Positions 1-52,246 of a stretch of DNA of 52,246 bases are shown here, piece by piece. Position 1 is the stretch's first letter. Every line of letters starts with the position of its first letter. The notes under the pieces are model-generated. The model saw only the letters and a list, made by a program, of their open reading frames with translations. It did no database searches and was not told the origin of the DNA. The DNA lies in the IMG/VR virus record IMGVR_UViG_3300030104_000800, positions 1 to 52,246 of that record. One strand, written 5' to 3'. This DNA comes from a virus. Both the position numbers and the translations under genes were made by a program.

Positions 1-2
1 TC

Positions 3-902
3 AGATTATTAGCAAGAGTATTTAAAACTTACTTACCACCTGTTTATCCATTTGACGTTGTTGGTGGTAGAAGAGAAATTAAACAAATGGATTTTGATGA
101 TAGAGTAGATATTTTACCTGTTGCAGATCCAAACATATTTTCAATGTCACAAAGAATTACAATGGCACAAACAGAATTGCAACTTGCAACATCACAACCC
201 CAGTTGCATAATTTGTATCAATCTTATAGAAAAATGTATGAAGCATTAGGTGTAAAAAATATAGATCAAATATTACCACCTCCTGCGCCTGTGCAACCAA
301 TGGATCCAAGTCTAGAACACATTAATGCAATGGGTGCAAAACCTTTTCAAGCATTTCGTGGACAAGATCACACCGCACACATAACTGCACACTTAACTTT
401 TATGTCAACTAACATGGTTAGAAACAATCCACAAATTATGGCATCAATTCAAAAAAATATTTTAGAACATATTAGTTTAATGGCTCAAGAACAGGTAGAA
501 TTAGAGTTTGAAGAACCTTTACAACAAATGCAAATGCTTCAAGTACAAGCTCAACAAGACCCACAAGCTAAACAACAGCTTCAACAACTATCAGAACAGA
601 TAGAAGCTAGAAAAGCAGTGTTAGTTGCAGAGTTAACTGCTGATTTTGCTAAAGAAGAAAAGGAAATTACATCACAATATGACAATGATCCTTTATTAAA
701 ACTAAAATCTAGAGAAGTTGACCTTAGAGCTATGGAAAATGAACGTAAAAAAGATGCAGATGAGGCAAAAGCAGACCTAGATAGAGCAAAATTAGTTCAA
801 GCTAGAGAAATTTTTGATGATAAACTTGAACAAAACCAAGATTTAGCTGAATTAAGAGCTGGAGTAAGTCTTGCAAAAAAAAATAATAGTAATATAAATT
901 AA
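3..902 (+). CDS. Portal protein, C-terminal part (5' end outside window)
   Basis: The frame is open from the left edge, so this is the 3' part of a longer gene; the internal Met at base 87 is not a credible start because the same frame runs through it. The visible part has a DPNIFS/QRITMAQ segment, a PPPAPVQPMDPS proline-rich linker and a Gln/Glu-rich helical, probably coiled-coil C-terminus. I recognise this as the C-terminal region of P22-type portals in marine podovirus-like phages, where it forms the crown or barrel above the DNA gate at the capsid vertex. Its place just upstream of the scaffold and capsid genes fits. The large terminase, normally next to portal, is not in the window. Confidence 0.72.
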   Translation, partial: RLLARVFKTYLPPVYPFDVVGGRREIKQMDFDDRVDILPVADPNIFSMSQRITMAQTELQLATSQPQLHNLYQSYRKMYEALGVKNIDQILPPPAPVQPMDPSLEHINAMGAKPFQAFRGQDHTAHITAHLTFMSTNMVRNNPQIMASIQKNILEHISLMAQEQVELEFEEPLQQMQMLQVQAQQDPQAKQQLQQLSEQIEARKAVLVAELTADFAKEEKEITSQYDNDPLLKLKSREVDLRAMENERKKDADEAKADLDRAKLVQAREIFDDKLEQNQDLAELRAGVSLAKKNNSNIN

Positions 903-917
903 CAAAGGTAAAAAACT

Positions 918-1097
918 ATGATGAACTATAAAAAAACAAAAGAAGTTAGTGTTCCTGAGCAAAATATAGAAGTAGATCCTAGATCTAAGACTACTGCTGA
1001 TGGTTCTTTCAACTATATTCCTACTGGAGACAAGGAAAAAGTTAGAGGACAAAAAAGAATGTTAGCTGACAAAAAAAAACCGGCTACTTGGTACTAA
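918..1097 (+). CDS. Small hypothetical protein between portal and holin
   Basis: A 59-codon ORF starting MMNYKKTKEVSVPEQ and ending PATWY. It follows the portal gene by 15 bases, carries an AAAGG-like ribosome site upstream and ends one base before the next ATG. It is hydrophilic with many Lys and no membrane segment. Short proteins with this N-terminus occur beside portal genes in marine phages, but I know no function. Tight spacing on both sides supports translation. Confidence 0.6.
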   Translation: MMNYKKTKEVSVPEQNIEVDPRSKTTADGSFNYIPTGDKEKVRGQKRMLADKKKPATWY

Positions 1098-1098
1098 T

Positions 1099-1482
1099 AT
1101 GTGGTTTTCGGCAATTAAATTAGCCGTTTCTGCTGGTAGTAAAATTTATGCTAACAAGCAGAAGGCAAAAGTCGCAATGTCAGACGCACAATTGTTACAT
1201 GCAGAGCGTCAAGCTCGTGGTGAGGAAGCTTACCAAGGAAAACTTTTAGAAGCTAGACAAGCAGATTATAAAGACGAGGCAGTTCTTGTGATTCTCACGT
1301 TGCCAATTCTGGTGCTCGCATATGGAGTCTTTTCAGATGACGTACAGGCCATGGACAAGATAAAAGTTTTCTTTGATCATTTTCAATCGCTTCCGTCATG
1401 GTTCACAAATCTTTGGATCCTTGTCGTGGCGTCGATATATGGTATAAAGGGCACACAAATATTTAAAGGAGGAAAAAAATAA
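1099..1482 (+). CDS. Putative holin, GTA_holin_3TM-like membrane protein
   Basis: 127 residues. A charged amphipathic N-terminal half (about 1-55) is followed by a hydrophobic segment near 60-78 (AVLVILTLPILVLAYGVF) and a second near 103-118 (WFTNLWILVVASIYGIKG). This layout, with an aromatic-rich loop between the segments, resembles the 'holin of 3TMs, for gene transfer release' family. A holin would form inner-membrane lesions that let endolysin reach the wall; the likely endolysin lies at 33791. Codons here are more GC-rich than in neighbouring genes. Another membrane or packaging role is possible because the gene sits beside portal rather than beside the lysin. Confidence 0.5.
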   Translation: MWFSAIKLAVSAGSKIYANKQKAKVAMSDAQLLHAERQARGEEAYQGKLLEARQADYKDEAVLVILTLPILVLAYGVFSDDVQAMDKIKVFFDHFQSLPSWFTNLWILVVASIYGIKGTQIFKGGKK

Positions 1483-1685
1483 TGAGAAAAAAAATGATGG
1501 GTGGCGGAATGTCAAACAGAGTAATGTACAAAGCAGGTTCTTCAAATCCAAAAGCTAGTAAAGCTATTAAGAAAAAAATTAAAAAGAAAAATAAATTTCC
1601 AGATCATTCTGGTGATGGTAAAATTACACAAAAAGATATTTTAATGGCTAAAGGTGTAATTCCAAAAACTAAAGGTAAAGCATAA
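1482..1685 (+). CDS. Tiny basic protein with an EF-hand-like calcium loop
   Basis: 67 residues, very Lys-rich (poly-KKK around 28-37). Residues 41-52 read D-H-S-G-D-G-K-I-T-Q-K-D, matching the 12-residue EF-hand/dockerin loop with ligands at positions 1, 3, 5 and 12, Gly at 6 and Ile at 8. The start overlaps the previous stop by one base, and the next ATG overlaps this stop, so it is translationally coupled. A single calcium-binding loop in a basic phage protein could be structural (virion or DNA-associated); the role is inference. Confidence 0.68.
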   Translation: MRKKMMGGGMSNRVMYKAGSSNPKASKAIKKKIKKKNKFPDHSGDGKITQKDILMAKGVIPKTKGKA

Positions 1686-1882
1686 TGCCAGGAAAAGAAA
1701 TTAAAGGTAGAAGTAAAAGAGCAAACTACCGTAATGGTGGTGGACCCGGTCTTTACGCAAACATCGCAGCTAAAAAAGCTAGAATCAAAGCTGGTTCAGG
1801 TGAAAAGATGAGAAAAGCTGGATCTAAAGGTGCACCAACTGCAGCAAACTTTGCAAGAGCAAAACAAACAGCGAGGTCATAA
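1685..1882 (+). CDS. Tiny basic conserved protein (GLYANIAAKKARIKAGSGE type)
   Basis: 65 residues, pI clearly high. Residues 22-52 contain a GLYANIAAKKARIKAGSGE stretch followed by KAGSKGAPTAANF. I recognise this sequence type from cyanophages, other marine phages and algal large DNA viruses, where it is of unknown function. One-base overlaps with both neighbours indicate an operon read as a unit. No catalytic motif is seen; a nucleic-acid-binding or virion role is plausible but unproven. Confidence 0.66.
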   Translation: MPGKEIKGRSKRANYRNGGGPGLYANIAAKKARIKAGSGEKMRKAGSKGAPTAANFARAKQTARS

Positions 1883-2094
1883 TGGCAAAACTTTGTCCAA
1901 GAGGTAAAGCAGCAGCAAAAAGAAAATTTAAGGTTTACCCAAGCGCATATGCAAACATGTATGCGTCAGCAGTTTGTTCAGGTAAAGTTACACCAGGAGG
2001 AAAAAAGAAAAATAAAAAAGCTGGTGGTGGTTTAATGAAACAAGAATTTCGTGTAGGTGGATTAGCTAGACGAAAGAGAATGAGTTGTGCGTAG
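1882..2094 (+). CDS. Tiny basic conserved protein (KVYPSAYANMYA type)
   Basis: 70 residues with the core LCPRGKAAAKRKFKVYPSAY then ANMYASAVCSGKV near 4-36, including two Cys, followed by a Lys/Gly-rich tail. The 'YPSAYAN' core is familiar from marine phages and algal viruses, function unknown. The 3' end overlaps the GTG start of the next gene by 8 bases. Confidence 0.66.
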   Translation: MAKLCPRGKAAAKRKFKVYPSAYANMYASAVCSGKVTPGGKKKNKKAGGGLMKQEFRVGGLARRKRMSCA

Positions 2095-2344
2095 AAACTT
2101 TTCAGATGGAGGTGGATTAAGAAAATGGGTAGCCGACAAATGGGTAGACATTGGAGCACCGAAGAAGAACGGGAAATATCAACCTTGCGGGAGAAGCAAA
2201 GGCTCAAAGAGGAAATATCCAAAATGCGTCCCACTTGCAAAAGCCACACGAATGACAAAGTCGCAAAAGGCGAGTGCTGTCAAACGAAAAAGAGCAGCTG
2301 GGAACCCTGGCGGTAAACCAACTAACGTAAAAACATTTGCATGA
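2087..2344 (+). CDS. Small basic conserved protein (WVDIGAPKKNGKYQPCGR type)
   Basis: 85 residues starting at a GTG that overlaps the previous gene. The core W-V-D-I-G-A-P...Y-Q-P-C-G-R...YPKCVPLAKA...MTKSQKASAVKRKR contains two conserved Cys about 15 residues apart. I associate this pattern with a domain of unknown function (possibly DUF5872) shared by marine phages and algal viruses. It is Lys/Arg rich and without membrane segments. The overlapping ORF in another frame at 2125-2316 is judged a shadow. Confidence 0.62.
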   Translation: MRRNFSDGGGLRKWVADKWVDIGAPKKNGKYQPCGRSKGSKRKYPKCVPLAKATRMTKSQKASAVKRKRAAGNPGGKPTNVKTFA

Positions 2345-2637
2345 GAAAAAAAGAAAATACTATAAGAAAAACTACTACAGGCAAAGGTGCCAATTATAGA
2401 TCAACAAAATCTGGAGCTGGAATGACAGCAAAAGGTGTAAGAGCTTACAGGGCAGCAAACCCTGGAAGTAAACTAAAAACAGCCGTAACAGGAAAAGTGA
2501 AGCCTGGATCAAAAGCTGCTAATCGTAGAAAATCATACTGCGCTAGATCACTAGGACAATTAAAAAGGTCATCAGCAAAAACACGTAACGATCCAAACTC
2601 ACGAATTCGTCAGGCAAGAAGGAGATGGAAATGTTAA
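2341..2637 (+). CDS. Small basic conserved protein, DUF6321-like
   Basis: 98 residues. The middle and C-terminus carry SGAGMTAKGVRAYRAANPGSK, a KSYCARSLGQ motif and an ending DPNSRIRQARRRWKC. I recognise this as the DUF6321-like family of marine phages and algal viruses. Two Cys (in CARS and the terminal KC) are typical. It overlaps the previous stop by 4 bases and the next start by 7 bases, continuing the coupled basic-protein cassette. Function unknown; strong basic charge suggests nucleic-acid contact. Confidence 0.66.
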   Translation: MRKKENTIRKTTTGKGANYRSTKSGAGMTAKGVRAYRAANPGSKLKTAVTGKVKPGSKAANRRKSYCARSLGQLKRSSAKTRNDPNSRIRQARRRWKC

Positions 2638-2795
2638 AAAAGAAAAAAGAGCTAACTAAAAGACAAAAAGAAACTTTAAAAAAACATAGCAAACATCATT
2701 CTTCAAAGCATATGACAAGTATGAAAAATGACATGAAAAAAGGAATGTCATTTTCAAAAAGTCATAAAAAAGCTATGAAGAAAGTTGGTGCTTAA
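2631..2795 (+). CDS. Tiny basic protein (ELTKRQKETLKKHSKHH type)
   Basis: 54 codons beginning MLKKKKELTKRQKETLKKH and ending KAMKKVGA. A GGAGATGGAA purine-rich site precedes the ATG. The pattern of Lys, His and Met with KHM...MKK(G) spacing is a recurrent phage protein of unknown function. It overlaps the preceding gene by 7 bases and the following ATG by one base. Confidence 0.62.
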   Translation: MLKKKKELTKRQKETLKKHSKHHSSKHMTSMKNDMKKGMSFSKSHKKAMKKVGA

Positions 2796-3019
2796 TGCAA
2801 TTAGAAACAGTAATTAATAAACTTATTAGATTTTTAAACGAAAGAACAGAAGACCTATCTATTACAGTAACTTCAGGAAGTGTTGACAACATGGAAAATT
2901 ACAAGTATATAATAGGACAAATCAATGCATTGGAATCAGTGCATCAGGAAATCTCTAACCTGCTAAACGATAAGGAGCACAATGAAGGAACAGTCATCGA
3001 TATTAACACCAAACAATGA
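2795..3019 (+). CDS. Small acidic helical protein upstream of Cpn10
   Basis: 74 residues, acidic, predicted helical (LETVINKLIRFLNERTEDL ... IIGQINALESVHQEISNLL). It breaks the run of basic proteins and overlaps the Cpn10-like gene by 38 bases. Comparable helical proteins precede head genes in related marine phages; role unknown, possibly head assembly. Confidence 0.6.
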   Translation: MQLETVINKLIRFLNERTEDLSITVTSGSVDNMENYKYIIGQINALESVHQEISNLLNDKEHNEGTVIDINTKQ

Positions 3020-3398
3020 TCTTATTGGTGTAAAAAAATCAGAGAAAAAAGAAGAAAAGCAAGAAGGAAAAATTCCACAACCAACAGGTTGGAGACTTTT
3101 AGTTTTACCTTTTAAAATGAAAGAAAAAACTAAAGGCGGATTAGTATTGGCAGAAACTACTTTAGAAAAGCAACAAGTTGCTTCTCAATGTGGTTTAGTT
3201 TTAGCTATGGGTCCACAATGTTATAAGGATAAGGAGAGGTATCCTGAAGGTCCATGGTGCGAGGTCAATCAATGGGTTATGTTTGCACGTTATGCAGGTA
3301 GCCGAATAAAAATAGATGGTGGGGAAATTCGTCTGCTAAACGACGATGAAGTGTTAGCAACAATTGATAGTCCAGAAGACATCTTGCATGAGTTTTAA
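2982..3398 (+). CDS. GroES/Cpn10-like co-chaperonin
   Basis: 138 residues. After a charged N-terminal tail (1-32), residues about 33-135 match the Cpn10 fold: P-x-GWRLLVLPF, then EKTKGGLVLAE (mobile-loop region), V...GLVLAMGP, WVMFARYAGSRIKIDGGEI and LLNDDEVLATI near the end. Phage Cpn10 proteins such as T4 gp31 replace host GroES so that GroEL can fold the capsid protein; no GroEL is seen here. The gene sits just before scaffold and capsid, which suits that role. The start at 2982 follows a GGAGCACA purine site. Confidence 0.78.
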   Translation: MKEQSSILTPNNDLIGVKKSEKKEEKQEGKIPQPTGWRLLVLPFKMKEKTKGGLVLAETTLEKQQVASQCGLVLAMGPQCYKDKERYPEGPWCEVNQWVMFARYAGSRIKIDGGEIRLLNDDEVLATIDSPEDILHEF

Positions 3399-3416
3399 TC
3401 ATAGGAAGGAGTAACT

Positions 3417-4415
3417 ATGCCAGACGAAGAAAATAAATCAGTTCCGATAGATACATCAGGACCTGAAGCAGAAGTTTCTATTGAAGAAACTAAAGACGAA
3501 GCCGTTATCGAAACGGAATCAGAAAACCAAGAAACAGAAAACGTAGAAAAAGAAACAGATAAAACATTTGAAAATGAACGAGAAACAAAATTAGAAGAAG
3601 GTGGCGAAGTAAAAAAAGAAGAAGCAAAAAAAGACGACGAACAGCTAGAGGATTATAGTAAAGGAGTTCAATCTCGAATTGCTAAACTTACTCGTAAGAT
3701 GCGAGAAGCAGAGCGAAGAGAAAAAGCTGCTTTAGAATATGCAAAAGCTGTTGAAGCAAAAAGACAAACTGTTGAAACTAAATTTACAAAAGTAAATGAT
3801 GATTATGTTAAACAGTTTGAAACTAGAGTCCAAACCGGTTTAGATTCTGCTCAAAAAGAATTAGCATCAGCTATTGAAAACGCTGACGCTGCTTCTCAAA
3901 TTGAAGCACAGAAAAAAATCGCTGCTTTGTCAATTGATGAAGCTAGACTTAATGCTTTAAAAGAACAACAATCAACAAAAAAAGAAGAACCTGCACCTAA
4001 ATTATCAGATGCAGTAAATCTTCCAGAGAGCACACCTCAAAACCTACCTTCTCCTGATCCTAGAGCAGAAGATTGGGCTAATACTAATTCATGGTTCGGA
4101 AAAGATAGAGCTATGACTTTTACAGCCTTTGAAATACACAAAGATTTGGTAGAAAGAGAAGGTTTTGATCCTCAAACTGATGAATATTATGCGGAAGTCG
4201 ATAAAAGAATAAGACTTGAATTTCCGCAGAAATTTGATAAAAGAGAAACACAAACGTCTAAACCGACGCAAAATGTTGCTTCTGTCAACCGTTCTACAAC
4301 TAGACAAGGCAGAAAAACTGTGAGACTCACTTCATCACAAGTAGCAATAGCTAAAAAATTAGGAGTGCCACTTGAAGAATACGCAAAACAAATAAAACTC
4401 ACGGAAGGAGCGTAA
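3417..4415 (+). CDS. Head scaffolding protein
   Basis: 332 residues. The N-terminal 80 residues are extremely acidic (runs of E and D), the centre (about 85-200) is a long charged coiled coil (RKMREAERREKAALEYAKAV...), and the C-terminus is basic (STTRQGRKTVRLTSSQVA). This charge and coiled-coil layout, position before the capsid gene, and length are typical of scaffolds that organise capsid subunits and are then expelled. A good GGAAGGAG site precedes the ATG. Confidence 0.8.
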   Translation: MPDEENKSVPIDTSGPEAEVSIEETKDEAVIETESENQETENVEKETDKTFENERETKLEEGGEVKKEEAKKDDEQLEDYSKGVQSRIAKLTRKMREAERREKAALEYAKAVEAKRQTVETKFTKVNDDYVKQFETRVQTGLDSAQKELASAIENADAASQIEAQKKIAALSIDEARLNALKEQQSTKKEEPAPKLSDAVNLPESTPQNLPSPDPRAEDWANTNSWFGKDRAMTFTAFEIHKDLVEREGFDPQTDEYYAEVDKRIRLEFPQKFDKRETQTSKPTQNVASVNRSTTRQGRKTVRLTSSQVAIAKKLGVPLEEYAKQIKLTEGA

Positions 4416-4416
4416 A

Positions 4417-4878
4417 ATGGAAAAAGATAATAAAAACACTTCTCGTGCGAACGAAACTAGGTCTAAAACAGAAAGACCAAAAGTTTGGGTTCCACCATCT
4501 TCTCTAGATGCACCCCCTGCACCTGATGGATTCAGGTATAGATGGATAAGAGCAGAAAGCGTTGGCTTTCAGGATACTAAAAATATAACTGGACGAATTA
4601 GAGAAGGTTATGAATTAGTAAGGGCTGAAGAAATCGTTAATGCTGATGACTATCCTATACTTGATGAAGGTAAATACAAGGGAGTGATTGGGGTAGGAGG
4701 CCTTCTACTTGCGAAGGTACCAACAGAGATTGCAGAACAGCGTCAAGAGTATATGACTAATCGTCATAAACAAAGAGACGAAGCAGTTAATAACGATCTT
4801 ATGAAGGAGCAGGATAGTAGAATGCCAATCAATGTTGAAAGGCAATCTCGTGTAACCTTCGGTGGTACGAAAAAATAA
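4417..4878 (+). CDS. Conserved head-module protein of unknown function
   Basis: 153 residues, starting two bases after scaffold with a GGAAGGAG site. The recognisable part is WVPPSSLDAPPAPDGFRYRWIR and RIREGYELVRAEE ... GVIGVGGLLLAKVPTEIAEQRQEYM, followed by a charged helical tail. This protein regularly lies between scaffold and capsid genes in marine podovirus-like phages; I know no assigned function. Head maturation or scaffold partner is the reasonable guess. Confidence 0.66.
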   Translation: MEKDNKNTSRANETRSKTERPKVWVPPSSLDAPPAPDGFRYRWIRAESVGFQDTKNITGRIREGYELVRAEEIVNADDYPILDEGKYKGVIGVGGLLLAKVPTEIAEQRQEYMTNRHKQRDEAVNNDLMKEQDSRMPINVERQSRVTFGGTKK

Positions 4879-4907
4879 TTTTTTCAATCACTGAATTTAT
4901 ATAAACC

Positions 4908-4934
4908 GTACTGGAGGCCCTTCGGGGCAGGTAC
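4908..4934 (+). promoter_or_regulatory. UUCG-tetraloop RNA hairpin before the decoration/capsid genes
   Basis: GCCC (4917-4920), loop TTCG, GGGC (4925-4928) forms a cUUCGg-capped stem, with an outer GTAC/GTAC pair (4908-4911 and 4931-4934). UUCG loops are exceptionally stable. It stands 18 bases before the ATG at 4953 and has no downstream T run, so a 5' mRNA stabiliser or processing site for the very abundant capsid transcripts is more likely than a terminator. Confidence 0.55.
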
Positions 4935-4952
4935 ATAAGGAGAAAACTAACT

Positions 4953-5513
4953 ATGGCAAATAGAAACACACAAGGTTTTGGTTTAATTCCTGCAGGAACG
5001 CTTGGATCAACTCCAGCAACTTCTGGTCAGGGTAAATACAAAATCGACGCTGGTTATGCAACAACTGTATATCACGGCGAAGCGGTTGCTTCTAGTGCTG
5101 GTTACATAATTGGAGGTCAGACAACTGATGCTCCAGTTCTTGGTGTATTAAATGGTATTTTCTATAATGCGGCTACAACTTTAAAGCCTACATTTGCGAA
5201 CCATTACGTACAAGTAACACCGGCTAACTCAGAAGATATCGATGCATTTGTATTCGATAACCCACAACAACAATATGTAGTAGCAACAGATGCTGCTGTA
5301 GCACAAGCAGGATATTTAGAAACGTATGACATGAATACGACAGCTGGTAGTACAACTACTGGTCAGTCTTCAGCTACGTTAGATATCGGAGATACAAGTG
5401 CTGATGCAGCTTCATGGAGATTATTAAGATCTGCTGAAGATCCTGAAAACGATGAAAATGCGGCTTTCAGATCTGTAGTAGTAGTTGCTAATCTAATTGA
5501 GCTACAAAACTAA
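4953..5513 (+). CDS. Putative capsid decoration/structural protein
   Basis: 186 residues, beta-rich, Ala/Thr/Gly-rich, low in charge; starts MANRNTQGFGLIPAGTLGS and ends VVVVANLIELQN. It has an AAGGAG site and lies immediately upstream of the major capsid gene. Composition and place match head decoration or minor head proteins of marine phages (FGLIPAG motif). No enzyme motif. Could alternatively be a head vertex protein. Confidence 0.62.
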   Translation: MANRNTQGFGLIPAGTLGSTPATSGQGKYKIDAGYATTVYHGEAVASSAGYIIGGQTTDAPVLGVLNGIFYNAATTLKPTFANHYVQVTPANSEDIDAFVFDNPQQQYVVATDAAVAQAGYLETYDMNTTAGSTTTGQSSATLDIGDTSADAASWRLLRSAEDPENDENAAFRSVVVVANLIELQN

Positions 5514-5534
5514 GCTAGAATAGGAGAATAAAAA

Positions 5535-6446
5535 ATGGCTATATCACGATCACAACTAGTTAAAGAACTAGAGCCAGGTTTGAATGCACTATTCGGCCTG
5601 GAATACAAAAGGTATGAAAATCAGCATGCTGAAATTTATACTACAGAATCATCTGACAGAGCTTTTGAAGAAGAAGTAATGTTAAGTGGTTTTGCAAACG
5701 CACAAGTAAAAGGTGAAGGTTCTGGAGTTTCATTTGATGAAGCACAAGAAACTTTCACAGCTAGATACACTCATGAGACTGTAGCTTTAGCATTCGCAAT
5801 CACTGAAGAAGCGATTGAGGATAACTTGTATGATAGACTTGCGTCTAGATATACAAAAGCTTTAGCAAGATCTATGAGTAACGCTAAACAAGTAAAATCA
5901 GTCGAGCCACTAATCAATGGTCTGCCTACTGCAGATGCTTTTGATTCAGGTGACGGTGTTTCTTTATTTAACACTTCTCACCCTACAGTGTCTGGAACTT
6001 TTGCTAACACTTTAGCAACTCAAGCTGACCTTAACGAAACATCATTAGAGCAGTCTTTAATAGACATCGCTAAAATGACAGACGAAAGAGGCCTAAGAAT
6101 TGCTGCTAGAGGAGTAAAAATGATTATTCCTTCTGAGCTACAATTCACTGCTGAAAGACTTATGAAGTCTCAAGGTAGAACTGGAACAGCTGATAATGAT
6201 ATCAATGCAATCGTATCTATGGGTATGGTTCCTCAAGGTTATAGAGTGAACAACTACCTAACAGATTCAGATGCATTTTATATCTTAACAGACGTGCCTA
6301 ATGGCATGAAAATGTTTAACAGATCACCATTGAAAACAGCAATGGAAGGTGATTTCGATACTGGTAACGTTAGATACAAAGCTAGAGAAAGATACTCTTT
6401 TGGAGTTTCTGACCCTAGAGGTATCTTCGGCGTTGAAGGTGCGTAA
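5535..6446 (+). CDS. Major capsid protein (Mu gpT-like, HK97 fold)
   Basis: 303 residues. Features of the Mu gpT-type head family are visible: N-terminal LVKELEPGLNALFGLEYKRYENQ, the central ALAFAITEEAIEDNLYD helix, the LFNTSHPT loop near 141-148, a P-domain strand GVKMIIPSELQFTAERLM and the C-terminal YKARERYSFGVSDPRGIFG. A strong GGAGAA site precedes the ATG, and a hairpin follows the stop. It forms the icosahedral shell with the upstream scaffold, Cpn10-like and decoration proteins. Confidence 0.87.
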   Translation: MAISRSQLVKELEPGLNALFGLEYKRYENQHAEIYTTESSDRAFEEEVMLSGFANAQVKGEGSGVSFDEAQETFTARYTHETVALAFAITEEAIEDNLYDRLASRYTKALARSMSNAKQVKSVEPLINGLPTADAFDSGDGVSLFNTSHPTVSGTFANTLATQADLNETSLEQSLIDIAKMTDERGLRIAARGVKMIIPSELQFTAERLMKSQGRTGTADNDINAIVSMGMVPQGYRVNNYLTDSDAFYILTDVPNGMKMFNRSPLKTAMEGDFDTGNVRYKARERYSFGVSDPRGIFGVEGA

Positions 6447-6458
6447 TTAATACTTTTT

Positions 6459-6484
6459 ATGAGGCGGCCTTAAAACCGCCTCAT
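6459..6484. terminator. Hairpin after the capsid gene, probable terminator/attenuator
   Basis: ATGAGGCGG (6459-6467) and CCGCCTCAT (6476-6484) form a perfect 9-bp stem with an 8-nt loop. It is followed only by a short T tract (ATTT) on the plus strand and preceded by TTTTT, which would serve the opposite strand. Twelve bases past the capsid stop, it likely defines the 3' end of the abundant capsid mRNA or reduces readthrough. Confidence 0.65.
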
Positions 6485-6507
6485 TTACAATATACATGGT
6501 GAGATTC

Positions 6508-6765
6508 ATGAAAAAATTTATAGTTACAATTTGGGCTTACGATTATCATAGTAAGTTTGAAGTAGAATCAAAAGATTCCCCAGAAGCCTTAGAGCAATCT
6601 ATCCTTGACAAACTAGGAAAAAATAGTATAAAATGGGAGTATCTTGGAAGCAGTTATGCTGAAAAGATAAACAGAATAACCTATGAGGAGGTTATAGATG
6701 ATACAAGACCTATACAAACTAAAAAGGTCCTTGGAGTTGAAGTGGGAACAAGAGCATCTATCTAA
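6508..6765 (+). CDS. Small hypothetical protein
   Basis: 85 residues from the Met at 6508 (MKKFIVTIWAYDYHSKFEVES); an in-frame ATG at 6496 would add four residues, and GGTGAG lies just before 6508. Mixed alpha/beta composition, no membrane segment, no motif recognised. Its 3' end overlaps the next gene by 68 bases in another frame, and that gene has the stronger ribosome site, so this one is less certain. Confidence 0.5.
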   Translation: MKKFIVTIWAYDYHSKFEVESKDSPEALEQSILDKLGKNSIKWEYLGSSYAEKINRITYEEVIDDTRPIQTKKVLGVEVGTRASI

Positions 6766-6907
6766 TAATAGATACACTCTTGAAATGGTCAGGATTGATG
6801 ACAAAGTTAGAGAAGTTATCACAAAGATCAAGCTGGAAGAAGCAGCTGTTGCCCACAGACAGAATACTGTCGAAGGTTTAACTCCTGAAGTTTCAGTAGC
6901 TACTTAA
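6698..6907 (+). CDS. Small helical protein
   Basis: 69 residues, charged and helical (MIQDLYKLKRSLELKWEQEHL). A textbook GAGGAGG site at 6684-6690 precedes the ATG by 7 bases, stronger than that of the overlapping upstream ORF. Similar short coiled-coil proteins follow capsid genes in related phages; function unknown. Confidence 0.58.
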   Translation: MIQDLYKLKRSLELKWEQEHLSNNRYTLEMVRIDDKVREVITKIKLEEAAVAHRQNTVEGLTPEVSVAT

Positions 6908-6955
6908 TCAAAAGCTACATCGTTGGAAAAATTCCACTCCACATCACAGGCTCTC

Positions 6956-6984
6956 TTGCACTCTACTTAAAACTAGTATATACT
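6956..6984 (+). promoter_or_regulatory. Sigma70-like promoter ahead of decoration-type gene
   Basis: TTGCAC (6956-6961), 17-bp spacer, TATACT (6979-6984). Good match to the bacterial housekeeping promoter, located in a 160-bp intergenic gap after the capsid cluster and about 85 bases before the ATG at 7068. It would give the next structural gene its own transcript. Confidence 0.6.
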
Positions 6985-7002
6985 TTATGCACTATACATA
7001 AA

Positions 7003-7047
7003 TTGAATATCGACGCGTATAGTCGACGGCCTAGAGACGATATTCAA
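7003..7047 (+). promoter_or_regulatory. 10-bp inverted repeat in the leader of the 7068 gene
   Basis: TTGAATATCG (7003-7012) and CGATATTCAA (7038-7047) are perfect inverted repeats with a 25-nt loop containing GTCGAC. It lies between the promoter at 6956 and the AGGAGG site of the next gene, so it would be in the 5' UTR. A mRNA-stability or regulatory hairpin is the likely role. Confidence 0.5.
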
Positions 7048-7067
7048 ATAACTAGGAGGATAATAAC

Positions 7068-7586
7068 ATGGCAAACACTACGTTTTCAGGACCGGTCATT
7101 TCTAAAAATGGCTTTGTAAATACAGGTCCTGGTATGACTGTTAGCTTAACAGCTGACACAACTTTAACTGTAGCAACTCACGCTGGTAAAATCTTACTTT
7201 GTAATGATGCTGACGGTAAATTTACTTTACCAAGTATCAATGTAAATAGTAATGGTGCAACAGCTGGTGATACAGATTTTAATAACTTAAATAACATTGG
7301 TGCAACTTTTAACTTTTTTGTTGAAACAGCTGCAACTGATATGGACATCAAAACAGATGGTACTGATAAATTTAAAGGTGCAATCTTAATTGGTGTAGAT
7401 GATGGCGCTAAAAAAGCTTTCGTACCAGGTGCATCTAACGATGTTATTACTATGAATGGTTCTACAAAAGGTGGAATCGTTGGTAGCATAGTATCTTTCA
7501 CAGCGATTGATACAGCTACATACATGGTTCACAATTCTTTATTAATTGGATCAGGTACAATAGTAACACCATACGCAGACGCGTAA
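7068..7586 (+). CDS. Putative capsid decoration/structural protein
   Basis: 172 residues, beta-rich, Thr/Ala/Gly/Asn rich, beginning MANTTFSGPVISKNGFVNTG. Only weakly charged, no Cys-rich or enzymatic motif. It has its own promoter candidate, leader hairpin, strong AGGAGG site and a rho-independent terminator, the organisation expected for a protein needed in high copy. 'FSGPVISKNGF' resembles head-decoration proteins of marine phages. Function inferred from context. Confidence 0.6.
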   Translation: MANTTFSGPVISKNGFVNTGPGMTVSLTADTTLTVATHAGKILLCNDADGKFTLPSINVNSNGATAGDTDFNNLNNIGATFNFFVETAATDMDIKTDGTDKFKGAILIGVDDGAKKAFVPGASNDVITMNGSTKGGIVGSIVSFTAIDTATYMVHNSLLIGSGTIVTPYADA

Positions 7587-7599
7587 TAAATTAACTCGA

Positions 7600-7625
7600 G
7601 GTGCCTGGTAATGCAGGCACCTTTT
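7600..7625 (+). terminator. Rho-independent terminator
   Basis: GGTGCCTG (7600-7607), loop GTAATG, CAGGCACC (7614-7621), then TTTT. A perfect 8-bp GC-rich stem plus T run, 14 bases after the stop of the structural gene. It isolates the 7068 gene as a short transcription unit, at least partly. Confidence 0.8.
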
Positions 7626-7639
7626 AAAAGGAGGAAAAC

Positions 7640-8041
7640 ATGGCAGACACAGTATTAAATACAACTGTATTCGACGGAGCAAAAAAATTAATCACTCACT
7701 ACAATGTAGTTTCTGATTCTACAGGAGGCACAACTACAATAGTTGATGTTTCTGGACTAACAACTAACAATGGTAAAACTTGCAAAACAGTAAGACTTAA
7801 CAAAGTTAGTTTTAACGTTTCAGTAACAGCACCTGTTGATGCAATTAGAATGGTATGGGGTGGATCAGATGTTGTTTTTCAAACATTAAATGGTGAAATG
7901 GAATATGACTATTCTTCATTCGGTGGTTTAAAAAATAATAAAGCTAGTAGTTACACAGGAGATGTAGATATTACTTTACCAGCTTGCACATCAGGAGATT
8001 CCGCTACAGTTGTTTGTGAATGGATTAAAGTCTACGAATAG
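7640..8041 (+). CDS. Virion structural protein
   Basis: 133 residues, beta-rich (VVFQTLNGEMEYDYSSFGG), AAGGAGG site. It lies directly after the terminator and 8 bases before the adaptor gene. No motif beyond an Ig- or jelly-roll-like beta composition; probably a head or neck structural protein of marine phages. Confidence 0.58.
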   Translation: MADTVLNTTVFDGAKKLITHYNVVSDSTGGTTTIVDVSGLTTNNGKTCKTVRLNKVSFNVSVTAPVDAIRMVWGGSDVVFQTLNGEMEYDYSSFGGLKNNKASSYTGDVDITLPACTSGDSATVVCEWIKVYE

Positions 8042-8049
8042 GAGGCTAA

Positions 8050-8799
8050 ATGGCTAACACAACTTCGGGTACAACTACTTTTGATAAAACTTTTTCTATT
8101 GATGAAATAGTAGAAGAAGCTTATGAAAGAATTGGAGTATTAGACTATTCTGGTTTTCAATTAAAAACCGCTAGACGTTCTTTAAATATATTACTTCAAG
8201 AATGGGGTAATAGAGGTATTCACTATTGGGAAATAGGAGAATTAGATCTTGATTTAATACAAGGTCAATCTGAATATAAATTTTTTAGATCATCTGGAGA
8301 TGGTACAAGTGCTACTTCAAATCCAAATGGTATTTATGGAATATCTGATGTTCTTGAAGCGCAATTAAGATCAGATAGAACTGCAACAGATCAGTCTGAT
8401 AGTCCGATGACAAAAGTCGATAGATCAACTTATGCTGCCTTTTCTAATAAACTTTCTCAAGGATCACCTAATCAATATTGGGTACAAAGATTTATTGATC
8501 ATGTTAGTATTAATATTTATCCTACTCCTGATTCTACTAATGCATCAAAAGATATGCATTTTTATTATATAAAAAGAATTCAAGATATAGGTGAGTATAC
8601 AAATGCAACTGATATGCCTTTTAGATTTATACCTTGCATGGTTTCAGGATTAGCTTATTATTTATCAATGAAGTATGCACCACAGTTAATGCAAAATATG
8701 AAATTAGTTTATGAAGATGAATTTCAAAGAGCTTTACAAGAAGATGGTTCAGCTTCAAGTACTTACATAACACCTAAAATTTATTACCCAGGAACCTAA
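8050..8799 (+). CDS. Head-tail adaptor, P22 gp4-like
   Basis: 249 residues. The N-terminal half has SIDEIVEEAYERIGVLDYSGFQLKTARRSLNILLQEWGNRGIHYW, the helical pattern I associate with P22 gp4-type tail accessory factors that bind beneath the portal ring and start tail assembly. The rest is beta-rich with a C-terminal helix (FRFIPCMVSGLAYYLSMKYAP). GGAGG site; overlaps the following ATG by one base. The gp10-like hub gene at 20250 supports a P22-like neck. Confidence 0.7.
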   Translation: MANTTSGTTTFDKTFSIDEIVEEAYERIGVLDYSGFQLKTARRSLNILLQEWGNRGIHYWEIGELDLDLIQGQSEYKFFRSSGDGTSATSNPNGIYGISDVLEAQLRSDRTATDQSDSPMTKVDRSTYAAFSNKLSQGSPNQYWVQRFIDHVSINIYPTPDSTNASKDMHFYYIKRIQDIGEYTNATDMPFRFIPCMVSGLAYYLSMKYAPQLMQNMKLVYEDEFQRALQEDGSASSTYITPKIYYPGT

Positions 8800-9401
8800 T
8801 GGCAAATTACGCATCAGGAAAACACGCAAGAGCAATTTCTGATAGATCAGGAATGGAATTTCCTCATAAAGAAATGGTTAGAGAATGGAATGGAGCTTTA
8901 GTTCATTTTTCTGAATTTGAACCTAAGCAACCACAATTAGAACCTAAACCACATGGCTCTGATGCTATTGCATTAAGAAACGCTAGAGTTGCTAGAACAG
9001 AACCAATTACAACTGTTATGATTCCTGAAAACGGTTTTAAAACTTATCAAGCAGGATCAGGTGTTTTAAATGTAAATGTACCTGGACACGGTTTAACAAA
9101 TGGTACTACTTATTTATTTAGAGGTCCACCTACAATATCACCTGGCACAGGAACATCTACTAATCCTGTCTTTGCTTATGCAACTATTCCTAGTTTTGAT
9201 GGAATTACAGGTGCAAACATAGGTCAGGGATCCGGATATGCAATAACAACTGGTTTATTTCAAAATGGAATAAGAGTTACAACAGATTTTGCATTAAGTA
9301 ATTTTTTCTATTTTACAGTTAACTCAGATACTGCTACAACAGGAAATGTAAAAGGAGGAGGATATGGGTGCTCAATAGGCCCCATAACGATATCACCATG
9401 A
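8799..9401 (+). CDS. Virion structural protein, neck/tail region
   Basis: 200 residues. The N-terminal 70 residues (MANYASGKHARAISDRSGME and FPHKEMVREWNGALVHFSEFE, then QLEPKPHGSDA) are a signature I know from marine and cyano-podovirus structural genes next to the adaptor; the remainder is a Gly/Thr-rich beta domain. Coupled to both neighbours by start/stop overlaps (ATGA at its end). Exact position in the tail is unknown. Confidence 0.62.
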   Translation: MANYASGKHARAISDRSGMEFPHKEMVREWNGALVHFSEFEPKQPQLEPKPHGSDAIALRNARVARTEPITTVMIPENGFKTYQAGSGVLNVNVPGHGLTNGTTYLFRGPPTISPGTGTSTNPVFAYATIPSFDGITGANIGQGSGYAITTGLFQNGIRVTTDFALSNFFYFTVNSDTATTGNVKGGGYGCSIGPITISP

Positions 9402-9535
9402 TTAGAAAATTTATTAATTGGATTAAAAATATTTTTACACCTGAAAAACAAGATCCACATCTTGAAATGTATGAAGAAGTTAGACCTGATAAAGTAGAAA
9501 AAATACGTAGAAAATATAAAGGAAACTCTGAATAA
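9398..9535 (+). CDS. Small hypothetical protein
   Basis: 45 codons starting at the ATG that overlaps the previous TGA (ATGA) and ending where the next ATG begins: MIRKFINWIKNIFTPEKQDP then HLEMYEEVRPDKVEKIRRKY. It has an amphipathic aromatic N-terminus and charged C-terminus. Perfect coupling on both sides argues that it is translated. Function unknown; perhaps a small tail or membrane-contact protein. Confidence 0.58.
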   Translation: MIRKFINWIKNIFTPEKQDPHLEMYEEVRPDKVEKIRRKYKGNSE

Positions 9536-10179
9536 TGACATATGCAGAATTAGTACAAAAAATTAGTGACTATACAGAAGTAGATAGTAATGTTTTAACT
9601 TCTACTATTGTTAATGGTTTTATCGAAAATGCAGAATTTAGAATTTATAGAGATGTAGATTCTGATAATAATAGACGATATGCTACAGCTAATTTAGTTA
9701 CCAATGATAGATTTATATCTACTCCAGCAGATGCTTTAATAGTTAGATCTGTTCAAATAGTAAATGGTGGTTCGGGATCCACGAGAAATTTTTTAGAATT
9801 TAGAGATACAAGTTTTATGTCAGAATTTAATTCAACAGGGGTTACTGGAGAACCTAAATATTATGGTATGTGGGACGATGATAAAATGGTTTTAGCGCCA
9901 ACTCCTAACTCAACATACCAGGTTCAAGTCAATTATATCTTGAAAGATCCAGGCTTATCGAGTACAAATACAACTACATACTTAAGTAAGTATTTTCCCA
10001 ACGGACTTTTGTATGCATGTTTAGTCGAAGCTTTTAGCTTTTTAAAAGGACCTGCAGATCTTCTGCAATTATATGAAGGACGTTATAAACAAGCGACTGA
10101 AGGTTTTGCAATAGAACAAATGGGAAGAAGAAGACGTGATGAATACCAATCAGGTGTTCCTCGGGTCGGAGGAAAATAA
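9535..10179 (+). CDS. Phage adaptor protein (SU10 adaptor-like)
   Basis: 214 residues. MTYAELVQKISDYTEVDSNVL at the N-terminus, then a FIENAEFRIYRDVDSD segment, RRYATANLV, PADALIVRSVQIV, EPKYYGMWDDDKMVLAPTPN and a final helical AFSFLKGPADLLQLYEGRYKQA segment. This order matches the short adaptor family found with SU10-like and marine podovirus tails, which links portal to tail nozzle. Coupled to the upstream small gene. Confidence 0.7.
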   Translation: MTYAELVQKISDYTEVDSNVLTSTIVNGFIENAEFRIYRDVDSDNNRRYATANLVTNDRFISTPADALIVRSVQIVNGGSGSTRNFLEFRDTSFMSEFNSTGVTGEPKYYGMWDDDKMVLAPTPNSTYQVQVNYILKDPGLSSTNTTTYLSKYFPNGLLYACLVEAFSFLKGPADLLQLYEGRYKQATEGFAIEQMGRRRRDEYQSGVPRVGGK

Positions 10180-10189
10180 GAGATATATT

Positions 10190-10642
10190 ATGGCTATAAC
10201 ACAAGCAATTGCAAACGCTTTTAAAAAACAACTACTAGAAGCAGATCACAACTTTAAACAATCAGGTGGTGATAAATTTAAATTAGCTCTTTATACTTCT
10301 TCAGCATCTTTAAACTCAACTACTACAGCTTACGCTTCAAGTAATGAAGTTAGTAACACTGGAACTTATTCAGCAGGTGGTGGAGCTTTAGTTAACAACG
10401 GAACTTCTATCGGTACAGGAACTGGTAAGGGTGTAGCTATTGTTGACTTTGCAGATTTGTCTTTTACGTCAGCGACAATCACAGCAAGAGGAGCATTAAT
10501 CTATAACACATCTTCAGCTACAACTAATGCAGCTGTTGCAGTTTTAGATTTTGGAGCAGATAAAACTAGCACATCAGGAACTTTTACAGTTGTATTTCCA
10601 GCGTTTACAACTTCAGCAGCTATATTAAGAATCTCTGGATAG
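10190..10642 (+). CDS. Virion structural protein upstream of the giant fibre
   Basis: 150 residues from the ATG at 10190; an upstream alternative at 10136 is rejected because a GGAGGA site at 10169-10174 serves 10190. MAITQAIANAFKKQLLEADHN followed by KLALYTSSASLNSTTTAY is a common start of marine podovirus structural proteins that precede fibre genes. The rest is Gly/Thr/Ala-rich beta sequence ending FTVVFPAFTTSAAILRI. Probably fibre base or tail accessory. Confidence 0.6.
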   Translation: MAITQAIANAFKKQLLEADHNFKQSGGDKFKLALYTSSASLNSTTTAYASSNEVSNTGTYSAGGGALVNNGTSIGTGTGKGVAIVDFADLSFTSATITARGALIYNTSSATTNAAVAVLDFGADKTSTSGTFTVVFPAFTTSAAILRISG

Positions 10643-10651
10643 GAGTATTAA

Positions 10652-13600
10652 ATGGCATTAATTGTACATGACAGAGTAAGAGAAACCTCTACCACTACAG
10701 GTACGGGTACATTAACTTTAGCAGGAGCTGTTCAAGGTTTTGAAACTTTTTCTAGTGCAATAGGAAACACTAACACAACTTATTACGCAATCGTTAATCA
10801 AGCAAACGCAGAATTCGAAGTTGGTCTTGGAACTGTATCAGCAGGTGCATTAGCAAGAACAACTATAATCACATCATCAAACTCAAACAACGCTGTAGAC
10901 TTTTCAGCAGGTACAAAAGATGTATTCTGTACTCTACCTGCAACAAAAGCAGTTATAGAAGATGCAAGTAGTAATGTATCACTTCCAGCAAATTTAACTG
11001 TTGGTGACATGACATTATCTGGAAGCACAATAAGCGATCCTAGTTCTTTTAAAATAGACACAGATAGTGCTATAATTTTAGACGCTGGTAGTGGTGGTAA
11101 TGGTGTTCAAATAGATGATGATGGCACTGAAATTCTTCGTATATCAAACTCATCCAGTGATGTTACTATACAAACTAAAGTATCGGATAAAGATTTATTT
11201 ATTAAAGGTAATGATGGCGGTTCTGATGTTACAGCTTTAAGTTTTGATATGTCTGCTGCTGGCGCAGCTACATTTGGTAATAATGTAAATGTTACTGCAG
11301 ACTTAGATGTTGATGGTACAGCTAATTTAGATGTTGTTGATATTGATGGAGCTGTTGATATGGCCTCTACTTTAACTCTAGCTGGAAATGCAGATTTTAA
11401 TGGTGATCTAGATGTTGATGGTACAGCTAATTTAGATGTTGTTGATATTGATGGAGCTGTTGATATGGCTTCTACTTTGACTGTAGCTGGAAATGCAGAT
11501 TTTAATGGTAATTTAGATGTAGATGGTACAACAGATACAGACGGAATAACTAACTCTGGTAATTTTTCTACAGATGGTGGCACGATAAAACTAGATGGTA
11601 ACTATCCAACAGGAACAGATAACGTAGCAATAGGAGATACTGCTTTAGATTCAGTTGAAGCTGGCGGTATAGCCAATGTCGCTATTGGTAGTAAAGCTGG
11701 AACAGCAATTACAACAGGAGATAATAATATTGTAATAGGTTTATGCGCTGGTTTAAAAACTAATACAGGTGGACAAAACGTTGGAATAGGTAGCTTTTCT
11801 TTTTGTAATAATACTACAGGATGTAAAAATGTAGCTATAGGACAAAGTTCAATGAAAGCTAGTACTACAGGAGACTTTAATGTTGGTATAGGTATGGGTT
11901 CTTTAGCCTTACATGAAACAGCAGATGGTAATACTGCTATAGGTGCTTGTTCTATGGCATCTACAACAACAGGAGCAAGTAATGTTGCAGTAGGTTTTTG
12001 TTCTTTATTTACTAACACAACAGGTGGAAGTAATACATCATTAGGTGTTCAATCTTTACTTGATAACACAACAGGTGGAAACAATGTTGCTCTTGGTAAG
12101 TGTGCTTTATGTGATAATACAACAGGTTCTCAAAATATAGGAATAGGTGTAGAGGCTTTATCTAAAATTACAACGGCAGAAAATAATGTAGCAGTAGGAC
12201 ACAGAGCTTTATGTGCTAATACAGGAACAGCTAATGTGGCAATGGGTTATCAAGCTTCCAGATATGCAACTTCAGGAAATTACAACATTGCAATTGGAGT
12301 AGATTCAAGGAGAGATGCAACAACAGGATCAAATAACGTTGCCGTTGGTTATCAAACATTAAGAGAATCAGAAACAGCAAGTAATAACACAGCTGTAGGT
12401 CACGAAGTTTTAAAAGTTAACACAACAGGTTCTGAAAATGTTGCTGTTGGAGATTTAGCTTTAGTTGCTAATACAGAAGGTCATAGTAATGTAGCAATTG
12501 GTCATAATTCTTTAGCCACTAACACAACAGCAGACGAACATACAGCAGTAGGTTTCTGTGCTTTAAATGCAAATACTTCTGGAATAAGAAATACAGCTGT
12601 TGGAAGACAAGCCATGAAAGCAAATACTACAGGATGTTGCAATGTTGGAATTGGATCAAATACTTTATTAACTGGAACTACAGGAGATTTTAACACAGCA
12701 GTAGGTGGAGCATCTATGATGGCTGTTGTAACAGGAAATAGTAATACAGCAGTTGGTGCTTGCACTCTTACTTGTAACACTTCAGGAACTTTAAATACTG
12801 CTGTTGGTATATGTTCTTCATGTGCCATGACAACAGGACAACAAAATGCCAGTATAGGTGGAAGTTCTTTAATTGCTAACACAACAGGTTCAAGAAATAC
12901 TGCTTTAGGTATGAGCAGTTTGTCAACAAATACAACAGGAGCTGACAATACAGCTGTTGGTCATGGTGCATTATCAGCAAATACAACAGCAAGTGAAAAT
13001 ACAGCTGTTGGTAGAGCTTCGTTGCAATCTAACACAACAGGAACACCTAACACAGCTGTAGGTTTTAAAGCTTTAAATGCAAACACAACAGGAGCAAGTA
13101 ATACAGCTGTAGGTCAGTGTTCTTTAAAATCTAATACAACAGGATTTGAAAACGTAGCAGTGGGATCACTTGCAGGAGATGCTGTTACAACAGGTGCAAA
13201 CAATGTAGCTGTAGGTGAGGCATCTTTAACTACTGCTACTACAGCTAGTTACAATACAGCGATTGGTAGAGCGTCATTAAGATTAACAACTACAGGAGCC
13301 TCAAATACAGCTGTTGGTATGGAAGCCTTAAGAGCAAATACAACAGCAAGTAATAATACAGCTGTAGGTGGTTGTGCTTTATATTCTAACACAACAGGAA
13401 CTCGTAATGCTGCAGTTGGTTTATGTGCTTTAAAAGCTAACACAACAGGAGATGATAATACTGCATTTGGTCAATGTGCTTTAAAAACTAACACAACTTC
13501 ACATGATAATACAGCTTTTGGTTCATATGCTTTAGCAGACAATACGTCTGGAACACAAAATACTGCTATGGGTATTGAAGCTATGAGATATGGTACAACA

Positions 13601-15232
13601 GGAAGTTATAATGTAGCTATAGGTGGTTTTACTTTAGGTGCTTCAGATATAAATACAGGAGACAGTAATATTGCAGTTGGTAGAAAATCACTGTTTGATA
13701 ATACATCTGGAGAAAAAAACGTAGCAGTTGGTGGTTCGTCTTTAGAAAATAACACTACAGCAGCTTGCAACACTGCAGTTGGTCATGTTGCTATGCAGCA
13801 AAACACAACAGGTGCAAATAATTCAGCATTAGGTTTTTGTGCTTTAAGAGATAACACAACAGGAGCAAGTAATACAGCAATTGGAAGACAATCTTTACAA
13901 GTGAACACAACAGCTTCTAGTAATACAGCTGTTGGTAATAATTCAATGAATTGTAACACAACAGGTCATAGTAATACAGCAGTTGGTAGGTATGCTTTAT
14001 ATGAAAATACAACAGCAAACAATAATACAGCAGTTGGTTTTTGTGCTTTAATGGATAACACAACAGGTGCTAATAATGTAGCAATAGGTGTTGAAGCATT
14101 CGAAAATAACACAACAGGTTATGACACAGTAGTTATGGGTGTTGAAGCTTTAACAACAGCAACAACAGGACATACTAACACTGCTATTGGTAGACAGGCA
14201 ATGTGTAAAACTACAACAGGTGCAACAAATGTAGCAGTTGGTGCTTTTGCTTTATGTGCAAATACCACAGCTGCAAATAATGTTGCAGTAGGTACTTGTG
14301 CTTTAAAAGTAAGCACTACAGGTACAGCTAACGTAGCAATTGGTGATATTTCATTAGATGCTAATACTACAGGTAGTAATAATACTGCAGTAGGTAGGTC
14401 TTCAATGAGTAATAACACAACAGGTGGAACGAATGCTGCTTTTGGTGGAAATGCTTTAAATGCTAACACAACAGGAAATCAAAACACAGCAGCAGGTTAT
14501 CAAGCACTTGCTTCTAACACAACAGCTGGAGATAATACAGCAGTTGGATATAATTCTTTAGTGCTTAATACAACAGGTGCTTGTAATTCAGCATTAGGAA
14601 CAGGTTCATTAACAGCAAATACTACAGGAGCAGAAAATACAGCAGTTGGTTCGGCAGCAATGCTTGTTAGTACAACAGGATGTAAAAATACATTTATTGG
14701 AAGAAATTCTGGTCGTGACAATACAGAAGGAGATGAAAACACAGCAATAGGATTTAATTCAGGTTGTCAAAATACAACAGGTGACAACAATGCCATGATA
14801 GGTAATTTTGCACAATCTTCATCTACAACAGTTAGTAATGAATTTACTTTAGGAAATGGAAACATTAATAATTTAAGATGTGCGGATACATCTATTTCAT
14901 CACTTTCTGATTTAAGAGACAAAAAAAATATTGAAGATATACCTCATGGACTAGATTACATTTTAGCTATAAGACCAGTTAAATTTGATTGGAATACAAG
15001 AGATGGAACTAGAAAAGGTAAAAAAGATTATGGATTTATCGCACAAGAATTAGATCAAGTCGAAGAAACTTTTGGAAATAAAGAGTACACAAGATTAGTT
15101 TCAAAAGAAAATCCCGAACAATGGGAAACAGATCCAATGAAAACTTATCCAATTTTAATTAAAGCAATACAAGAATTATCGACACAAAATAAAGACTTGA
15201 AATCTAGAATAGAAGCGTTAGAAAGTAACTAA
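10652..15232 (+). CDS. Giant tail fibre: 63 x 17-residue beta-roll repeats with S74 autochaperone
   Basis: 1526 residues. 1-110: fibre attachment domain (VRETSTTTGTGTLTLAGAVQ; typical phage appendage N-terminus). About 215-295: DVDGTANLDVV stem with a near-exact 35-residue duplication. 324-1396: 63 tandem repeats of consensus N-T-A-V-G-x-x-A/S-L-x-x-N-T-T-G-x-x, like YadA-head left-handed beta-rolls. 1419-1526: Peptidase_S74 intramolecular chaperone, with S-D-L-R-D-K-K at 1419-1425 (catalytic Ser/Lys dyad) and a terminal coiled coil. By the family, the trimeric chaperone folds the fibre and cuts itself off N-terminal to Ser1419. It likely binds the host surface. GGAG site before the ATG. Confidence 0.88.
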   Translation: MALIVHDRVRETSTTTGTGTLTLAGAVQGFETFSSAIGNTNTTYYAIVNQANAEFEVGLGTVSAGALARTTIITSSNSNNAVDFSAGTKDVFCTLPATKAVIEDASSNVSLPANLTVGDMTLSGSTISDPSSFKIDTDSAIILDAGSGGNGVQIDDDGTEILRISNSSSDVTIQTKVSDKDLFIKGNDGGSDVTALSFDMSAAGAATFGNNVNVTADLDVDGTANLDVVDIDGAVDMASTLTLAGNADFNGDLDVDGTANLDVVDIDGAVDMASTLTVAGNADFNGNLDVDGTTDTDGITNSGNFSTDGGTIKLDGNYPTGTDNVAIGDTALDSVEAGGIANVAIGSKAGTAITTGDNNIVIGLCAGLKTNTGGQNVGIGSFSFCNNTTGCKNVAIGQSSMKASTTGDFNVGIGMGSLALHETADGNTAIGACSMASTTTGASNVAVGFCSLFTNTTGGSNTSLGVQSLLDNTTGGNNVALGKCALCDNTTGSQNIGIGVEALSKITTAENNVAVGHRALCANTGTANVAMGYQASRYATSGNYNIAIGVDSRRDATTGSNNVAVGYQTLRESETASNNTAVGHEVLKVNTTGSENVAVGDLALVANTEGHSNVAIGHNSLATNTTADEHTAVGFCALNANTSGIRNTAVGRQAMKANTTGCCNVGIGSNTLLTGTTGDFNTAVGGASMMAVVTGNSNTAVGACTLTCNTSGTLNTAVGICSSCAMTTGQQNASIGGSSLIANTTGSRNTALGMSSLSTNTTGADNTAVGHGALSANTTASENTAVGRASLQSNTTGTPNTAVGFKALNANTTGASNTAVGQCSLKSNTTGFENVAVGSLAGDAVTTGANNVAVGEASLTTATTASYNTAIGRASLRLTTTGASNTAVGMEALRANTTASNNTAVGGCALYSNTTGTRNAAVGLCALKANTTGDDNTAFGQCALKTNTTSHDNTAFGSYALADNTSGTQNTAMGIEAMRYGTTGSYNVAIGGFTLGASDINTGDSNIAVGRKSLFDNTSGEKNVAVGGSSLENNTTAACNTAVGHVAMQQNTTGANNSALGFCALRDNTTGASNTAIGRQSLQVNTTASSNTAVGNNSMNCNTTGHSNTAVGRYALYENTTANNNTAVGFCALMDNTTGANNVAIGVEAFENNTTGYDTVVMGVEALTTATTGHTNTAIGRQAMCKTTTGATNVAVGAFALCANTTAANNVAVGTCALKVSTTGTANVAIGDISLDANTTGSNNTAVGRSSMSNNTTGGTNAAFGGNALNANTTGNQNTAAGYQALASNTTAGDNTAVGYNSLVLNTTGACNSALGTGSLTANTTGAENTAVGSAAMLVSTTGCKNTFIGRNSGRDNTEGDENTAIGFNSGCQNTTGDNNAMIGNFAQSSSTTVSNEFTLGNGNINNLRCADTSISSLSDLRDKKNIEDIPHGLDYILAIRPVKFDWNTRDGTRKGKKDYGFIAQELDQVEETFGNKEYTRLVSKENPEQWETDPMKTYPILIKAIQELSTQNKDLKSRIEALESN
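11306..11515 (+). repeat. 105-bp tandem duplication in the fibre stem
   Basis: Two near-identical 105-bp copies (starting at 11306 and 11411), each beginning GATGTTGATGGTACAGC and encoding a 35-residue DVDGTANLDVVDIDGAVDMA-type unit. Only a few substitutions separate them, so the duplication is recent compared with the diverged 51-bp repeats downstream. A third partial copy (GTAGATGGTACAACAG) follows. Confidence 0.85.
11621..14839 (+). repeat. 63 degenerate 51-bp tandem repeats (17 aa each)
   Basis: Counting N-x-A-x-G starts gives 63 units spanning residues 324-1396; length 1073 residues equals 63 x 17 with three small indels (units of 18, 16 and 19). The amino-acid pattern is strongly kept (NTAVG...NTTG) while codons vary, so the array is old and selected at protein level. 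Cys recurs at unit position 7 in about 14 units. Confidence 0.9.
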
Positions 15233-15250
15233 TAAATCGAAAGGAATATA

Positions 15251-16132
15251 ATGCTTAATACATACGTTGTAGAAGGTGGTGTTGGTAAATGTACCGCGTT
15301 CACTGCTTTACTACCTAAACTAAGAAAAAAATCGGAAGTGCAAATCTATACTCCGTACATCGATTGCTTTGCAGGTAATCCTGATGTTAAACTTGCATTG
15401 GAGCAAACCATACCGTTACAAGATCCAAGAATCATGGCATCAGATAATATATATTATTGTGAACCTTACAAATCTAATTTTCAGTTTGGTAAACAACATA
15501 TTATCGAAAGCTATTGTGAACATCATGGTGTTAAATACAATTCATCTATGAGACCTAAATTATACACAGATCATCATAAAGAGTCTGTTGATAAATGGTT
15601 AAAAGACAATGAGATAGGTAAATACATTATGATTCAATTTAGTGGTGGTCAACCTAAATGGAATTATAAAGACAATGTTCAATATCAAAACATAAATCCA
15701 AATAGAAACTATCAACCATTCTTAGCTCAACAAGTAGTTAATATGTTGTTAGAAGAATATAAAGATACAACTATTATAAACTGTGTCTTACCTAATGAAC
15801 CACATTATCGAGGAACAATTAGATGTGATTTACATTTTGCACAGATTCATGAAATGTTAAAAGGTGCGGAAGGCTTTGTCAGTATAGATAGTTGTCTACA
15901 ACATTTCTCAGCATCAGCTGAAAAACATGGTGTAGTTATTTGGGGGTCAACTCGTTGGATCCAGTTTGGTTATTCTCACAATAAAAACCTACATTTTCAT
16001 ATGGGTAAAAAATGGGATGAGTCTAAATTTATTGATAGCGATCCAAGAAATAATATGGTAGATTGCAAAATAATCGTTGATCAATACAAAAAACTTGATA
16101 AAAGTAAAACTGTTGCATGTGCAACACAATAG
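15251..16132 (+). CDS. Glycosyltransferase, GT9/heptosyltransferase-like
   Basis: 293 residues. The C-terminal half holds the signature EGFVSIDSCLQHFSASAEKH then GVVIWGSTRWIQFGY, similar to the 'DSG..H.A.A.......fG.T' nucleotide-sugar-binding region of ADP-heptose:LPS heptosyltransferases (GT-B fold). IMIQFSGGQPKWNY near 136-149 fits the first strand of the second Rossmann domain. It sits between fibre genes, so it may glycosylate fibre or host surface polysaccharide; the substrate cannot be read from the sequence. AAAGGA site upstream. Confidence 0.62.
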   Translation: MLNTYVVEGGVGKCTAFTALLPKLRKKSEVQIYTPYIDCFAGNPDVKLALEQTIPLQDPRIMASDNIYYCEPYKSNFQFGKQHIIESYCEHHGVKYNSSMRPKLYTDHHKESVDKWLKDNEIGKYIMIQFSGGQPKWNYKDNVQYQNINPNRNYQPFLAQQVVNMLLEEYKDTTIINCVLPNEPHYRGTIRCDLHFAQIHEMLKGAEGFVSIDSCLQHFSASAEKHGVVIWGSTRWIQFGYSHNKNLHFHMGKKWDESKFIDSDPRNNMVDCKIIVDQYKKLDKSKTVACATQ

Positions 16133-16141
16133 GAGAAACAT

Positions 16142-16387
16142 ATGTCTGATACAAGAACAGCTGAAGAACTAGCTCAAGACTATACAGCAATGGGTCACTC
16201 TGTAGATTTAATCAATGGAATTATTGATGGATCAAGAATGGCTGGCGAAGAACAATCAGAAAAAAATGATTGTGTAAATAGAAATGTTGAACACTTAGAA
16301 CTAATGGTTGCAAAATCTGATTGGGGAAGTGAAGACATGACTGCTGCTAATAGTGCTATTACTGCTGGTAAAAGTTACGTAGCGTAG
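16142..16387 (+). CDS. Small conserved tail-region protein
   Basis: 81 residues: MSDTRTAEELAQDYTAMGHS, VDLINGIIDG, then NRNVEHLELMVAKSDW and ITAGKSYVA. A recognisable short protein of marine phages, always near fibre genes; function unknown, possibly an assembly factor. AGGAGA site and 9-base gap from the glycosyltransferase. Confidence 0.62.
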   Translation: MSDTRTAEELAQDYTAMGHSVDLINGIIDGSRMAGEEQSEKNDCVNRNVEHLELMVAKSDWGSEDMTAANSAITAGKSYVA

Positions 16388-16402
16388 ACAGGAGCCTAAA
16401 CA

Positions 16403-16780
16403 ATGGCTTTTGGTATAAACGCTTTTGCACAAAGTGCATTCTCATCGCTAGTTAATAACGATAGTCAAGCGTTTGTAACTGGTATTGCTCTTGCTATGCA
16501 AGAGGGTACAGGTACAGTTACTGCTGATGCTAATGTAAATGTCACTGGTATACTTCTTTCTATGCAAGAAGGTGACGCAACAGTCACTGGAAATGCTATA
16601 GTTAATGTAACTGGAATTAGTTTTGCAGCAACATTAGGAACACCAAATGTTGTTATATGGACACAAGTTCCAACTGGACCTGTTCAAACATTTACACAAG
16701 TAAATACAGGTTCTGTGCAAACTTATACTGAAGTTAATACAGGAACTGCTCCTGCCGCAGGTTATAATCCAGTATCATAA
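16403..16780 (+). CDS. Repetitive beta-rich structural protein
   Basis: 125 residues. Internal repeats VTGIALAMQEGTGTVTADAN / VTGILLSMQEGDATVTGNAI show two to three beta-strand units, then Val/Thr-rich WTQVPTGPVQTFTQVNTGSV triplets (three 'xxVxTGxxQT' units). Typical of small marine-phage structural proteins in the fibre region. Probably virion surface; no specific function known. AGGAG site. Confidence 0.6.
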   Translation: MAFGINAFAQSAFSSLVNNDSQAFVTGIALAMQEGTGTVTADANVNVTGILLSMQEGDATVTGNAIVNVTGISFAATLGTPNVVIWTQVPTGPVQTFTQVNTGSVQTYTEVNTGTAPAAGYNPVS

Positions 16781-16784
16781 TAAA

Positions 16785-16813
16785 TTGACACTGCTAAACA
16801 AATTTAATATCAT
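16785..16813 (+). promoter_or_regulatory. Sigma70-like promoter before the second fibre gene
   Basis: TTGACA (16785-16790), exact 17-bp spacer, TATCAT (16808-16813). It lies in the 57-bp gap between structural genes, 24 bases before the ATG at 16838. Close to consensus in an otherwise gene-dense late region. Confidence 0.6.
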
Positions 16814-16837
16814 ACAAAAGTTTAAGGAATTTAAAAT

Positions 16838-17920
16838 ATGGCTAATACCACATCAACAAGTTTAAAGCTTACAGTTCAAGCAACAGGTGATAACTCTGGA
16901 ACATGGGGCCAAATTACTAACACTAATTTACTTGTTTTAGAACAAGCAATTGGTGGTTATGAAGCAATTGGAATTACAACAGGGGCAACTTTAACATTTT
17001 CTAATGGTGTTATATCAAACGGTAAAAATCAAGTTTTAAAATTAACAGGAACCATAGCAGCCAATAGAACTGTTACTATTCCAGATTCAATAGAAAAAAC
17101 ATACATTGTAGATAATGCAACAACTGGTGCATACACAGTAACTTTTAAAACAAGTTCAGGAACAGGGGTTACCTGGTCTGCTACAGATAAAAGCACTAAA
17201 ATAATTTATTCAGATGGAACTAATGTAGTTGATACAGCTTTTGTATCTAATGCTATTACAGAAGTTTCAGAGGATACTAGTCCACAATTAGGTGGAGATT
17301 TAGATACCAATTCATTTAATATTAAAATTGATGATGATCATGGCATATATGATGATGATAATAATGAACAAATAGTATTTCAAAAAACAGCATCAGCTGT
17401 TAATAATCTTGAAGTAACTAACCAAGCAACAGGTTCAGGTCCTTCTCTTAATGCAGTTGGTGGTGATACAAATGTTGATTTAAATATTTCTCCAAAAGGT
17501 ATTGGAAGAGTTGTTTTAGGTGCAGCTAAAATAGAACAAACTGCAGAAAAAGTTACAAATGCTGCAACAGCATTTACAGGTACAATTAACTTTGATGTTA
17601 TTACACAATCTATTTTTAATGCTACTTCTAATGCTTCTGCAAACTGGACATTAAATGTTAGAGGTGATGGTTCAAATAGTTTAAATAATATTATGGATAC
17701 AGGAGAATCATTAACTATTGTAACTCTTGTACCGCAAGGATCAACAGCATATTATAATTCAGCTTTTCAAATTGATGGATCAAGTGTTACTCCTAAATGG
17801 CTAGATGGAGCAACTCCATCAGCAGGAAACGCTTCTTCAACAGACGTATACAGTTACACAATAATTAAAACTGCAAATGCTACATTTACAGTTATTGCAG
17901 CACAAACAAAGTTCGCATAA
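16838..17920 (+). CDS. Tail fibre / appendage protein
   Basis: 360 residues. N-terminus STSLKLTVQATGDNSGTWGQ followed by TNTNLLVLEQAIGGYEAIGI is the common attachment module of marine-phage appendages (GTWG...N.N...E.A.GG). The middle has TVTIPDSIEKTYIVDNATTG and VWS-type beta repeats; about 140-230 resembles the LGGDLDTNSFNI / ISPKGIGRVVLGA fibre segment. No lyase motif. AAGGAA site and its own promoter candidate. Confidence 0.72.
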   Translation: MANTTSTSLKLTVQATGDNSGTWGQITNTNLLVLEQAIGGYEAIGITTGATLTFSNGVISNGKNQVLKLTGTIAANRTVTIPDSIEKTYIVDNATTGAYTVTFKTSSGTGVTWSATDKSTKIIYSDGTNVVDTAFVSNAITEVSEDTSPQLGGDLDTNSFNIKIDDDHGIYDDDNNEQIVFQKTASAVNNLEVTNQATGSGPSLNAVGGDTNVDLNISPKGIGRVVLGAAKIEQTAEKVTNAATAFTGTINFDVITQSIFNATSNASANWTLNVRGDGSNSLNNIMDTGESLTIVTLVPQGSTAYYNSAFQIDGSSVTPKWLDGATPSAGNASSTDVYSYTIIKTANATFTVIAAQTKFA

Positions 17921-17934
17921 TAGGAGAATTTTAG

Positions 17935-18918
17935 ATGCCTTTAATTGGAAGTAAAGCAGTCAAAATGCCGGGAGGCATTGGAGGCGGCAGCAATAAAAAA
18001 TTTACATCAGCTACAGGTGGAACAATTACAACTGTAGGCGATTACAAAATTCACACTTTTACATCACCAGGAACTTTTACAGTTACACAAGCAGGTAACG
18101 CACCAACAAATCCTGTAGGTGGTCCAGCAACAGTAGACTATTTAGTAGTAGCTGGTGGTGGAGGTGGAGCATTTAAAGGTGGTGGAGGTGGAGCAGGAGG
18201 TTTTAGAGAATCCGTTCCAAGCCCTGCTGCATGGACAGGAAGTCCTTTAGCTAATCCAGGTGGTGGTTTAACCGTAACTGCTCAAGGTTATCCAGTAACT
18301 GTTGGATCGGGAGGAGCAGGAGGCGTTCAACCTGGACCACAACCTCCAGGAGCTAACGGATCAGACTCAGTTTTTTCAACTATAACATCTACAGGTGGTG
18401 GTGGAGGTGGAGCTTTACTTAATAATAATGCAAATGGTAACCCAGGAGGTTCTGGTGGTGGTGCAAAAAAAGTAGCTAATCCTTCAGGAGCTAGTGCAGG
18501 TTCAGGAAATACTCCTCCTGTAAGTCCTCCTCAAGGAAATCCAGGTGGTCCAGTAGGTAGTGACCCAAGTGTAAATACACAATCAAGTGGAGGTGGAGCA
18601 GGAGCTTCAGGTGGATCAGGAGATAGTGCTGGTGGTGCTGGTGTAGGAACCGCATTTAATCCAAGTCCTTCTGTTGGAACACCGGGACCAGATGGTGCTT
18701 TAAGATATTTTGGTGGTGGAGGTGGTTCAGCAATAACATCTAGTCCATCAAGTTATGTTGGTCCAGCCGCAGTTGGAGGAGGTGGAGCCGCTAAATCAAA
18801 TGGAGGAAATCCTGGAACAGCTAACACTGGAGGAGGTGGAGGTGGAACTGCCGGTAATCCTGGAACTGCGGGAAGTGGTGGTTCTGGTATAGTTATGATA
18901 AGGTATAAGTATCAGTAA
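17935..18918 (+). CDS. Glycine-rich fibre-tip/adhesin-like protein
   Basis: 327 residues. After KIHTFTSPGTFTVTQ and VDYLVVAGGGGG, most of the protein is Gly-rich (runs of GGGG) with short aromatic or polar insertions, ending GGSGIVMIRYKYQ. The pattern matches the phage glycine-rich domain family, and poly-Gly stretches could form polyglycine-II bundles as in T-even-type adhesins (gp38 of S16). Position after fibre genes suggests a receptor-binding tip. GGAGAA site. Confidence 0.66.
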   Translation: MPLIGSKAVKMPGGIGGGSNKKFTSATGGTITTVGDYKIHTFTSPGTFTVTQAGNAPTNPVGGPATVDYLVVAGGGGGAFKGGGGGAGGFRESVPSPAAWTGSPLANPGGGLTVTAQGYPVTVGSGGAGGVQPGPQPPGANGSDSVFSTITSTGGGGGGALLNNNANGNPGGSGGGAKKVANPSGASAGSGNTPPVSPPQGNPGGPVGSDPSVNTQSSGGGAGASGGSGDSAGGAGVGTAFNPSPSVGTPGPDGALRYFGGGGGSAITSSPSSYVGPAAVGGGGAAKSNGGNPGTANTGGGGGGTAGNPGTAGSGGSGIVMIRYKYQ

Positions 18919-18959
18919 AAAATTTATGCAAAAGAAAGAGCTAGAAAGATATTTAAATT

Positions 18960-19589
18960 ATGAATTTAAATAATTACTATTGGTATTTTACATCTGTAAT
19001 ACCACCTAGAATTTGTGATGATATTATAAAACATGGTTTGTCAAAAGCAGACACCATGGCAAGAATAGGTGGTTATGATAATAAAAAATTAACTAAAAAT
19101 GAAATTAAAGATATGAAACGCAAGAGGGATTCAGATCTTGTTTGGTTAAATGATACTTGGATATACAAAGAATTACATCCTTATATTCACGCAGCAAATA
19201 AAAATTCAGGTTGGAACTTTGAATGGGATCGAAGTGAATCTTGTCAATTTACAAAATATAAATTAAACCAATACTATGATTGGCATTGTGACTCTTGGGA
19301 CAAACCTTATCAAAACCCTGGACCTGATTTTGGTAAAATAAGAAAACTATCTATGACCTGTCAACTAACTGATGGATCAGAATATCAAGGTGGAGAACTA
19401 GAGTTTGATTTTAGAAATTACGATCCTCATTTAAGAAATAAAAAAACACATATAATACAAGCAAAAGAAATATTGCCTAAAGGAAGTATTGTTGTATTTC
19501 CTTCATTTGTATGGCATAGAGTTAAACCAGTAACGAAAGGAACAAGATATTCATTGGTAATGTGGAACCTTGGATATCCATTTAAATAG
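18960..19589 (+). CDS. 2OG-Fe(II) oxygenase (prolyl-hydroxylase-like), first of a pair
   Basis: 209 residues. Jelly-roll dioxygenase signature: iron ligands H109-x-D111 (YYDWHCDSW) and H186 (FVWHRV), with R196 (TKGTRYSLVMWN) as the 2-oxoglutarate carboxylate ligand; GGELEFDF near 144-151 is the expected strand. It should hydroxylate a protein or small molecule using O2, Fe(II) and 2OG. It follows the glycine/proline-containing adhesin gene, so a virion protein is a possible substrate. Weak ribosome site only. Confidence 0.78.
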   Translation: MNLNNYYWYFTSVIPPRICDDIIKHGLSKADTMARIGGYDNKKLTKNEIKDMKRKRDSDLVWLNDTWIYKELHPYIHAANKNSGWNFEWDRSESCQFTKYKLNQYYDWHCDSWDKPYQNPGPDFGKIRKLSMTCQLTDGSEYQGGELEFDFRNYDPHLRNKKTHIIQAKEILPKGSIVVFPSFVWHRVKPVTKGTRYSLVMWNLGYPFK

Positions 19590-19590
19590 T

Positions 19591-20211
19591 ATGTTTAAAA
19601 AAAATAAATATGTAGTTATTAAAAAAGCGATTGATAAAGATTTAGCATTATTTCTTTACAATTATTTTTTAATGAAGAAACAAGTTTTTGATACAAGTAT
19701 TGAAACTAAATACATTTCTCCTTATGAAACTTTTTTAGGTCTTTATGAAAATGAAAATCAACAGATACCAAACACTTATAGTAGTTATTCTGATATAGCT
19801 ATGGAAACTTTAATGTTAAAATGTCAACCAATCATGGAAAAGATAACAGGTTTAAAGTTATATCCATCTTACACATATGCAAGAATTTATAAAAAAGGAG
19901 ATGTTCTTAAAAGACATAAAGATAGATTTAGTTGTGAAATATCTACAACTATGAATCTTGGTGGAGATGATTGGCCAATATATCTTGAGCCTTCTGGAGA
20001 AGTTGGTAAGAAAGGTATTAAGGTAAATCTAAAACCAGGAGATATGTTAGTGTATTCTGGTTGTGAATTAGAGCATTGGAGAAATAAATTTAAAGGCAAA
20101 GACTGTGCACAAGTATTTTTGCACTACAACAATCGTAAAACACCAGGAGCCAAAGACAATATGTTTGACAGACGGCCCCATTTAGGACTTCCAAGTTGGT
20201 TTAAAAAGTAG
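19591..20211 (+). CDS. 2OG-Fe(II) oxygenase, second of a pair
   Basis: 206 residues from the ATG at 19591 (an earlier in-frame start at 19570 lies inside the previous gene). H109-x-D111 (KRHKDRFSC) and H162 (CELEHWRN) fit the iron triad; the LKPGDMLVYSG strand before H162 is typical. There is no clear Arg ten residues later; a Lys (K168 or K170) may bind 2OG. Sequence is quite different from its neighbour, so this is not a recent duplication. Paired oxygenases are known in cyanophages and pelagic phages, substrates unresolved. Confidence 0.74.
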   Translation: MFKKNKYVVIKKAIDKDLALFLYNYFLMKKQVFDTSIETKYISPYETFLGLYENENQQIPNTYSSYSDIAMETLMLKCQPIMEKITGLKLYPSYTYARIYKKGDVLKRHKDRFSCEISTTMNLGGDDWPIYLEPSGEVGKKGIKVNLKPGDMLVYSGCELEHWRNKFKGKDCAQVFLHYNNRKTPGAKDNMFDRRPHLGLPSWFKK

Positions 20212-20249
20212 TATATTTGCCCTTGTTTCTTTTATAATACGGATAAAAT

Positions 20250-22181
20250 ATGTTACAAAAACTTAATTTTAAACCAGGATTTAACAAACAAGATACCGAA
20301 TCAGGAGCTGAATCTCAATGGACTGATGGTAATTACGTTAGATTTAGATATGGTTTACCAGAAAAAATAGGCGGTTGGTCACAACTTACATCAAATACTT
20401 TACCAGGTGCTGCTAGAGCACAACATGCTTTTACTAGTTTAGCAGGAGAAAAGTATACAGCTATAGGAACTAATAAAGGTTTGTTTTTATACTATGGTGG
20501 AGATTTTTTTGACATTACTCCTTTAGATACCGCTATTACAGGTGCAACTTTTACAGTAACATCTGGTTCAGCTACTGTTACAGTAAATAAAACAAGTCAT
20601 GGATTAATAAATGGAGAGTATATAACTTTTACAGGTGTAACTATTCCAACAAACTCTGGTTATTCAACATCAGATTTTACAGATAATACTTTTGAAGTTT
20701 TAAATTCTCAGTCAGGCACCTTTCAAATTACAATGCCTTCTAATTCTGCAGGTGCTAGTAGTGCAACAGGTGCTGCTACAATAAACCCTTATATAACTGT
20801 TGGTCCAGCTGTTCAAACACCTGGTTATGGTTGGGGTACATCTACATGGGGAGCAAGCACATGGAATACACCTAGATCAACTAGTAATGTAATTTTAGAT
20901 CCAGGCCAATGGTCCTTGGATAATTTTGGTGAAGTCCTTATCGCAACTATTAGTAATGGTAAAACATTTACTTGGAATGCAGGAGCAACTAGTGCAAGAA
21001 CAGTTAGAGCTTCTACATCGACATCTGGTTTCTCTACATCAGCAAACCCAACAGCGTCTAGATTTACATTAGTATCTGATAGAGATAGACACGTATTTCA
21101 TTTTGGAACAGAAACAACAATTGGAAGCACAGGGACACAAGATCCAATGTTTATTAGATTCTCGGATCAAGAAAATTTAAACGACTATACTCCAACAGCA
21201 ACTAATACATCTGGTACTTTTAGATTAGATACTGGTAATGAAATTAGAGGAGCAGTGCAAGGTAAAGACTATACTCTTGTTTTAACTGATAGTGCTGCAT
21301 ACATAATTCAATTTATTGGAGCGCCTTTTACATTTAGTGTAAGACAAGTTGGAACCAACTGTGGTTTGATTGGTCAAAATGCTTTGAGTTATTCTAATGG
21401 TAGAATTTTCTGGATGTCAGGAGAAGGTGGTTTCTTTGTTTATGATGGAACAGTTAAGATGTTACCATGTCTTGTTGAAGATTTTGTATTTACAACAGGA
21501 GGAGATAATCTAGGTATTAACTATAGCACAGCAGGTGTAACTTATGCAGAGCACAATAGTTTATATAATGAGATAAATTGGTTTTATCCAAAAGCTAATT
21601 CAACACAAATAGATAGATGTGTTACATATAATTATGGTGAAAATTGTTGGACTACTAGTTCTTTAGCAAGGACAAGTTATCTTGATCAAGGTGTATTTGA
21701 TTTACCTTATGCAACTGAATACAATACAACTGCAACTCCAGTATTTCCTATTCAAGGTATTACAAACTTACCTGGTGCTTCTATATACTATGAACACGAA
21801 AAAGGAACAGATCAGATTAACACTTCAGGAACAACTTCTATAGATGCATTCATTCGATCAGGTGATTTTGATATAACTAATAATCAAAATATTGCAGACA
21901 TTAGAGGAGATGGTGAGTTTTTTATGTCTGTTAGAAGATTTATACCTGATTATAAATTACTAACAGGAAATTCAAAAGTTACTTTGTTTATAAATGATTA
22001 TCCAAATAACACAGCTACAAGTTCCCCACTAGGACCCTTTACAATAACTTCTTCTACTGATAAAGTAGACACTCGTGCAAGAGCTAGATTACTCTCTCTT
22101 AAAATAGAAAATGATAGTACTGGTGAAACTTGGCGTTATGGCACACTAAGACTAGATGCACAACCAGATGGACGTAGATAA
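20250..22181 (+). CDS. Tail hub / DNA-stabilisation protein, P22 gp10-like
   Basis: 643 residues. Starts MLQKLNFKPGFNKQDTESGA, then QWTDGNYVRFRYGLPEKIGG and W at 42; next comes a beta-propeller-like body (GEKYTAIGTNKGLFLYYGG, YGWGTSTWGASTWNTPR, RDRHVFHFGT, MFIRFSDQENLNDY, VQGKDYTLVLTDSAAYIIQF) and FWMSGEGGFFVYDG. This is the marine version of the P22 gp10-type hub that plugs the portal channel after packaging. A TATAAT box lies about 12 bases upstream of its ATG. Ends one base into the next gene. Confidence 0.74.
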   Translation: MLQKLNFKPGFNKQDTESGAESQWTDGNYVRFRYGLPEKIGGWSQLTSNTLPGAARAQHAFTSLAGEKYTAIGTNKGLFLYYGGDFFDITPLDTAITGATFTVTSGSATVTVNKTSHGLINGEYITFTGVTIPTNSGYSTSDFTDNTFEVLNSQSGTFQITMPSNSAGASSATGAATINPYITVGPAVQTPGYGWGTSTWGASTWNTPRSTSNVILDPGQWSLDNFGEVLIATISNGKTFTWNAGATSARTVRASTSTSGFSTSANPTASRFTLVSDRDRHVFHFGTETTIGSTGTQDPMFIRFSDQENLNDYTPTATNTSGTFRLDTGNEIRGAVQGKDYTLVLTDSAAYIIQFIGAPFTFSVRQVGTNCGLIGQNALSYSNGRIFWMSGEGGFFVYDGTVKMLPCLVEDFVFTTGGDNLGINYSTAGVTYAEHNSLYNEINWFYPKANSTQIDRCVTYNYGENCWTTSSLARTSYLDQGVFDLPYATEYNTTATPVFPIQGITNLPGASIYYEHEKGTDQINTSGTTSIDAFIRSGDFDITNNQNIADIRGDGEFFMSVRRFIPDYKLLTGNSKVTLFINDYPNNTATSSPLGPFTITSSTDKVDTRARARLLSLKIENDSTGETWRYGTLRLDAQPDGRR

Positions 22182-23281
22182 TGACTGTAGATAAAAGAAT
22201 AAATTATTTTAAAGGTGGAGGATATCAAGGAGGCACAAATACTTCTGATAGAATTACAGGGGGTCAAGGTAGACAAGTAGCAAGAGATGAACGAGCAAAT
22301 AGAAGAACTGTTCCTAGCGGTAATACAGGTTCTAATGATAGACAATCTTATAACGTAAATAAAAGCACTGTTGATGTAGGTGGCGGCAAAGCTAGAAAAT
22401 TAACAGGAAGAGATTATGCTTTATTAACTCGTAACAATTATAATAGAAGTGGTTTTGGTGGCGCAAATAGAATAGGTGGAGCCGGAAGATTTGCTGATGA
22501 GTACACAGGCGGAGGTTTAAAAGATTTATTTAAAGGATTATTAAGTATGGCTGTACCTGGTGCTAGTTTTCTTTTTAACAAAGGCAAACAAGGTATAGCA
22601 GGCATAAACAATGTGCTTAATAATTTTACAAGAAACATGAGAGATGGTTTTGATACCCAAGAAGAATATGAAGCAAATAGACAAGATGAAATTGATCGTA
22701 ATACAATTAGAACATTAGAAAACACTATACAAAAAAAATATTTAGATAAAGATAGATCTTTAGATGAAACTCAACTAGATGAAAAACTTGCTGCTTTAAA
22801 ACAAAGTATGGGAATTCTTGACGTTACACCAGTTAATGAAGTAGATAATAGACCTGTGCAAAATTTTACATTTGATCCCACCAAATTTAATAACAGACTA
22901 AACGAAGGAATAACTATTAAAATACCAAACAATATGAACAAAGATTTTTCTGATGTTAGTTCTCTTTTTGATGGTTCTGGTATTACAAGTACAATTCCTA
23001 ATAATCCAAAAGTAGCAGGTTCATTTAAAACAAAAACTCAAAAACTACTAGAAGACATGGCTAACAGTGGGGAAATAGAATTACCTGGTACTGCTAGTGC
23101 TTCTGAAGTTGAACAAACACCTGTTAACATAGAAGCTACTGACGCACAAATTGAAAAAATTAAAAATTTCAAAGAAAAATTTGGTTTAGAAAAAGGAGAT
23201 GCAGATGTATTTAAAGATACTTCTATAGGTAAAGAATTAAGTGAAGATGTAATAAATAGTATTTTAGGTTCACTAGAATAA
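22181..23281 (+). CDS. Virion-associated protein of unknown function
   Basis: 366 residues. Gly/Arg/Asn-rich, disordered N-terminus (GGGYQGGTNTSDRITGGQGR), a hydrophobic stretch near 120-135 (LLSMAVPGASFLFNKG), then a charged helical middle (EEYEANRQDEIDRNTIRTLE) and acidic C-terminus. Coupled to the hub gene and to the next small gene. No family recognised; location among tail and internal-protein genes suggests a virion role. Confidence 0.55.
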   Translation: MTVDKRINYFKGGGYQGGTNTSDRITGGQGRQVARDERANRRTVPSGNTGSNDRQSYNVNKSTVDVGGGKARKLTGRDYALLTRNNYNRSGFGGANRIGGAGRFADEYTGGGLKDLFKGLLSMAVPGASFLFNKGKQGIAGINNVLNNFTRNMRDGFDTQEEYEANRQDEIDRNTIRTLENTIQKKYLDKDRSLDETQLDEKLAALKQSMGILDVTPVNEVDNRPVQNFTFDPTKFNNRLNEGITIKIPNNMNKDFSDVSSLFDGSGITSTIPNNPKVAGSFKTKTQKLLEDMANSGEIELPGTASASEVEQTPVNIEATDAQIEKIKNFKEKFGLEKGDADVFKDTSIGKELSEDVINSILGSLE

Positions 23282-23445
23282 TGGCTAAAATAAGTGTATA
23301 CATACCTGAACCACAAGAAGAATACAGTTCCGAGAACCAAAGACAAATATTGGAGTCTATTGATACAGTAAAAAACCAACTTAACTTTTCTTTTCAACAA
23401 GACTTAAAACAAGAACAAGATATATTTAACTACTTCATGTCATGA
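23281..23445 (+). CDS. Small hypothetical protein
   Basis: 54 codons: MAKISVYIPEPQEEYSSENQ then a helical Gln-rich part ending FNYFMS. Its ATG overlaps the previous stop by one base and its TGA overlaps the next ATG (ATGA at 23442). Perfect coupling supports expression. Function unknown; the helical region may be a coiled coil. Confidence 0.57.
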   Translation: MAKISVYIPEPQEEYSSENQRQILESIDTVKNQLNFSFQQDLKQEQDIFNYFMS

Positions 23446-23777
23446 CAATACAATATAAAAGCGCTACATTTGATTTAACATCTACCAATGCAACAACAGT
23501 GTTGTCTATATCAACATCAGCTATTGCTATTGTTAGAACTGTACAAGCAGTTCATGATACAGCAAGTAATGTTAATGCACATTTGATTTTAAAAAAATCA
23601 GGTGGATCAGATGTTAAAATAGGTTATAAACAAGTTAATTTAGATACAGAAAGCATGTTGACAGGACCATTAAACTTAGAAGCAGGAGATGCTATAAAGA
23701 TGCAGGCAGGAACTGCAAATGAAATAACAGGTTCTGTTAGTTATGCTTTAATAGATAGATCGCAGGAGAACGGTTAG
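23442..23777 (+). CDS. Small beta-rich structural protein
   Basis: 111 residues: MTIQYKSATFDLTSTNATTV, then SAIAIVRTVQAVHDTASNVNA, and a SYALIDRS ending. The pattern 'V..VQ..HDT' plus 'GP.NLEAGDAIKMQAG' is familiar from small virion proteins of marine phages. Coupled to both neighbours; function unknown. Confidence 0.6.
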   Translation: MTIQYKSATFDLTSTNATTVLSISTSAIAIVRTVQAVHDTASNVNAHLILKKSGGSDVKIGYKQVNLDTESMLTGPLNLEAGDAIKMQAGTANEITGSVSYALIDRSQENG

Positions 23778-24004
23778 TGTCTGACGATTTACTTAAAATA
23801 CATTGTACAACTACAGTTGTTATAAGAAACACTAAAACAAAACGTGTTTATGCAACTAAAGAAGAGAAAGACTTAGATGTTGCTGATCCTAATACAGATA
23901 CAACTATTAACGACATTGCAGAAGATGTTACTGTAGAAGTATCACCAAAAGGATTAGAAGCTTTAAAGAAAGTAATGAATCAAAACAATGAATCAAACAC
24001 CTAA
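23777..24004 (+). CDS. Small conserved phage protein
   Basis: 75 residues from a GTG start overlapping the previous stop. Sequence SDDLLKIHCTTTVVIRNTKT then acidic VADPNTDTTINDIAED. Resembles small virion-region proteins in marine phages. Ends 16 bases inside the glycosyltransferase gene. Function unknown. Confidence 0.56.
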   Translation: MSDDLLKIHCTTTVVIRNTKTKRVYATKEEKDLDVADPNTDTTINDIAEDVTVEVSPKGLEALKKVMNQNNESNT

Positions 24005-24923
24005 AGGTGGGACGGAGTTACAATTAGAATTTTTAAAAAACCATGTAGATAAAACTCTACTTGATAAATTTTCTATTTGTACATCGATCCCTGAAAAAAT
24101 ACCGTTGGATAAAGATAAGATAAATATCTTATGGCAAAAGAATTCATACGATCAACCGAATCTAGCACCATGGTTCACGGACCACGGCAATCACAACAAG
24201 TATGATTGGTATGTGTTTAATAGTCATTGGACCTTTGAGAAGTTTAGAATAGCATTTGATTTACCTACAAGTAAATGTGTAGTTATAAAGAATGGTATAG
24301 AGAAGATAGAACCAACAACACCTTATATAAAAGGTCAACCTATAAAGATTATACATCAAAACACACCTTGGAGAGGATTGAATGTTTTATTAGGTGCAAT
24401 GCAGTTAGTTAAGAATCCATTGATTACTTTAGATGTTTATTCATCTACAGAAGTTTATGGTAAAGACTTTCATAACTCTAATCATAAATACTATGAAACA
24501 CTTTACGAGCAAGCAGAAGTATTACCTAATGTAAATTACATTGGATATAAATCAAACGAATACATAAGAGAACATATCAAAGACTATAAGATGTATGCGT
24601 ATCCTAGTATATGGGAAGAGACTTCTTGTATATCATTACTAGAATGTATGGCAGGTGGATTGTATTGTATTACAACTAATCTAGGTGCATTGTTTGAAAC
24701 AGGTGCAGAATTTCCAATCTATGTACCATACTTAACGGACCGTAAACAACTAGCTAAGAACTTTGCAAATGCAATAGAAGCTGCAGCATTGACTTTAGAT
24801 AACAAAGTAATACAAGATCATTTAAAGTTTCAATCAAAGTATACTAATCAATATTATAACTGGGACAAACAAGCTATGGCCTGGACTAATTTTTTAAAAG
24901 GAGCAATCAATGCAAAACAATGA
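23988..24923 (+). CDS. Glycosyltransferase, GT4-like (GT-B fold)
   Basis: 311 residues. N-terminal domain is short (PKGGTELQLEFLKNHVD), then NILWQKNSYDQPNLAPWFTD; second domain shows VVIKNGIE, the IIHQNTPWRGLNVLLGAMQL segment, and the E-x7-E motif (W-E-E-T-S-C-I-S-L-L-E, near 209-219) used by retaining GT-B enzymes for the sugar nucleotide, followed by CMAGGLYCITTNLGAL. It should transfer a sugar from NDP-sugar; target unknown. Paired directly with a GT-A-like enzyme, suggesting a small glycan pathway. Confidence 0.74.
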   Translation: MNQTPKGGTELQLEFLKNHVDKTLLDKFSICTSIPEKIPLDKDKINILWQKNSYDQPNLAPWFTDHGNHNKYDWYVFNSHWTFEKFRIAFDLPTSKCVVIKNGIEKIEPTTPYIKGQPIKIIHQNTPWRGLNVLLGAMQLVKNPLITLDVYSSTEVYGKDFHNSNHKYYETLYEQAEVLPNVNYIGYKSNEYIREHIKDYKMYAYPSIWEETSCISLLECMAGGLYCITTNLGALFETGAEFPIYVPYLTDRKQLAKNFANAIEAAALTLDNKVIQDHLKFQSKYTNQYYNWDKQAMAWTNFLKGAINAKQ

Positions 24924-25770
24924 ACCTATATGGTTTAACAAAGAAGAACCTAACACAATAGAGATAAGTTTAGATAACAAACCTAAGTATAAGATTATGG
25001 TTTGTACACCTTGTCATAGCGATGTTTCTATGCACTATTGTCAATCAGTGTTGATGTTTCAACAACAGTGTTTAAAGAAGAACATATTAGTTAGTTTTAC
25101 AATGTTGAAGTCATCACTAGTTACACAAGGTAGAAACTTATGTGTATCAGATTTCTTGAACCACGAACATAACTATGAGCATATGTTATTTATAGACTCT
25201 GACATAGACTTTGAGTTTGATACTATTATGAAAATGATAGAAGCAGACAAAGATGTTATTGCCTGTCCTTATCCTATGAAGAACTACGATGTAGATAAGG
25301 CCTGGAAAAGACTAAAAGAGACAGACATGGTTAAGACTAAAGAAGACTTACTTGCTAATGGTCTGATGTATCCAATGAAGGTAAAGGATAAGAAGAACAT
25401 AAAAGTAGACAAAGGTATCATGGAAGTAACTCATGCTCCTACAGGATGTATGCTAATCAAGCGACATGTACTAGAAAAGATGATTAAAAACCACCCAGAA
25501 TTAGAGATATTTCAACCAACAATTATTAACGGAAAAGAAATAAAAAGGGAGAATTTTTTTAATTTATTTGATACACTACACGACATAAAAACCAAAAGAT
25601 ATTTTGGTGAAGACTTCGGATTTTGTCAAAGATGGAGAGATATGGACGGTAAGATATATGCTCTTGTTACTGAATACATAACCCATGTTGGGGAATATCA
25701 ATACAAGGGTCGTTTCTTTGATGAATTATTAAGTCTTAAACATATTGACGATGTAGAAAAAACCAAATAA
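24910..25770 (+). CDS. Glycosyltransferase-like protein, GT-A fold with DxD
   Basis: 286 residues. YKIMVCTPCHSDVSMHYCQS at the start of the Rossmann-like part, QGRNLCVSDFLNHE, then HMLFIDSDIDFEFDTIMKMI with the DxD metal/sugar-nucleotide motif (D-S-D near 98-100), DVIACPYPMKNY, and HAPTGCMLIKRHVLEKM; GEDFGFCQRWRDMDGKIYAL provides the acceptor-side acidic motif. Overlaps the upstream GT4 gene by 14 bases. Probably works with it on the same glycan. Confidence 0.72.
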   Translation: MQNNEPIWFNKEEPNTIEISLDNKPKYKIMVCTPCHSDVSMHYCQSVLMFQQQCLKKNILVSFTMLKSSLVTQGRNLCVSDFLNHEHNYEHMLFIDSDIDFEFDTIMKMIEADKDVIACPYPMKNYDVDKAWKRLKETDMVKTKEDLLANGLMYPMKVKDKKNIKVDKGIMEVTHAPTGCMLIKRHVLEKMIKNHPELEIFQPTIINGKEIKRENFFNLFDTLHDIKTKRYFGEDFGFCQRWRDMDGKIYALVTEYITHVGEYQYKGRFFDELLSLKHIDDVEKTK

Positions 25771-25779
25771 AATAAGAAA

Positions 25780-27033
25780 ATGGCCATATCAAATTTACAA
25801 CAAGCAAGACAAAATTATGGATTAGGAAGCTTTGTAAAAAAAGTTACAAGAAAAATAACTAAACCTTTTACAAAAGCTGCAGGTAAAATAGTACCTAAAG
25901 AAATAGCAGGTATTATGAGATTTGCAGCGCCTTTCTTACCATCGGGATTTAGAGAAGCTGCTTACTTAATGGGAACAGCAAAACAAACTGGTAGAATTAG
26001 TCCAATGGATTTAGCTCTAACTGCAGCACCTACATTTTTTAAAAGTAAAATGGGTCAAGGTATTAAAAATTTTACATTTCCTGGTATGGAAAGAAGTTTA
26101 GGTGAATTAGCATTTGGTTCAGAAAGTGGTATTGGTAAATCTAATAAGGGTTTTTTTGGTACAGGAGGAGATTTTAATATATTAAAAGGTTCTATGTTAA
26201 CAAACCCTGATGGTAGTTTAAGTCTTTCAAGAGCAGGTGGTATTGGAGCTGGTTTATTATCTTTAATACAATCTGCTAAAACACCAGATGATGCTGGAAA
26301 TGCTTTAGTAAATGCAACAGGTGACTCCGATCGTTATATGGAAGGATACAATTTATTTTCACAATTAGATAAACCAGGTTTATTTGATGTTCCAGAAGAA
26401 TTTAGACTACCTGTTAGACTACCTGCAATGTCAGGTGGTTTAATGAGAACTAATTATGCAATGGGTAGCGAAGATCCAAAACCATTACCTAGTGATCCAA
26501 CAGAACCGGTTAATCCTTTTAGACCAAAACCAATTGGTCCTTTTCCATCTAAGATGGCAGAGATACCTAAAGATTTAGATTTAGAAAAAGCTAAAGAAAT
26601 GTTTATAGAATTTAATGGAAGAGAACCTATTGATATGCAAGAACTATTAGAATTTTTTAATGTTAAAAAACAAGCAGCAGACGGTGGTATTATGAGAAGT
26701 AACTACTCTATTGGAGACATGGCCATGAACCAAGATCAAAGTATGGGGATGGGTATATCTCCTAACTTAGGATCACGGCCCACGGCTCAAGAAAGTGGTT
26801 TAGGAGGGCTTCCAATTGAGGCAGATTTAAGGTATACTGGTGGCTTCATGCCATATGGTGCAGTTGAAAAAGCCGATGACGTGCCTGCTAGATTAAGCAA
26901 AAATGAATTCGTATTTACCGCAGATGCTGTAAGAGCAGCAGGTGGTGGTAGTGTACAAAAAGGTGCTAAAAAAATGTACGATACTATGAAACAATTAGAA
27001 AAAAAACCTGAAGCAAAAGGAGCAATGGCATAA
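25780..27033 (+). CDS. Virion/internal protein with conserved KNEFVFTADAVRAAGGG C-terminus
   Basis: 417 residues. Basic N-terminus (FVKKVTRKITKPFTKAAGK), a Gly/Ala hydrophobic centre, a Pro-rich linker near 230-250 (PLPSDPTEPVNPFRPKPIGP), and the C-terminal signature DDVPARLSKNEFVFTADAVR followed by AAGGGSVQKGAKKMYDTMKQLE, which recurs in marine podovirus and cyanophage structural proteins. Likely an internal or tail-associated protein. Weak ribosome site; ends overlapping the next ATG. Confidence 0.62.
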   Translation: MAISNLQQARQNYGLGSFVKKVTRKITKPFTKAAGKIVPKEIAGIMRFAAPFLPSGFREAAYLMGTAKQTGRISPMDLALTAAPTFFKSKMGQGIKNFTFPGMERSLGELAFGSESGIGKSNKGFFGTGGDFNILKGSMLTNPDGSLSLSRAGGIGAGLLSLIQSAKTPDDAGNALVNATGDSDRYMEGYNLFSQLDKPGLFDVPEEFRLPVRLPAMSGGLMRTNYAMGSEDPKPLPSDPTEPVNPFRPKPIGPFPSKMAEIPKDLDLEKAKEMFIEFNGREPIDMQELLEFFNVKKQAADGGIMRSNYSIGDMAMNQDQSMGMGISPNLGSRPTAQESGLGGLPIEADLRYTGGFMPYGAVEKADDVPARLSKNEFVFTADAVRAAGGGSVQKGAKKMYDTMKQLEKKPEAKGAMA

Positions 27034-27908
27034 TGGCTGAAGAAATTATAAACAAAACCGTAACCACAGCACCAGATTATTTAAAACCTGGTATAGAACA
27101 ATATTTAAAAATGCTAACCCAACAAACGGGTCAGCCAATGGACACTTCTAAATTTGCACCAGGTGTTGCAGGTATAGGAGCGTTACAACAACAAGCACAA
27201 CAATTAGCAGCAACTCAAGCAGGACTTGGCACACTTCAATTTGATCCTAAAACAGGAACAGCAACAGGTGTAAGTGGTACAGGTGTTGCAGGATACCAAC
27301 CATTCTTACAAGCAGCTGCAGGTTTTTCAGGACCACAAGCTTACAAACAATTTGAATCACCTTATCAAAAATCTGTAAGAGACGAAACTTTAAAACAATT
27401 TGATCAACAAGCTGCAATACAACAAAAAGGTATAAGTGACCAAGCAATAGCTGCTGGAGCTTTTGGTGGTGGTCGAGAAGGAATTCAACAAGCTCAATAT
27501 AAAAATAAGTCTGACATGGATAGAGCTATGTTAGCAGCTCAATTAAATCAATCAGGTTTCACACAAGCTAATCAATTAGCAGCAAATGCATTTGGTCAAC
27601 AATCAAATTTAGCACAACTACAACCTCAACTAGCTCAACAAGGAATTAATTTAGCTTCAGGTTTAGGACAACAAGATTTTGGATACAGACAAGCTGTAAT
27701 GGATGCAGGTCAACAAGCAAACAGAATGGCTGCATTTGAGCCAATCGATAGACTTGCAAGATTTGGTCAAGGTTTGGCTGGTGTTGGTGGTGGATTAGGT
27801 TCTGTTCAAACAACTTATGGAACACCTCCTCCTCAACAAAGTCCAATGGCAGGAGCGCTACAAGCAGGTATAGGAGCATTTAGTTTAGGTAAACTATTTG
27901 GATTTTAG
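27033..27908 (+). CDS. Gln/Ala-rich internal virion protein
   Basis: 291 residues with many Gln and Ala. DYLKPGIEQYLKMLTQQTGQP, YQPFLQAAAGFSGPQAYKQF, YQKSVRDETLKQFDQQAAIQ, and AIAAGAFGGGREGIQQAQY are a pattern of ejection-type or internal core proteins in marine phages. The C-terminal 45 residues are Gly/Pro-rich with a hydrophobic end (GALQAGIGAFSLGKLFGF). It overlaps the previous stop by one base. Confidence 0.62.
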   Translation: MAEEIINKTVTTAPDYLKPGIEQYLKMLTQQTGQPMDTSKFAPGVAGIGALQQQAQQLAATQAGLGTLQFDPKTGTATGVSGTGVAGYQPFLQAAAGFSGPQAYKQFESPYQKSVRDETLKQFDQQAAIQQKGISDQAIAAGAFGGGREGIQQAQYKNKSDMDRAMLAAQLNQSGFTQANQLAANAFGQQSNLAQLQPQLAQQGINLASGLGQQDFGYRQAVMDAGQQANRMAAFEPIDRLARFGQGLAGVGGGLGSVQTTYGTPPPQQSPMAGALQAGIGAFSLGKLFGF

Positions 27909-29060
27909 ATGAATTATAAAGTAATGCAAAGACCGATGTTTAAACTGGGAGGCAAAGCTGCTTCTCAAGGTACAGGTATTACATCTGGTTTAGATGAGAA
28001 AGTAAATTATTCTATTGGGGGTGGGGTCATTCAAGGAGATAATCTTGGTTCTAGAGAAGGTTTTCAAGACCCTAATTATGGGAATATGAGTCTTAGAGAA
28101 CTTTTAGATCTACAACAAGCAAATCAAAACAAACAAATGTCTGGACTAAATGATATGAGAGACATTGTAAGATTAAATGCAATTAGTCAACTTGCTGGAA
28201 ATGTTTTACCTAATATCGAAAGAGGTGGCTTTAAAGGAATTACAGATTTTTTAAAAGATCCAGGGACAACACAAGCTGCTTTATCCGGATTAACAGGATT
28301 AAAAAAAGTAGATCTTAAAGAAAAAGAATTAGCTGGATCCGGTTTAGATAAATACATTAAAGGAAGAATGGGTATAACAAAAATAGAACAAGGAGATAGA
28401 CAGTTAGACATTTCTGAAAAGAAAGCATTAATTGAATCAGCCACTGCATTAAGAAATAGATTAACTCAAGAAGCTCGTAAATTATTAGATCAATATGGAT
28501 CTGTTGAAAAGATGCCAGAGGATATTAAACAACAATATTATGATAATAGAAAAATAGGTGTTGGAGATTTAACACCAAGTGATGCTAGAAAATTAGCTAT
28601 TGCACAAGTTAAAAAAGATGAAACTGCTCAAAATCAAATAAGAGAAGCAAATGGTTTACTTCCTAAATATTTTAGTGCAGAAGAATTAAAAGAAAGAACA
28701 GATATATTAGTGGATGTTTATTTAGATGCTTTTAGCAGTGGAAATGCAATGGGTGGATTACCAAACAGAGTTGAAAGACAGATGGGATCACCGATGATGG
28801 GTGAACAACCACAACAAATGGCAGCACAACAAGATGTTGCTATGGAAACACAACAAGGCGGTGGACAAGATTCAGGTAATAAAGTTTATGCAATGTTGAG
28901 ATCTAGATTACCACAAGAAATTTCAGATGAAGTTGTTCAACTAATATCTTATAACAAAGAAGCATTTGCAGATTTTGCAAGTATTAAAAACCAAGAAGAT
29001 GTATCATCATTTAACGAAAAATATGGTGTACAGTTAGTCATAGATGTGGCTACCGTTTAA
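27909..29060 (+). CDS. Internal virion protein
   Basis: 383 residues, starting directly after the previous stop. MQRPMFKLGGKAASQGTGIT and VNYSIGGG at the N-terminus, long charged helices in the middle (EKKALIESATALRNRLTQEA), and a Met/Gln-rich linker (PMMGEQPQQMAAQQ) before a small C-terminal domain. The 'RPMF..GG' start is common in marine-phage internal proteins. Function inferred from location between the core proteins. Confidence 0.58.
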   Translation: MNYKVMQRPMFKLGGKAASQGTGITSGLDEKVNYSIGGGVIQGDNLGSREGFQDPNYGNMSLRELLDLQQANQNKQMSGLNDMRDIVRLNAISQLAGNVLPNIERGGFKGITDFLKDPGTTQAALSGLTGLKKVDLKEKELAGSGLDKYIKGRMGITKIEQGDRQLDISEKKALIESATALRNRLTQEARKLLDQYGSVEKMPEDIKQQYYDNRKIGVGDLTPSDARKLAIAQVKKDETAQNQIREANGLLPKYFSAEELKERTDILVDVYLDAFSSGNAMGGLPNRVERQMGSPMMGEQPQQMAAQQDVAMETQQGGGQDSGNKVYAMLRSRLPQEISDEVVQLISYNKEAFADFASIKNQEDVSSFNEKYGVQLVIDVATV

Positions 29061-29068
29061 GGAGTCCA

Positions 29069-32000
29069 ATGGCAAAAAAGAATCAATTTTTAACAACAGC
29101 TTTAGAAAAAGCACCTCAAGATAGAAGTTTTTTAGAAAAAATAGGCGTTAGTGTATATGGTCCTATGGTTAAAAGTAGGGAGGAAGATAACAAACCTTCT
29201 GCTATATTAGATGAAAACTATAAAGATTTTTTAGAAGAACTACCTGCAGATGTTCAAATAGACGTAGATAGATTTTTAAACATATTTAGAAATGATCCAA
29301 CACCTGTAATAGAGTATTTAGACGAATACAAAAAAGAAGGGTATTCAAATTATTTTAAAGACATTAAAAATTTTTCAGACATAGCTGATGAAAAAGACAT
29401 GGGTAGATTTCTTGACTACAACATGATGGGTGATGGAGCTTATGATGCAGTGTATAGAAAAGACGATGCAGGAGATAAAGCTAGAAAAAAAGTTATGGAT
29501 TCAAAGTTGGTTCAAACAGCTCTTGGACCAGGACATGGTTTATATACAGCAGCTAGAGGTACAGCAGAGTTAGTATCTGCATTATCTGATTTATATTTAG
29601 ATACGGAAACGTTAGACAATGTACAAAGAGCATTACCAGAAATAGATTTGGATGAAGTTTATGGTAACGAAGCTGGTGGAGTTGCTAAGTTTACATCTAT
29701 TCTTACACAGTATGGTACAGGTTTTGCATTAGCACAGAAGATTGCAAAGAAAGTAATTGGTAAAGCAGTCAGCACTAAACTTGCACAGAAGACAGCTAAA
29801 AATTTAGCTAAAACAAAAGCAGGAGAAGCAGGAGTTAACCTTGCAAAATTTGGTGGCTATTGGGTATTACCAGGTTTTGCAGCAGACACAGCAGTGTCGG
29901 CTACAGGACAAAGAAGTGTTGGAGATGTGTTTGGTGATCAAGAAGGAAATATTTTAGAACGAACTTTAGCAAATAGTAAATTAGAAAGTTTAGAAGGTAT
30001 CAAAGATCCAAAAGAATATGCAGCTGCAGTATTAAGAAACAAATTAAAATTTGGTGCAGAAGGCACAGCATTTTTAGGAGCGTTGACTTTAGTAGGTCCT
30101 ACATTTAAGGGTGCATCTAAAATTGTTGGACTTGCATCAACAGAAGTAGTTGGACCTGTATTGACAGGAACATCTAAATTACTTGCTAGTGAAAAATCTG
30201 GGCTACCACAATTATTTAGATTTGTTTCTGAAGGTACAGATAAAATTTTAACAAAATCAGGTATACCAAAACAAGAACTTTGGAAATTTTCAGAATATGG
30301 TTTAAATATAAAAACATCTATACTAAGAGGGTTAGATCAAATAACTCAAAACTTTAAATCAGGGGGACCTTTTAATGTTCAAACTAGAAATGAATTAAAA
30401 AAGTTAGATGGTTTAAATAAAGCCGCTAAAAAATCTACTGATATATTCATGAAAGATTTAGATAGACAAATGTACAAATTAGCAGAAGCTGGTTTTGGTG
30501 ATATACTATTTAACTCTACTACAGCTACAAATGCTTTAAGACAATGGGGTAAAGTTTTAGAATACATGAAGGGTAATATAAAATTAAAACAATTACCAGA
30601 TTCTTTACAATCTTCTGCATTTGCAATTAGAAAATTAATAGACGACTATTCAACAGAGTTATCTCCTTTATTGAAAACAATGAATGTTAAAGATGATCTT
30701 ATTAAAAACATGGGTAGATACTTACATACATCATATGAAATATTTAAAAATAGTAAATATAGAGCAGATAAAGAAACATACAAAGGAGCAATAGAGTACT
30801 TTGTTAAATTGTTAAAATCTTTTGATAATAAAATTTCACCATCAGATGCAAAATTACAAGCAACAGCATTAGTAAATAGACTACTAACAATTGGTAGAGC
30901 AGAAGGATCAACACCTGCAAAAAGATTAAAAGACATTGCTAATGCCGCTATGGAATTAAAAATACCTAAAACAACTTTTAACAAATTTTTTACTGATGAA
31001 AAACTTTTACCAGATGCTGTTGCAAAATTAATGGGACGGGTCGATGACCCTAAACAAATTATAATGGATACTATAGTTGAAATGGCACACACTGTTAGTA
31101 GTGCTAAAGCTTACAAAGAAATAGCAGACTTTGGTATGGGTAAATTTATATTTAGAAATAGAAAAGAATATTTAGATTTTGCAAAAAAAATGGGTATTCA
31201 ATCTCCAAGAGATTTAGTTCCAATAAAAGTTGCTAAACCATATAATTTAGATTTACAAAAAATCTTTACAGTAGGTAAAGAAGAAATGTTAACTTTACCA
31301 GAAATTGCAAAAGCCATGAAAGACAATACATTAATCATGGATCAATTATTAAAAGTACCTTTTATGAAATCTGCACTTGCAATTAAAGCAGGGGTACAGA
31401 TGAACAAAACAGTTTTATCAGTAATGACACAAATGCGTAACATTACAACTGCTGCTATGTTTGCAACAGCTAATGGACATATAGGTAAAGGTGCAAGTGT
31501 TGCGGATAATTTTAGAATATTATTTGATGACTTTACCGGTAAAAACAAAGATCCACAAAAATTAAAAGAAGTATTACAAGAAGCTTTAGAAAATGGTGCA
31601 TTAGATTCATCTACAATTGCACAAGAATTAGAACAACTAATACCTGAACTTATGGGTCCTTCTAAAGTAGCTGGAACTACAATTACTCAAGGTAAAACTT
31701 CAGATCAAATTTTAGAACAATTGTTTACAAGAAAAGGTGCATTAGGAAAAGTTGTTAACAAAGCAATTGAGTCATATCAATTAGGAGATAACTTATGGAA
31801 GTTGTTTGGTTACAACTATGTTAAATCACAATTAAAACCTGCATTAAAAAACTTAGACGAAGTTAAAGATTATTTTAGAGATGTTTATAAATATGAATTT
31901 AAACCAGTAAGAGCTGATGGAACTAAAAAAACTTTAGATGATGCATTAAAAGAAATAGCAGGTATTGAGATAAGAGATACTTATCCAAACTATTCTATGA

Positions 32001-33529
32001 TTCCAACTATAGTTCAAAACGTTAGAAAGTTTCCTTTACTTGGTAATTTCGTAGCGTTTATGTCAGAAATGTATAGAAACTCTTTTCAAATTGTAAGAGG
32101 TGCATTAAGAAAAATGCAATCACAAAATCCTTATATAAGACAAATTGGTGCAAGACAATTAATAGGTTTTACAACGACAGTTGGTATTGCAACACCAGTT
32201 GCTATGGAGTCTGCACATAAAATAACAGGAATAACAAAAAAAATGTATCAAGCATACAAAGATAGATTTGCACCAGACTATGAAAAAGCATCAGAAGTAA
32301 TGCCAGTTACAGAACAACAACCAGACAGATCATGGAAAGCAAGTAATTTATCTTACTTATTACCATACGATGCGGTTGCAGCTCCTTTTAAAGCTGCAAT
32401 GCAAGCTTTAGCAGAGGGAAAAGATACAGATGAAAATACAATTAAATTATATACAGAGGCACTCGGTTCTTTTTTTACTAAAGCAGTTGAACCATTTATA
32501 CAACCATCTATTGCCTATGAAACATCACAAGAATTAATACCAAATAATGATGGTCAATTTAGAACTAAACAAGGTGGGTTAATTGCAGACATAAAAAATG
32601 ATGATGATTGGATTAATAAAGTTATGTATCACATTTATAAAAAAGTAACTCCAACAACTATTAGAAGTGCAGAAGAAATAGGTCAAGCAATTGGAAAAGA
32701 TTTATCTAAATCAGGTACGCAAAGAGATCTATGGGATACTGTAGTTAAAATTATGACAGGTTTTAGTGTAACTAAGCAAGATCCTTATCTATCAATGAGA
32801 TTTAAAGTAGGTGGATATTCAGGTGATATGCAAAATGCCAGACAAGCATTTACTAGTGATATTATTAATGCTAGAAATTTACAAAAAGATCAAGAATTGT
32901 TATCAAGAGGTTTACCTGCAGAAACTTTTCCAAGAGAATATGAAAAATTACAATCTAATAACTATAGAATATTATCCGAAGCATACAAAGATATACAAGC
33001 TTTACGTACTTTAAATTTTACAGAAAAAGAAATAAGAGATTTAATATCAGGAAGAAGAGCGTTTTCTAAAAAAGATGTTAATAATTTATTAAACGGGTTT
33101 TTTACTCCTGAAAATGTACCTAATTTTAAAAAAGATTCTGCTGTTGCAAACGCAGTTAAAAATATAAACAGAGAACTTGAAACAAATTATTCTGTAAATG
33201 ATTTTATTAATAGACAAGAGTTGTTTAAAATAAGAAATAAATATATGAATATACCATTAGGTTTATCAGAAGAAGATAGAGAAAAGTTTTTAAGAACTAC
33301 TATTGAAAGAAAAGCTGAAGATAAAGAACCTATTATAGAAAAAAGAATGCAATTAATAGAAGATCAACAAAGTTTTAAACCACCAACACCTGCGTCACCA
33401 TACCTACCAGACCCACAAATAGCTAACATGTTTGCACAAAATGTTAACCCAACAACAAACTTGACAGATACAGAGAGTGCATTACTATCACCAGAAGAAC
33501 AAATTATTGCAAAAAGGTTAAGAACATAA
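29069..33529 (+). CDS. Giant internal/ejection-type virion protein (1486 aa)
   Basis: 1486 residues, mostly alpha-helical and Lys-rich. A Gly/Ala amphipathic segment near 205-300 (TSILTQYGTGFALAQKIAKK; WVLPGFAADTAVSATG) and another near 328-370 could contact membrane. Middle and C-terminus are charged helices with no lysozyme, transglycosylase or polymerase motif visible. Size and position match the largest ejection protein of podovirus-type phages (T7 gp16 analogues), which exits first and helps DNA cross the envelope. AAGGAG site; last gene of the virion block. Confidence 0.66.
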   Translation: MAKKNQFLTTALEKAPQDRSFLEKIGVSVYGPMVKSREEDNKPSAILDENYKDFLEELPADVQIDVDRFLNIFRNDPTPVIEYLDEYKKEGYSNYFKDIKNFSDIADEKDMGRFLDYNMMGDGAYDAVYRKDDAGDKARKKVMDSKLVQTALGPGHGLYTAARGTAELVSALSDLYLDTETLDNVQRALPEIDLDEVYGNEAGGVAKFTSILTQYGTGFALAQKIAKKVIGKAVSTKLAQKTAKNLAKTKAGEAGVNLAKFGGYWVLPGFAADTAVSATGQRSVGDVFGDQEGNILERTLANSKLESLEGIKDPKEYAAAVLRNKLKFGAEGTAFLGALTLVGPTFKGASKIVGLASTEVVGPVLTGTSKLLASEKSGLPQLFRFVSEGTDKILTKSGIPKQELWKFSEYGLNIKTSILRGLDQITQNFKSGGPFNVQTRNELKKLDGLNKAAKKSTDIFMKDLDRQMYKLAEAGFGDILFNSTTATNALRQWGKVLEYMKGNIKLKQLPDSLQSSAFAIRKLIDDYSTELSPLLKTMNVKDDLIKNMGRYLHTSYEIFKNSKYRADKETYKGAIEYFVKLLKSFDNKISPSDAKLQATALVNRLLTIGRAEGSTPAKRLKDIANAAMELKIPKTTFNKFFTDEKLLPDAVAKLMGRVDDPKQIIMDTIVEMAHTVSSAKAYKEIADFGMGKFIFRNRKEYLDFAKKMGIQSPRDLVPIKVAKPYNLDLQKIFTVGKEEMLTLPEIAKAMKDNTLIMDQLLKVPFMKSALAIKAGVQMNKTVLSVMTQMRNITTAAMFATANGHIGKGASVADNFRILFDDFTGKNKDPQKLKEVLQEALENGALDSSTIAQELEQLIPELMGPSKVAGTTITQGKTSDQILEQLFTRKGALGKVVNKAIESYQLGDNLWKLFGYNYVKSQLKPALKNLDEVKDYFRDVYKYEFKPVRADGTKKTLDDALKEIAGIEIRDTYPNYSMIPTIVQNVRKFPLLGNFVAFMSEMYRNSFQIVRGALRKMQSQNPYIRQIGARQLIGFTTTVGIATPVAMESAHKITGITKKMYQAYKDRFAPDYEKASEVMPVTEQQPDRSWKASNLSYLLPYDAVAAPFKAAMQALAEGKDTDENTIKLYTEALGSFFTKAVEPFIQPSIAYETSQELIPNNDGQFRTKQGGLIADIKNDDDWINKVMYHIYKKVTPTTIRSAEEIGQAIGKDLSKSGTQRDLWDTVVKIMTGFSVTKQDPYLSMRFKVGGYSGDMQNARQAFTSDIINARNLQKDQELLSRGLPAETFPREYEKLQSNNYRILSEAYKDIQALRTLNFTEKEIRDLISGRRAFSKKDVNNLLNGFFTPENVPNFKKDSAVANAVKNINRELETNYSVNDFINRQELFKIRNKYMNIPLGLSEEDREKFLRTTIERKAEDKEPIIEKRMQLIEDQQSFKPPTPASPYLPDPQIANMFAQNVNPTTNLTDTESALLSPEEQIIAKRLRT

Positions 33530-33609
33530 TGATAAACAAAATTAAAAGTTTGGGCGGTGTGATAGGCAAGTCCTATCGGGTTTCTTTTGTAGCGGGGGTT
33601 ACAAAATAA
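33529..33609 (+). CDS. Possible 26-residue peptide
   Basis: Coupled to the previous stop (TAATG) and to the next ATG (TAATGG): MINKIKSLGGVIGKSYRVSF then VAGVTK. Coupling on both ends and a plausible amphipathic sequence suggest a gene, but the same DNA contains a hairpin with a following T-rich stretch, so it may equally be an untranslated terminator region. Confidence 0.35.
   Translation: MINKIKSLGGVIGKSYRVSFVAGVTK
33561..33590 (+). terminator. Weak terminator-like hairpin after the virion genes
   Basis: GATAGG (33561-33566), loop CAAGT, CCTATC (33572-33577), then GGGTTTCTTTTGT. Six-base stem and interrupted T run; modest terminator candidate 30 bases after the giant protein gene, before the lysis genes. 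Confidence 0.4.
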
Positions 33610-33788
33610 TGGCTAGAAAATCTGCATTACAGAAAATAGAAGACCATGAAAAACTGTGTCGAATTATGCAGAAACAAACTTTTAATCAAATCAAAGAAGT
33701 TAAACAAAGATTAGAACGGATGGAGAAGATGATAATAGGTGGAGCATTTGGAATATGTGTTGCTCTCTTATTAAACATGCTTAGATAA
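33609..33788 (+). CDS. XhlA-like lysis accessory membrane protein
   Basis: 59 codons: MARKSALQKIEDHEKLCRIM, QKQTFNQIKEVKQRLERMEK (coiled coil about 8-40) and a C-terminal membrane segment (MIIGGAFGICVALLLNML). This coiled-coil plus single C-terminal TM architecture is that of haemolysin XhlA-type proteins, which accompany phage lysins. It ends 2 bases before the endolysin ATG, supporting a lysis role (holin partner, or an i-spanin-like element). Confidence 0.62.
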   Translation: MARKSALQKIEDHEKLCRIMQKQTFNQIKEVKQRLERMEKMIIGGAFGICVALLLNMLR

Positions 33789-33790
33789 AA

Positions 33791-34267
33791 ATGCAATTAT
33801 CACGTAATTTTAGTTTACAAGAACTAACAAAATCAGACACGGCTATACGTAAAGGTATCGATAACGAACCTAATGCGGATCAGATAGATAAACTAAAAGC
33901 ATTATGCGAAAATATTTTACAGCCAGTAAGGGATCAATTTGGTAGGGTCAAGGTGACTAGTGGGTTCCGTTCACCTGAGCTGTGTGTAGCCATAGGATCA
34001 AGTTTGACCAGTCAGCATTCAAAAGCTGAGGCGGTTGATTTCGAATGTATGGGAATAGACAACGCTGAGGTAGCAGACTGGGTTAAAATGAATTGTGAAG
34101 TAGATCAATTGATCCTCGAGTACTACACGCCTGGCGAACCCAATAGCGGATGGATCCACGCAAGTTACATACCTTTTAATCCAAGACATCAATATTTAAG
34201 AGCATATCGTGAAAATAAAAAAACTAAGTACAAACCTATTATAGGTAAAGCTGTAGACCTAGTTTAA
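33791..34267 (+). CDS. Endolysin, M15-family peptidase
   Basis: 158 residues. Zinc peptidase M15 signature: H76 and D83 in TSQHSKAEAVDFE, and H123 in GWIHASY; R60 in VTSGFRSPEL is the conserved substrate Arg. Family members cut D-Ala- or Ala-Glu-containing peptidoglycan stems. No signal peptide, so it would need a holin (candidates at 1099 and 33609). Codon use is more GC-rich than most of the genome. Its stop overlaps the converging helicase gene by 4 bases. Confidence 0.84.
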   Translation: MQLSRNFSLQELTKSDTAIRKGIDNEPNADQIDKLKALCENILQPVRDQFGRVKVTSGFRSPELCVAIGSSLTSQHSKAEAVDFECMGIDNAEVADWVKMNCEVDQLILEYYTPGEPNSGWIHASYIPFNPRHQYLRAYRENKKTKYKPIIGKAVDLV

Positions 34268-35694
34268 ATCCAATCTTTTAATTCTTCACCTAATACTTCA
34301 GACGCTATATCTATTTTTTTACGTAAAGCTTCTACTATTTTTTCATCAATAGTATCTTCTGCAATAATATCAATATAGGTTACAGCTTTTTTTTGACCTA
34401 TTCTGTGTGCTCTATCTTCTGACTGTAGTCTTTTTTCAAGATCATAACCATTAGAATAATAGATAACAGTATTGGCTTGAGTAAGTGTAATACCATAACC
34501 CCCTGTTTGAGGTGTACCTATAATAAATCTACATTCAGGATCATTTTGAAAACGTTTGATGTTTTCTTGTCTAACTTCTTGTGGCGTCAAACCATAATAA
34601 TGTACGTAAGATTCTTTACCAAATTTTTTAGTTATTTTTTGTATAATATCGCCTACACTAAATTGGTAGTTGGCCCATATAATAACTTTACCTTCTGTCT
34701 CTTCAAGAATAGACATTAGTTCATTCATTCTGTTGCTTTCTACCTCTTGTATAGATCCATCGTCAGCGGTTACATAACCACATGTAATTTGATGTAGTCG
34801 CATAAGTTGAGTTAATACACTAACTGTAGTCGTTACTTTTTTATTTAACATGGCTATTGCATGTTTTTTCATCTGTTCATAAACTTTCTTTTGATCAGAG
34901 GTCAAGCTTATATGACGTTTAATAAAGTTCTTTGGAGGTAAATCTAAACAATCTTCTTTTAATACTCTATAAGAGAATTGTTTAACACTATCAGATAACT
35001 CACCTAAGTTTCTAAATTTATCTACTACTTGTATAGAACGTCCACTAACATGCATTGTTTTCATTTCTGCATAACGATTACGAAACGCGTAGTAAGAAGA
35101 AAAGTCCAAGAGCCACGGATCAAGGAACTCACATTGAGTGTACAAGTCAAGTGGATTTTTAGTAATAGGAGAACCTGTCATGATTCTTTTATACTTAGCA
35201 TTAGTTCCTATCTTAATTATATTTTTAGTACGTCTAGCTGTAGGTGTTTTAATTGTAGTAGACTCATCGATAGCCATCAAAGTTTTATGAGAATTAATAA
35301 ATTTAGTTGCAAACTTTACACCTTTTTCTGTAGAAAAAGCTTCAACATTCATAACCAAAACATGTAATGCACTCTCTATTTCAAATAAACTTTCTAATTT
35401 TTCTTGTTGTGCTTTTGTAATATTAGCTTGCCATAACACAGATACATTTTCTATATGATCTGGTAAATGTGTTGGTAGTTCTTGCTCATACCAAGTTTTA
35501 ACAACACCTTTAGGTGCAATAATTAAAGCACCATCTACTTTGCCTTTGTCATATAACATAGCAAGGTTGTCTATTAATACTTTTGTTTTACCTGTACCCA
35601 TTTCCATAAAGTACGCATAGTTTTCTTTGTTCCACGATTTATCCAACGCAGTTAATTGATGTGCGTATGGTTTAGTTTTAAATTTATAATTCAT
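34264..35694 (-). CDS. SNF2-type DEAD/DEAH-box helicase/translocase
   Basis: 476 residues. Walker A G33-T-G-K-T37 (YFMEMGTGKTKVLIDN), DExx box D143-E-S-T (LMAIDESTTIK), TGSPITKNPLDLY (motif III), LMRLHQITCGY, a second RecA domain with FIIGTPQTGGYGITLTQANT and motif VI HRIGQ (430-434). Short for the family, without accessory domains. Phage members are thought to help replication or recombination. The only minus-strand gene in this stretch; it starts from an interleaved divergent promoter with the plus-strand gene at 35752. Confidence 0.85.
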   Translation of the reverse strand: MNYKFKTKPYAHQLTALDKSWNKENYAYFMEMGTGKTKVLIDNLAMLYDKGKVDGALIIAPKGVVKTWYEQELPTHLPDHIENVSVLWQANITKAQQEKLESLFEIESALHVLVMNVEAFSTEKGVKFATKFINSHKTLMAIDESTTIKTPTARRTKNIIKIGTNAKYKRIMTGSPITKNPLDLYTQCEFLDPWLLDFSSYYAFRNRYAEMKTMHVSGRSIQVVDKFRNLGELSDSVKQFSYRVLKEDCLDLPPKNFIKRHISLTSDQKKVYEQMKKHAIAMLNKKVTTTVSVLTQLMRLHQITCGYVTADDGSIQEVESNRMNELMSILEETEGKVIIWANYQFSVGDIIQKITKKFGKESYVHYYGLTPQEVRQENIKRFQNDPECRFIIGTPQTGGYGITLTQANTVIYYSNGYDLEKRLQSEDRAHRIGQKKAVTYIDIIAEDTIDEKIVEALRKKIDIASEVLGEELKDWI

Positions 35695-35715
35695 AATTTA
35701 TTTTCTTCTTTCTAG

Positions 35716-35743
35716 TTGACATCCATATAAACATGTTTATATT
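35716..35743 (+). promoter_or_regulatory. Plus-strand promoter of interleaved divergent pair
   Basis: TTGACA (35716-35721), 16-bp spacer, TATATT (35738-35743). The predicted start point falls at about 35750, i.e. 0-2 bases before the ATG at 35752, so the mRNA is essentially leaderless. The spacer contains most of an 18-bp perfect palindrome ATATAAACATGTTTATAT (35725-35742). Confidence 0.7.
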
Positions 35744-35752
35744 GTTTGTCAA
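35724..35752 (-). promoter_or_regulatory. Minus-strand promoter of interleaved divergent pair
   Basis: On the minus strand TTGACA (35752-35747), 17-bp spacer, TATATG (35729-35724). It drives the SNF2 helicase with a leader of about 20 bases. It occupies the same 37 bp as the plus promoter, so RNA polymerase can use only one at a time, and the shared palindrome is a natural regulator site. Confidence 0.65.
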
Positions 35753-36120
35753 TGTCAGAAAGAAAAGTTTATGTAATACAAGAGATACCAGGTAGCCAAG
35801 CAGGCACTCCCAAAATAAATATTATGGGTGCAGCTTCTTATTCTTCATCCGGTAAATTTAATTTTTTGTTACCAGAGTTTTCACAAATGATTTTTTCTCC
35901 TGGTCCATTAATTTTTAAATTAAGAAAAGGTTTAAAAGAATACAAACCAGAAGATTATTTATTATTAACAGGTGATCCTGCAATTATTGGTGTTGCATGT
36001 TCTATTGTATCTGATATTACAAACGGCAAATACAATGTATTGAAATGGGATAAACAAGAAAGACAATACTATCCTATTGAAATTAATCTATACGAGAAAG
36101 GAGAAATAGATGACAATTAA
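35752..36120 (+). CDS. Conserved early protein of unknown function
   Basis: 122 residues from the ATG at 35752 (a TTG six bases upstream is in frame but lies at the transcription start). ERKVYVIQEIPGSQAGTPKI, INIMGAASY, LSPGP-like FSPGPLIFKLRKGL, EDYLLLTGDPAIIGVACSIV, LKWDKQERQYYPIEI. A well-conserved marine-phage protein at the head of the replication operon; no fold assigned by me. Leaderless start suggests early, ribosome-site-independent translation. Ends overlapping the next gene by 11 bases. Confidence 0.68.
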   Translation: MSERKVYVIQEIPGSQAGTPKINIMGAASYSSSGKFNFLLPEFSQMIFSPGPLIFKLRKGLKEYKPEDYLLLTGDPAIIGVACSIVSDITNGKYNVLKWDKQERQYYPIEINLYEKGEIDDN

Positions 36121-36661
36121 CTTTGAAGAAGATCAACAGGATGCAATGAAGAAAACTGAAAACATTCAGTCTCTTGCAGACCAAGTTGAAAAGTTAGAAT
36201 CTTTACAAGAAAGATTAGAACTACAAGAAGAAAATATAAAAAATACAAAAAAACAAATGGATCATTTGTCAGGTGAGGTTATACCAACCATGATGAGTGA
36301 GATGGGGTTATCAGAATTAAAACTGCAAGATGGATCACATCTTAAAGTTGCTACTTCTTACAAAGCTTCTATTACAGAAGCAAACAAAGAAGCAGCGTTT
36401 AACTGGCTTCGAGACAATGGACTAGGTGATATTATTAAAAACGAGATCTTGGTAGCATTTGGTCGTAACGAAGATAACAAGGCAGCAGATTATGCTGAAC
36501 TTGCAAAAGGTCAAGGGTTCCAACCAACACAAAAGATGAAGGTAGAACCCATGACTTTAAAAGCGCTAGTCCGTGAGCGTATTGAGGCGGGTAAAGACTT
36601 GCCAACGGAAATTTTTAGTGTATTCACTGAAAATAAAACAACAATAAAAAGGAACAAATAA
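36110..36661 (+). CDS. Conserved coiled-coil early protein
   Basis: 183 residues. N-terminal coiled coil (about 15-60: LADQVEKLESLQERLELQEE) and a compact C-terminal part with MMSEMGLSELKLQDGSHLKV, FNWLRDNGLGDIIKNEILVAF, MKVEPMTLKALVRERIEAG and LPTEIFSVFTENKTTIKRN. A recurring gene beside the next one in many lytic phages, reminiscent of phage proteins that accompany single-strand-binding functions; function not established. GAAAGGAG site. Confidence 0.62.
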   Translation: MTINFEEDQQDAMKKTENIQSLADQVEKLESLQERLELQEENIKNTKKQMDHLSGEVIPTMMSEMGLSELKLQDGSHLKVATSYKASITEANKEAAFNWLRDNGLGDIIKNEILVAFGRNEDNKAADYAELAKGQGFQPTQKMKVEPMTLKALVRERIEAGKDLPTEIFSVFTENKTTIKRNK

Positions 36662-36663
36662 AC

Positions 36664-37428
36664 ATGAACGATGTAACAACTAAAAAAGAAGGAGCATTAG
36701 CAATCAATATGTTTGAAGCTGATGCAGATCAAGGAACTCAAAACATATCGCAAGAAGATCTTGCTTTACCTTTCCTAAAAGTTTTGGGACAACTATCTCC
36801 AGAGATAAACGAAAGAGATGGTAAATATATCGATGGTGCAAAACCCGGTATGATTATCAACACAGTCACAAATGAAATCTTTGATGGAGTAAAAGGTATA
36901 GATGTTATACCTGCATTCTATAAAAGACAATACGTTGAGTGGCAGGATAGAGGTACAAGTGCCGGTGCACCTGTAGCTATCCATGATGCTGATAGTGATA
37001 TTGTTAGTCAAACAACTAGAGATAAGTCTTACAAAGACAGATTACCAAATGGTAATTATCTTGAAAATACGGCTAACCATTTCGTCATTCAAGTAGGTGA
37101 TAACCCTGGAAGTGCATTGCTTTCTATGAAATCTACTCAACTTAAAGTTAGTAGAAAATGGAACTCAATGATGATGGGTATTAAGATGCAAGGTAAAAAT
37201 GGTTTATTTACACCTCCCACTTATAGCCACATTTACAATCTAAAGACTGTTCAGATGTCTAACGACAAAGGAACATGGTTTGGTTGGGATGTAAGTAAAG
37301 TTGGACCAGTATCAGACAAAGGTTTGTATGATATTGCAAAAAACTTTGCTGAAAAAATAGGTAAAGGTGAAGTAGAAGCAAAACCAGAAAACCAAGAGCA
37401 AACAAAAAAACCAACAATAAACTTGTAA
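36664..37428 (+). CDS. Conserved early protein, possible ssDNA-binding function
   Basis: 254 residues. DLALPFLKVLGQLSPEINER, GMIINTVTNEIFDGVKGIDV, FYKRQYVEWQDR, then HFVIQVGDNPGSALLSMKST and SHIYNLKTVQMSNDKGTWFG; acidic-basic C-terminal tail rich in Glu/Lys/Gln. Beta-rich core and charged disordered tail resemble phage SSB architecture and the gene precedes primase and helicase, but I do not recognise a defined OB-fold motif. The function is inference; the gene itself is certain. Confidence 0.6.
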   Translation: MNDVTTKKEGALAINMFEADADQGTQNISQEDLALPFLKVLGQLSPEINERDGKYIDGAKPGMIINTVTNEIFDGVKGIDVIPAFYKRQYVEWQDRGTSAGAPVAIHDADSDIVSQTTRDKSYKDRLPNGNYLENTANHFVIQVGDNPGSALLSMKSTQLKVSRKWNSMMMGIKMQGKNGLFTPPTYSHIYNLKTVQMSNDKGTWFGWDVSKVGPVSDKGLYDIAKNFAEKIGKGEVEAKPENQEQTKKPTINL

Positions 37429-37443
37429 TAGTTTCCTGCAGGG

Positions 37444-37475
37444 GTGGACGGGGATGCGAGAGTTGATCCGTCCAC
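37444..37475 (+). promoter_or_regulatory. Hairpin in the leader of the primase gene
   Basis: GTGGACGG (37444-37451) and CCGTCCAC (37468-37475) form a perfect 8-bp GC-rich stem with a 16-nt loop, ten bases before the ATG at 37486 and with no T run. The ATG has no obvious ribosome site (AATTAAATT precedes it), so the hairpin could bring translation under structural control or be an RNA processing site. Confidence 0.5.
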
Positions 37476-37485
37476 TAATTAAATT

Positions 37486-38922
37486 ATGATTGAGAAGATA
37501 GATACAGCACCGGTTACCTATGAAGATTGGATAGATCAAGGAAGGATTATTATACCCTGTCTTAAGGGTACGCCCGAAGTAAAAAATTGGGCTAGCCCGG
37601 ATTTTAAGATAACGAAAGAAGAATGGAAACAAAAATACTCACACTGCGAAATAGCTCTTAGACTAGATCAAGATACAGATTTTGACATAGACAATTCTTA
37701 TGTCAGAAGATTTACAGATATATATTTAAAAAATAAAGGTTCTGTTTTTGGTAGAGACAGTAACCCTACAAGTCATTATGTTTGGAATGAAAAATTAACA
37801 TTTAAACAATTTATTCTACCTAAAGAATTAGAAAAGTTTTGTAAAAAATTTCCTCATGGTAATACGTTATGTGAAATAAGAACTGATGCTAAACACTACA
37901 CTATAGTTCCTGAATCTCAACACAGTAAAGCTGATGAGATTGTTAAATGGGAAAGTTATAAAGGTTTTAATAAATATCCAGGTGATCTTAAAATAGATTT
38001 AGGTAAGATCGCATTGTCTACTGCTTTATGTATTTTATATGCAGGGAAGGGTCAAAGAGATGCTTTTTGTACAGCGATAGCAGGTGTTTTAATTACCAAA
38101 ACACAATGGAGTGAACAGGAAATAAATGAATTTGTATATGAAATTGCAATAGCGGCTAACGATGAAGAGTCTGGTAAAAGAGATTCAAAAGGTTCTACAG
38201 TTAAAAAAGCACAGAGAAAATTTGGTATGCCAAAATTAGCAGAGATAGTTGGGTGTGATACTAGAACTATTGCGGTTTTATTTAGTTGGATAGGAATTAA
38301 AGAAGCAGTAAGTGAAGAAGCTCAAGAATCTATTGGAGACATTGTAGAGTACGGAAGTGATAGATATTTTGTAACTATTAACTCAATTATTGAAGGAACA
38401 AGCACAGAAAAAACTATAACTGTTGATGGTCCTACACTTAGAAATAAAAAATTATTTTATGATGCAGTGATTAGTAAAGCTTCTGTCTGGATTCCTGAAA
38501 TGAAAGTAAATGATTTTGATCAAATTATGAGATTAAAATACGAAGCAAGAACTAAGTCTAAGGATTATGTAGAAGAAGCTGCGGAGGATAATAGATTTAT
38601 AAAACATTTTAAAAATTATATTTCAGAAGAAAAAGCTTACACAAGTAAAAAAGAATTAGCTTATTTTGGAATGCCTTACTACAATCAAGCTAAAAGAATA
38701 TTAGAATTTAACTTAGATAAATTTGAAGATTATTTACACAGACAAAAAGTAAACGTAGCTAGAGTTGACTTAGTAATTAAATGTCAAAAAATATTAAAAG
38801 CTAAAAAAAATCACGGAAAATTTGGAGAAAAATCTTGTGTGTCATGGAGAATATTAAATCAAGATTTAGACAAAGAAGATTTAATAGTTGATGGTGAATA
38901 TGAGGAGATTACAAATGATTGA
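37486..38922 (+). CDS. Primase-polymerase, AEP superfamily-like
   Basis: 478 residues. N-terminal 150 residues look like a bifunctional primase/polymerase domain: D-F-D-I-D (65-69, metal-binding DhD), T-S-H (95-97, sxH motif) and a third acidic strand EIRTDAKHYTIVPESQH (130-146). Residues about 180-240 (LYAGKGQRDAFCTAIAGVLI ... SKGSTVKKAQRKFG) resemble a PriCT-type domain. The C-terminal half is Lys-rich and may bind partner helicase or DNA. It would make primers for Pol A. Overlaps the UvrD-like gene by 8 bases. Confidence 0.68.
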   Translation: MIEKIDTAPVTYEDWIDQGRIIIPCLKGTPEVKNWASPDFKITKEEWKQKYSHCEIALRLDQDTDFDIDNSYVRRFTDIYLKNKGSVFGRDSNPTSHYVWNEKLTFKQFILPKELEKFCKKFPHGNTLCEIRTDAKHYTIVPESQHSKADEIVKWESYKGFNKYPGDLKIDLGKIALSTALCILYAGKGQRDAFCTAIAGVLITKTQWSEQEINEFVYEIAIAANDEESGKRDSKGSTVKKAQRKFGMPKLAEIVGCDTRTIAVLFSWIGIKEAVSEEAQESIGDIVEYGSDRYFVTINSIIEGTSTEKTITVDGPTLRNKKLFYDAVISKASVWIPEMKVNDFDQIMRLKYEARTKSKDYVEEAAEDNRFIKHFKNYISEEKAYTSKKELAYFGMPYYNQAKRILEFNLDKFEDYLHRQKVNVARVDLVIKCQKILKAKKNHGKFGEKSCVSWRILNQDLDKEDLIVDGEYEEITND

Positions 38923-40537
38923 ACCTAAGTTTATATCTGGTCCTCCAGGTACAGGAAAAACATCTACATTTATAACAGATAAGTATTTGGAATTATTAGA
39001 TAAATTTACTTATGACAAAATTATAATTTTGTCTCACACAAATGTTGCAGCAGAAGAAATAAGAGATGAGATTTTAAAATTGCCAAAAGTAAAAGAAAAA
39101 GGATTAACTAAAAAATCTTTTAAACATAAAATTTGCACAATACATTCTTATTGTAAAAGCAGAGGCATGTCTAAAGAACTTTTTGATTATAAAGATCATA
39201 TTAATTTATGTAAAGATCAAGAAGTAGGTTCTTTATTTAAATTACAAAAAATAAAAGAATCAGAATTTCAACAACATAATTTTTATAAATATTTAAATGA
39301 TGCTTTTGGTCAAGGAAAAACTATAGAGGAATTTTGGAGAAGTTGTGAAAAACTTTCTTATAAACCTTATACCTTAAATGTAATTCAAGAAATGCAAAAA
39401 GCATATATTAAATATAAAAAAGATGTGAGAACATTGTGTTGTGATTATGATGATATGATACAAGACTTTATAGAAAAATCTAGAGAACCTGACATAGACG
39501 CATTAATTGTTGATGAAGCACAAGACAGTAACGTCAAACAATTAGAAGCTTTACAAAAATTATCTACTAATGTTAAAGAATATTATATGATTGGTGATGC
39601 AGATCAAACTATATTTGAATTTGCAGGAGCAAATGCAAACTACTTTCATACCTTATCTAAAAATGCAGAACAATTAAAAGACGGTTATCGTTGTGGTAAA
39701 ACTATAAATGATATTTGTAAAAGTATTATAAAACCTATCTGGGATCATTATGGTTATGAAAGAATATGGAAACCTGCAAACTATCCTAAAGGACATGTTA
39801 ATGAAGGTCAACCTATAATAGGTGAACATTATTACATGCCAGGTTTAAAATATAATTCTAGTGCTATGCAAGCTTTATTAGATAAAATTAAAAATAGTAA
39901 TGAAACTTTTTTATTTACTTATCGTGGTGTTCCTTCAGATAACTGGGTAAAAACATTTTTAAAACAACACGGTATAGAGTTTGCTCATGTAGGCAACACG
40001 GCTCACGTACCAAAAAAAGAATTGAGGTGCCATAAATTATGGAAAGATTTTACCGAAGGTACACCTATGCCATTAAAACAAATAAAAGATTTTTGGGAGT
40101 ATATGGGTAGTAAAGTTATTCCAAGAGGAAAAGGAGAATATAAATTTGAAGATTGGATTAAAAAAGATTACACAATTTATGAATTAATAAAATTAAAATT
40201 ACTTAGAGAAACTTCCGTTAATGAAAAAGATTTTACATTAATAAGAATAAAAAAAGGTACTAAGGAAGAATACGAAAAAAGACTTATATACATAGAAAAA
40301 ATTTTAAGAAGAGGTTTTGATTTAGAGGGAGATGTAAGAGTTAAGTATGCAAATATACATACAGTAAAAGGACTTACATTTGATAATGTAATTGTTGATT
40401 TAACTGCAACAAGGAAAGAAGATTATTTTACACAATTAAGACTAAAGTACGTTGCTTATAGTCGAGGAAGATATGATTGTTGGACTATAGCATCACGAGG
40501 ACAATATAAATTAGGAGTAAATTATGAGCGCATATAA
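38915..40537 (+). CDS. UvrD/Rep-like SF1 helicase
   Basis: 540 residues from the ATG at 38915, served by GAGGAG at 38902-38907. Walker A GPPGTGKT at residues 9-16, motif Ia IIILSHTNVAAEEIRDEI, Walker B DEAQD (200-204), motif III GDADQTIFEFAGA, motif V IHTVKGLTFDNVIVD and motif VI KYVAYSRGRYD. All core 1A/2A motifs are present; 1B/2B insertions are shortened. Likely the replicative or repair 3'-5' helicase of the phage. Confidence 0.86.
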   Translation: MIEPKFISGPPGTGKTSTFITDKYLELLDKFTYDKIIILSHTNVAAEEIRDEILKLPKVKEKGLTKKSFKHKICTIHSYCKSRGMSKELFDYKDHINLCKDQEVGSLFKLQKIKESEFQQHNFYKYLNDAFGQGKTIEEFWRSCEKLSYKPYTLNVIQEMQKAYIKYKKDVRTLCCDYDDMIQDFIEKSREPDIDALIVDEAQDSNVKQLEALQKLSTNVKEYYMIGDADQTIFEFAGANANYFHTLSKNAEQLKDGYRCGKTINDICKSIIKPIWDHYGYERIWKPANYPKGHVNEGQPIIGEHYYMPGLKYNSSAMQALLDKIKNSNETFLFTYRGVPSDNWVKTFLKQHGIEFAHVGNTAHVPKKELRCHKLWKDFTEGTPMPLKQIKDFWEYMGSKVIPRGKGEYKFEDWIKKDYTIYELIKLKLLRETSVNEKDFTLIRIKKGTKEEYEKRLIYIEKILRRGFDLEGDVRVKYANIHTVKGLTFDNVIVDLTATRKEDYFTQLRLKYVAYSRGRYDCWTIASRGQYKLGVNYERI

Positions 40538-40733
40538 TAAACAAATTTCAGGATCACATTATAAAAATTATAAGATTCAACCAGCAAAGTTTATAAACGA
40601 GAATAAATTGCTTTTTGCGGAGGGAAATGCTATTAAGTATATATGCAGGCATTCTGCGAAAGGGAAAGAAGAGGACATCAAGAAAGCAATACACTATTTA
40701 GAAATGATACTTGAAAGGGATTACAATGTGTAA
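40524..40733 (+). CDS. DUF3310 protein (T7 gp1.7-like nucleotide kinase family)
   Basis: 69 residues: QISGSHYKNYKIQPAKFINE, then LFAEGNAIKYICRHSAKGKE and EDIKKAIHYLEMILERD. This is the compact DUF3310 core; T7 gp1.7 of this family is a nucleotide kinase (dTMP/dGMP), here lacking the long N-terminal extension. Lies between helicase and DNA polymerase genes, overlapping both, fitting nucleotide supply or replication. Confidence 0.78.
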   Translation: MSAYNKQISGSHYKNYKIQPAKFINENKLLFAEGNAIKYICRHSAKGKEEDIKKAIHYLEMILERDYNV

Positions 40734-42702
40734 ACATCCAGAAGACCTAGATCTTAACGGTATAAATACTGTTGCTGTAGACATAGAAACATATGACCCT
40801 AATTTAAAAACAAAAGGATTAGGAGCAATAAGAAAAGACGGTTTTATAACAGGCGTAGCTGTTGCAACCGGTAAAGAGACTGCATACTTTGCACTTAAAC
40901 ATTCTGACATTGATTTAGATTTTAATAAAGTCAAAAGTATATGGGATTCTTTAAACGAAAGAATATTTCAAAATAAAAAAATTACAAAAGTATTTCACAA
41001 TGCAATGTATGATGTGTGTTGGATTCGTGCTGTAACAGGTATGAAAATGAAAGGTCGACTAGTAGATACTATGATAGCTGCATCTGTAATTGATGAGAAT
41101 AGATTTAAATATTCTCTAGATTCTTTATCTAAAGATTATCTCAATGACAATAAATACAAATACGATTTACAAAATAAAACACTAGAGTGGTCTGGTGGCA
41201 TGGTAAAAGATCCTATGTCTAACATGCACAAACTTCCTGCATACATTGTAAAAGATTATGCAAAGCAAGACGTAGACTTAACTTTAAAATTATGGAATCT
41301 GTTTAACGAAAAACTTGACGAAGTATTATATACTAAAGTTGATGAAGAAGGCAACAAAGAAGAAAAAACTTGTAGACAAATATTTGAATTAGAAACAAAA
41401 TTATTTTTATGTTTAGTTGACATGAAATTTAAAGGCGTTAGAATTGATGTCGCAAAAGCTGTCCTGTTTGGAAGACATCTTAAAAAAAGAAGAGATCAAA
41501 TATTAAAAGCAATACAAAACAAAACAGGTATCTGGGTAGATATTTGGGCGGCTTCTTCCATAAAAAATTTATTAGAATATTTAAAAGTAAAAGACTACAA
41601 GGTTACACCTAAGTCTAAGATGCCTCAACTACCTAAAGATTATTTACAAACACACGAACAAAAATCTTTGCGTATGATTGCTAAAGCAAGAGAGTATGAC
41701 AAAGCAGCTAATACTTTTGTAGATGGTTTACTTGGTTATGTTCATGGTGAAAGAATTCATGCAGATATTAACCAAATAAGATCTGATCAAGGAGGCACAG
41801 TTACAGGGCGGTTTTCTATGAGTAACCCGAACCTACAACAGATACCTTCTAAAGGTTTTATAGGAAAGAAGATGAGGTCTCTTTTTTTGCCTGAGGAGGG
41901 CCATACATGGGGTAGTTTTGACTATTCACAGCAAGAGCCTAGGATTGTGGTCCATTATGCTATTAAGTTAGGTTTACCCGGTACAAGTAATTTAAAAGAA
42001 GAATTTAACAAAGACAATGCAGACTTTCACCAGATAGTAGCAGACATGGCTAAGATATCTAGAAAACAAGCAAAAACTATTAACTTAGGTTTGTTTTATG
42101 GTATGGGTAAATTAAAATTACAGGCAGAGTTAGGTTTAGATAAGATAGGTGCTAAAAAATTATTTGATGAGTACCATAGTAAAGTACCTTTTGTTAGACA
42201 GTTGTCTCAAGATTTAATTAATTTTGCTGCAGAGCATAAATTATTATTTACTTTACATGATAGGTTTTGCAGATTTAATAAATGGGAAACTACTAATAAA
42301 GAATGGGATCCTGCTGCTAATAGATTTAAACCTGTAAAATTATATACAGAAGAAGAAGCAAGAGAAGCTTTTAAAGCTGAAATGTTAGAAAAATATAAAG
42401 AAAACAAAATAGATCCTAACTACATGGATTTTTTTGATAAATATTATGTACCTGCATTTACTTACAAAGCTTTAAATAGATTGATACAAGGGTCAGCTGC
42501 AGATATGACTAAAAAAGCTATGGTAGATTTGTATGACAAAGGTATCGTGCCTCATATACAAATACACGATGAATTATGTATATCAGTCAAGGATCAAGGA
42601 ACACGGATCACGGTTCAAGAAACAATGGAACAAGCTATACCACTTGAAGTGGACAATAAAGTGGACTATGAATTTGGTCCTAATTGGGGTAATATAAAAT
42701 GA
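40726..42702 (+). CDS. polA: Family A DNA polymerase with 3'-5' exonuclease
   Basis: 658 residues from the ATG at 40726 (AAGGGA site; a TTG 15 bases earlier is less likely). Exo I D19-I-E21, Exo II FHNAMYDVCW, Exo III YAKQDVDLTL; polymerase motif A D399-Y-S-Q-Q-E404, motif B R446-K-Q-A-K450-T-I-N-L454-G-L-F-Y-G, motif C H614-D-E616. No 5'-3' exonuclease. The residue equivalent to E. coli Phe762 is Leu454, the variant common in marine viral polymerases. It is the replicative polymerase of this phage. Confidence 0.93.
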   Translation: MCKHPEDLDLNGINTVAVDIETYDPNLKTKGLGAIRKDGFITGVAVATGKETAYFALKHSDIDLDFNKVKSIWDSLNERIFQNKKITKVFHNAMYDVCWIRAVTGMKMKGRLVDTMIAASVIDENRFKYSLDSLSKDYLNDNKYKYDLQNKTLEWSGGMVKDPMSNMHKLPAYIVKDYAKQDVDLTLKLWNLFNEKLDEVLYTKVDEEGNKEEKTCRQIFELETKLFLCLVDMKFKGVRIDVAKAVLFGRHLKKRRDQILKAIQNKTGIWVDIWAASSIKNLLEYLKVKDYKVTPKSKMPQLPKDYLQTHEQKSLRMIAKAREYDKAANTFVDGLLGYVHGERIHADINQIRSDQGGTVTGRFSMSNPNLQQIPSKGFIGKKMRSLFLPEEGHTWGSFDYSQQEPRIVVHYAIKLGLPGTSNLKEEFNKDNADFHQIVADMAKISRKQAKTINLGLFYGMGKLKLQAELGLDKIGAKKLFDEYHSKVPFVRQLSQDLINFAAEHKLLFTLHDRFCRFNKWETTNKEWDPAANRFKPVKLYTEEEAREAFKAEMLEKYKENKIDPNYMDFFDKYYVPAFTYKALNRLIQGSAADMTKKAMVDLYDKGIVPHIQIHDELCISVKDQGTRITVQETMEQAIPLEVDNKVDYEFGPNWGNIK

Positions 42703-42711
42703 GGATAAATT

Positions 42712-43362
42712 ATGGCATATTTAAACGCAAACATACCAGCGACTTACGCACAAATAAGAAGAGAGTATTTATATGATCTTAAAAAACATCATGGAGAAGT
42801 TGAAGACTGCATTATCTTTGGTCTTAGCGCTCTTACAGGTAAGTCTATATTATTTCATGCTATTATGGAAAACGGTGCAATATTTTATCGCTTACCAATT
42901 AGCGCGTTTATTCAACAGGGATTTGACCCACGTGGAGTGCCCGGAAGAAGACTTGATGAACTACAGCTCTGGAATTGTTTTTCTTATTATCCTGCTGTGC
43001 ATCGTTGGGATATTCTAGACGGACAAGCGGGTAAATACATAGGAAAAGATAAAAAATGGCACCCGGGTAAATACTTATTTACGGTTGACTTTGCACATCC
43101 AGAGTCTAATATACTTGACACTGATCATTCAGAGATCCCGCACGAGCATAAGTGCGCACACATAATTGCCTTAGATGATGGTAATTTTGCAGCACAACCT
43201 AACAACAGATGTATATGGGATATACCTTCTTTCACTGTGAAAGATAATATTCCTGACTGGAAAGTGCAAACCTCTGAGTGGAACGTTGAAGATAGCAGGG
43301 CTTGGCGTACAGAAGATACGGATAAGTTCTTTTATGAAATCGAGGAGAAAAAAAATGATTAA
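42712..43362 (+). CDS. Conserved marine-phage protein of unknown function
   Basis: 216 residues with a strikingly conserved feel: YAQIRREYLYDLKKHHGEVE, CIIFGLSALTGKSILFHAIM, NGAIFYRLPISAFIQQ, RRLDELQLWNCFSYYPAVHR, GKYLFTVDFAHPE, HKCAHIIALDDGNFAAQPNN and a Trp-rich C-terminus (DWKVQTSEWNVEDSRAWRTE). Rich in Trp, His and Cys but without a catalytic motif I know. Follows Pol A by 9 bases with AGGATAA site, so likely early. Confidence 0.68.
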   Translation: MAYLNANIPATYAQIRREYLYDLKKHHGEVEDCIIFGLSALTGKSILFHAIMENGAIFYRLPISAFIQQGFDPRGVPGRRLDELQLWNCFSYYPAVHRWDILDGQAGKYIGKDKKWHPGKYLFTVDFAHPESNILDTDHSEIPHEHKCAHIIALDDGNFAAQPNNRCIWDIPSFTVKDNIPDWKVQTSEWNVEDSRAWRTEDTDKFFYEIEEKKND

Positions 43363-43456
43363 TAAAATGAAAAGTAAAGCTATGCATTACTGGTCTGACC
43401 ACAAGATTGAATGTCTTGTAGTTGTTGTACTTATTGTAGCTTACGTATTAAAGTAA
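43355..43456 (+). CDS. Single-pass membrane micro-protein
   Basis: 33 codons: MINKMKSKAMHYWSDHKIEC and LVVVVLIVAYVLK, a basic/amphipathic N-terminus and one membrane helix. GAGGAGAAA site just before the ATG, which overlaps the previous gene by 8 bases. Similar YWsDHKiE-plus-TM proteins occur in related phages. May sit in the host inner membrane; function unknown. Confidence 0.6.
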   Translation: MINKMKSKAMHYWSDHKIECLVVVVLIVAYVLK

Positions 43457-43476
43457 TGATTATGGAGTGTGCTAGG

Positions 43477-43551
43477 ATGGATTATAGATTCACAGCAATT
43501 TTAATTATTGCTCTTTGTCTCCTAGCATTCTTCGGAGGTCCAGTTAGATGA
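43477..43551 (+). CDS. Membrane micro-protein
   Basis: 24 codons from the ATG at 43477 with GGAG at 43464-43467; an alternative start at 43462 adds five residues. MDYRFTAILIIALCLLAFFG then GPVR: a single membrane helix. Its TGA overlaps the next ATG (ATGA), so it is coupled to the membrane-anchored coiled-coil gene downstream. Confidence 0.52.
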   Translation: MDYRFTAILIIALCLLAFFGGPVR

Positions 43552-43910
43552 AAATATCAGAAGAAACATCAGTGGCAATGCCAATTAAAAACATGATAGG
43601 TATAGTTATAGCTGTTGCAGCTGGAGTGTTCGCATATACGGAACTGACTTCGAGGTTAGTATCGTTAGAGACCTCACGTGAGTTAATGCAAGCTGATTTA
43701 CTTAAAGCTAGCGATCAAAAACCCGTGGACCAAGAACAATTCATGCTTCTCGAATCACTTTTTTCTGACGTAGAAAAATTAATTTTAAATCAAGAACAGA
43801 ATGTAACAAACAAAGTTAATATAGAATTTAACAAGCAATTACTTGAAAAAGCTTTGCAAGATATTGAGAAACTTAAAGATAAAGTTAGAGAAAATGGAAA
43901 GAGTTACTAG
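43548..43910 (+). CDS. Membrane-anchored coiled-coil protein
   Basis: 120 residues. ISEETSVAMPIKNMIGIVIA then VAAGVFAYTEL forms an N-terminal membrane helix (about 14-33) followed by a long charged coiled coil (LTSRLVSLETSRELMQADLL ... EKALQDIEKLKDKVRENGK). Topology would place the coiled coil outside or inside depending on orientation; i-spanin-like or a membrane scaffold are both possible. It is grouped with two other membrane micro-proteins. Confidence 0.57.
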   Translation: MKISEETSVAMPIKNMIGIVIAVAAGVFAYTELTSRLVSLETSRELMQADLLKASDQKPVDQEQFMLLESLFSDVEKLILNQEQNVTNKVNIEFNKQLLEKALQDIEKLKDKVRENGKSY

Positions 43911-44058
43911 AAAAATTGTACAGTATTTAGAAGACATGGAAAAAAAAGCTAAACAAATGAGCTTTACTAAAAATTTAAAAAAAGAAGTAGAAACTGGCAA
44001 GCATGGTACACAAAAATACGTTGTCAAGCAAGGTGAAAACAAAGGTAAAATTTTATGA
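43894..44058 (+). CDS. Small basic protein
   Basis: 54 codons from the ATG at 43894 (inside the end of the previous gene): MERVTRKIVQYLEDMEKKAK then QMSFTKNLKKEVETGKHGTQ. Charged, helical start and basic C-terminus with KYVVKQGENKGKIL. The TGA overlaps the next ATG (ATGA). Unknown function. Confidence 0.55.
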   Translation: MERVTRKIVQYLEDMEKKAKQMSFTKNLKKEVETGKHGTQKYVVKQGENKGKIL

Positions 44059-44270
44059 CAGAGTTGGTGGTAGCCCTACTTATGATTGTCAACGGAGAGA
44101 TCAAGGAACACAGAATCCAAGTATCTATGTCTGATTGCCTTAAAGGCAAACGTGTCGCGATGAGAACGAATACAAAAGACAATATTATTTACCAGTGCCT
44201 AAAATCTATGGCTGAACTTGAAAAAAATATAGATGGATCTTTCTCGATAAAAAAGCTAATATTAGAGTAA
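44055..44270 (+). CDS. Small conserved protein with two Cys
   Basis: 71 residues: MTELVVALLMIVNGEIKEHR, then MSDCLKGKRVAMRTN, IIYQCLKSMAELEKNIDGSF. The N-terminus is hydrophobic (possible short secretion or membrane segment) and two Cys (in SDC and YQC) could form a disulphide if exported. Coupled to both neighbours. Recurs in marine phages; function unknown. Confidence 0.58.
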   Translation: MTELVVALLMIVNGEIKEHRIQVSMSDCLKGKRVAMRTNTKDNIIYQCLKSMAELEKNIDGSFSIKKLILE

Positions 44271-44476
44271 TGAAAATACAGACAGAAATAGTAAATGGTA
44301 AATGCCCAACATGTGAAGAGTTTACTATGTTAGTAGGACTTACAAATCAATTGTATAGATGTATGAATTGTGGCACTGATTTAGAGCAACATGTTAATGG
44401 TAAAATAAGTTATCTACCACACATTACAAGACCAAAAGATGCTACACCTTTTGTAAAAGAATGGAAAGATGGCTAA
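44270..44476 (+). CDS. Small zinc-ribbon protein
   Basis: 68 residues with C-P-T-C (12-15) and C-M-N-C (31-34) in a zinc-ribbon layout, followed by HVNGKISYLPHITRPKDATP. Such ribbons usually bind nucleic acid or proteins (for example transcription apparatus). Its ATG overlaps the previous stop by one base. Confidence 0.66.
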   Translation: MKIQTEIVNGKCPTCEEFTMLVGLTNQLYRCMNCGTDLEQHVNGKISYLPHITRPKDATPFVKEWKDG

Positions 44477-44609
44477 ACAAAGTTTCAAGTTCTTTACCCC
44501 TCGAGATAAACCCAAGAAACGTGGACCACGGCAACACAAAAAAAATAAAAATAAAAGTGAAAAAAGACAGCAAAGAATGCGCCGTTATAAAGGCCAAGGT
44601 AAGGGTTGA
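44469..44609 (+). CDS. Tiny Lys/Arg-rich protein
   Basis: 46 codons: MAKQSFKFFTPRDKPKKRGP, RQHKKNKNKSEKRQQRMRRY and KGQGKG. Almost entirely basic after residue 12, so probably nucleic-acid binding. Overlaps the zinc-ribbon gene by 8 bases; its stop overlaps the -35 box of the next promoter. Confidence 0.6.
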   Translation: MAKQSFKFFTPRDKPKKRGPRQHKKNKNKSEKRQQRMRRYKGQGKG

Positions 44610-44634
44610 CAAATATCCATTAGTATCCTATATA
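44606..44634 (+). promoter_or_regulatory. Near-consensus promoter with palindromic -10/start region
   Basis: TTGACA (44606-44611), 17-bp spacer, TATATA (44629-44634). The -10 and start point are embedded in a perfect 14-bp palindrome TCCTATATATAGGA (44626-44639), a good operator candidate. The predicted start is at the ATG 44641. Confidence 0.75.
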
Positions 44635-44640
44635 TAGGAC

Positions 44641-44862
44641 ATGAAAGTAATAAAGGAGAAAACAATGAAAAATAACTTTGAAAAAAGATATGCTAAAGGC
44701 ATAAAGTTTGATGTTAGAAACAAAGGTACTTGTTATGTAACTATGAAAACAAATGCAGGTGAATTGACTGTGTATATAGATGCTATGGACGGGTTAAATG
44801 ATCCACCAATGGTACGTGCATGGATACCTGGTAGAAGAGATAAGGAGATAAATTTAACATGA
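44641..44862 (+). CDS. Small conserved protein with two in-frame starts
   Basis: 65 residues from the ATG at 44665, which has AAGGAG at 44653-44658; an in-frame ATG at 44641 coincides with the predicted transcription start and would give an 8-residue longer leaderless form. Core: NNFEKRYAKGIKFDVRNKGT, CYVTMKTNAGELTVYIDAMD, PPMVRAWIPGRRDKEINL. Beta-rich; no motif. First gene of the unit driven by the promoter at 44606. Confidence 0.62.
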   Translation: MKVIKEKTMKNNFEKRYAKGIKFDVRNKGTCYVTMKTNAGELTVYIDAMDGLNDPPMVRAWIPGRRDKEINLT

Positions 44863-45059
44863 AAGAAAAAACAATAACAATCAAAGTAAATGGTGCTGCT
44901 CAAGGACAGTGGTCTAATCTTTTACTTGAACTAAACTTAATGAAAAAAGCTTGGCGTCCTTATGGTGTAAATATAAATTTACACGCAACAGGTTTAAAAA
45001 ACATTATTAATTGGGGAACTAGAACTAACGATTATGTTAGACCTACTAGAAAAAAATAA
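44859..45059 (+). CDS. Small conserved protein
   Basis: 66 residues: EKTITIKVNGAAQGQWSNLL, LELNLMKKAWRPYGVNINLH and INWGTRTNDYVRPTRKK. Coupled by ATGA to the upstream gene and by one base to the next. A frequent short early protein in marine phages; function unknown. Confidence 0.6.
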   Translation: MKEKTITIKVNGAAQGQWSNLLLELNLMKKAWRPYGVNINLHATGLKNIINWGTRTNDYVRPTRKK

Positions 45060-45268
45060 TGGAACTTATACTGTTAAGCGATGAACTCTATCAACTGGTG
45101 ACAGTTACAAAAAAGATGATGGAAGGAATAAAATTATTAAGTGACATAGATTGTTTTGATCTATGTGACATACTACGTGTACATCTGACCACGTATTATG
45201 ATGCACCGTACAATGTTCATGTCATGAATAATGGCACTGGTGAATTTTACGGGTGTATTTGTAAATAA
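45059..45268 (+). CDS. Small hypothetical protein with terminal Cys pair
   Basis: 69 residues: MELILLSDELYQLVTVTKKM, helical, then DCFDLCDILRVHLTTYY and an ending GEFYGCICK. Four Cys in two pairs (DCFDLC and GCIC) could bind metal. Start overlaps the previous stop by one base. Moderately confident because no homologue is recalled. Confidence 0.5.
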   Translation: MELILLSDELYQLVTVTKKMMEGIKLLSDIDCFDLCDILRVHLTTYYDAPYNVHVMNNGTGEFYGCICK

Positions 45269-45271
45269 AAT

Positions 45272-45394
45272 TTGAAAGCTCAAGGGCGTCCAAATCTTGC
45301 CAATGGCATTTCCCTGTACGTTAGCGATGACCGCAAGGTAGCAACCTGGAGTTTGGCCGGCTGTGAGTACGTGCACGGAAAGCAGCTGGTTTGA
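45272..45394 (+). CDS. Possible GC-rich 40-aa ORF lacking ATG
   Basis: TTG-initiated frame reading LKAQGRPNLANGISLYVSDD and RKVATWSLAGCEYVHGKQLV, protein-like, with clearly higher GC and different codons than its neighbours. No ribosome site precedes it and a stop lies just upstream in the same frame. It may be a leaderless or recoded gene, a fragment of a transferred gene, or non-coding. Confidence 0.33.
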   Translation: MKAQGRPNLANGISLYVSDDRKVATWSLAGCEYVHGKQLV

Positions 45395-45407
45395 TATGAA
45401 TTAAAAG

Positions 45408-45442
45408 TACCTATCCCAAGAGGGATGTTGTGGGGATAGGTA
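45408..45442 (+). terminator. 10-bp hairpin, terminator-like without T run
   Basis: TACCTATCCC (45408-45417) and GGGATAGGTA (45433-45442) form a perfect 10-bp stem with a 15-nt loop. It separates the plus-strand unit ending near 45394 from the converging minus-strand gene at 45474, so it probably ends transcripts (or acts for both strands), though no clear T tract follows. Confidence 0.5.
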
Positions 45443-45473
45443 AATGGTGAGAAGATCACTACCCACTAACATA

Positions 45474-45698
45474 TTAGCTAGATTGAGTCAACGATTCTTT
45501 ACATTTAAATATTGTATAAACTCTATTATTTGTTAATAATTTTTCATCATAGATTGATAAATAGTCAAGAGAGTATTCATATCCATATAATGCACAATCT
45601 CTATAGTTGTCAAAAACTTTAGTAGCACCTGGTAATTCAGTACAAGTTTGCATAGTACCGCTACAAATAGCTAAAGAAAAAATAAATACTTTTATCAT
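45474..45698 (-). CDS. Putative secreted/lipoprotein-like small protein
   Basis: 74 residues from the ATG at 45698 (minus). MIKVFIFSLAICSGTMQTCT is a signal peptide; IFSLAIC-SG could be a lipobox (L-A-I-C), giving a lipoprotein. The rest has five further Tyr-rich stretches and Cys (CALYGYEYSLDYLSIYDEKL, FKCKES). A small exported phage protein might act in superinfection exclusion or lysis (o-spanin-like size), but this is inference. Confidence 0.6.
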   Translation of the reverse strand: MIKVFIFSLAICSGTMQTCTELPGATKVFDNYRDCALYGYEYSLDYLSIYDEKLLTNNRVYTIFKCKESLTQSS

Positions 45699-45725
45699 TG
45701 ACAATCCTATATTATCACCTATATT
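45698..45725 (+). promoter_or_regulatory. Promoter for the RHH-like gene
   Basis: TTGACA (45698-45703), 16-bp spacer, TATATT (45720-45725): exactly the same hexamers and spacer as the promoter at 35716. It lies between the divergent secreted-protein gene and the RHH-like gene, with a predicted start near 45732. Confidence 0.68.
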
Positions 45726-45752
45726 AAGTTTTTAAAATGAAAGGAAACGCAT

Positions 45753-45926
45753 ATGACAGATATGACTAAATATAAAAATGTTTCTCTAACAAAAGAAACA
45801 TACGCTACTTTACAGAAATTGTCGAAGGTTATTTTTCCTGACGCAGAATTGTCTGTAGCAAAAACAATTAATGCATTAGCAAATGAGAAAGCGAAAAAAC
45901 TAAATGGCAAGTTCAAGAAAAGTTAA
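45753..45926 (+). CDS. Ribbon-helix-helix-like small regulator candidate
   Basis: 57 codons, AAGGA site. MTDMTKYKNVSLTKETYATL, QKLSKVIFPDAELSVAKTIN, ALANEKAKKLNGKFKKS: one beta strand (NVSLTKETY), then two helices separated by a short turn, the Arc/MetJ layout of a dimeric DNA-binding protein. The short basic tail adds DNA affinity. It could bind the palindromic promoters at 35725, 44626 or 51310, but no binding data can be read here. Confidence 0.58.
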   Translation: MTDMTKYKNVSLTKETYATLQKLSKVIFPDAELSVAKTINALANEKAKKLNGKFKKS

Positions 45927-46101
45927 AAAAGTATACGTATGTCCTACTTGTAAAGGTAATGGCTACGTAAAAGTCGCATGTATTATGGATACAGAAGATA
46001 TGATTCATCAATGTTGGGATTGTGATTCTCAAGGAGAACTTTATGATTATGGCGATGAAGATTTTTCTGATATTGGAGAAGAAGGAATGTCAGTACACTG
46101 A
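45904..46101 (+). CDS. Small DnaJ-type zinc-finger-like protein
   Basis: 65 residues with CPTCKGNGY (C-x-x-C-x-G-x-G, 13-20) and a second pair C-W-D-C-D-S-Q-G (37-44): a two-half zinc finger like the DnaJ Cys-rich domain, then a strongly acidic C-terminus (YDYGDEDFSDIGEEG). Overlaps the RHH-like gene by 23 bases. In some marine podoviruses a DnaJ-like finger is fused into the DNA polymerase; here a similar module is free-standing, a comparison worth making. Partner unknown. Confidence 0.64.
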   Translation: MASSRKVKKVYVCPTCKGNGYVKVACIMDTEDMIHQCWDCDSQGELYDYGDEDFSDIGEEGMSVH

Positions 46102-46244
46102 TGTTTGATAAATATATTTATATGTTTTTAGATAGGGTTATGGAGTGGTCTGGAAAGATTAACTCCTGGTCCTGGATTAAATTATATGGAAATAGAAAGG
46201 AAGGTTATGGCTACAAAAAAAGAAAAGTACGACGGGAGAAGTAG
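46101..46244 (+). CDS. Small Trp-rich basic protein
   Basis: 47 codons, coupled to the previous stop: MFDKYIYMFLDRVMEWSGKI, NSWSWIKLYGNRKEGYGYKK and RKVRREK. Amphipathic aromatic N-terminus and basic C-terminus, perhaps membrane-surface binding. Such proteins recur in marine phages; function unknown. Confidence 0.56.
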   Translation: MFDKYIYMFLDRVMEWSGKINSWSWIKLYGNRKEGYGYKKRKVRREK

Positions 46245-46422
46245 ACCTTCTAACAAAGCTTATGATGAAGGTTATGCAAGGATATTTAATCCTGTAGCAA
46301 AAGAAGTTAGAACTTCTAAGTTTAAATCACAAGTAATTAGAAATAAAAAGAAAGATGATTATTTTAATAGTAAGTCAAATAAACAACTTTTAGAAGAAAT
46401 TAATATTAATGAAGAAGAGTAG
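46207..46422 (+). CDS. Small charged conserved protein
   Basis: 71 residues from the ATG at 46207, which has GGAAGG at 46199-46204 (the longer upstream start at 46186 lacks a site). MATKKEKYDGRSRPSNKAYD, EGYARIFNPVAKEVRTSKFK, NKKKDDYFNSKSNKQLLEEI. Hydrophilic and Lys-rich; precedes the exonuclease gene, overlapping it by 14 bases. Function unknown. Confidence 0.58.
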   Translation: MATKKEKYDGRSRPSNKAYDEGYARIFNPVAKEVRTSKFKSQVIRNKKKDDYFNSKSNKQLLEEININEEE

Positions 46423-47173
46423 TAAATACAATTACTTAGACGGAAAACAAATCACGGATCCAGATACTGGAAAACGTGTTTATGAAGTAAGTTCTTATAG
46501 ACTTCCTAGTGTAACTACTATATTAGGGGCTACCAAAAATACAGAATTTTTAACCAAATGGAAGGCCAAAGTAGGTGAAGCAGAAGCAGACAGAATCAAG
46601 AATGTATCTAGTGCACGGGGTACCAGTATGCACAGATTCCTCGAGTCTTTTATCACGGACGTTGGCTACGATGATCTTACAGAACTCGGACGCCAGGCGC
46701 GTCCCATGGCCGAAAAAATTATGGAGATTGGCCTTGCGCCAGTGGAAGAGTATCATGGCTCGGAAGTTACATTATTCTATCCTGGTTTGTACGCAGGTCA
46801 AACTGATCTCGTATGTAATCATAATGGTATGGAAACTGTTGTCGACTTCAAACAAGCTAATCGTCCGAAAAGGGAAGAATGGATCGAAGATTATTTCTTG
46901 CAAATTGCAGCATACGCAATGGCCCACGATGCAGTCTACGACTCTAAAATTGAGCAGGGAGTTATCATGGTATGCACGCCTGACTTATATTACCAAGAAT
47001 TTAAGGTAGCAGGACCAGAACTTAGACGCTGGAAACACGAATTTTTGAAACGTTTAGATATGTTTCATGAACTACAATACGACGAGAAAGAAAAAACAAC
47101 ACCAATGAAAGAAGAGGATTTTAATGACAGATCAAACGAGATGGGGCATAGACCTAGTTCAAGTAAAGAATAA
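46409..47173 (+). CDS. PD-(D/E)XK exonuclease (RecB/lambda-exo-like)
   Basis: 254 residues. RGTSMHRFLE gives the conserved H75/E79 of the RecB-family; E119, then D133 (GLYAGQTDLV), D146-x-K148 (VVDFKQANRPK) form the nuclease core, and Q165-x3-Y169 (DYFLQIAAYA) completes motif IV. Likely a 5'-3' exonuclease for recombination or host-DNA processing. Base composition is more GC-rich than its neighbours across 46.6-46.8 kb. Overlaps the next gene by 50 bases. Confidence 0.82.
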   Translation: MKKSSKYNYLDGKQITDPDTGKRVYEVSSYRLPSVTTILGATKNTEFLTKWKAKVGEAEADRIKNVSSARGTSMHRFLESFITDVGYDDLTELGRQARPMAEKIMEIGLAPVEEYHGSEVTLFYPGLYAGQTDLVCNHNGMETVVDFKQANRPKREEWIEDYFLQIAAYAMAHDAVYDSKIEQGVIMVCTPDLYYQEFKVAGPELRRWKHEFLKRLDMFHELQYDEKEKTTPMKEEDFNDRSNEMGHRPSSSKE

Positions 47174-47324
47174 GGCTATAAAATACCAAAAGGACCTTGT
47201 ATCACGGGCCATGGAACAAGTGATGAAGATGGACGAATCAGGGATCACGGACCTTATGATCCAGATAGAAAAGGTCTATGAAGAAAAATACGGAGAAAAA
47301 ATAGTAAACAAAGTTGTACTATAA
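47124..47324 (+). CDS. Small conserved helical protein
   Basis: 66 residues: MTDQTRWGIDLVQVKNKAIK, YQKDLVSRAMEQVMKMDESG, ITDLMIQIEKVYEEKYGEKI. Helical and charged, overlapping the exonuclease gene by 50 bases with GAGGA nearby. A regular companion of that nuclease in marine phages; possibly a partner or inhibitor. Function unknown. Confidence 0.57.
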   Translation: MTDQTRWGIDLVQVKNKAIKYQKDLVSRAMEQVMKMDESGITDLMIQIEKVYEEKYGEKIVNKVVL

Positions 47325-47342
47325 TGGGGACTATCCTATATA
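47314..47342 (+). promoter_or_regulatory. Promoter reading into the iteron region
   Basis: TTGTAC (47314-47319), 17-bp spacer, TATATA (47337-47342), with TATCC immediately before the -10. The -35 overlaps the end of the upstream gene. Transcription would cross about 320 bases of repeats before the 47668 gene, giving a long leader or a separate RNA. Confidence 0.55.
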
Positions 47343-47360
47343 TTATCCAGGATTTTGAAG

Positions 47361-47652
47361 TATCGAAAGGGTGTCGGCAGGGTGTCGGCAGGGTGTCGGC
47401 AGGGTGTCGCAAATTATTAAAAAGTGCGACATATGTATACACAATGTGGCAGAAATGTGTCAATTGCCACAATTTAGCCATAAAAGTTCGACACTTGCGA
47501 TACCCTTGCGATACCCTTGCGAGGGGGGGGGTGTCGCAAAATAAGCTTTGTATACCAACCCTTATAGAGCAAAATAGCCATTTGCGATACCTTTTCAATT
47601 TGAAAAAAATAAGCGCAGTTAAAAAAATAAAATTGTTATTTAGGTGTCGAAA
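47361..47652. repeat. Iteron-like cluster, consensus GGGTRTCGSMA, both orientations
   Basis: Direct 11-mers GGGTGTCGGCA at 47369, 47380 and 47391, then GGGTGTCGCAA at 47402; inverted TTGCGATACCC at 47495 and 47506 with a truncated third at 47517; direct again at 47529; inverted at 47582; a further GGTGTCGAAA at 47643; weaker matches at 47424 and 47487. The 47506 and 47529 units can pair into an 11-bp stem over G9. This 340-base stretch has no credible gene. Candidates: origin iterons, terminase (pac) recognition or a repressor array. Confidence 0.7.
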
Positions 47653-47667
47653 GGATAAAAAGTAAAT

Positions 47668-47982
47668 ATGTCAAAGAAAAAATCTAGAGTCATAAATTCA
47701 TATGTTAAGAAAAAGATAGTAAACAAAAGTTTACCATTTCCATACAAACGAGTAAGAATCGATTGGATTGATATCATCACAGAAGGTGGCTGGGGTAGCG
47801 AACGTGAATTTCAAAATATGAAATTAGCAACACCAGTAAGTGAAGGTTGGTTGTTTTCTAAAGACAAAGATACAGTTAAAATATTTTCTGGATATGATGT
47901 AGATGATGATGGTTCTATTACTTTTTCGGAGCGGTCGGTGTTTCCAACATCTTGTGTGAAGAAGATAACTCGGATTCATTAA
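47668..47982 (+). CDS. Small conserved phage protein
   Basis: 104 residues: PFPYKRVRIDWIDIITEGGW, GSEREFQNMKLATPVSEGWL, FSKDKDTVKIFSGYDVDDDG, SITFSERSVFPTSCVKKITR. Beta-rich; familiar from marine phages and cyanophages where it is of unknown function. Its 3' end overlaps the converging small terminase gene by 65 bases. Confidence 0.62.
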   Translation: MSKKKSRVINSYVKKKIVNKSLPFPYKRVRIDWIDIITEGGWGSEREFQNMKLATPVSEGWLFSKDKDTVKIFSGYDVDDDGSITFSERSVFPTSCVKKITRIH

Positions 47983-48463
47983 TATCCTGTGACTCACCCT
48001 CAACAACATCAGCATTTAAAAGAGGAGCGTAATCCTCTAAAATCTGTTTCATTTTTGCTTCTAATTCTTGCTCTGATAGTTCTTCCAATTTTCCCGTTTT
48101 TATTATCTTTCTGTCTATGTATAGCCCTGCCGCTTTACCTCTGTTGGCCTCAGCGTTTACCGCAGAAGAAAAAGAACCTTTCTTCAAAGCAGCTTCTCTA
48201 AGTCTAGCCAATTCTGCAATGTGTCCTTCATAAGACACTTCATGTTTTCTTAATCTTTCTTCTTTTAATAATGAAATATGTTTTACAACTAAAGGACTAA
48301 TTCTTGGATTAGTTAGTTCGCTTCCTTCTACCATTGCTCTCTTAGGACTATAACCAGCAGCGACAGCTGCCTCTCTTTTAGTCATAGGTCCATCTGGTCC
48401 ACCGAATACTAAAAACTCAGCAAATCGTTGTTGCATTTCTGTTAATCTTTTTGGAACACCCAT
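47918..48463 (-). CDS. terS: Terminase small subunit
   Basis: 181 residues. LTEMQQRFAEFLVFGGPDGP, then the helix-turn-helix region MTKREAAVAAGYSPKRAMVE / GSELTNPRISPLVVKHISLL (about 28-70) is the classic small terminase DNA-binding domain; the middle is a helical oligomerisation part (EVSYEGHIAELARLREAALK) and the C-terminus is acidic. It recognises the packaging site and hands DNA to the large terminase, which is not in this window. Encoded on the minus strand, away from portal, next to the iteron cluster. Nearly leaderless from the promoter at 48470-48498. Confidence 0.82.
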   Translation of the reverse strand: MGVPKRLTEMQQRFAEFLVFGGPDGPMTKREAAVAAGYSPKRAMVEGSELTNPRISPLVVKHISLLKEERLRKHEVSYEGHIAELARLREAALKKGSFSSAVNAEANRGKAAGLYIDRKIIKTGKLEELSEQELEAKMKQILEDYAPLLNADVVEGESQDINESELSSSHKMLETPTAPKK

Positions 48464-48464
48464 C

Positions 48465-48493
48465 TTGACTTTTTAAGGTAACTATCCTATATT
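48465..48493 (+). promoter_or_regulatory. Plus-strand promoter, second interleaved divergent node
   Basis: TTGACT (48465-48470), 17-bp spacer, TATATT (48488-48493), with TATCC directly before the -10. Predicted start at about 48500, i.e. the ATG at 48501, so the transcript is leaderless. Confidence 0.65.
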
Positions 48494-48498
48494 GTCAA
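48470..48498 (-). promoter_or_regulatory. Minus-strand promoter of terS, interleaved
   Basis: Minus strand TTGACA (48498-48493), 17-bp spacer, TAAAAA (48475-48470). Predicted start about 48463, exactly the terS ATG, so again essentially leaderless. It overlaps the plus promoter almost completely. Confidence 0.58.
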
Positions 48499-48500
48499 GA

Positions 48501-48695
48501 ATGAAAGTACATAGAAGTTCAAAAGAATTACAAGAAACTATTGAGGGATATAAGTTATTAATAGACCAGTTAAAGAAAGAAATTTGGCAATTAAAACAAA
48601 CTGCATCTGAGAATGAAAAAAACAAAAATCTCTTGCAAGGTTATAAAAACGTGATAAATGATTTATTCGCTAAGTTAAGTCAAAAAGATTTATGA
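48501..48695 (+). CDS. Small coiled-coil protein
   Basis: 64 residues: MKVHRSSKELQETIEGYKLL, IDQLKKEIWQLKQTASENEK, LQGYKNVINDLFAKLSQKDL; a leucine-rich coiled coil along most of its length. The ATG lies at the predicted transcription start with no ribosome site. Coupled by ATGA to the next gene. Function unknown. Confidence 0.6.
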   Translation: MKVHRSSKELQETIEGYKLLIDQLKKEIWQLKQTASENEKNKNLLQGYKNVINDLFAKLSQKDL

Positions 48696-48931
48696 GAGTA
48701 CAAGACCTCCAACTTTTTCTAAGTAACTTTACAAAAGGCTCTGACGCAGTAAAAAATGCAGTTATTTTTGTAGAGATAAAAGGAAAATTACATGAGATTA
48801 AACGAATGGAAGTACATGAAAATTCTACTCCAATTATTGGTCAACCAGGTCATAGTGCACACAGATTGGTATTAAAAACCGAAAAACCTTCTAAGCTTAT
48901 CTTGCCAGATAAACTTCAGAAGGACTACTAA
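48692..48931 (+). CDS. Small conserved phage protein
   Basis: 79 residues: MRVQDLQLFLSNFTKGSDAV, KNAVIFVEIKGKLHEIKRME, VHENSTPIIGQPGHSAHRLV, LKTEKPSKL. This pattern (VFVEIKG ... EIKRMEVHENSTP ... AHRLVLKTEK) is well known to me from many marine phages; function unassigned. Coupled to the coiled-coil gene; likely early. Confidence 0.65.
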   Translation: MRVQDLQLFLSNFTKGSDAVKNAVIFVEIKGKLHEIKRMEVHENSTPIIGQPGHSAHRLVLKTEKPSKLILPDKLQKDY

Positions 48932-48959
48932 TGCATGATAAAATTACTCTAAAAAACAT

Positions 48960-49343
48960 ATGGGACCAGAGCGTAAATTGTACCAAAAAGTTAAGAAATC
49001 TTTTACCAATTTTTCCCTTAATAGACTTGAAAATACTAGCTTACATGGCACTCCCGATCTATTGGTCTGTAATAATTCTGGCCACTTTTTTACCTTAGAA
49101 CTCAAGATAACAAAGGGTAATAAATTAAGATTTAGTCCACACCAAATTGCCTTCCATGTGAGGCATCCACACAATACATTTATCTTAGCAGAGACCCTTG
49201 GTCCTTGCTCCTCTAAACTTTCTCAAATATCTTTGTACCCTGGTTCACGGATCTTGGAGCTTGATGCTTGCGGCTTGAAGCTTGAACCTTTATGCTTAGG
49301 GCTTGATGCTTGCAGCCTGATGCTTGATCAGCTTGGCGCTTGA
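48960..49343 (+). CDS. VRR-NUC nuclease with a repeat-derived C-terminal tail
   Basis: 127 residues. Core about 1-80: E4, G30-T-P-D33 (GTPDLLVCN), E47-x-K49 (FTLELKI), RFSPHQIAFHVRHP with Q62, and FILAE, the compact VRR-NUC fold related to Holliday-junction and nick-processing nucleases. From about residue 98 the frame runs into the GCTTGNN DNA array and the protein ends LDACGLKLEPLCLGLDACSL..., clearly repeat-derived. It may be functional without this tail. Confidence 0.76.
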   Translation: MGPERKLYQKVKKSFTNFSLNRLENTSLHGTPDLLVCNNSGHFFTLELKITKGNKLRFSPHQIAFHVRHPHNTFILAETLGPCSSKLSQISLYPGSRILELDACGLKLEPLCLGLDACSLMLDQLGA

Positions 49344-49379
49344 AGCTTGCTGCTTGCAGCCTGAAGCTTGATGCTTGTG
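49259..49379 (+). repeat. GCTTGNN heptanucleotide array, copy 1
   Basis: About 14 recognisable units of GCTTGNN (GCTTGAT, GCTTGCG, GCTTGAA ...) with one short interruption and a few GCCTG variants, all in the same orientation, inside and beyond the 3' end of the nuclease gene. Unit length 7 means all reading frames give a 7-residue periodic peptide. Confidence 0.8.
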
Positions 49380-49496
49380 GCCCGGACCAGGGCGCACGCT
49401 ATCAACGACTTCGCGAGTGTCGGGTTTGCTAATGGCCTGATCCGTTTTATCCCTAGGGATTCTGTAAAATTTTGGGTGTTTAAAAACATGTGTCAT
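49296..49496 (-). CDS. Possible small protein ending in heptad-repeat tail
   Basis: 66 codons starting two bases after the GP88 stop (TAA-TC-ATG): MTHVFKHPKFYRIPRDKTDQ, AISKPDTREVVDSVRPGPGH, then KHQASGCKQQASSAKLIKHQ from the repeat array. Tight coupling to GP88 favours translation; the repeat tail argues for caution. The 'PGP...K(R/Q)QASS' layout parallels the ORF at 50269-50460. Confidence 0.38.
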   Translation of the reverse strand: MTHVFKHPKFYRIPRDKTDQAISKPDTREVVDSVRPGPGHKHQASGCKQQASSAKLIKHQAASIKP

Positions 49497-49498
49497 GA

Positions 49499-50098
49499 TT
49501 AGTGTTTACCATATTCTATATTTTTTACCAGCGGATCCCAACAAGCTCGACAGCTGCCGCACTCGTTGTTGTTGTCAGGGGCTGGACAGCTTCGACTCTT
49601 CGTCGAGACTGTTGACGTATTGGCCCAGCTCTTGACTGGTCCCTGATCTATCATCGGTGATGAGAAACGCACAACTAAGTTCGCTGGTGCGTTAACCATA
49701 TGGTCCTTGATCCACGCTTCACGGGTCGGCATCCAGTGCCGTTTCGCTGGTGTGAGCTTGCACACTTCGAATATCTTCTCCAGGTGTTGCACGTCCTGCA
49801 CGTCGCCTGAGTCATGCCATCTAAACACATCAGGCTTTTTAGAATTAATTAGTGTTGCCATTGCCAGCACCCAGTCAGGGTGACTGATGGCCTCGAGTCT
49901 TTTGTACTGAGCTTCTTGTACAACCTTAAAAACATAACAACCTTTCAGGGCGTAACAGCCTTCACAAACTGAATTTTTTATTTGTCTTAATTTTTTGCCA
50001 GTCTTGCATTCCTTCGCAGGTATACCAATTGACCAGCCAGGCATCTTTGACGGTTTACTTAACCCTCCAACCAGGGTCCATGCTTCTTTTGTATTCAT
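49499..50098 (-). CDS. GP88-family protein (gene product 88), Cys-rich
   Basis: 199 residues. KMPGWSIGIPAKECKTGKKL, RQIKNSVCEGCYALKGCYVF (C-x2-C-x5-C cluster), YKRLEAISHPDWVLAMATLI, FRWHDSGDVQDVQHLEKIFE, AKRHWMPTREAWIKDH, and a second cluster CPAPDNNNECGSCRACW. I recognise the GP88 family of phages and mobile elements; its two Cys clusters could bind zinc or Fe-S and the HDSGD motif is invariant. Function unknown. Main gene of a minus-strand early operon with a 61-aa partner. Confidence 0.76.
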   Translation of the reverse strand: MNTKEAWTLVGGLSKPSKMPGWSIGIPAKECKTGKKLRQIKNSVCEGCYALKGCYVFKVVQEAQYKRLEAISHPDWVLAMATLINSKKPDVFRWHDSGDVQDVQHLEKIFEVCKLTPAKRHWMPTREAWIKDHMVNAPANLVVRFSSPMIDQGPVKSWANTSTVSTKSRSCPAPDNNNECGSCRACWDPLVKNIEYGKH

Positions 50099-50099
50099 A

Positions 50100-50285
50100 T
50101 TATCCTTTCAAACTTATTTTTGTTAATTCCATTTGTGAGCCTTCTTTGATATCCTTTTCAAAGTTTAAAATTGTATCAACCTTGCTCCGAATTTCTGTGT
50201 CGCTGTGACCGTTGCTGTCCATCCATTGGATCACCTCAACCAGCGCCCAGTGTTGCTTTCTTAATAATTCAATTGTATTTTCCAT
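50100..50285 (-). CDS. Small conserved helical protein upstream of GP88
   Basis: 61 residues: MENTIELLRKQHWALVEVIQ, WMDSNGHSDTEIRSKVDTIL, NFEKDIKEGSQMELTKISL. AAGGAG site (minus) and a promoter candidate at 50312-50340. Ends one base before the GP88 start, so cotranscribed. Function unknown. Confidence 0.58.
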   Translation of the reverse strand: MENTIELLRKQHWALVEVIQWMDSNGHSDTEIRSKVDTILNFEKDIKEGSQMELTKISLKG

Positions 50286-50460
50286 TTTCTTTCTCCTTTA
50301 GTTTATAGGATACAATAACATTGTAATTTAATCTTGTCAAGCTTGCAGCTTGACGCTTGCAGCTTGAGGCTTGTCGCTTGTAGCTTGGTCCTTGATCCTC
50401 CAGCCAGCGCGCATGCTGCAGGAAGACTCGGGCCATTGCTGGCCCGGGACGTCTACTCAC
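50269..50460 (-). CDS. Possible repeat-tailed protein (RPGPAMARVFLQHARWLEDQGP type)
   Basis: 63 codons coupled to the gene at 50457-50645 by ATGA. MSRRPGPAMARVFLQHARWL then EDQGPSYKRQASSCKRQAAS is a recurrent reading in marine-phage contigs, and the DNA holds a CGGGCC...GGCCCG hairpin plus the GCTTGNN array. The C-terminal part runs through the promoter of the next operon. It could be a real conserved peptide or the shadow of a conserved DNA/RNA element. Confidence 0.36.
   Translation of the reverse strand: MSRRPGPAMARVFLQHARWLEDQGPSYKRQASSCKRQAASLTRLNYNVIVSYKLKEKENGKYN
50312..50340 (-). promoter_or_regulatory. Minus-strand promoter of the GP88 operon
   Basis: Minus strand TTGACA (50340-50335), 17-bp spacer, TATTGT (50317-50312). 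Predicted start near 50305, about 20 bases before the 50285 ATG and its AAGGAG. An alternative -10 TATAAA further on, preceded by TATCC, is possible. Confidence 0.58.
50341..50396 (+). repeat. GCTTGNN array, copy 2, abutting a minus promoter -35
   Basis: Eight perfectly phased units (GCTTGCA, GCTTGAC, GCTTGCA, GCTTGAG, GCTTGTC, GCTTGTA, GCTTGGT, CCTTGAT). The array begins exactly where the minus-strand TTGACA (50340-50335) ends, so seen from that promoter it lies just upstream like an activator array. Confidence 0.82.
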
Positions 50461-50645
50461 TTCTTACTCCTAGCTTCAAGGTTAAAGTCATACCAGCCGC
50501 TGCTGTCTAGGAACTCTACGGCCCTGTCCAGTGCATTCCTAAAATGCTTCGTCCGGTATTCAGCTGGACAGTCTTCATCAGCGTGACATGCTAGCCACGC
50601 CAGCATGTCACAAATTTCATTTTCGCGTTTGGAGAACTTAGTCAT
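50457..50645 (-). CDS. Small conserved protein
   Basis: 62 residues: MTKFSKRENEICDMLAWLAC, HADEDCPAEYRTKHFRNALD, RAVEFLDSSGWYDFNLEARS. Acidic N-terminus with three Cys, helical. Start overlaps the upstream gene by 8 bases. A recurring minus-strand gene beside the GCTTGNN arrays in this kind of phage; function unknown. Confidence 0.6.
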   Translation of the reverse strand: MTKFSKRENEICDMLAWLACHADEDCPAEYRTKHFRNALDRAVEFLDSSGWYDFNLEARSKK

Positions 50646-50787
50646 CCTTCCTGTCCTCCATATATTTTCTAGATCTCTCCTGATCTTCCTTCACCATCCT
50701 GATGACCTCTTCCAAGGCGTCCGCTATTCTTCTGAGCTGTACAACTTCACCTCTTATGTTTGGTTCTTTTTCACTATTTATACTCAT
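50638..50787 (-). CDS. Small helical protein
   Basis: 49 codons from the minus ATG at 50787: MSINSEKEPNIRGEVVQLRR, IADALEEVIRMVKEDQERSR and KYMEDRKDD. A short amphipathic coiled coil; AAGGAA site (minus) and a promoter candidate at 50811-50839. First gene of the leftward operon. Function unknown. Confidence 0.57.
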   Translation of the reverse strand: MSINSEKEPNIRGEVVQLRRIADALEEVIRMVKEDQERSRKYMEDRKDD

Positions 50788-50810
50788 ATGTTTTATTCCT
50801 TTCTAAATAC

Positions 50811-50839
50811 ATCCTACATTATCCCTGAACCATTGTCAA
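50811..50839 (-). promoter_or_regulatory. Minus-strand promoter, GCTTGNN array just upstream
   Basis: Minus strand TTGACA (50839-50834), 17-bp spacer, TAGGAT (50816-50811). The start at about 50804 lies 17 bases before the 50787 ATG. As at 50340, the -35 box sits two bases from a GCTTGNN array. Confidence 0.5.
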
Positions 50840-50841
50840 GC

Positions 50842-50866
50842 GCTTGCTGCTTGAGGCTTGAAGCTC
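50842..50866 (+). repeat. GCTTGNN array, copy 3 (three units)
   Basis: GCTTGCT, GCTTGAG, GCTTGAA, then GCTC. Same orientation as the other arrays, two bases upstream (minus sense) of the TTGACA at 50839-50834. Confidence 0.7.
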
Positions 50867-50879
50867 AACTCTCTCCTTC

Positions 50880-51293
50880 TTTAGAATGATTTTTAGAATC
50901 ATTCTAAAGTGGCTCTCGGTAGGTCTCACCCGAGATTATTCCTAACGCGTGTCGCGCATAGCATCCAAGACCAATGGGCCACAAATTATTAGCAGGACCC
51001 TGAGTTGAGGCCGGCGTGCTTTATTTTAACAGCCCGGGCAACAGGCCTAACAGGTTATCACCTGTCAGGGTCCAGCAAATAATGATCAGTCACTATGCTA
51101 CGCGGGGGGTTGACGGCCACAGTTTCAGTCAACATTCGGGAGCTCCTTTACCGCCCACCGTGTTATAGTGTTTATCTCCACAGTCAATAATGACTGATCT
51201 CGGATCTAACACAGTTGAAAATATTAGATCCGAGATCAGTAGCGTTGCTGTTATCCTACAGACCAACGCTAATAATCTCTACTTGTTTAGAGT
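50880..51293 (-). ncRNA. Candidate large structured phage RNA
   Basis: A 500-base stretch without a gene. It holds, on the minus sense, many perfect or near-perfect stems: CTCTA/TAGAG near 51275-51292, AGCGTTG/CAACGCT (51241-51247/51264-51270) with an inner CTGT/ACAG, a 17-bp stem (51193-51209/51224-51240), a long-range 9-bp pair (51084-51092/51191-51199) enclosing smaller nested stems, a 19-bp stem with two mismatches (50985-51003/51065-51083), CTCGG/CCGAG (50914-50934) and a 12-bp terminal hairpin (50880-50891/50897-50908). It follows a near-consensus minus promoter, is GC-richer than the genome and has no ORF. Size suggests a 400-nt ornate RNA; family unknown. Confidence 0.62.
51193..51240. 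promoter_or_regulatory. 17-bp perfect inverted repeat in the RNA region
   Basis: ACTGATCTCGGATCTAA (51193-51209) and TTAGATCCGAGATCAGT (51224-51240) with a 14-nt loop. No T run follows on either side. Its left arm overlaps a 9-base segment that can instead pair with 51084-51092, so two exclusive folds are possible. Confidence 0.8.
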
Positions 51294-51299
51294 AATTAA

Positions 51300-51328
51300 T
51301 ATATAATCCTTGACAATCCTATTGTCAA
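51300..51328 (-). promoter_or_regulatory. Near-consensus minus promoter of the structured RNA
   Basis: Minus strand TTGACA (51328-51323), 17-bp spacer, TATATA (51305-51300). Predicted start about 51293. It overlaps a plus-strand TTGACA (51310-51315) through the perfect repeat TTGACAAT-CCT-ATTGTCAA (51310-51328). Confidence 0.7.
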
Positions 51329-51338
51329 GTAGTAAAAC
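51310..51338 (+). promoter_or_regulatory. Plus promoter (weak -10), third interleaved node
   Basis: TTGACA (51310-51315), 17-bp spacer, TAAAAC (51333-51338). It would start transcription about 30 bases before the ATG at 51374. The inverted repeat of two -35 boxes suggests one regulator or RNA polymerase competition at this site. Confidence 0.45.
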
Positions 51339-51373
51339 AAAAAAATAAAAATTAATTAACAGAAAGGTCTAAA

Positions 51374-52246
51374 ATGACAAAAATAAGAATGAATACAGAG
51401 TTGCGAAACAAACTCTTTAATAAAATAAAAAATGTCTTTGAGAATGAAGACACTCAAGAACGAGAGGCATATCTTCAAGCAAGGGAAAATGTTGATAGAG
51501 AATATGAACACGCTCATAGACTTGCAGTAGATGTAGTTGAGAGATCATATCCACCAGAAGATGTTGCAACTCTTAGAACTTTTAAAAAGAAGTATGGCAA
51601 CCCTTGTGATGTTGTAGCAAAAGATAAATGTTTTTACTTTGCACACAACGAAGACAAAGATGAAGATGGCGACGTTACAGAAACAAAATCTCATTTTGAT
51701 TTTGGTTTGTTTGGTAATCTAAATGGTAATGAGTATGGTAGTGATGAGGGCAAAAAGTTTGCGTTTGCATATTATAGAGAAGATTTAAAAGCTATGGATT
51801 GCAACCCAGATATCTACGCACAACAAAAAGAAAACAAAGACAACCCACATAAAACAAAACACGTTGATGAGTGTACTAAAGCATTGGGTCATACTAGTAG
51901 TTATAATGGTAATGACAATACAGGCATGACTAAAACTTTTGATGACCAATATTATCTTGATGTTATCGGAACATCTTATTGCAGATCAAGAGCAATAGCT
52001 TGTACCAAAGATGAGTATTCAATGTTTGAAAGGTGGAGAATTGCAAAAGGTAATTTAGTTACTACACACCAAACATGGATTGATAGTATTGTAAAACAAT
52101 GCGATCAGTTAAAAATTGGATTAAAAGCATACAGATATCTTTCAGAGGGTATTGAACTTGCAACAGAACTTGGAATACAAGTTGATGAGGCAGAGTTAAT
52201 TAGAACTAACTCAACAGGTTTGACTATCTACAATCCAAGCAACTTG
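51374..52246 (+). CDS. Conserved marine-phage protein, partial (3' end outside window)
   Basis: 291 codons open to the window edge; AGAAAGGT site before the ATG. MTKIRMNTELRNKLFNKIKN, VVERSYPPEDVATLRTFKKK, GNPCDVVAKDKCFYFAHNED, HFDFGLFGNLNGNEYGSDEG, AYYREDLKAMDCNPDIYAQQ, KTKHVDECTKALGHTSSYNG, YYLDVIGTSYCRSRAIACTK, FERWRIAKGNLVTTHQTWID and AYRYLSEGIELATELGIQVD then RTNSTGLTIYNPSNL. I recognise it as a well-conserved protein of uncultured marine phages with no known domain; acidic, Cys-containing, possibly early host-takeover. Confidence 0.68.
   Translation, partial: MTKIRMNTELRNKLFNKIKNVFENEDTQEREAYLQARENVDREYEHAHRLAVDVVERSYPPEDVATLRTFKKKYGNPCDVVAKDKCFYFAHNEDKDEDGDVTETKSHFDFGLFGNLNGNEYGSDEGKKFAFAYYREDLKAMDCNPDIYAQQKENKDNPHKTKHVDECTKALGHTSSYNGNDNTGMTKTFDDQYYLDVIGTSYCRSRAIACTKDEYSMFERWRIAKGNLVTTHQTWIDSIVKQCDQLKIGLKAYRYLSEGIELATELGIQVDEAELIRTNSTGLTIYNPSNL

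Follow-up and report, generated by a model that had tools for sequence, protein, structure and literature searches.

Two described systems come closest to the arrays reported here. At the parS sites of pSM19035, the RHH protein omega2 (ParB) binds cooperatively, with one dimer per 7-bp repeat (PMC9499535); the repeats are consecutive and non-palindromic, occur in several arrays per replicon, and overlap promoters. The ctxAB promoter of CTX-phi carries phage-borne heptads whose unit number varies between strains (PMC10467113); its TTTTGAT units are identical to each other, and the regulators associated with them, ToxR, ToxT, and H-NS, are those of the host. The pentamer CAAGC recurring every 7 bp is also common in bacterial genomes, where we found it in Pseudomonas, Halomonas, Alcanivorax, and others (L219-L336) as homogeneous heptanucleotide repeats. 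In this study, we analyzed arrays of the heptad CAAGCNN in a phage genome. In geometry, these arrays are like omega2 parS and the ctx heptads; in sequence and known binder, they match neither.

The window, by which we mean the whole stretch of 52,246 bases that was analyzed, is part of a 61,917-base IMG/VR virus record. At the array region, the named phage most similar to it is Pelagibacter phage HTVC027P (73.5% identity, 37% of the query), an HTVC023P-type pelagiphage whose host is SAR11 strain HTCC1062, and we assign the record to the HTVC027P-like pelagiphages of the HTVC023P type. Phages of this type are counted among the most abundant in the ocean (PMC9599517). Most genes in the window are oriented on the plus strand, and the arrays lie within a short minus-strand segment together with the gene for GP88.

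The three arrays are present as a preliminary description of this DNA had claimed, with a common heptad in one orientation that reads CAAGCNN on the minus strand and GCTTGNN on the plus strand. Array 1 (50842-50862, minus strand) consists of three exact units and lies two bases upstream of the TTGACA (50839-50834) of promoter P1 (50811-50839, minus strand), which has a 17-bp spacer and the -10 box TAGGAT and is directed into a gp34-like gene. Array 2 (50341-50396, minus strand) comprises eight units directly upstream of promoter P2 (50312-50340, minus strand) and starts at the very base that adjoins its TTGACA (50340-50335); the -10 box TATTGT (50317-50312) follows after 17 bp, and the promoter points into 50285-50100 and then into the GP88 gene. 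The account of this array holds with the correction that seven units are exact GCTTGNN and one is imperfect (CCTTGAT). Both array promoters fit the sigma-70 form, defined as TTGACA, a spacer of 17±1 bp, and a TATAAT-like -10 box. Array 3 (about 49250-49377, minus strand) lies downstream of GP88 in blocks of 5, 5, and 7 units; no TTGACA or promoter was found at this array, which is overprinted on a nuclease gene, an overlap that the preliminary description does not mention, so the reading as a promoter element does not extend to it. A pattern of three units with up to two mismatches has 21 matches, compared with a mean of 0.10 and a largest count of 2 in 100 dinucleotide shuffles, which confirms the arrays and puts them well outside the range of chance. 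When all 61,917 bases of the record were searched with the exact pattern, arrays turned up solely within a 1.6-kb stretch, and none lay on the opposite strand. Perfect tandem arrays with an 11-bp period were seen elsewhere in the window, at 47368-47409 (AGGGTGTCGGC x3.8) and 47494-47522 (CTTGCGATACC x2.6).

Like pSM19035, the locus has contiguous 7-bp repeats in several arrays that overlap promoters, apart from the promoter-less third array. The plasmid consensus is WATCACW, with repeats facing either way, whereas the phage unit is CAAGCNN and runs on one strand only; pSM19035 encodes RHH omega together with ParA, whereas no RHH_1 gene was found in the record, which belongs to a lytic phage group. 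An array upstream of a -35 box is a geometry shared with the ToxR-type promoter of ctxAB, but the heptad is not TTTTGAT, and the phage units contain two variable spacer bases. Membership of the phage arrays thus fails on sequence for both systems and on the RHH gene for omega2/parS. Literature searches with the array strings returned only primers and unrelated papers, and those combining heptanucleotide repeats with phage and promoter returned unrelated papers.

Relatives were gathered by an array-pattern scan and by an array-independent search with the GP88 protein, which together gave 175 loci with GP88. Arrays occur in 163 of these, with 578 running along GP88 and 0 in the opposite direction. 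The pattern scan selects for arrays; a fair estimate comes from the GP88 search, in which 4 of 78 newly fetched loci (L200, L202, L207, and L209) are without arrays; this search returned the 80 loci closest to the GP88 of the window, so that divergent loci are under-sampled. Arrays in relatives occupy two sites, one upstream of GP88 (216 unique arrays) and one just behind it (325 unique arrays, with TTGACA in almost none). Among the upstream arrays, 187 of 227 have an exact TTGACA at -3 to +15 bp from their end, while random positions within 300 bp gave a mean of 7.8 and a maximum of 18. When each of the 34 GP88 clusters at 80% is represented by one locus, such a box adjoins 30 of 49 arrays (1.5 expected, maximum 7). 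The commonest register, found in 115 of the 216 unique upstream arrays, has CAAGC followed by TTGACA with zero gap, and the spacer is 17 bp in 154 of 166 non-redundant array promoters. In a logo of the array promoters of 126 relatives, the pentamer is near-invariant in the nearest units and fades outward, the two spacer bases are variable so that the information lies on the pentamer, and the -10 box (T 0.92, A 0.94) appears 17 bp after the TTGACA box. An automatic pick of TATAAT at offset 15 was discarded because it cannot pair with the -35 box, and the aligned logo was used. In 10 of the 34 lineages so represented, an upstream array has no exact TTGACA in reach, and some lineages retain the array with a degenerate -35 box. 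The earlier proposal that the arrays are multimeric regulator sites is partly supported: random placement in relatives, which would have refuted it, is not what we observed, and the -10 box at 17 bp speaks in its favor, while the RHH search without a candidate and the promoter-less third array do not fit.

The array promoters drive homologues of two HTVC027P genes, gp34 and gp33, each of which is preceded by an array in HTVC027P as well. The gp34-like gene (50638-50787, minus strand) encodes 49 amino acids that look like a short coiled coil. A Pfam search with the window homologue found no family, and for this reason, together with the coiled-coil-like sequence, we consider the published Pdase_C33_assoc annotation of gp34 doubtful. 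In our data set, gp34 of HTVC027P lies at 13242-13382 of locus L131. The homologue of gp33 is the GP88 gene (PF17338; 49499-50098, minus strand; Pfam E 2.6e-24). We considered GP88 itself as a DNA-binding protein and set the idea aside: its AlphaFold model (pLDDT 94.8) gave no significant PDB match and no recognizable DNA-binding fold, and a profile search was empty. According to an independent RNA-seq study of HTVC027P, gp33 and gp34 form a cluster of their own, highly expressed at 6 to 9 hpi and outside the early, middle, and late classes, and all early genes are of unknown function (PMC12753301). The promoters with arrays are thus those of precisely this separate cluster, and the expression of both genes is in line with the use of the promoters assumed in the preliminary description. 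We regard the timing of this cluster as the best functional hint on the arrays.

We favor, with a probability of roughly 0.62, a model in which arrays 1 and 2 serve on the DNA as operators with multiple sites for a regulator of P1 and P2 that loads side by side. One protein, probably encoded by the phage, would recognize CAAGC and load cooperatively every 7 bp up to the -35 box; there it would control host RNA polymerase at P1, which serves the gp34-like gene, and at P2, which serves the GP88 gene, so that both genes would come on in the early-to-middle phase and go down later. The arrays, the promoter geometry, their conservation and strand polarity, and the linkage to two genes of distinct timing are observations; protein binding, a phage origin of the binder, and the sign of regulation are inferred. 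We lean slightly toward activation because, in HTVC027P, gp33 and gp34 come on later than the early class and because some lineages keep the array with a degenerate -35 box. Repression is nearly as likely since most of the promoters keep a consensus -35 box and a 17-bp spacer, features that favor repression or class I action. To our knowledge, nothing is known about the control of gene timing in HTVC023P-type pelagiphages. With the heptad arrays there is now a concrete cis-element to work on, together with two target genes, gp36 as a candidate partner, and a phage that is in culture with its host.

The case for gp36 comes from the divergent gp35-gp36-gp37 operon next to the arrays, which starts with a gp35-like gene (51374-52246, plus strand) and continues past the window end with gp36 and gp37 (record positions 52378-52910). 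When six complete records with arrays were compared with three without, the homologues of gp36 and gp37 gave the clearest difference (6/6 and 0/3, with HTVC023P covered over 50 of its 61 kb). Of the 78 array loci with sufficient flanking sequence, 76 have gp36 in profile searches, as against none of 9 array-less loci (Fisher 1e-10, not corrected for descent), and gp35 and gp37 were also found in HTVC033P, which is without arrays. The gp36 family is WYL_2 (PF10902; 20 of 39 members match, best 4.5e-7), which Pfam describes as an Sm-like SH3 barrel. On these grounds, we place gp36 first among the candidates for the array binder or the binder's partner. The correlation is confounded by synteny and descent, as the operon and the arrays may simply be passed on as one block. 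HTVC023P, HTVC027P, and HTVC033P all infect strain HTCC1062, and arrays were found only in HTVC027P: no CAAGC array is present in the whole record of HTVC033P, and none was seen in the stretch of HTVC023P that was read (50 of 61 kb). This makes a phage-encoded factor likelier than a host factor. The RHH-like phage protein suggested in the preliminary description found no counterpart. A search of the 61.9-kb record for RHH_1 (PF01402) gave no candidate, with matches in all 14 control genomes, and among the window proteins scanned with Pfam there was no obvious HTH or RHH except TerS of the Terminase_2 family. If the binder has neither fold, the arrays would be read by a new way of recognizing phased repeats.

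Array 3 overlaps the 3' end of a gene for an Hjc/VRR-NUC-like PD-(D/E)XK nuclease (48960-49343, plus strand), whose last ~35 codons are made of GCTTGNN units. The product has a PD-(D/E)XK core with invariant PD, ExK, and Q residues and an Hjc-like fold; its structure model matches 1gef and 2wiw in Foldseek (E 4e-4 to 8e-4), and single sequences give only weak Pfam matches, to Hjc and VRR_NUC. In the model, the array-coded tail forms C-terminal helices that are predicted with confidence and fold with the nuclease. TGN codons in the tail encode Cys in about 99% of cases and not Trp or stop, and GNN codons mostly encode Asp or Glu; by this codon usage, the tail is under protein-level selection. 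In array-less relatives, the nuclease tail is not array-coded. The DNA word has hence been written over a functioning gene, and this points to a role of the DNA of array 3, or of an antisense RNA, within the nuclease gene as well. Under the operator model, the same protein would also bind array 3, which could act as a roadblock, a remote site, or a reservoir.

Upstream of array 1 lies another minus-strand promoter, P0 (51300-51328; TTGACA 51328-51323, 17 bp, TATATA), whose core TTGACAAT is invariant in nine relatives. P0 would transcribe a structured region of about 430 bases (50870-51305, minus strand; folding z -6.4) toward array 1. In all 16 sampled relatives, the folding z is between -2.8 and -11 (12 shuffles each), and an alignment of nine relatives has compensatory changes at 23 of the 86 predicted pairs. 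The region is built of modular hairpins ending CTGATC...GATCAG, and an Rfam scan of 47900-51400 gave no match at E<=1. It is a candidate for a large non-coding RNA read toward the arrays, or for DNA hairpins. The -35 box of P0 lies inside a near-palindrome, CTTGACAATCCTATTGTCAAG (window 51300-51332), within which a plus-strand TTGACA faces gp35, and the divergent P0 and gp35-facing promoters may be mutually exclusive. We rejected the strict palindrome as a conserved feature, as the exact pattern is present in one of nine records and the arm is imperfect in relatives.

Could the arrays be neutral tandem repeats that grew by slippage and came to lie in intergenic DNA by accident? The variation in unit number between relatives, from 3 to 14, and the similar CAAGCNN arrays of many bacteria would suit such an origin, but the composition of the arrays already contradicts it. 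Neighboring spacers are identical in 546 of 632 cases (86%) in the cellular arrays, as slippage predicts for VNTRs with near-identical adjacent units; in the phage arrays, they are identical in 48 of 1409 cases (3%), below the 99 expected from within-array shuffles (minimum 80 in 500 shuffles). Because adjacent spacers avoid identity, slippage is no explanation, and with the strand bias of 578 to 0 and the non-random placement at -35 boxes, we consider this reading hardly tenable. Spacers three units apart are alike above chance in a test that is inflated by the relatedness of the loci, which lends modest support to the idea, put forward earlier, that three units matter as two helical turns (21 bp). 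Only marginally more credible is the view that the repeat arose in the coding sequence of the nuclease tail (as L-[DE]-A-C-x-L-x) and that the promoter arrays are functionless copies. The protein-level constraint on array 3 and the predicted folding of the tail with the nuclease are in line with this, but the tail is not array-coded in array-less relatives, and what is conserved in the promoter arrays is DNA, not coding sequence; we therefore hold it very improbable.

A role as packaging or replication sites, for example with DNA wrapped round a TerS ring and promoters that merely overlap, is improbable to a lesser degree. The TerS gene (47918-48463) is close to the arrays, and the 56 bp of an eight-unit array would be a fitting length for a ring of DNA-binding domains; yet the array-less relatives G005 and HTVC023P have TerS homologues, and packaging does not need arrays in register with -35 boxes. 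The most credible of the alternatives, which we still judge unlikely, is that the arrays act in RNA. Here, a protein of ring shape or Sm-like type, for instance gp36, would bind the CAAGC repeats in a transcript from P0 and P1 and control the stability or read-through of the GP88 message. Every array, even the third with no promoter, shares the strand of P0 and P1, the strongly structured, covarying region lies just upstream, and the Pfam description of WYL_2 would fit such a protein. However, arrays 1 and 2 are outside the transcripts of the promoters that they abut, and the exact ending of arrays at the -35 box is left unexplained.

A broader version of the preferred regulator model, which we offer as a tentative and on balance doubtful proposal, is that arrays, structured P0 region, WYL_2 operon, and GP88 belong together as a single new phage cassette, where a ring- or filament-forming protein that is neither HTH nor RHH would read the pentamer every 7 bp on DNA or RNA and gate the polymerase. 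Related phages would then have the same cassette with different same-strand repeats. Three of the array-less loci (L200, L207, and L209) have, around GP88 and at the place of the arrays, a cluster of five to eight GGGTGGGNCCCGCCCAC copies on one strand, with ATGCTCTTCTCT or AAGC after the copies; a search of four array phages for GGGTGGGNCCCGCCCAC found none. Between array and array-less phages, the elements upstream and downstream of GP88 change together, as could be expected if one trans-acting factor reads all of the sites; shared descent is an alternative. In L212 (023Pt_psg01), AAGC/GAGC tetramer repeats and GGGTGGGCCC elements flank GP88 on both sides, replacing the heptads.

Follow-up and report, generated by a model that had tools for sequence, protein, structure and literature searches.

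The intergenic region at positions 50880 to 51293 of the window (the whole stretch of DNA analyzed, 52,246 nucleotides, or 52 of the 62 kb of a viral record) is an array of individually structured modules and not one RNA fold; among relatives, both the set of modules and their order vary. Structure, covariation, strand, a fixed locus, mosaicism, and the retained self-complementarity of varying loops were all observed in the sequences that we compared. We consider it likely that the array encodes a modular noncoding RNA, made from the minus strand behind a conserved promoter, that homo-oligomerizes through its loops, and that phages of the HTVC023P group exchange the modules among themselves. 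Within this explanation, transcription, dimerization, and a role in assembly are inferred.

Phage and genomic context of the array

Judged from its sequence, the window phage is an HTVC023P-type pelagiphage related to the isolate HTVC027P, the nearest described genome that we found. HTVC027P is an isolate of the lytic HTVC023P type and infects SAR11 strain HTCC1062 (PMC12753301). The hosts of such viruses are the most common bacteria in the ocean. The array in the window is flanked on one side by a minus-strand operon with a GP88-family protein and on the other by a plus-strand gene at 51374, which corresponds to HTVC027P gp35. HTVC027P also has an array, in the region 17671 to 18218 of MN698241.1, placed in a divergent intergenic position between the genes for the small and large terminase subunits, with gp33 and gp34 directly downstream; gp33 and gp34 form an expression class of their own, early to middle, with a peak at 6 to 9 h (PMC12753301).

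Only short ORFs of chance size overlap the 50880-to-51293 region. Just downstream of the array and of a second promoter, a 49-amino-acid ORF at 50638 to 50787 (minus strand) resembles HTVC027P gp34. Short tandem repeats of the form GCTTGnn are found at 49253 to 49400 and at 50340 to 50390 of the window, and in most relatives the arrays are bounded on the left by repeats of a similar kind.

Read from the promoter, the array of the window is ordered 5' hairpin, D, B, A, C, E. The features of the array, its two promoters, and one solitary module elsewhere in the window are as follows.

51300 to 51328, minus strand: putative promoter of the array RNA, TTGACA-N17-TATATA, overlapping the palindrome TTGACAATCCTATTGTCAA (sequence and recurrence)
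51241 to 51270, minus strand: 5' hairpin, AGCGTTG...CAACGCT (minus-strand fold; relatives have different but equivalent hairpins here)
51193 to 51240, minus strand: module D hairpin, outer arm ACTGATC/GATCAGT, one arm common with module B (folds and recurrence of D-type modules)
51083 to 51199, minus strand: module B, consisting of P0, P1, P2, and an H-type pseudoknot P3/P4 (covariation, 33 copies)
51139 to 51146, minus strand: GGAGCUCC, an octamer in the loop of module B and a proposed site of homotypic kissing (covariation across the palindrome)
50985 to 51083, minus strand: module A (covariation, 28 copies)
51032 to 51039, minus strand: GCCCGGGC, an octamer in the loop of module A and a proposed site of homotypic kissing (covariation across the palindrome)
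50909 to 50982, minus strand: module C (covariation, 25 copies)
50880 to 50908, minus strand: module E, a palindromic, AU-rich hairpin of 12 bp that closes the array on its 3' side (sequence and folds)
50811 to 50839, minus strand: predicted promoter of the gp34/GP88 operon, TTGACA-N17-TAGGAT, downstream of the array (promoter scan, 10/12)
45276 to 45391, plus strand: solitary module F (RF02976, Flavobacterium-1), containing CGUGCACG (99.6 bits against a cut-off of 58.9)

Structure and covariation of the modules

A preliminary description of this DNA, made from its letters alone, had proposed a single structured phage RNA of about 400 nt with a dense set of helices on the minus strand. All of the helices that it listed are in the sequence where it had placed them: the pairing of 50985-51003 with 51065-51083 is the outer stem of module A, the helices at 51084 to 51199 are P0, P1, P2, and P4 of module B, and the remaining ones are the D hairpin, the 5' hairpin, and the E palindrome. 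The minus strand of 50880 to 51299 (420 nt) folded to -151.5 kcal/mol, compared with -110.9 (standard deviation, 5.5) for dinucleotide shuffles (z, -7.4), and none of the 100 shuffles was equally good. The plus strand of the same region folded to -146 kcal/mol (z, -7.5). Both strands thus fold about equally well, and energy alone cannot choose between them. A structured RNA was correctly suspected, but not its form as one large fold, which is ruled out by the finding of the modules in differing orders and singly. The pseudoknot helix P3 of module B, the modular and mosaic make-up, and the self-complementary loops had been missed.

The absence of covariation among homologues, or a folding energy not below that of shuffles, would have refuted the original proposal; the energy passed this check, and covariation was strong in modules A, B, and C relative to shuffles. 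For module B, 96.7% of cells across the 33 copies were paired and 13 pairs changed on both sides, with a covariation of 0.373 (shuffles, 0.110; no higher than 0.135 when slid). The pseudoknot of module B covaries, and diverse B subfamilies still fit the same pseudoknot: their mean score was 31.6, compared with 16.3 when the interiors were shuffled, and none of the means of 40 shuffled sets exceeded 19.6. Module A is composed of a long outer stem with a U.U mismatch, a CAGGU-GAUA-ACCUG hairpin, and a UUAGGCC/GGCCUcAA stem that encloses a large loop. Among its 28 copies, 96.8% of cells were paired, 24 pairs changed on both sides (4 octamer pairs included), and covariation was 0.491 versus 0.162 in shuffles. 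Module C has an outer stem (GUGGC/GCCAC), a hairpin, and an invariant loop pseudoknot (GGUCU/AGACC); 97.8% of cells were paired in 25 copies, 8 pairs changed on both sides, and covariation was 0.233 versus 0.111. It must be kept in mind that the module copies are related and recombining, so that the pair counts overstate the number of independent events.

The GATCAGT arm (51192 to 51199) has three mutually exclusive pairings, in the D stem, with the other end of B P0, and in a hairpin within AGTCATTAATGACT, so alternative folds are available to it. A U.U mismatch (sense strand) within CCUGG/CCUGG is kept in the outer arms of A and D (e.g., 50985-51003/51065-51083) while the surrounding arms change. 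On the plus strand, the GTT(G)AGGCC/GGCCTAAC boxes of module A are suggestive of an integron attC site, but their order is inverse for R boxes, and we rejected this identification.

Mosaicism of the array at a single locus

Homologous loci were gathered by means of the neighboring protein and the DNA patterns of three modules. The bases used for this retrieval are conserved by construction; they fall in parts of B P0 and P1, in the GGCC stem of module A, and in the pseudoknot loop of module C. The retrieval patterns did not include B P2, P3, and P4, the octamers, or the greater part of module A's outer stem and hairpin. In total, 173 of 178 distinct intergenic regions contained at least one module, at the same site between the GP88 operon and the gp35-like gene. 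D-type modules were found in 145 of the 178 loci, B in 125, E-type in 71, A in 59, and C and F in 30 each; in the first locus set, copies of module E itself were present in about 20 loci. There were no opposite-strand matches for A, B, C, or F in the 178 loci, and virtually all module copies map to this single locus. Phage HTVC033P has a distant homologue of the gp35-like right-hand gene (32% identity), and no module A, B, C, or F was recognized there.

Counted from the promoter, D-B was the commonest order, and different subsets of A, F, C, and E came after it. Both order and number vary: for instance, there are two A copies in L007 and two B copies in L037, and B precedes A in L013 and L021. 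Moreover, module A is ∼99% identical across many loci that are otherwise only 65 to 85% alike.

Strand and promoter of the array RNA

The pairing columns of module B, read on the minus strand, contained 30 G.U and 3 A.C appositions. An RNA from the plus strand would invert this imbalance, so the counts indicate the minus strand. The B pseudoknot was fitted better by minus-strand wobble rules in 43 copies and by plus-strand rules in 14; eight B 8-mers need G.U and one needs A.C; and two pair columns of module C are mostly held as G.U or U.G. A conserved G.T apposition at the base of B P2 would favor the plus strand, but it is little informative because it never varies. Solitary copies of module C, including those of phages Aegir and Kolga, are sense to the adjoining genes, and some solitary C copies lie just upstream of start codons. 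The Aegir and Kolga copies (L085 and L086, ∼3001 to 3100) have a different interior and are located two genes from a phage ribosomal protein S21 gene.

The minus-strand promoter named in the preliminary description, TTGACA-N17-TATATA, is present at 51328 to 51300, with a -10 element that is a weak match and was not listed by a simple scan. This arrangement recurs in 122 of 178 distinct homologous right flanks, compared with 6.4 expected from shuffled flanks. A plus-strand promoter-like arrangement was found in 161 of the same flanks (versus 52.6), as expected from the divergent gene. The palindrome TTGACAATCCTATTGTCAA (51309 to 51329) belongs also to the divergent promoter region of the 51374 gene; it varies yet stays palindromic in relatives, and it may be an operator.

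The wobbles, the lone copies, and the promoter support the assignment of the array RNA to the minus strand, as far as sequence comparison can establish it. With the covariation, they also uphold the earlier proposal of a structured minus-strand phage RNA behind a conserved promoter. Though both strands fold equally well, a plus-strand RNA is ruled out by the wobble asymmetry and the orientation of the modules. No clear terminator was found on the 3' side of the array, so the RNA may be the leader of a longer mRNA.

Module F and the Rfam family RF02976

A scan of the whole window against all Rfam 15 families returned RF02976 at 45276 to 45391 only. The stop codon of a small plus-strand gene lies no more than ten bases before this solitary module F, which is sense to the gene. 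In L037, L023, L166, and L031, the RF02976 match is instead an array module on the minus strand. RF02976 is module type F of the arrays; unlike the whole array, it is one module only, and it is absent from the array of the window, where its covariance model was not met at the curated cut-off in 50880 to 51299. The preliminary description did not recognize the RNA; the array itself is without an Rfam match, but one module type of such arrays had already been cataloged.

The scaffold L286 (KB911123.1), from a Flavobacterium single-cell genome, carries GP88, a gp35-like gene, and a full array and looks like a fragment of this pelagiphage type. We infer that the name Flavobacterium-1 probably derives from this scaffold. 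For an orphan Rfam family, the arrays supply a genomic context, as one module of what would be a larger RNA.

Self-complementary loops

The octamer in the loop of module A was self-complementary in 28 of 28 aligned copies, and all 4 of its pairs changed on both sides (covariation, 0.673; shuffles, 0.279; no higher than 0.196 when slid). All 17 distinct A loop segments contained an 8-nt self-complement, compared with 4.4 expected. The forms found among the copies include GCCCGGGC, GUCCGGAC, GCUCGAGC, ACCGCGGU, and GCCUAGGC; a second subtype has GAUGCAUC, GGUCGACC, and GUUGCAAC. Other octamers, among them GCCUGGGC and GUCCGGGC, need G.U pairs to be self-complementary. The octamer of module B sits in the joining loop of the pseudoknot and takes the forms GGAGCUCC, GGGAUCCC, GGGUACCC, AGAUAUCU, GAGAUCUC, and others. 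Across 26 distinct rows, it was 94.2% self-paired, with a covariation of 0.742 versus 0.289. The two B copies in the array of L037 carry different palindromes. Some B subfamilies have an ordinary hairpin in place of the palindrome, and no comparable variable palindrome was found in module C.

Modules F and D have self-complementary loops of 6 to 8 nt as well as A and B, on weaker evidence. An 8-nt palindrome was present in 44 of 104 D-type interiors of relatives, compared with 12.1 in shuffles (highest shuffle, 22), and close to its apical loop, module F carries UGAUCA, UGGCCA, or GUGCAC. The GUGCAC of the F copy in the window is also known as a palindrome of retroviral dimer initiation sites.

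Because the innermost two bases of an octamer are adjacent, they are unable to pair within one chain. Covariation of adjacent self-complementary loop bases is a criterion for homo-oligomeric RNAs, and the A and B octamers meet it; in OLE L9.3 and GOLLD L21a, such covariation supports the symmetric intermolecular kissing loops seen by cryo-EM (PMC12286853). In simple duplex energies, self-pairing of the loops was favored over cross-pairing between types. The octamer pattern was noticed before it was tested; given the number of different forms, chance is an unlikely explanation of the palindromes.

Comparison with known RNAs

The retroviral dimer initiation site, a loop with a palindromic hexamer, drives homodimerization. 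It belongs to an unrelated RNA and is a single site, whereas the array has several different palindromes. The packaging RNA of phage phi29 oligomerizes by loop-loop pairing, but its loops are hetero-complementary and it is one compact RNA; further, the phage type that carries the array has annotated small and large terminase subunits.

GOLLD and ROOL, large ornate phage RNAs that form homo-oligomeric cages, are like the array in being phage encoded and several hundred nucleotides long, with an elaborate structure and an unknown function. GOLLD also has symmetric kissing loops backed by adjacent-base covariation (PMC12286853), as predicted for the array. The array differs from both in its exchangeable modules of changing order, in palindromes that reach 8 nt and are far more variable, and in its structures. 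GOLLD is phage encoded and often near tRNA genes; the array is phage encoded, but a tRNA search of the window found none. The OLE dimer has a palindromic kissing loop, L9.3, in which GGCC switches to GAUC or AGCU (PMC12286853). OLE has this type of loop in common with the array but is bacterial rather than phage encoded and differs in structure. At curated cut-offs, the covariance models of GOLLD, ROOL, and OLE had no match in the whole-window Rfam 15 scan, and a permissive Rfam scan of 50700 to 51400 gave chance-level matches only. We do not file the array under GOLLD, ROOL, or OLE, which it resembles, by analogy, in its predicted behavior. In the open literature, to which our search was limited, we found no description of structured RNAs of pelagiphages and none of module exchange with wide variation of self-complementary loops.

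Alternative explanations and possible roles

The array could act chiefly in cis, as a 5' leader of the gp34/GP88 mRNA, in which the alternative pairings of the GATCAGT arm switch downstream transcription or translation and the palindromes are merely local structure. We regard this as possible but doubtful. The array promoter and the operon are co-directional, gp33 and gp34 have a distinctive expression class in HTVC027P (PMC12753301), and the missing terminator on the array's 3' side and the solitary C copies just upstream of start codons also speak for a leader. However, a separate promoter, downstream of the array, serves the operon, and local structure leaves the variation of the palindromes unexplained, since adjacent bases cannot pair within one chain. 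It is unlikely, in our assessment, that the palindromic modules act as DNA, in the form of cruciforms or of protein-binding or recombination sites at a replication or packaging locus. The equal folding of both strands, the divergent site between the terminase genes of HTVC027P, and shared terminal arms that could recombine would all be consistent with such a role, but the wobble asymmetry of 30 to 3 and the G.U-dependent palindromes favor RNA, and the single orientation, the covarying pseudoknot of B, and the lone copies sense to genes also count against it.

Phages are known to make RNA decoys for type III toxin-antitoxin systems, and modules whose interiors vary rapidly inside a conserved frame might likewise be decoys against a host defense that recognizes structured RNA, with an arms race as the source of loop diversity. 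An arms race leaves unexplained why the varying loops retain their self-complementarity, our analysis offers no host target, and we find this quite unlikely. The near-identical A copies in otherwise diverged loci, together with the presence or absence and the altered order of modules, would suit miniature mobile elements that have no function in the phage. To this we give very little credence: nearly all copies are at one locus and in one orientation, their interiors are structurally constrained, and some modules are kept in 173 of the 178 loci.

A homo-oligomerizing, modular RNA thus remains our preferred explanation. A minus-strand RNA would be made from the promoter at 51328 to 51300 and would fold module by module, with the modules independent of each other. 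The exposed self-complementary loops would pair between copies, giving homodimers or larger assemblies, and with loop sequences that are type specific, each RNA would prefer its own kind. Such an RNA may be a free-standing scaffold like the ornate phage RNAs GOLLD and ROOL, or it may be a copy-number-sensitive leader of the downstream gp34/GP88 operon that senses the concentration of its own kind.

Only tentatively, we suggest that the arrays could represent a new class of phage RNA in which the palindromic loops are lineage-specific identity tags, so that RNAs of the same genome type assemble and those of relatives are excluded. If this were true, the tags might serve copy-number sensing, self/non-self discrimination in co-infection, or an RNA scaffold. 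To our knowledge, natural RNA homo-oligomers have rarely been documented, and what they do in phages is still an open question. At one locus of abundant marine phages, there are well over 100 natural variants in which domains have been shuffled and loops redrawn yet kept self-complementary. If dimerization is confirmed, HTVC027P growing on HTCC1062, for which public stranded transcriptome sequencing (RNA-seq) data exist under BioProject PRJNA1253180, would be a ready system for studying the purpose of phage RNA assemblies.
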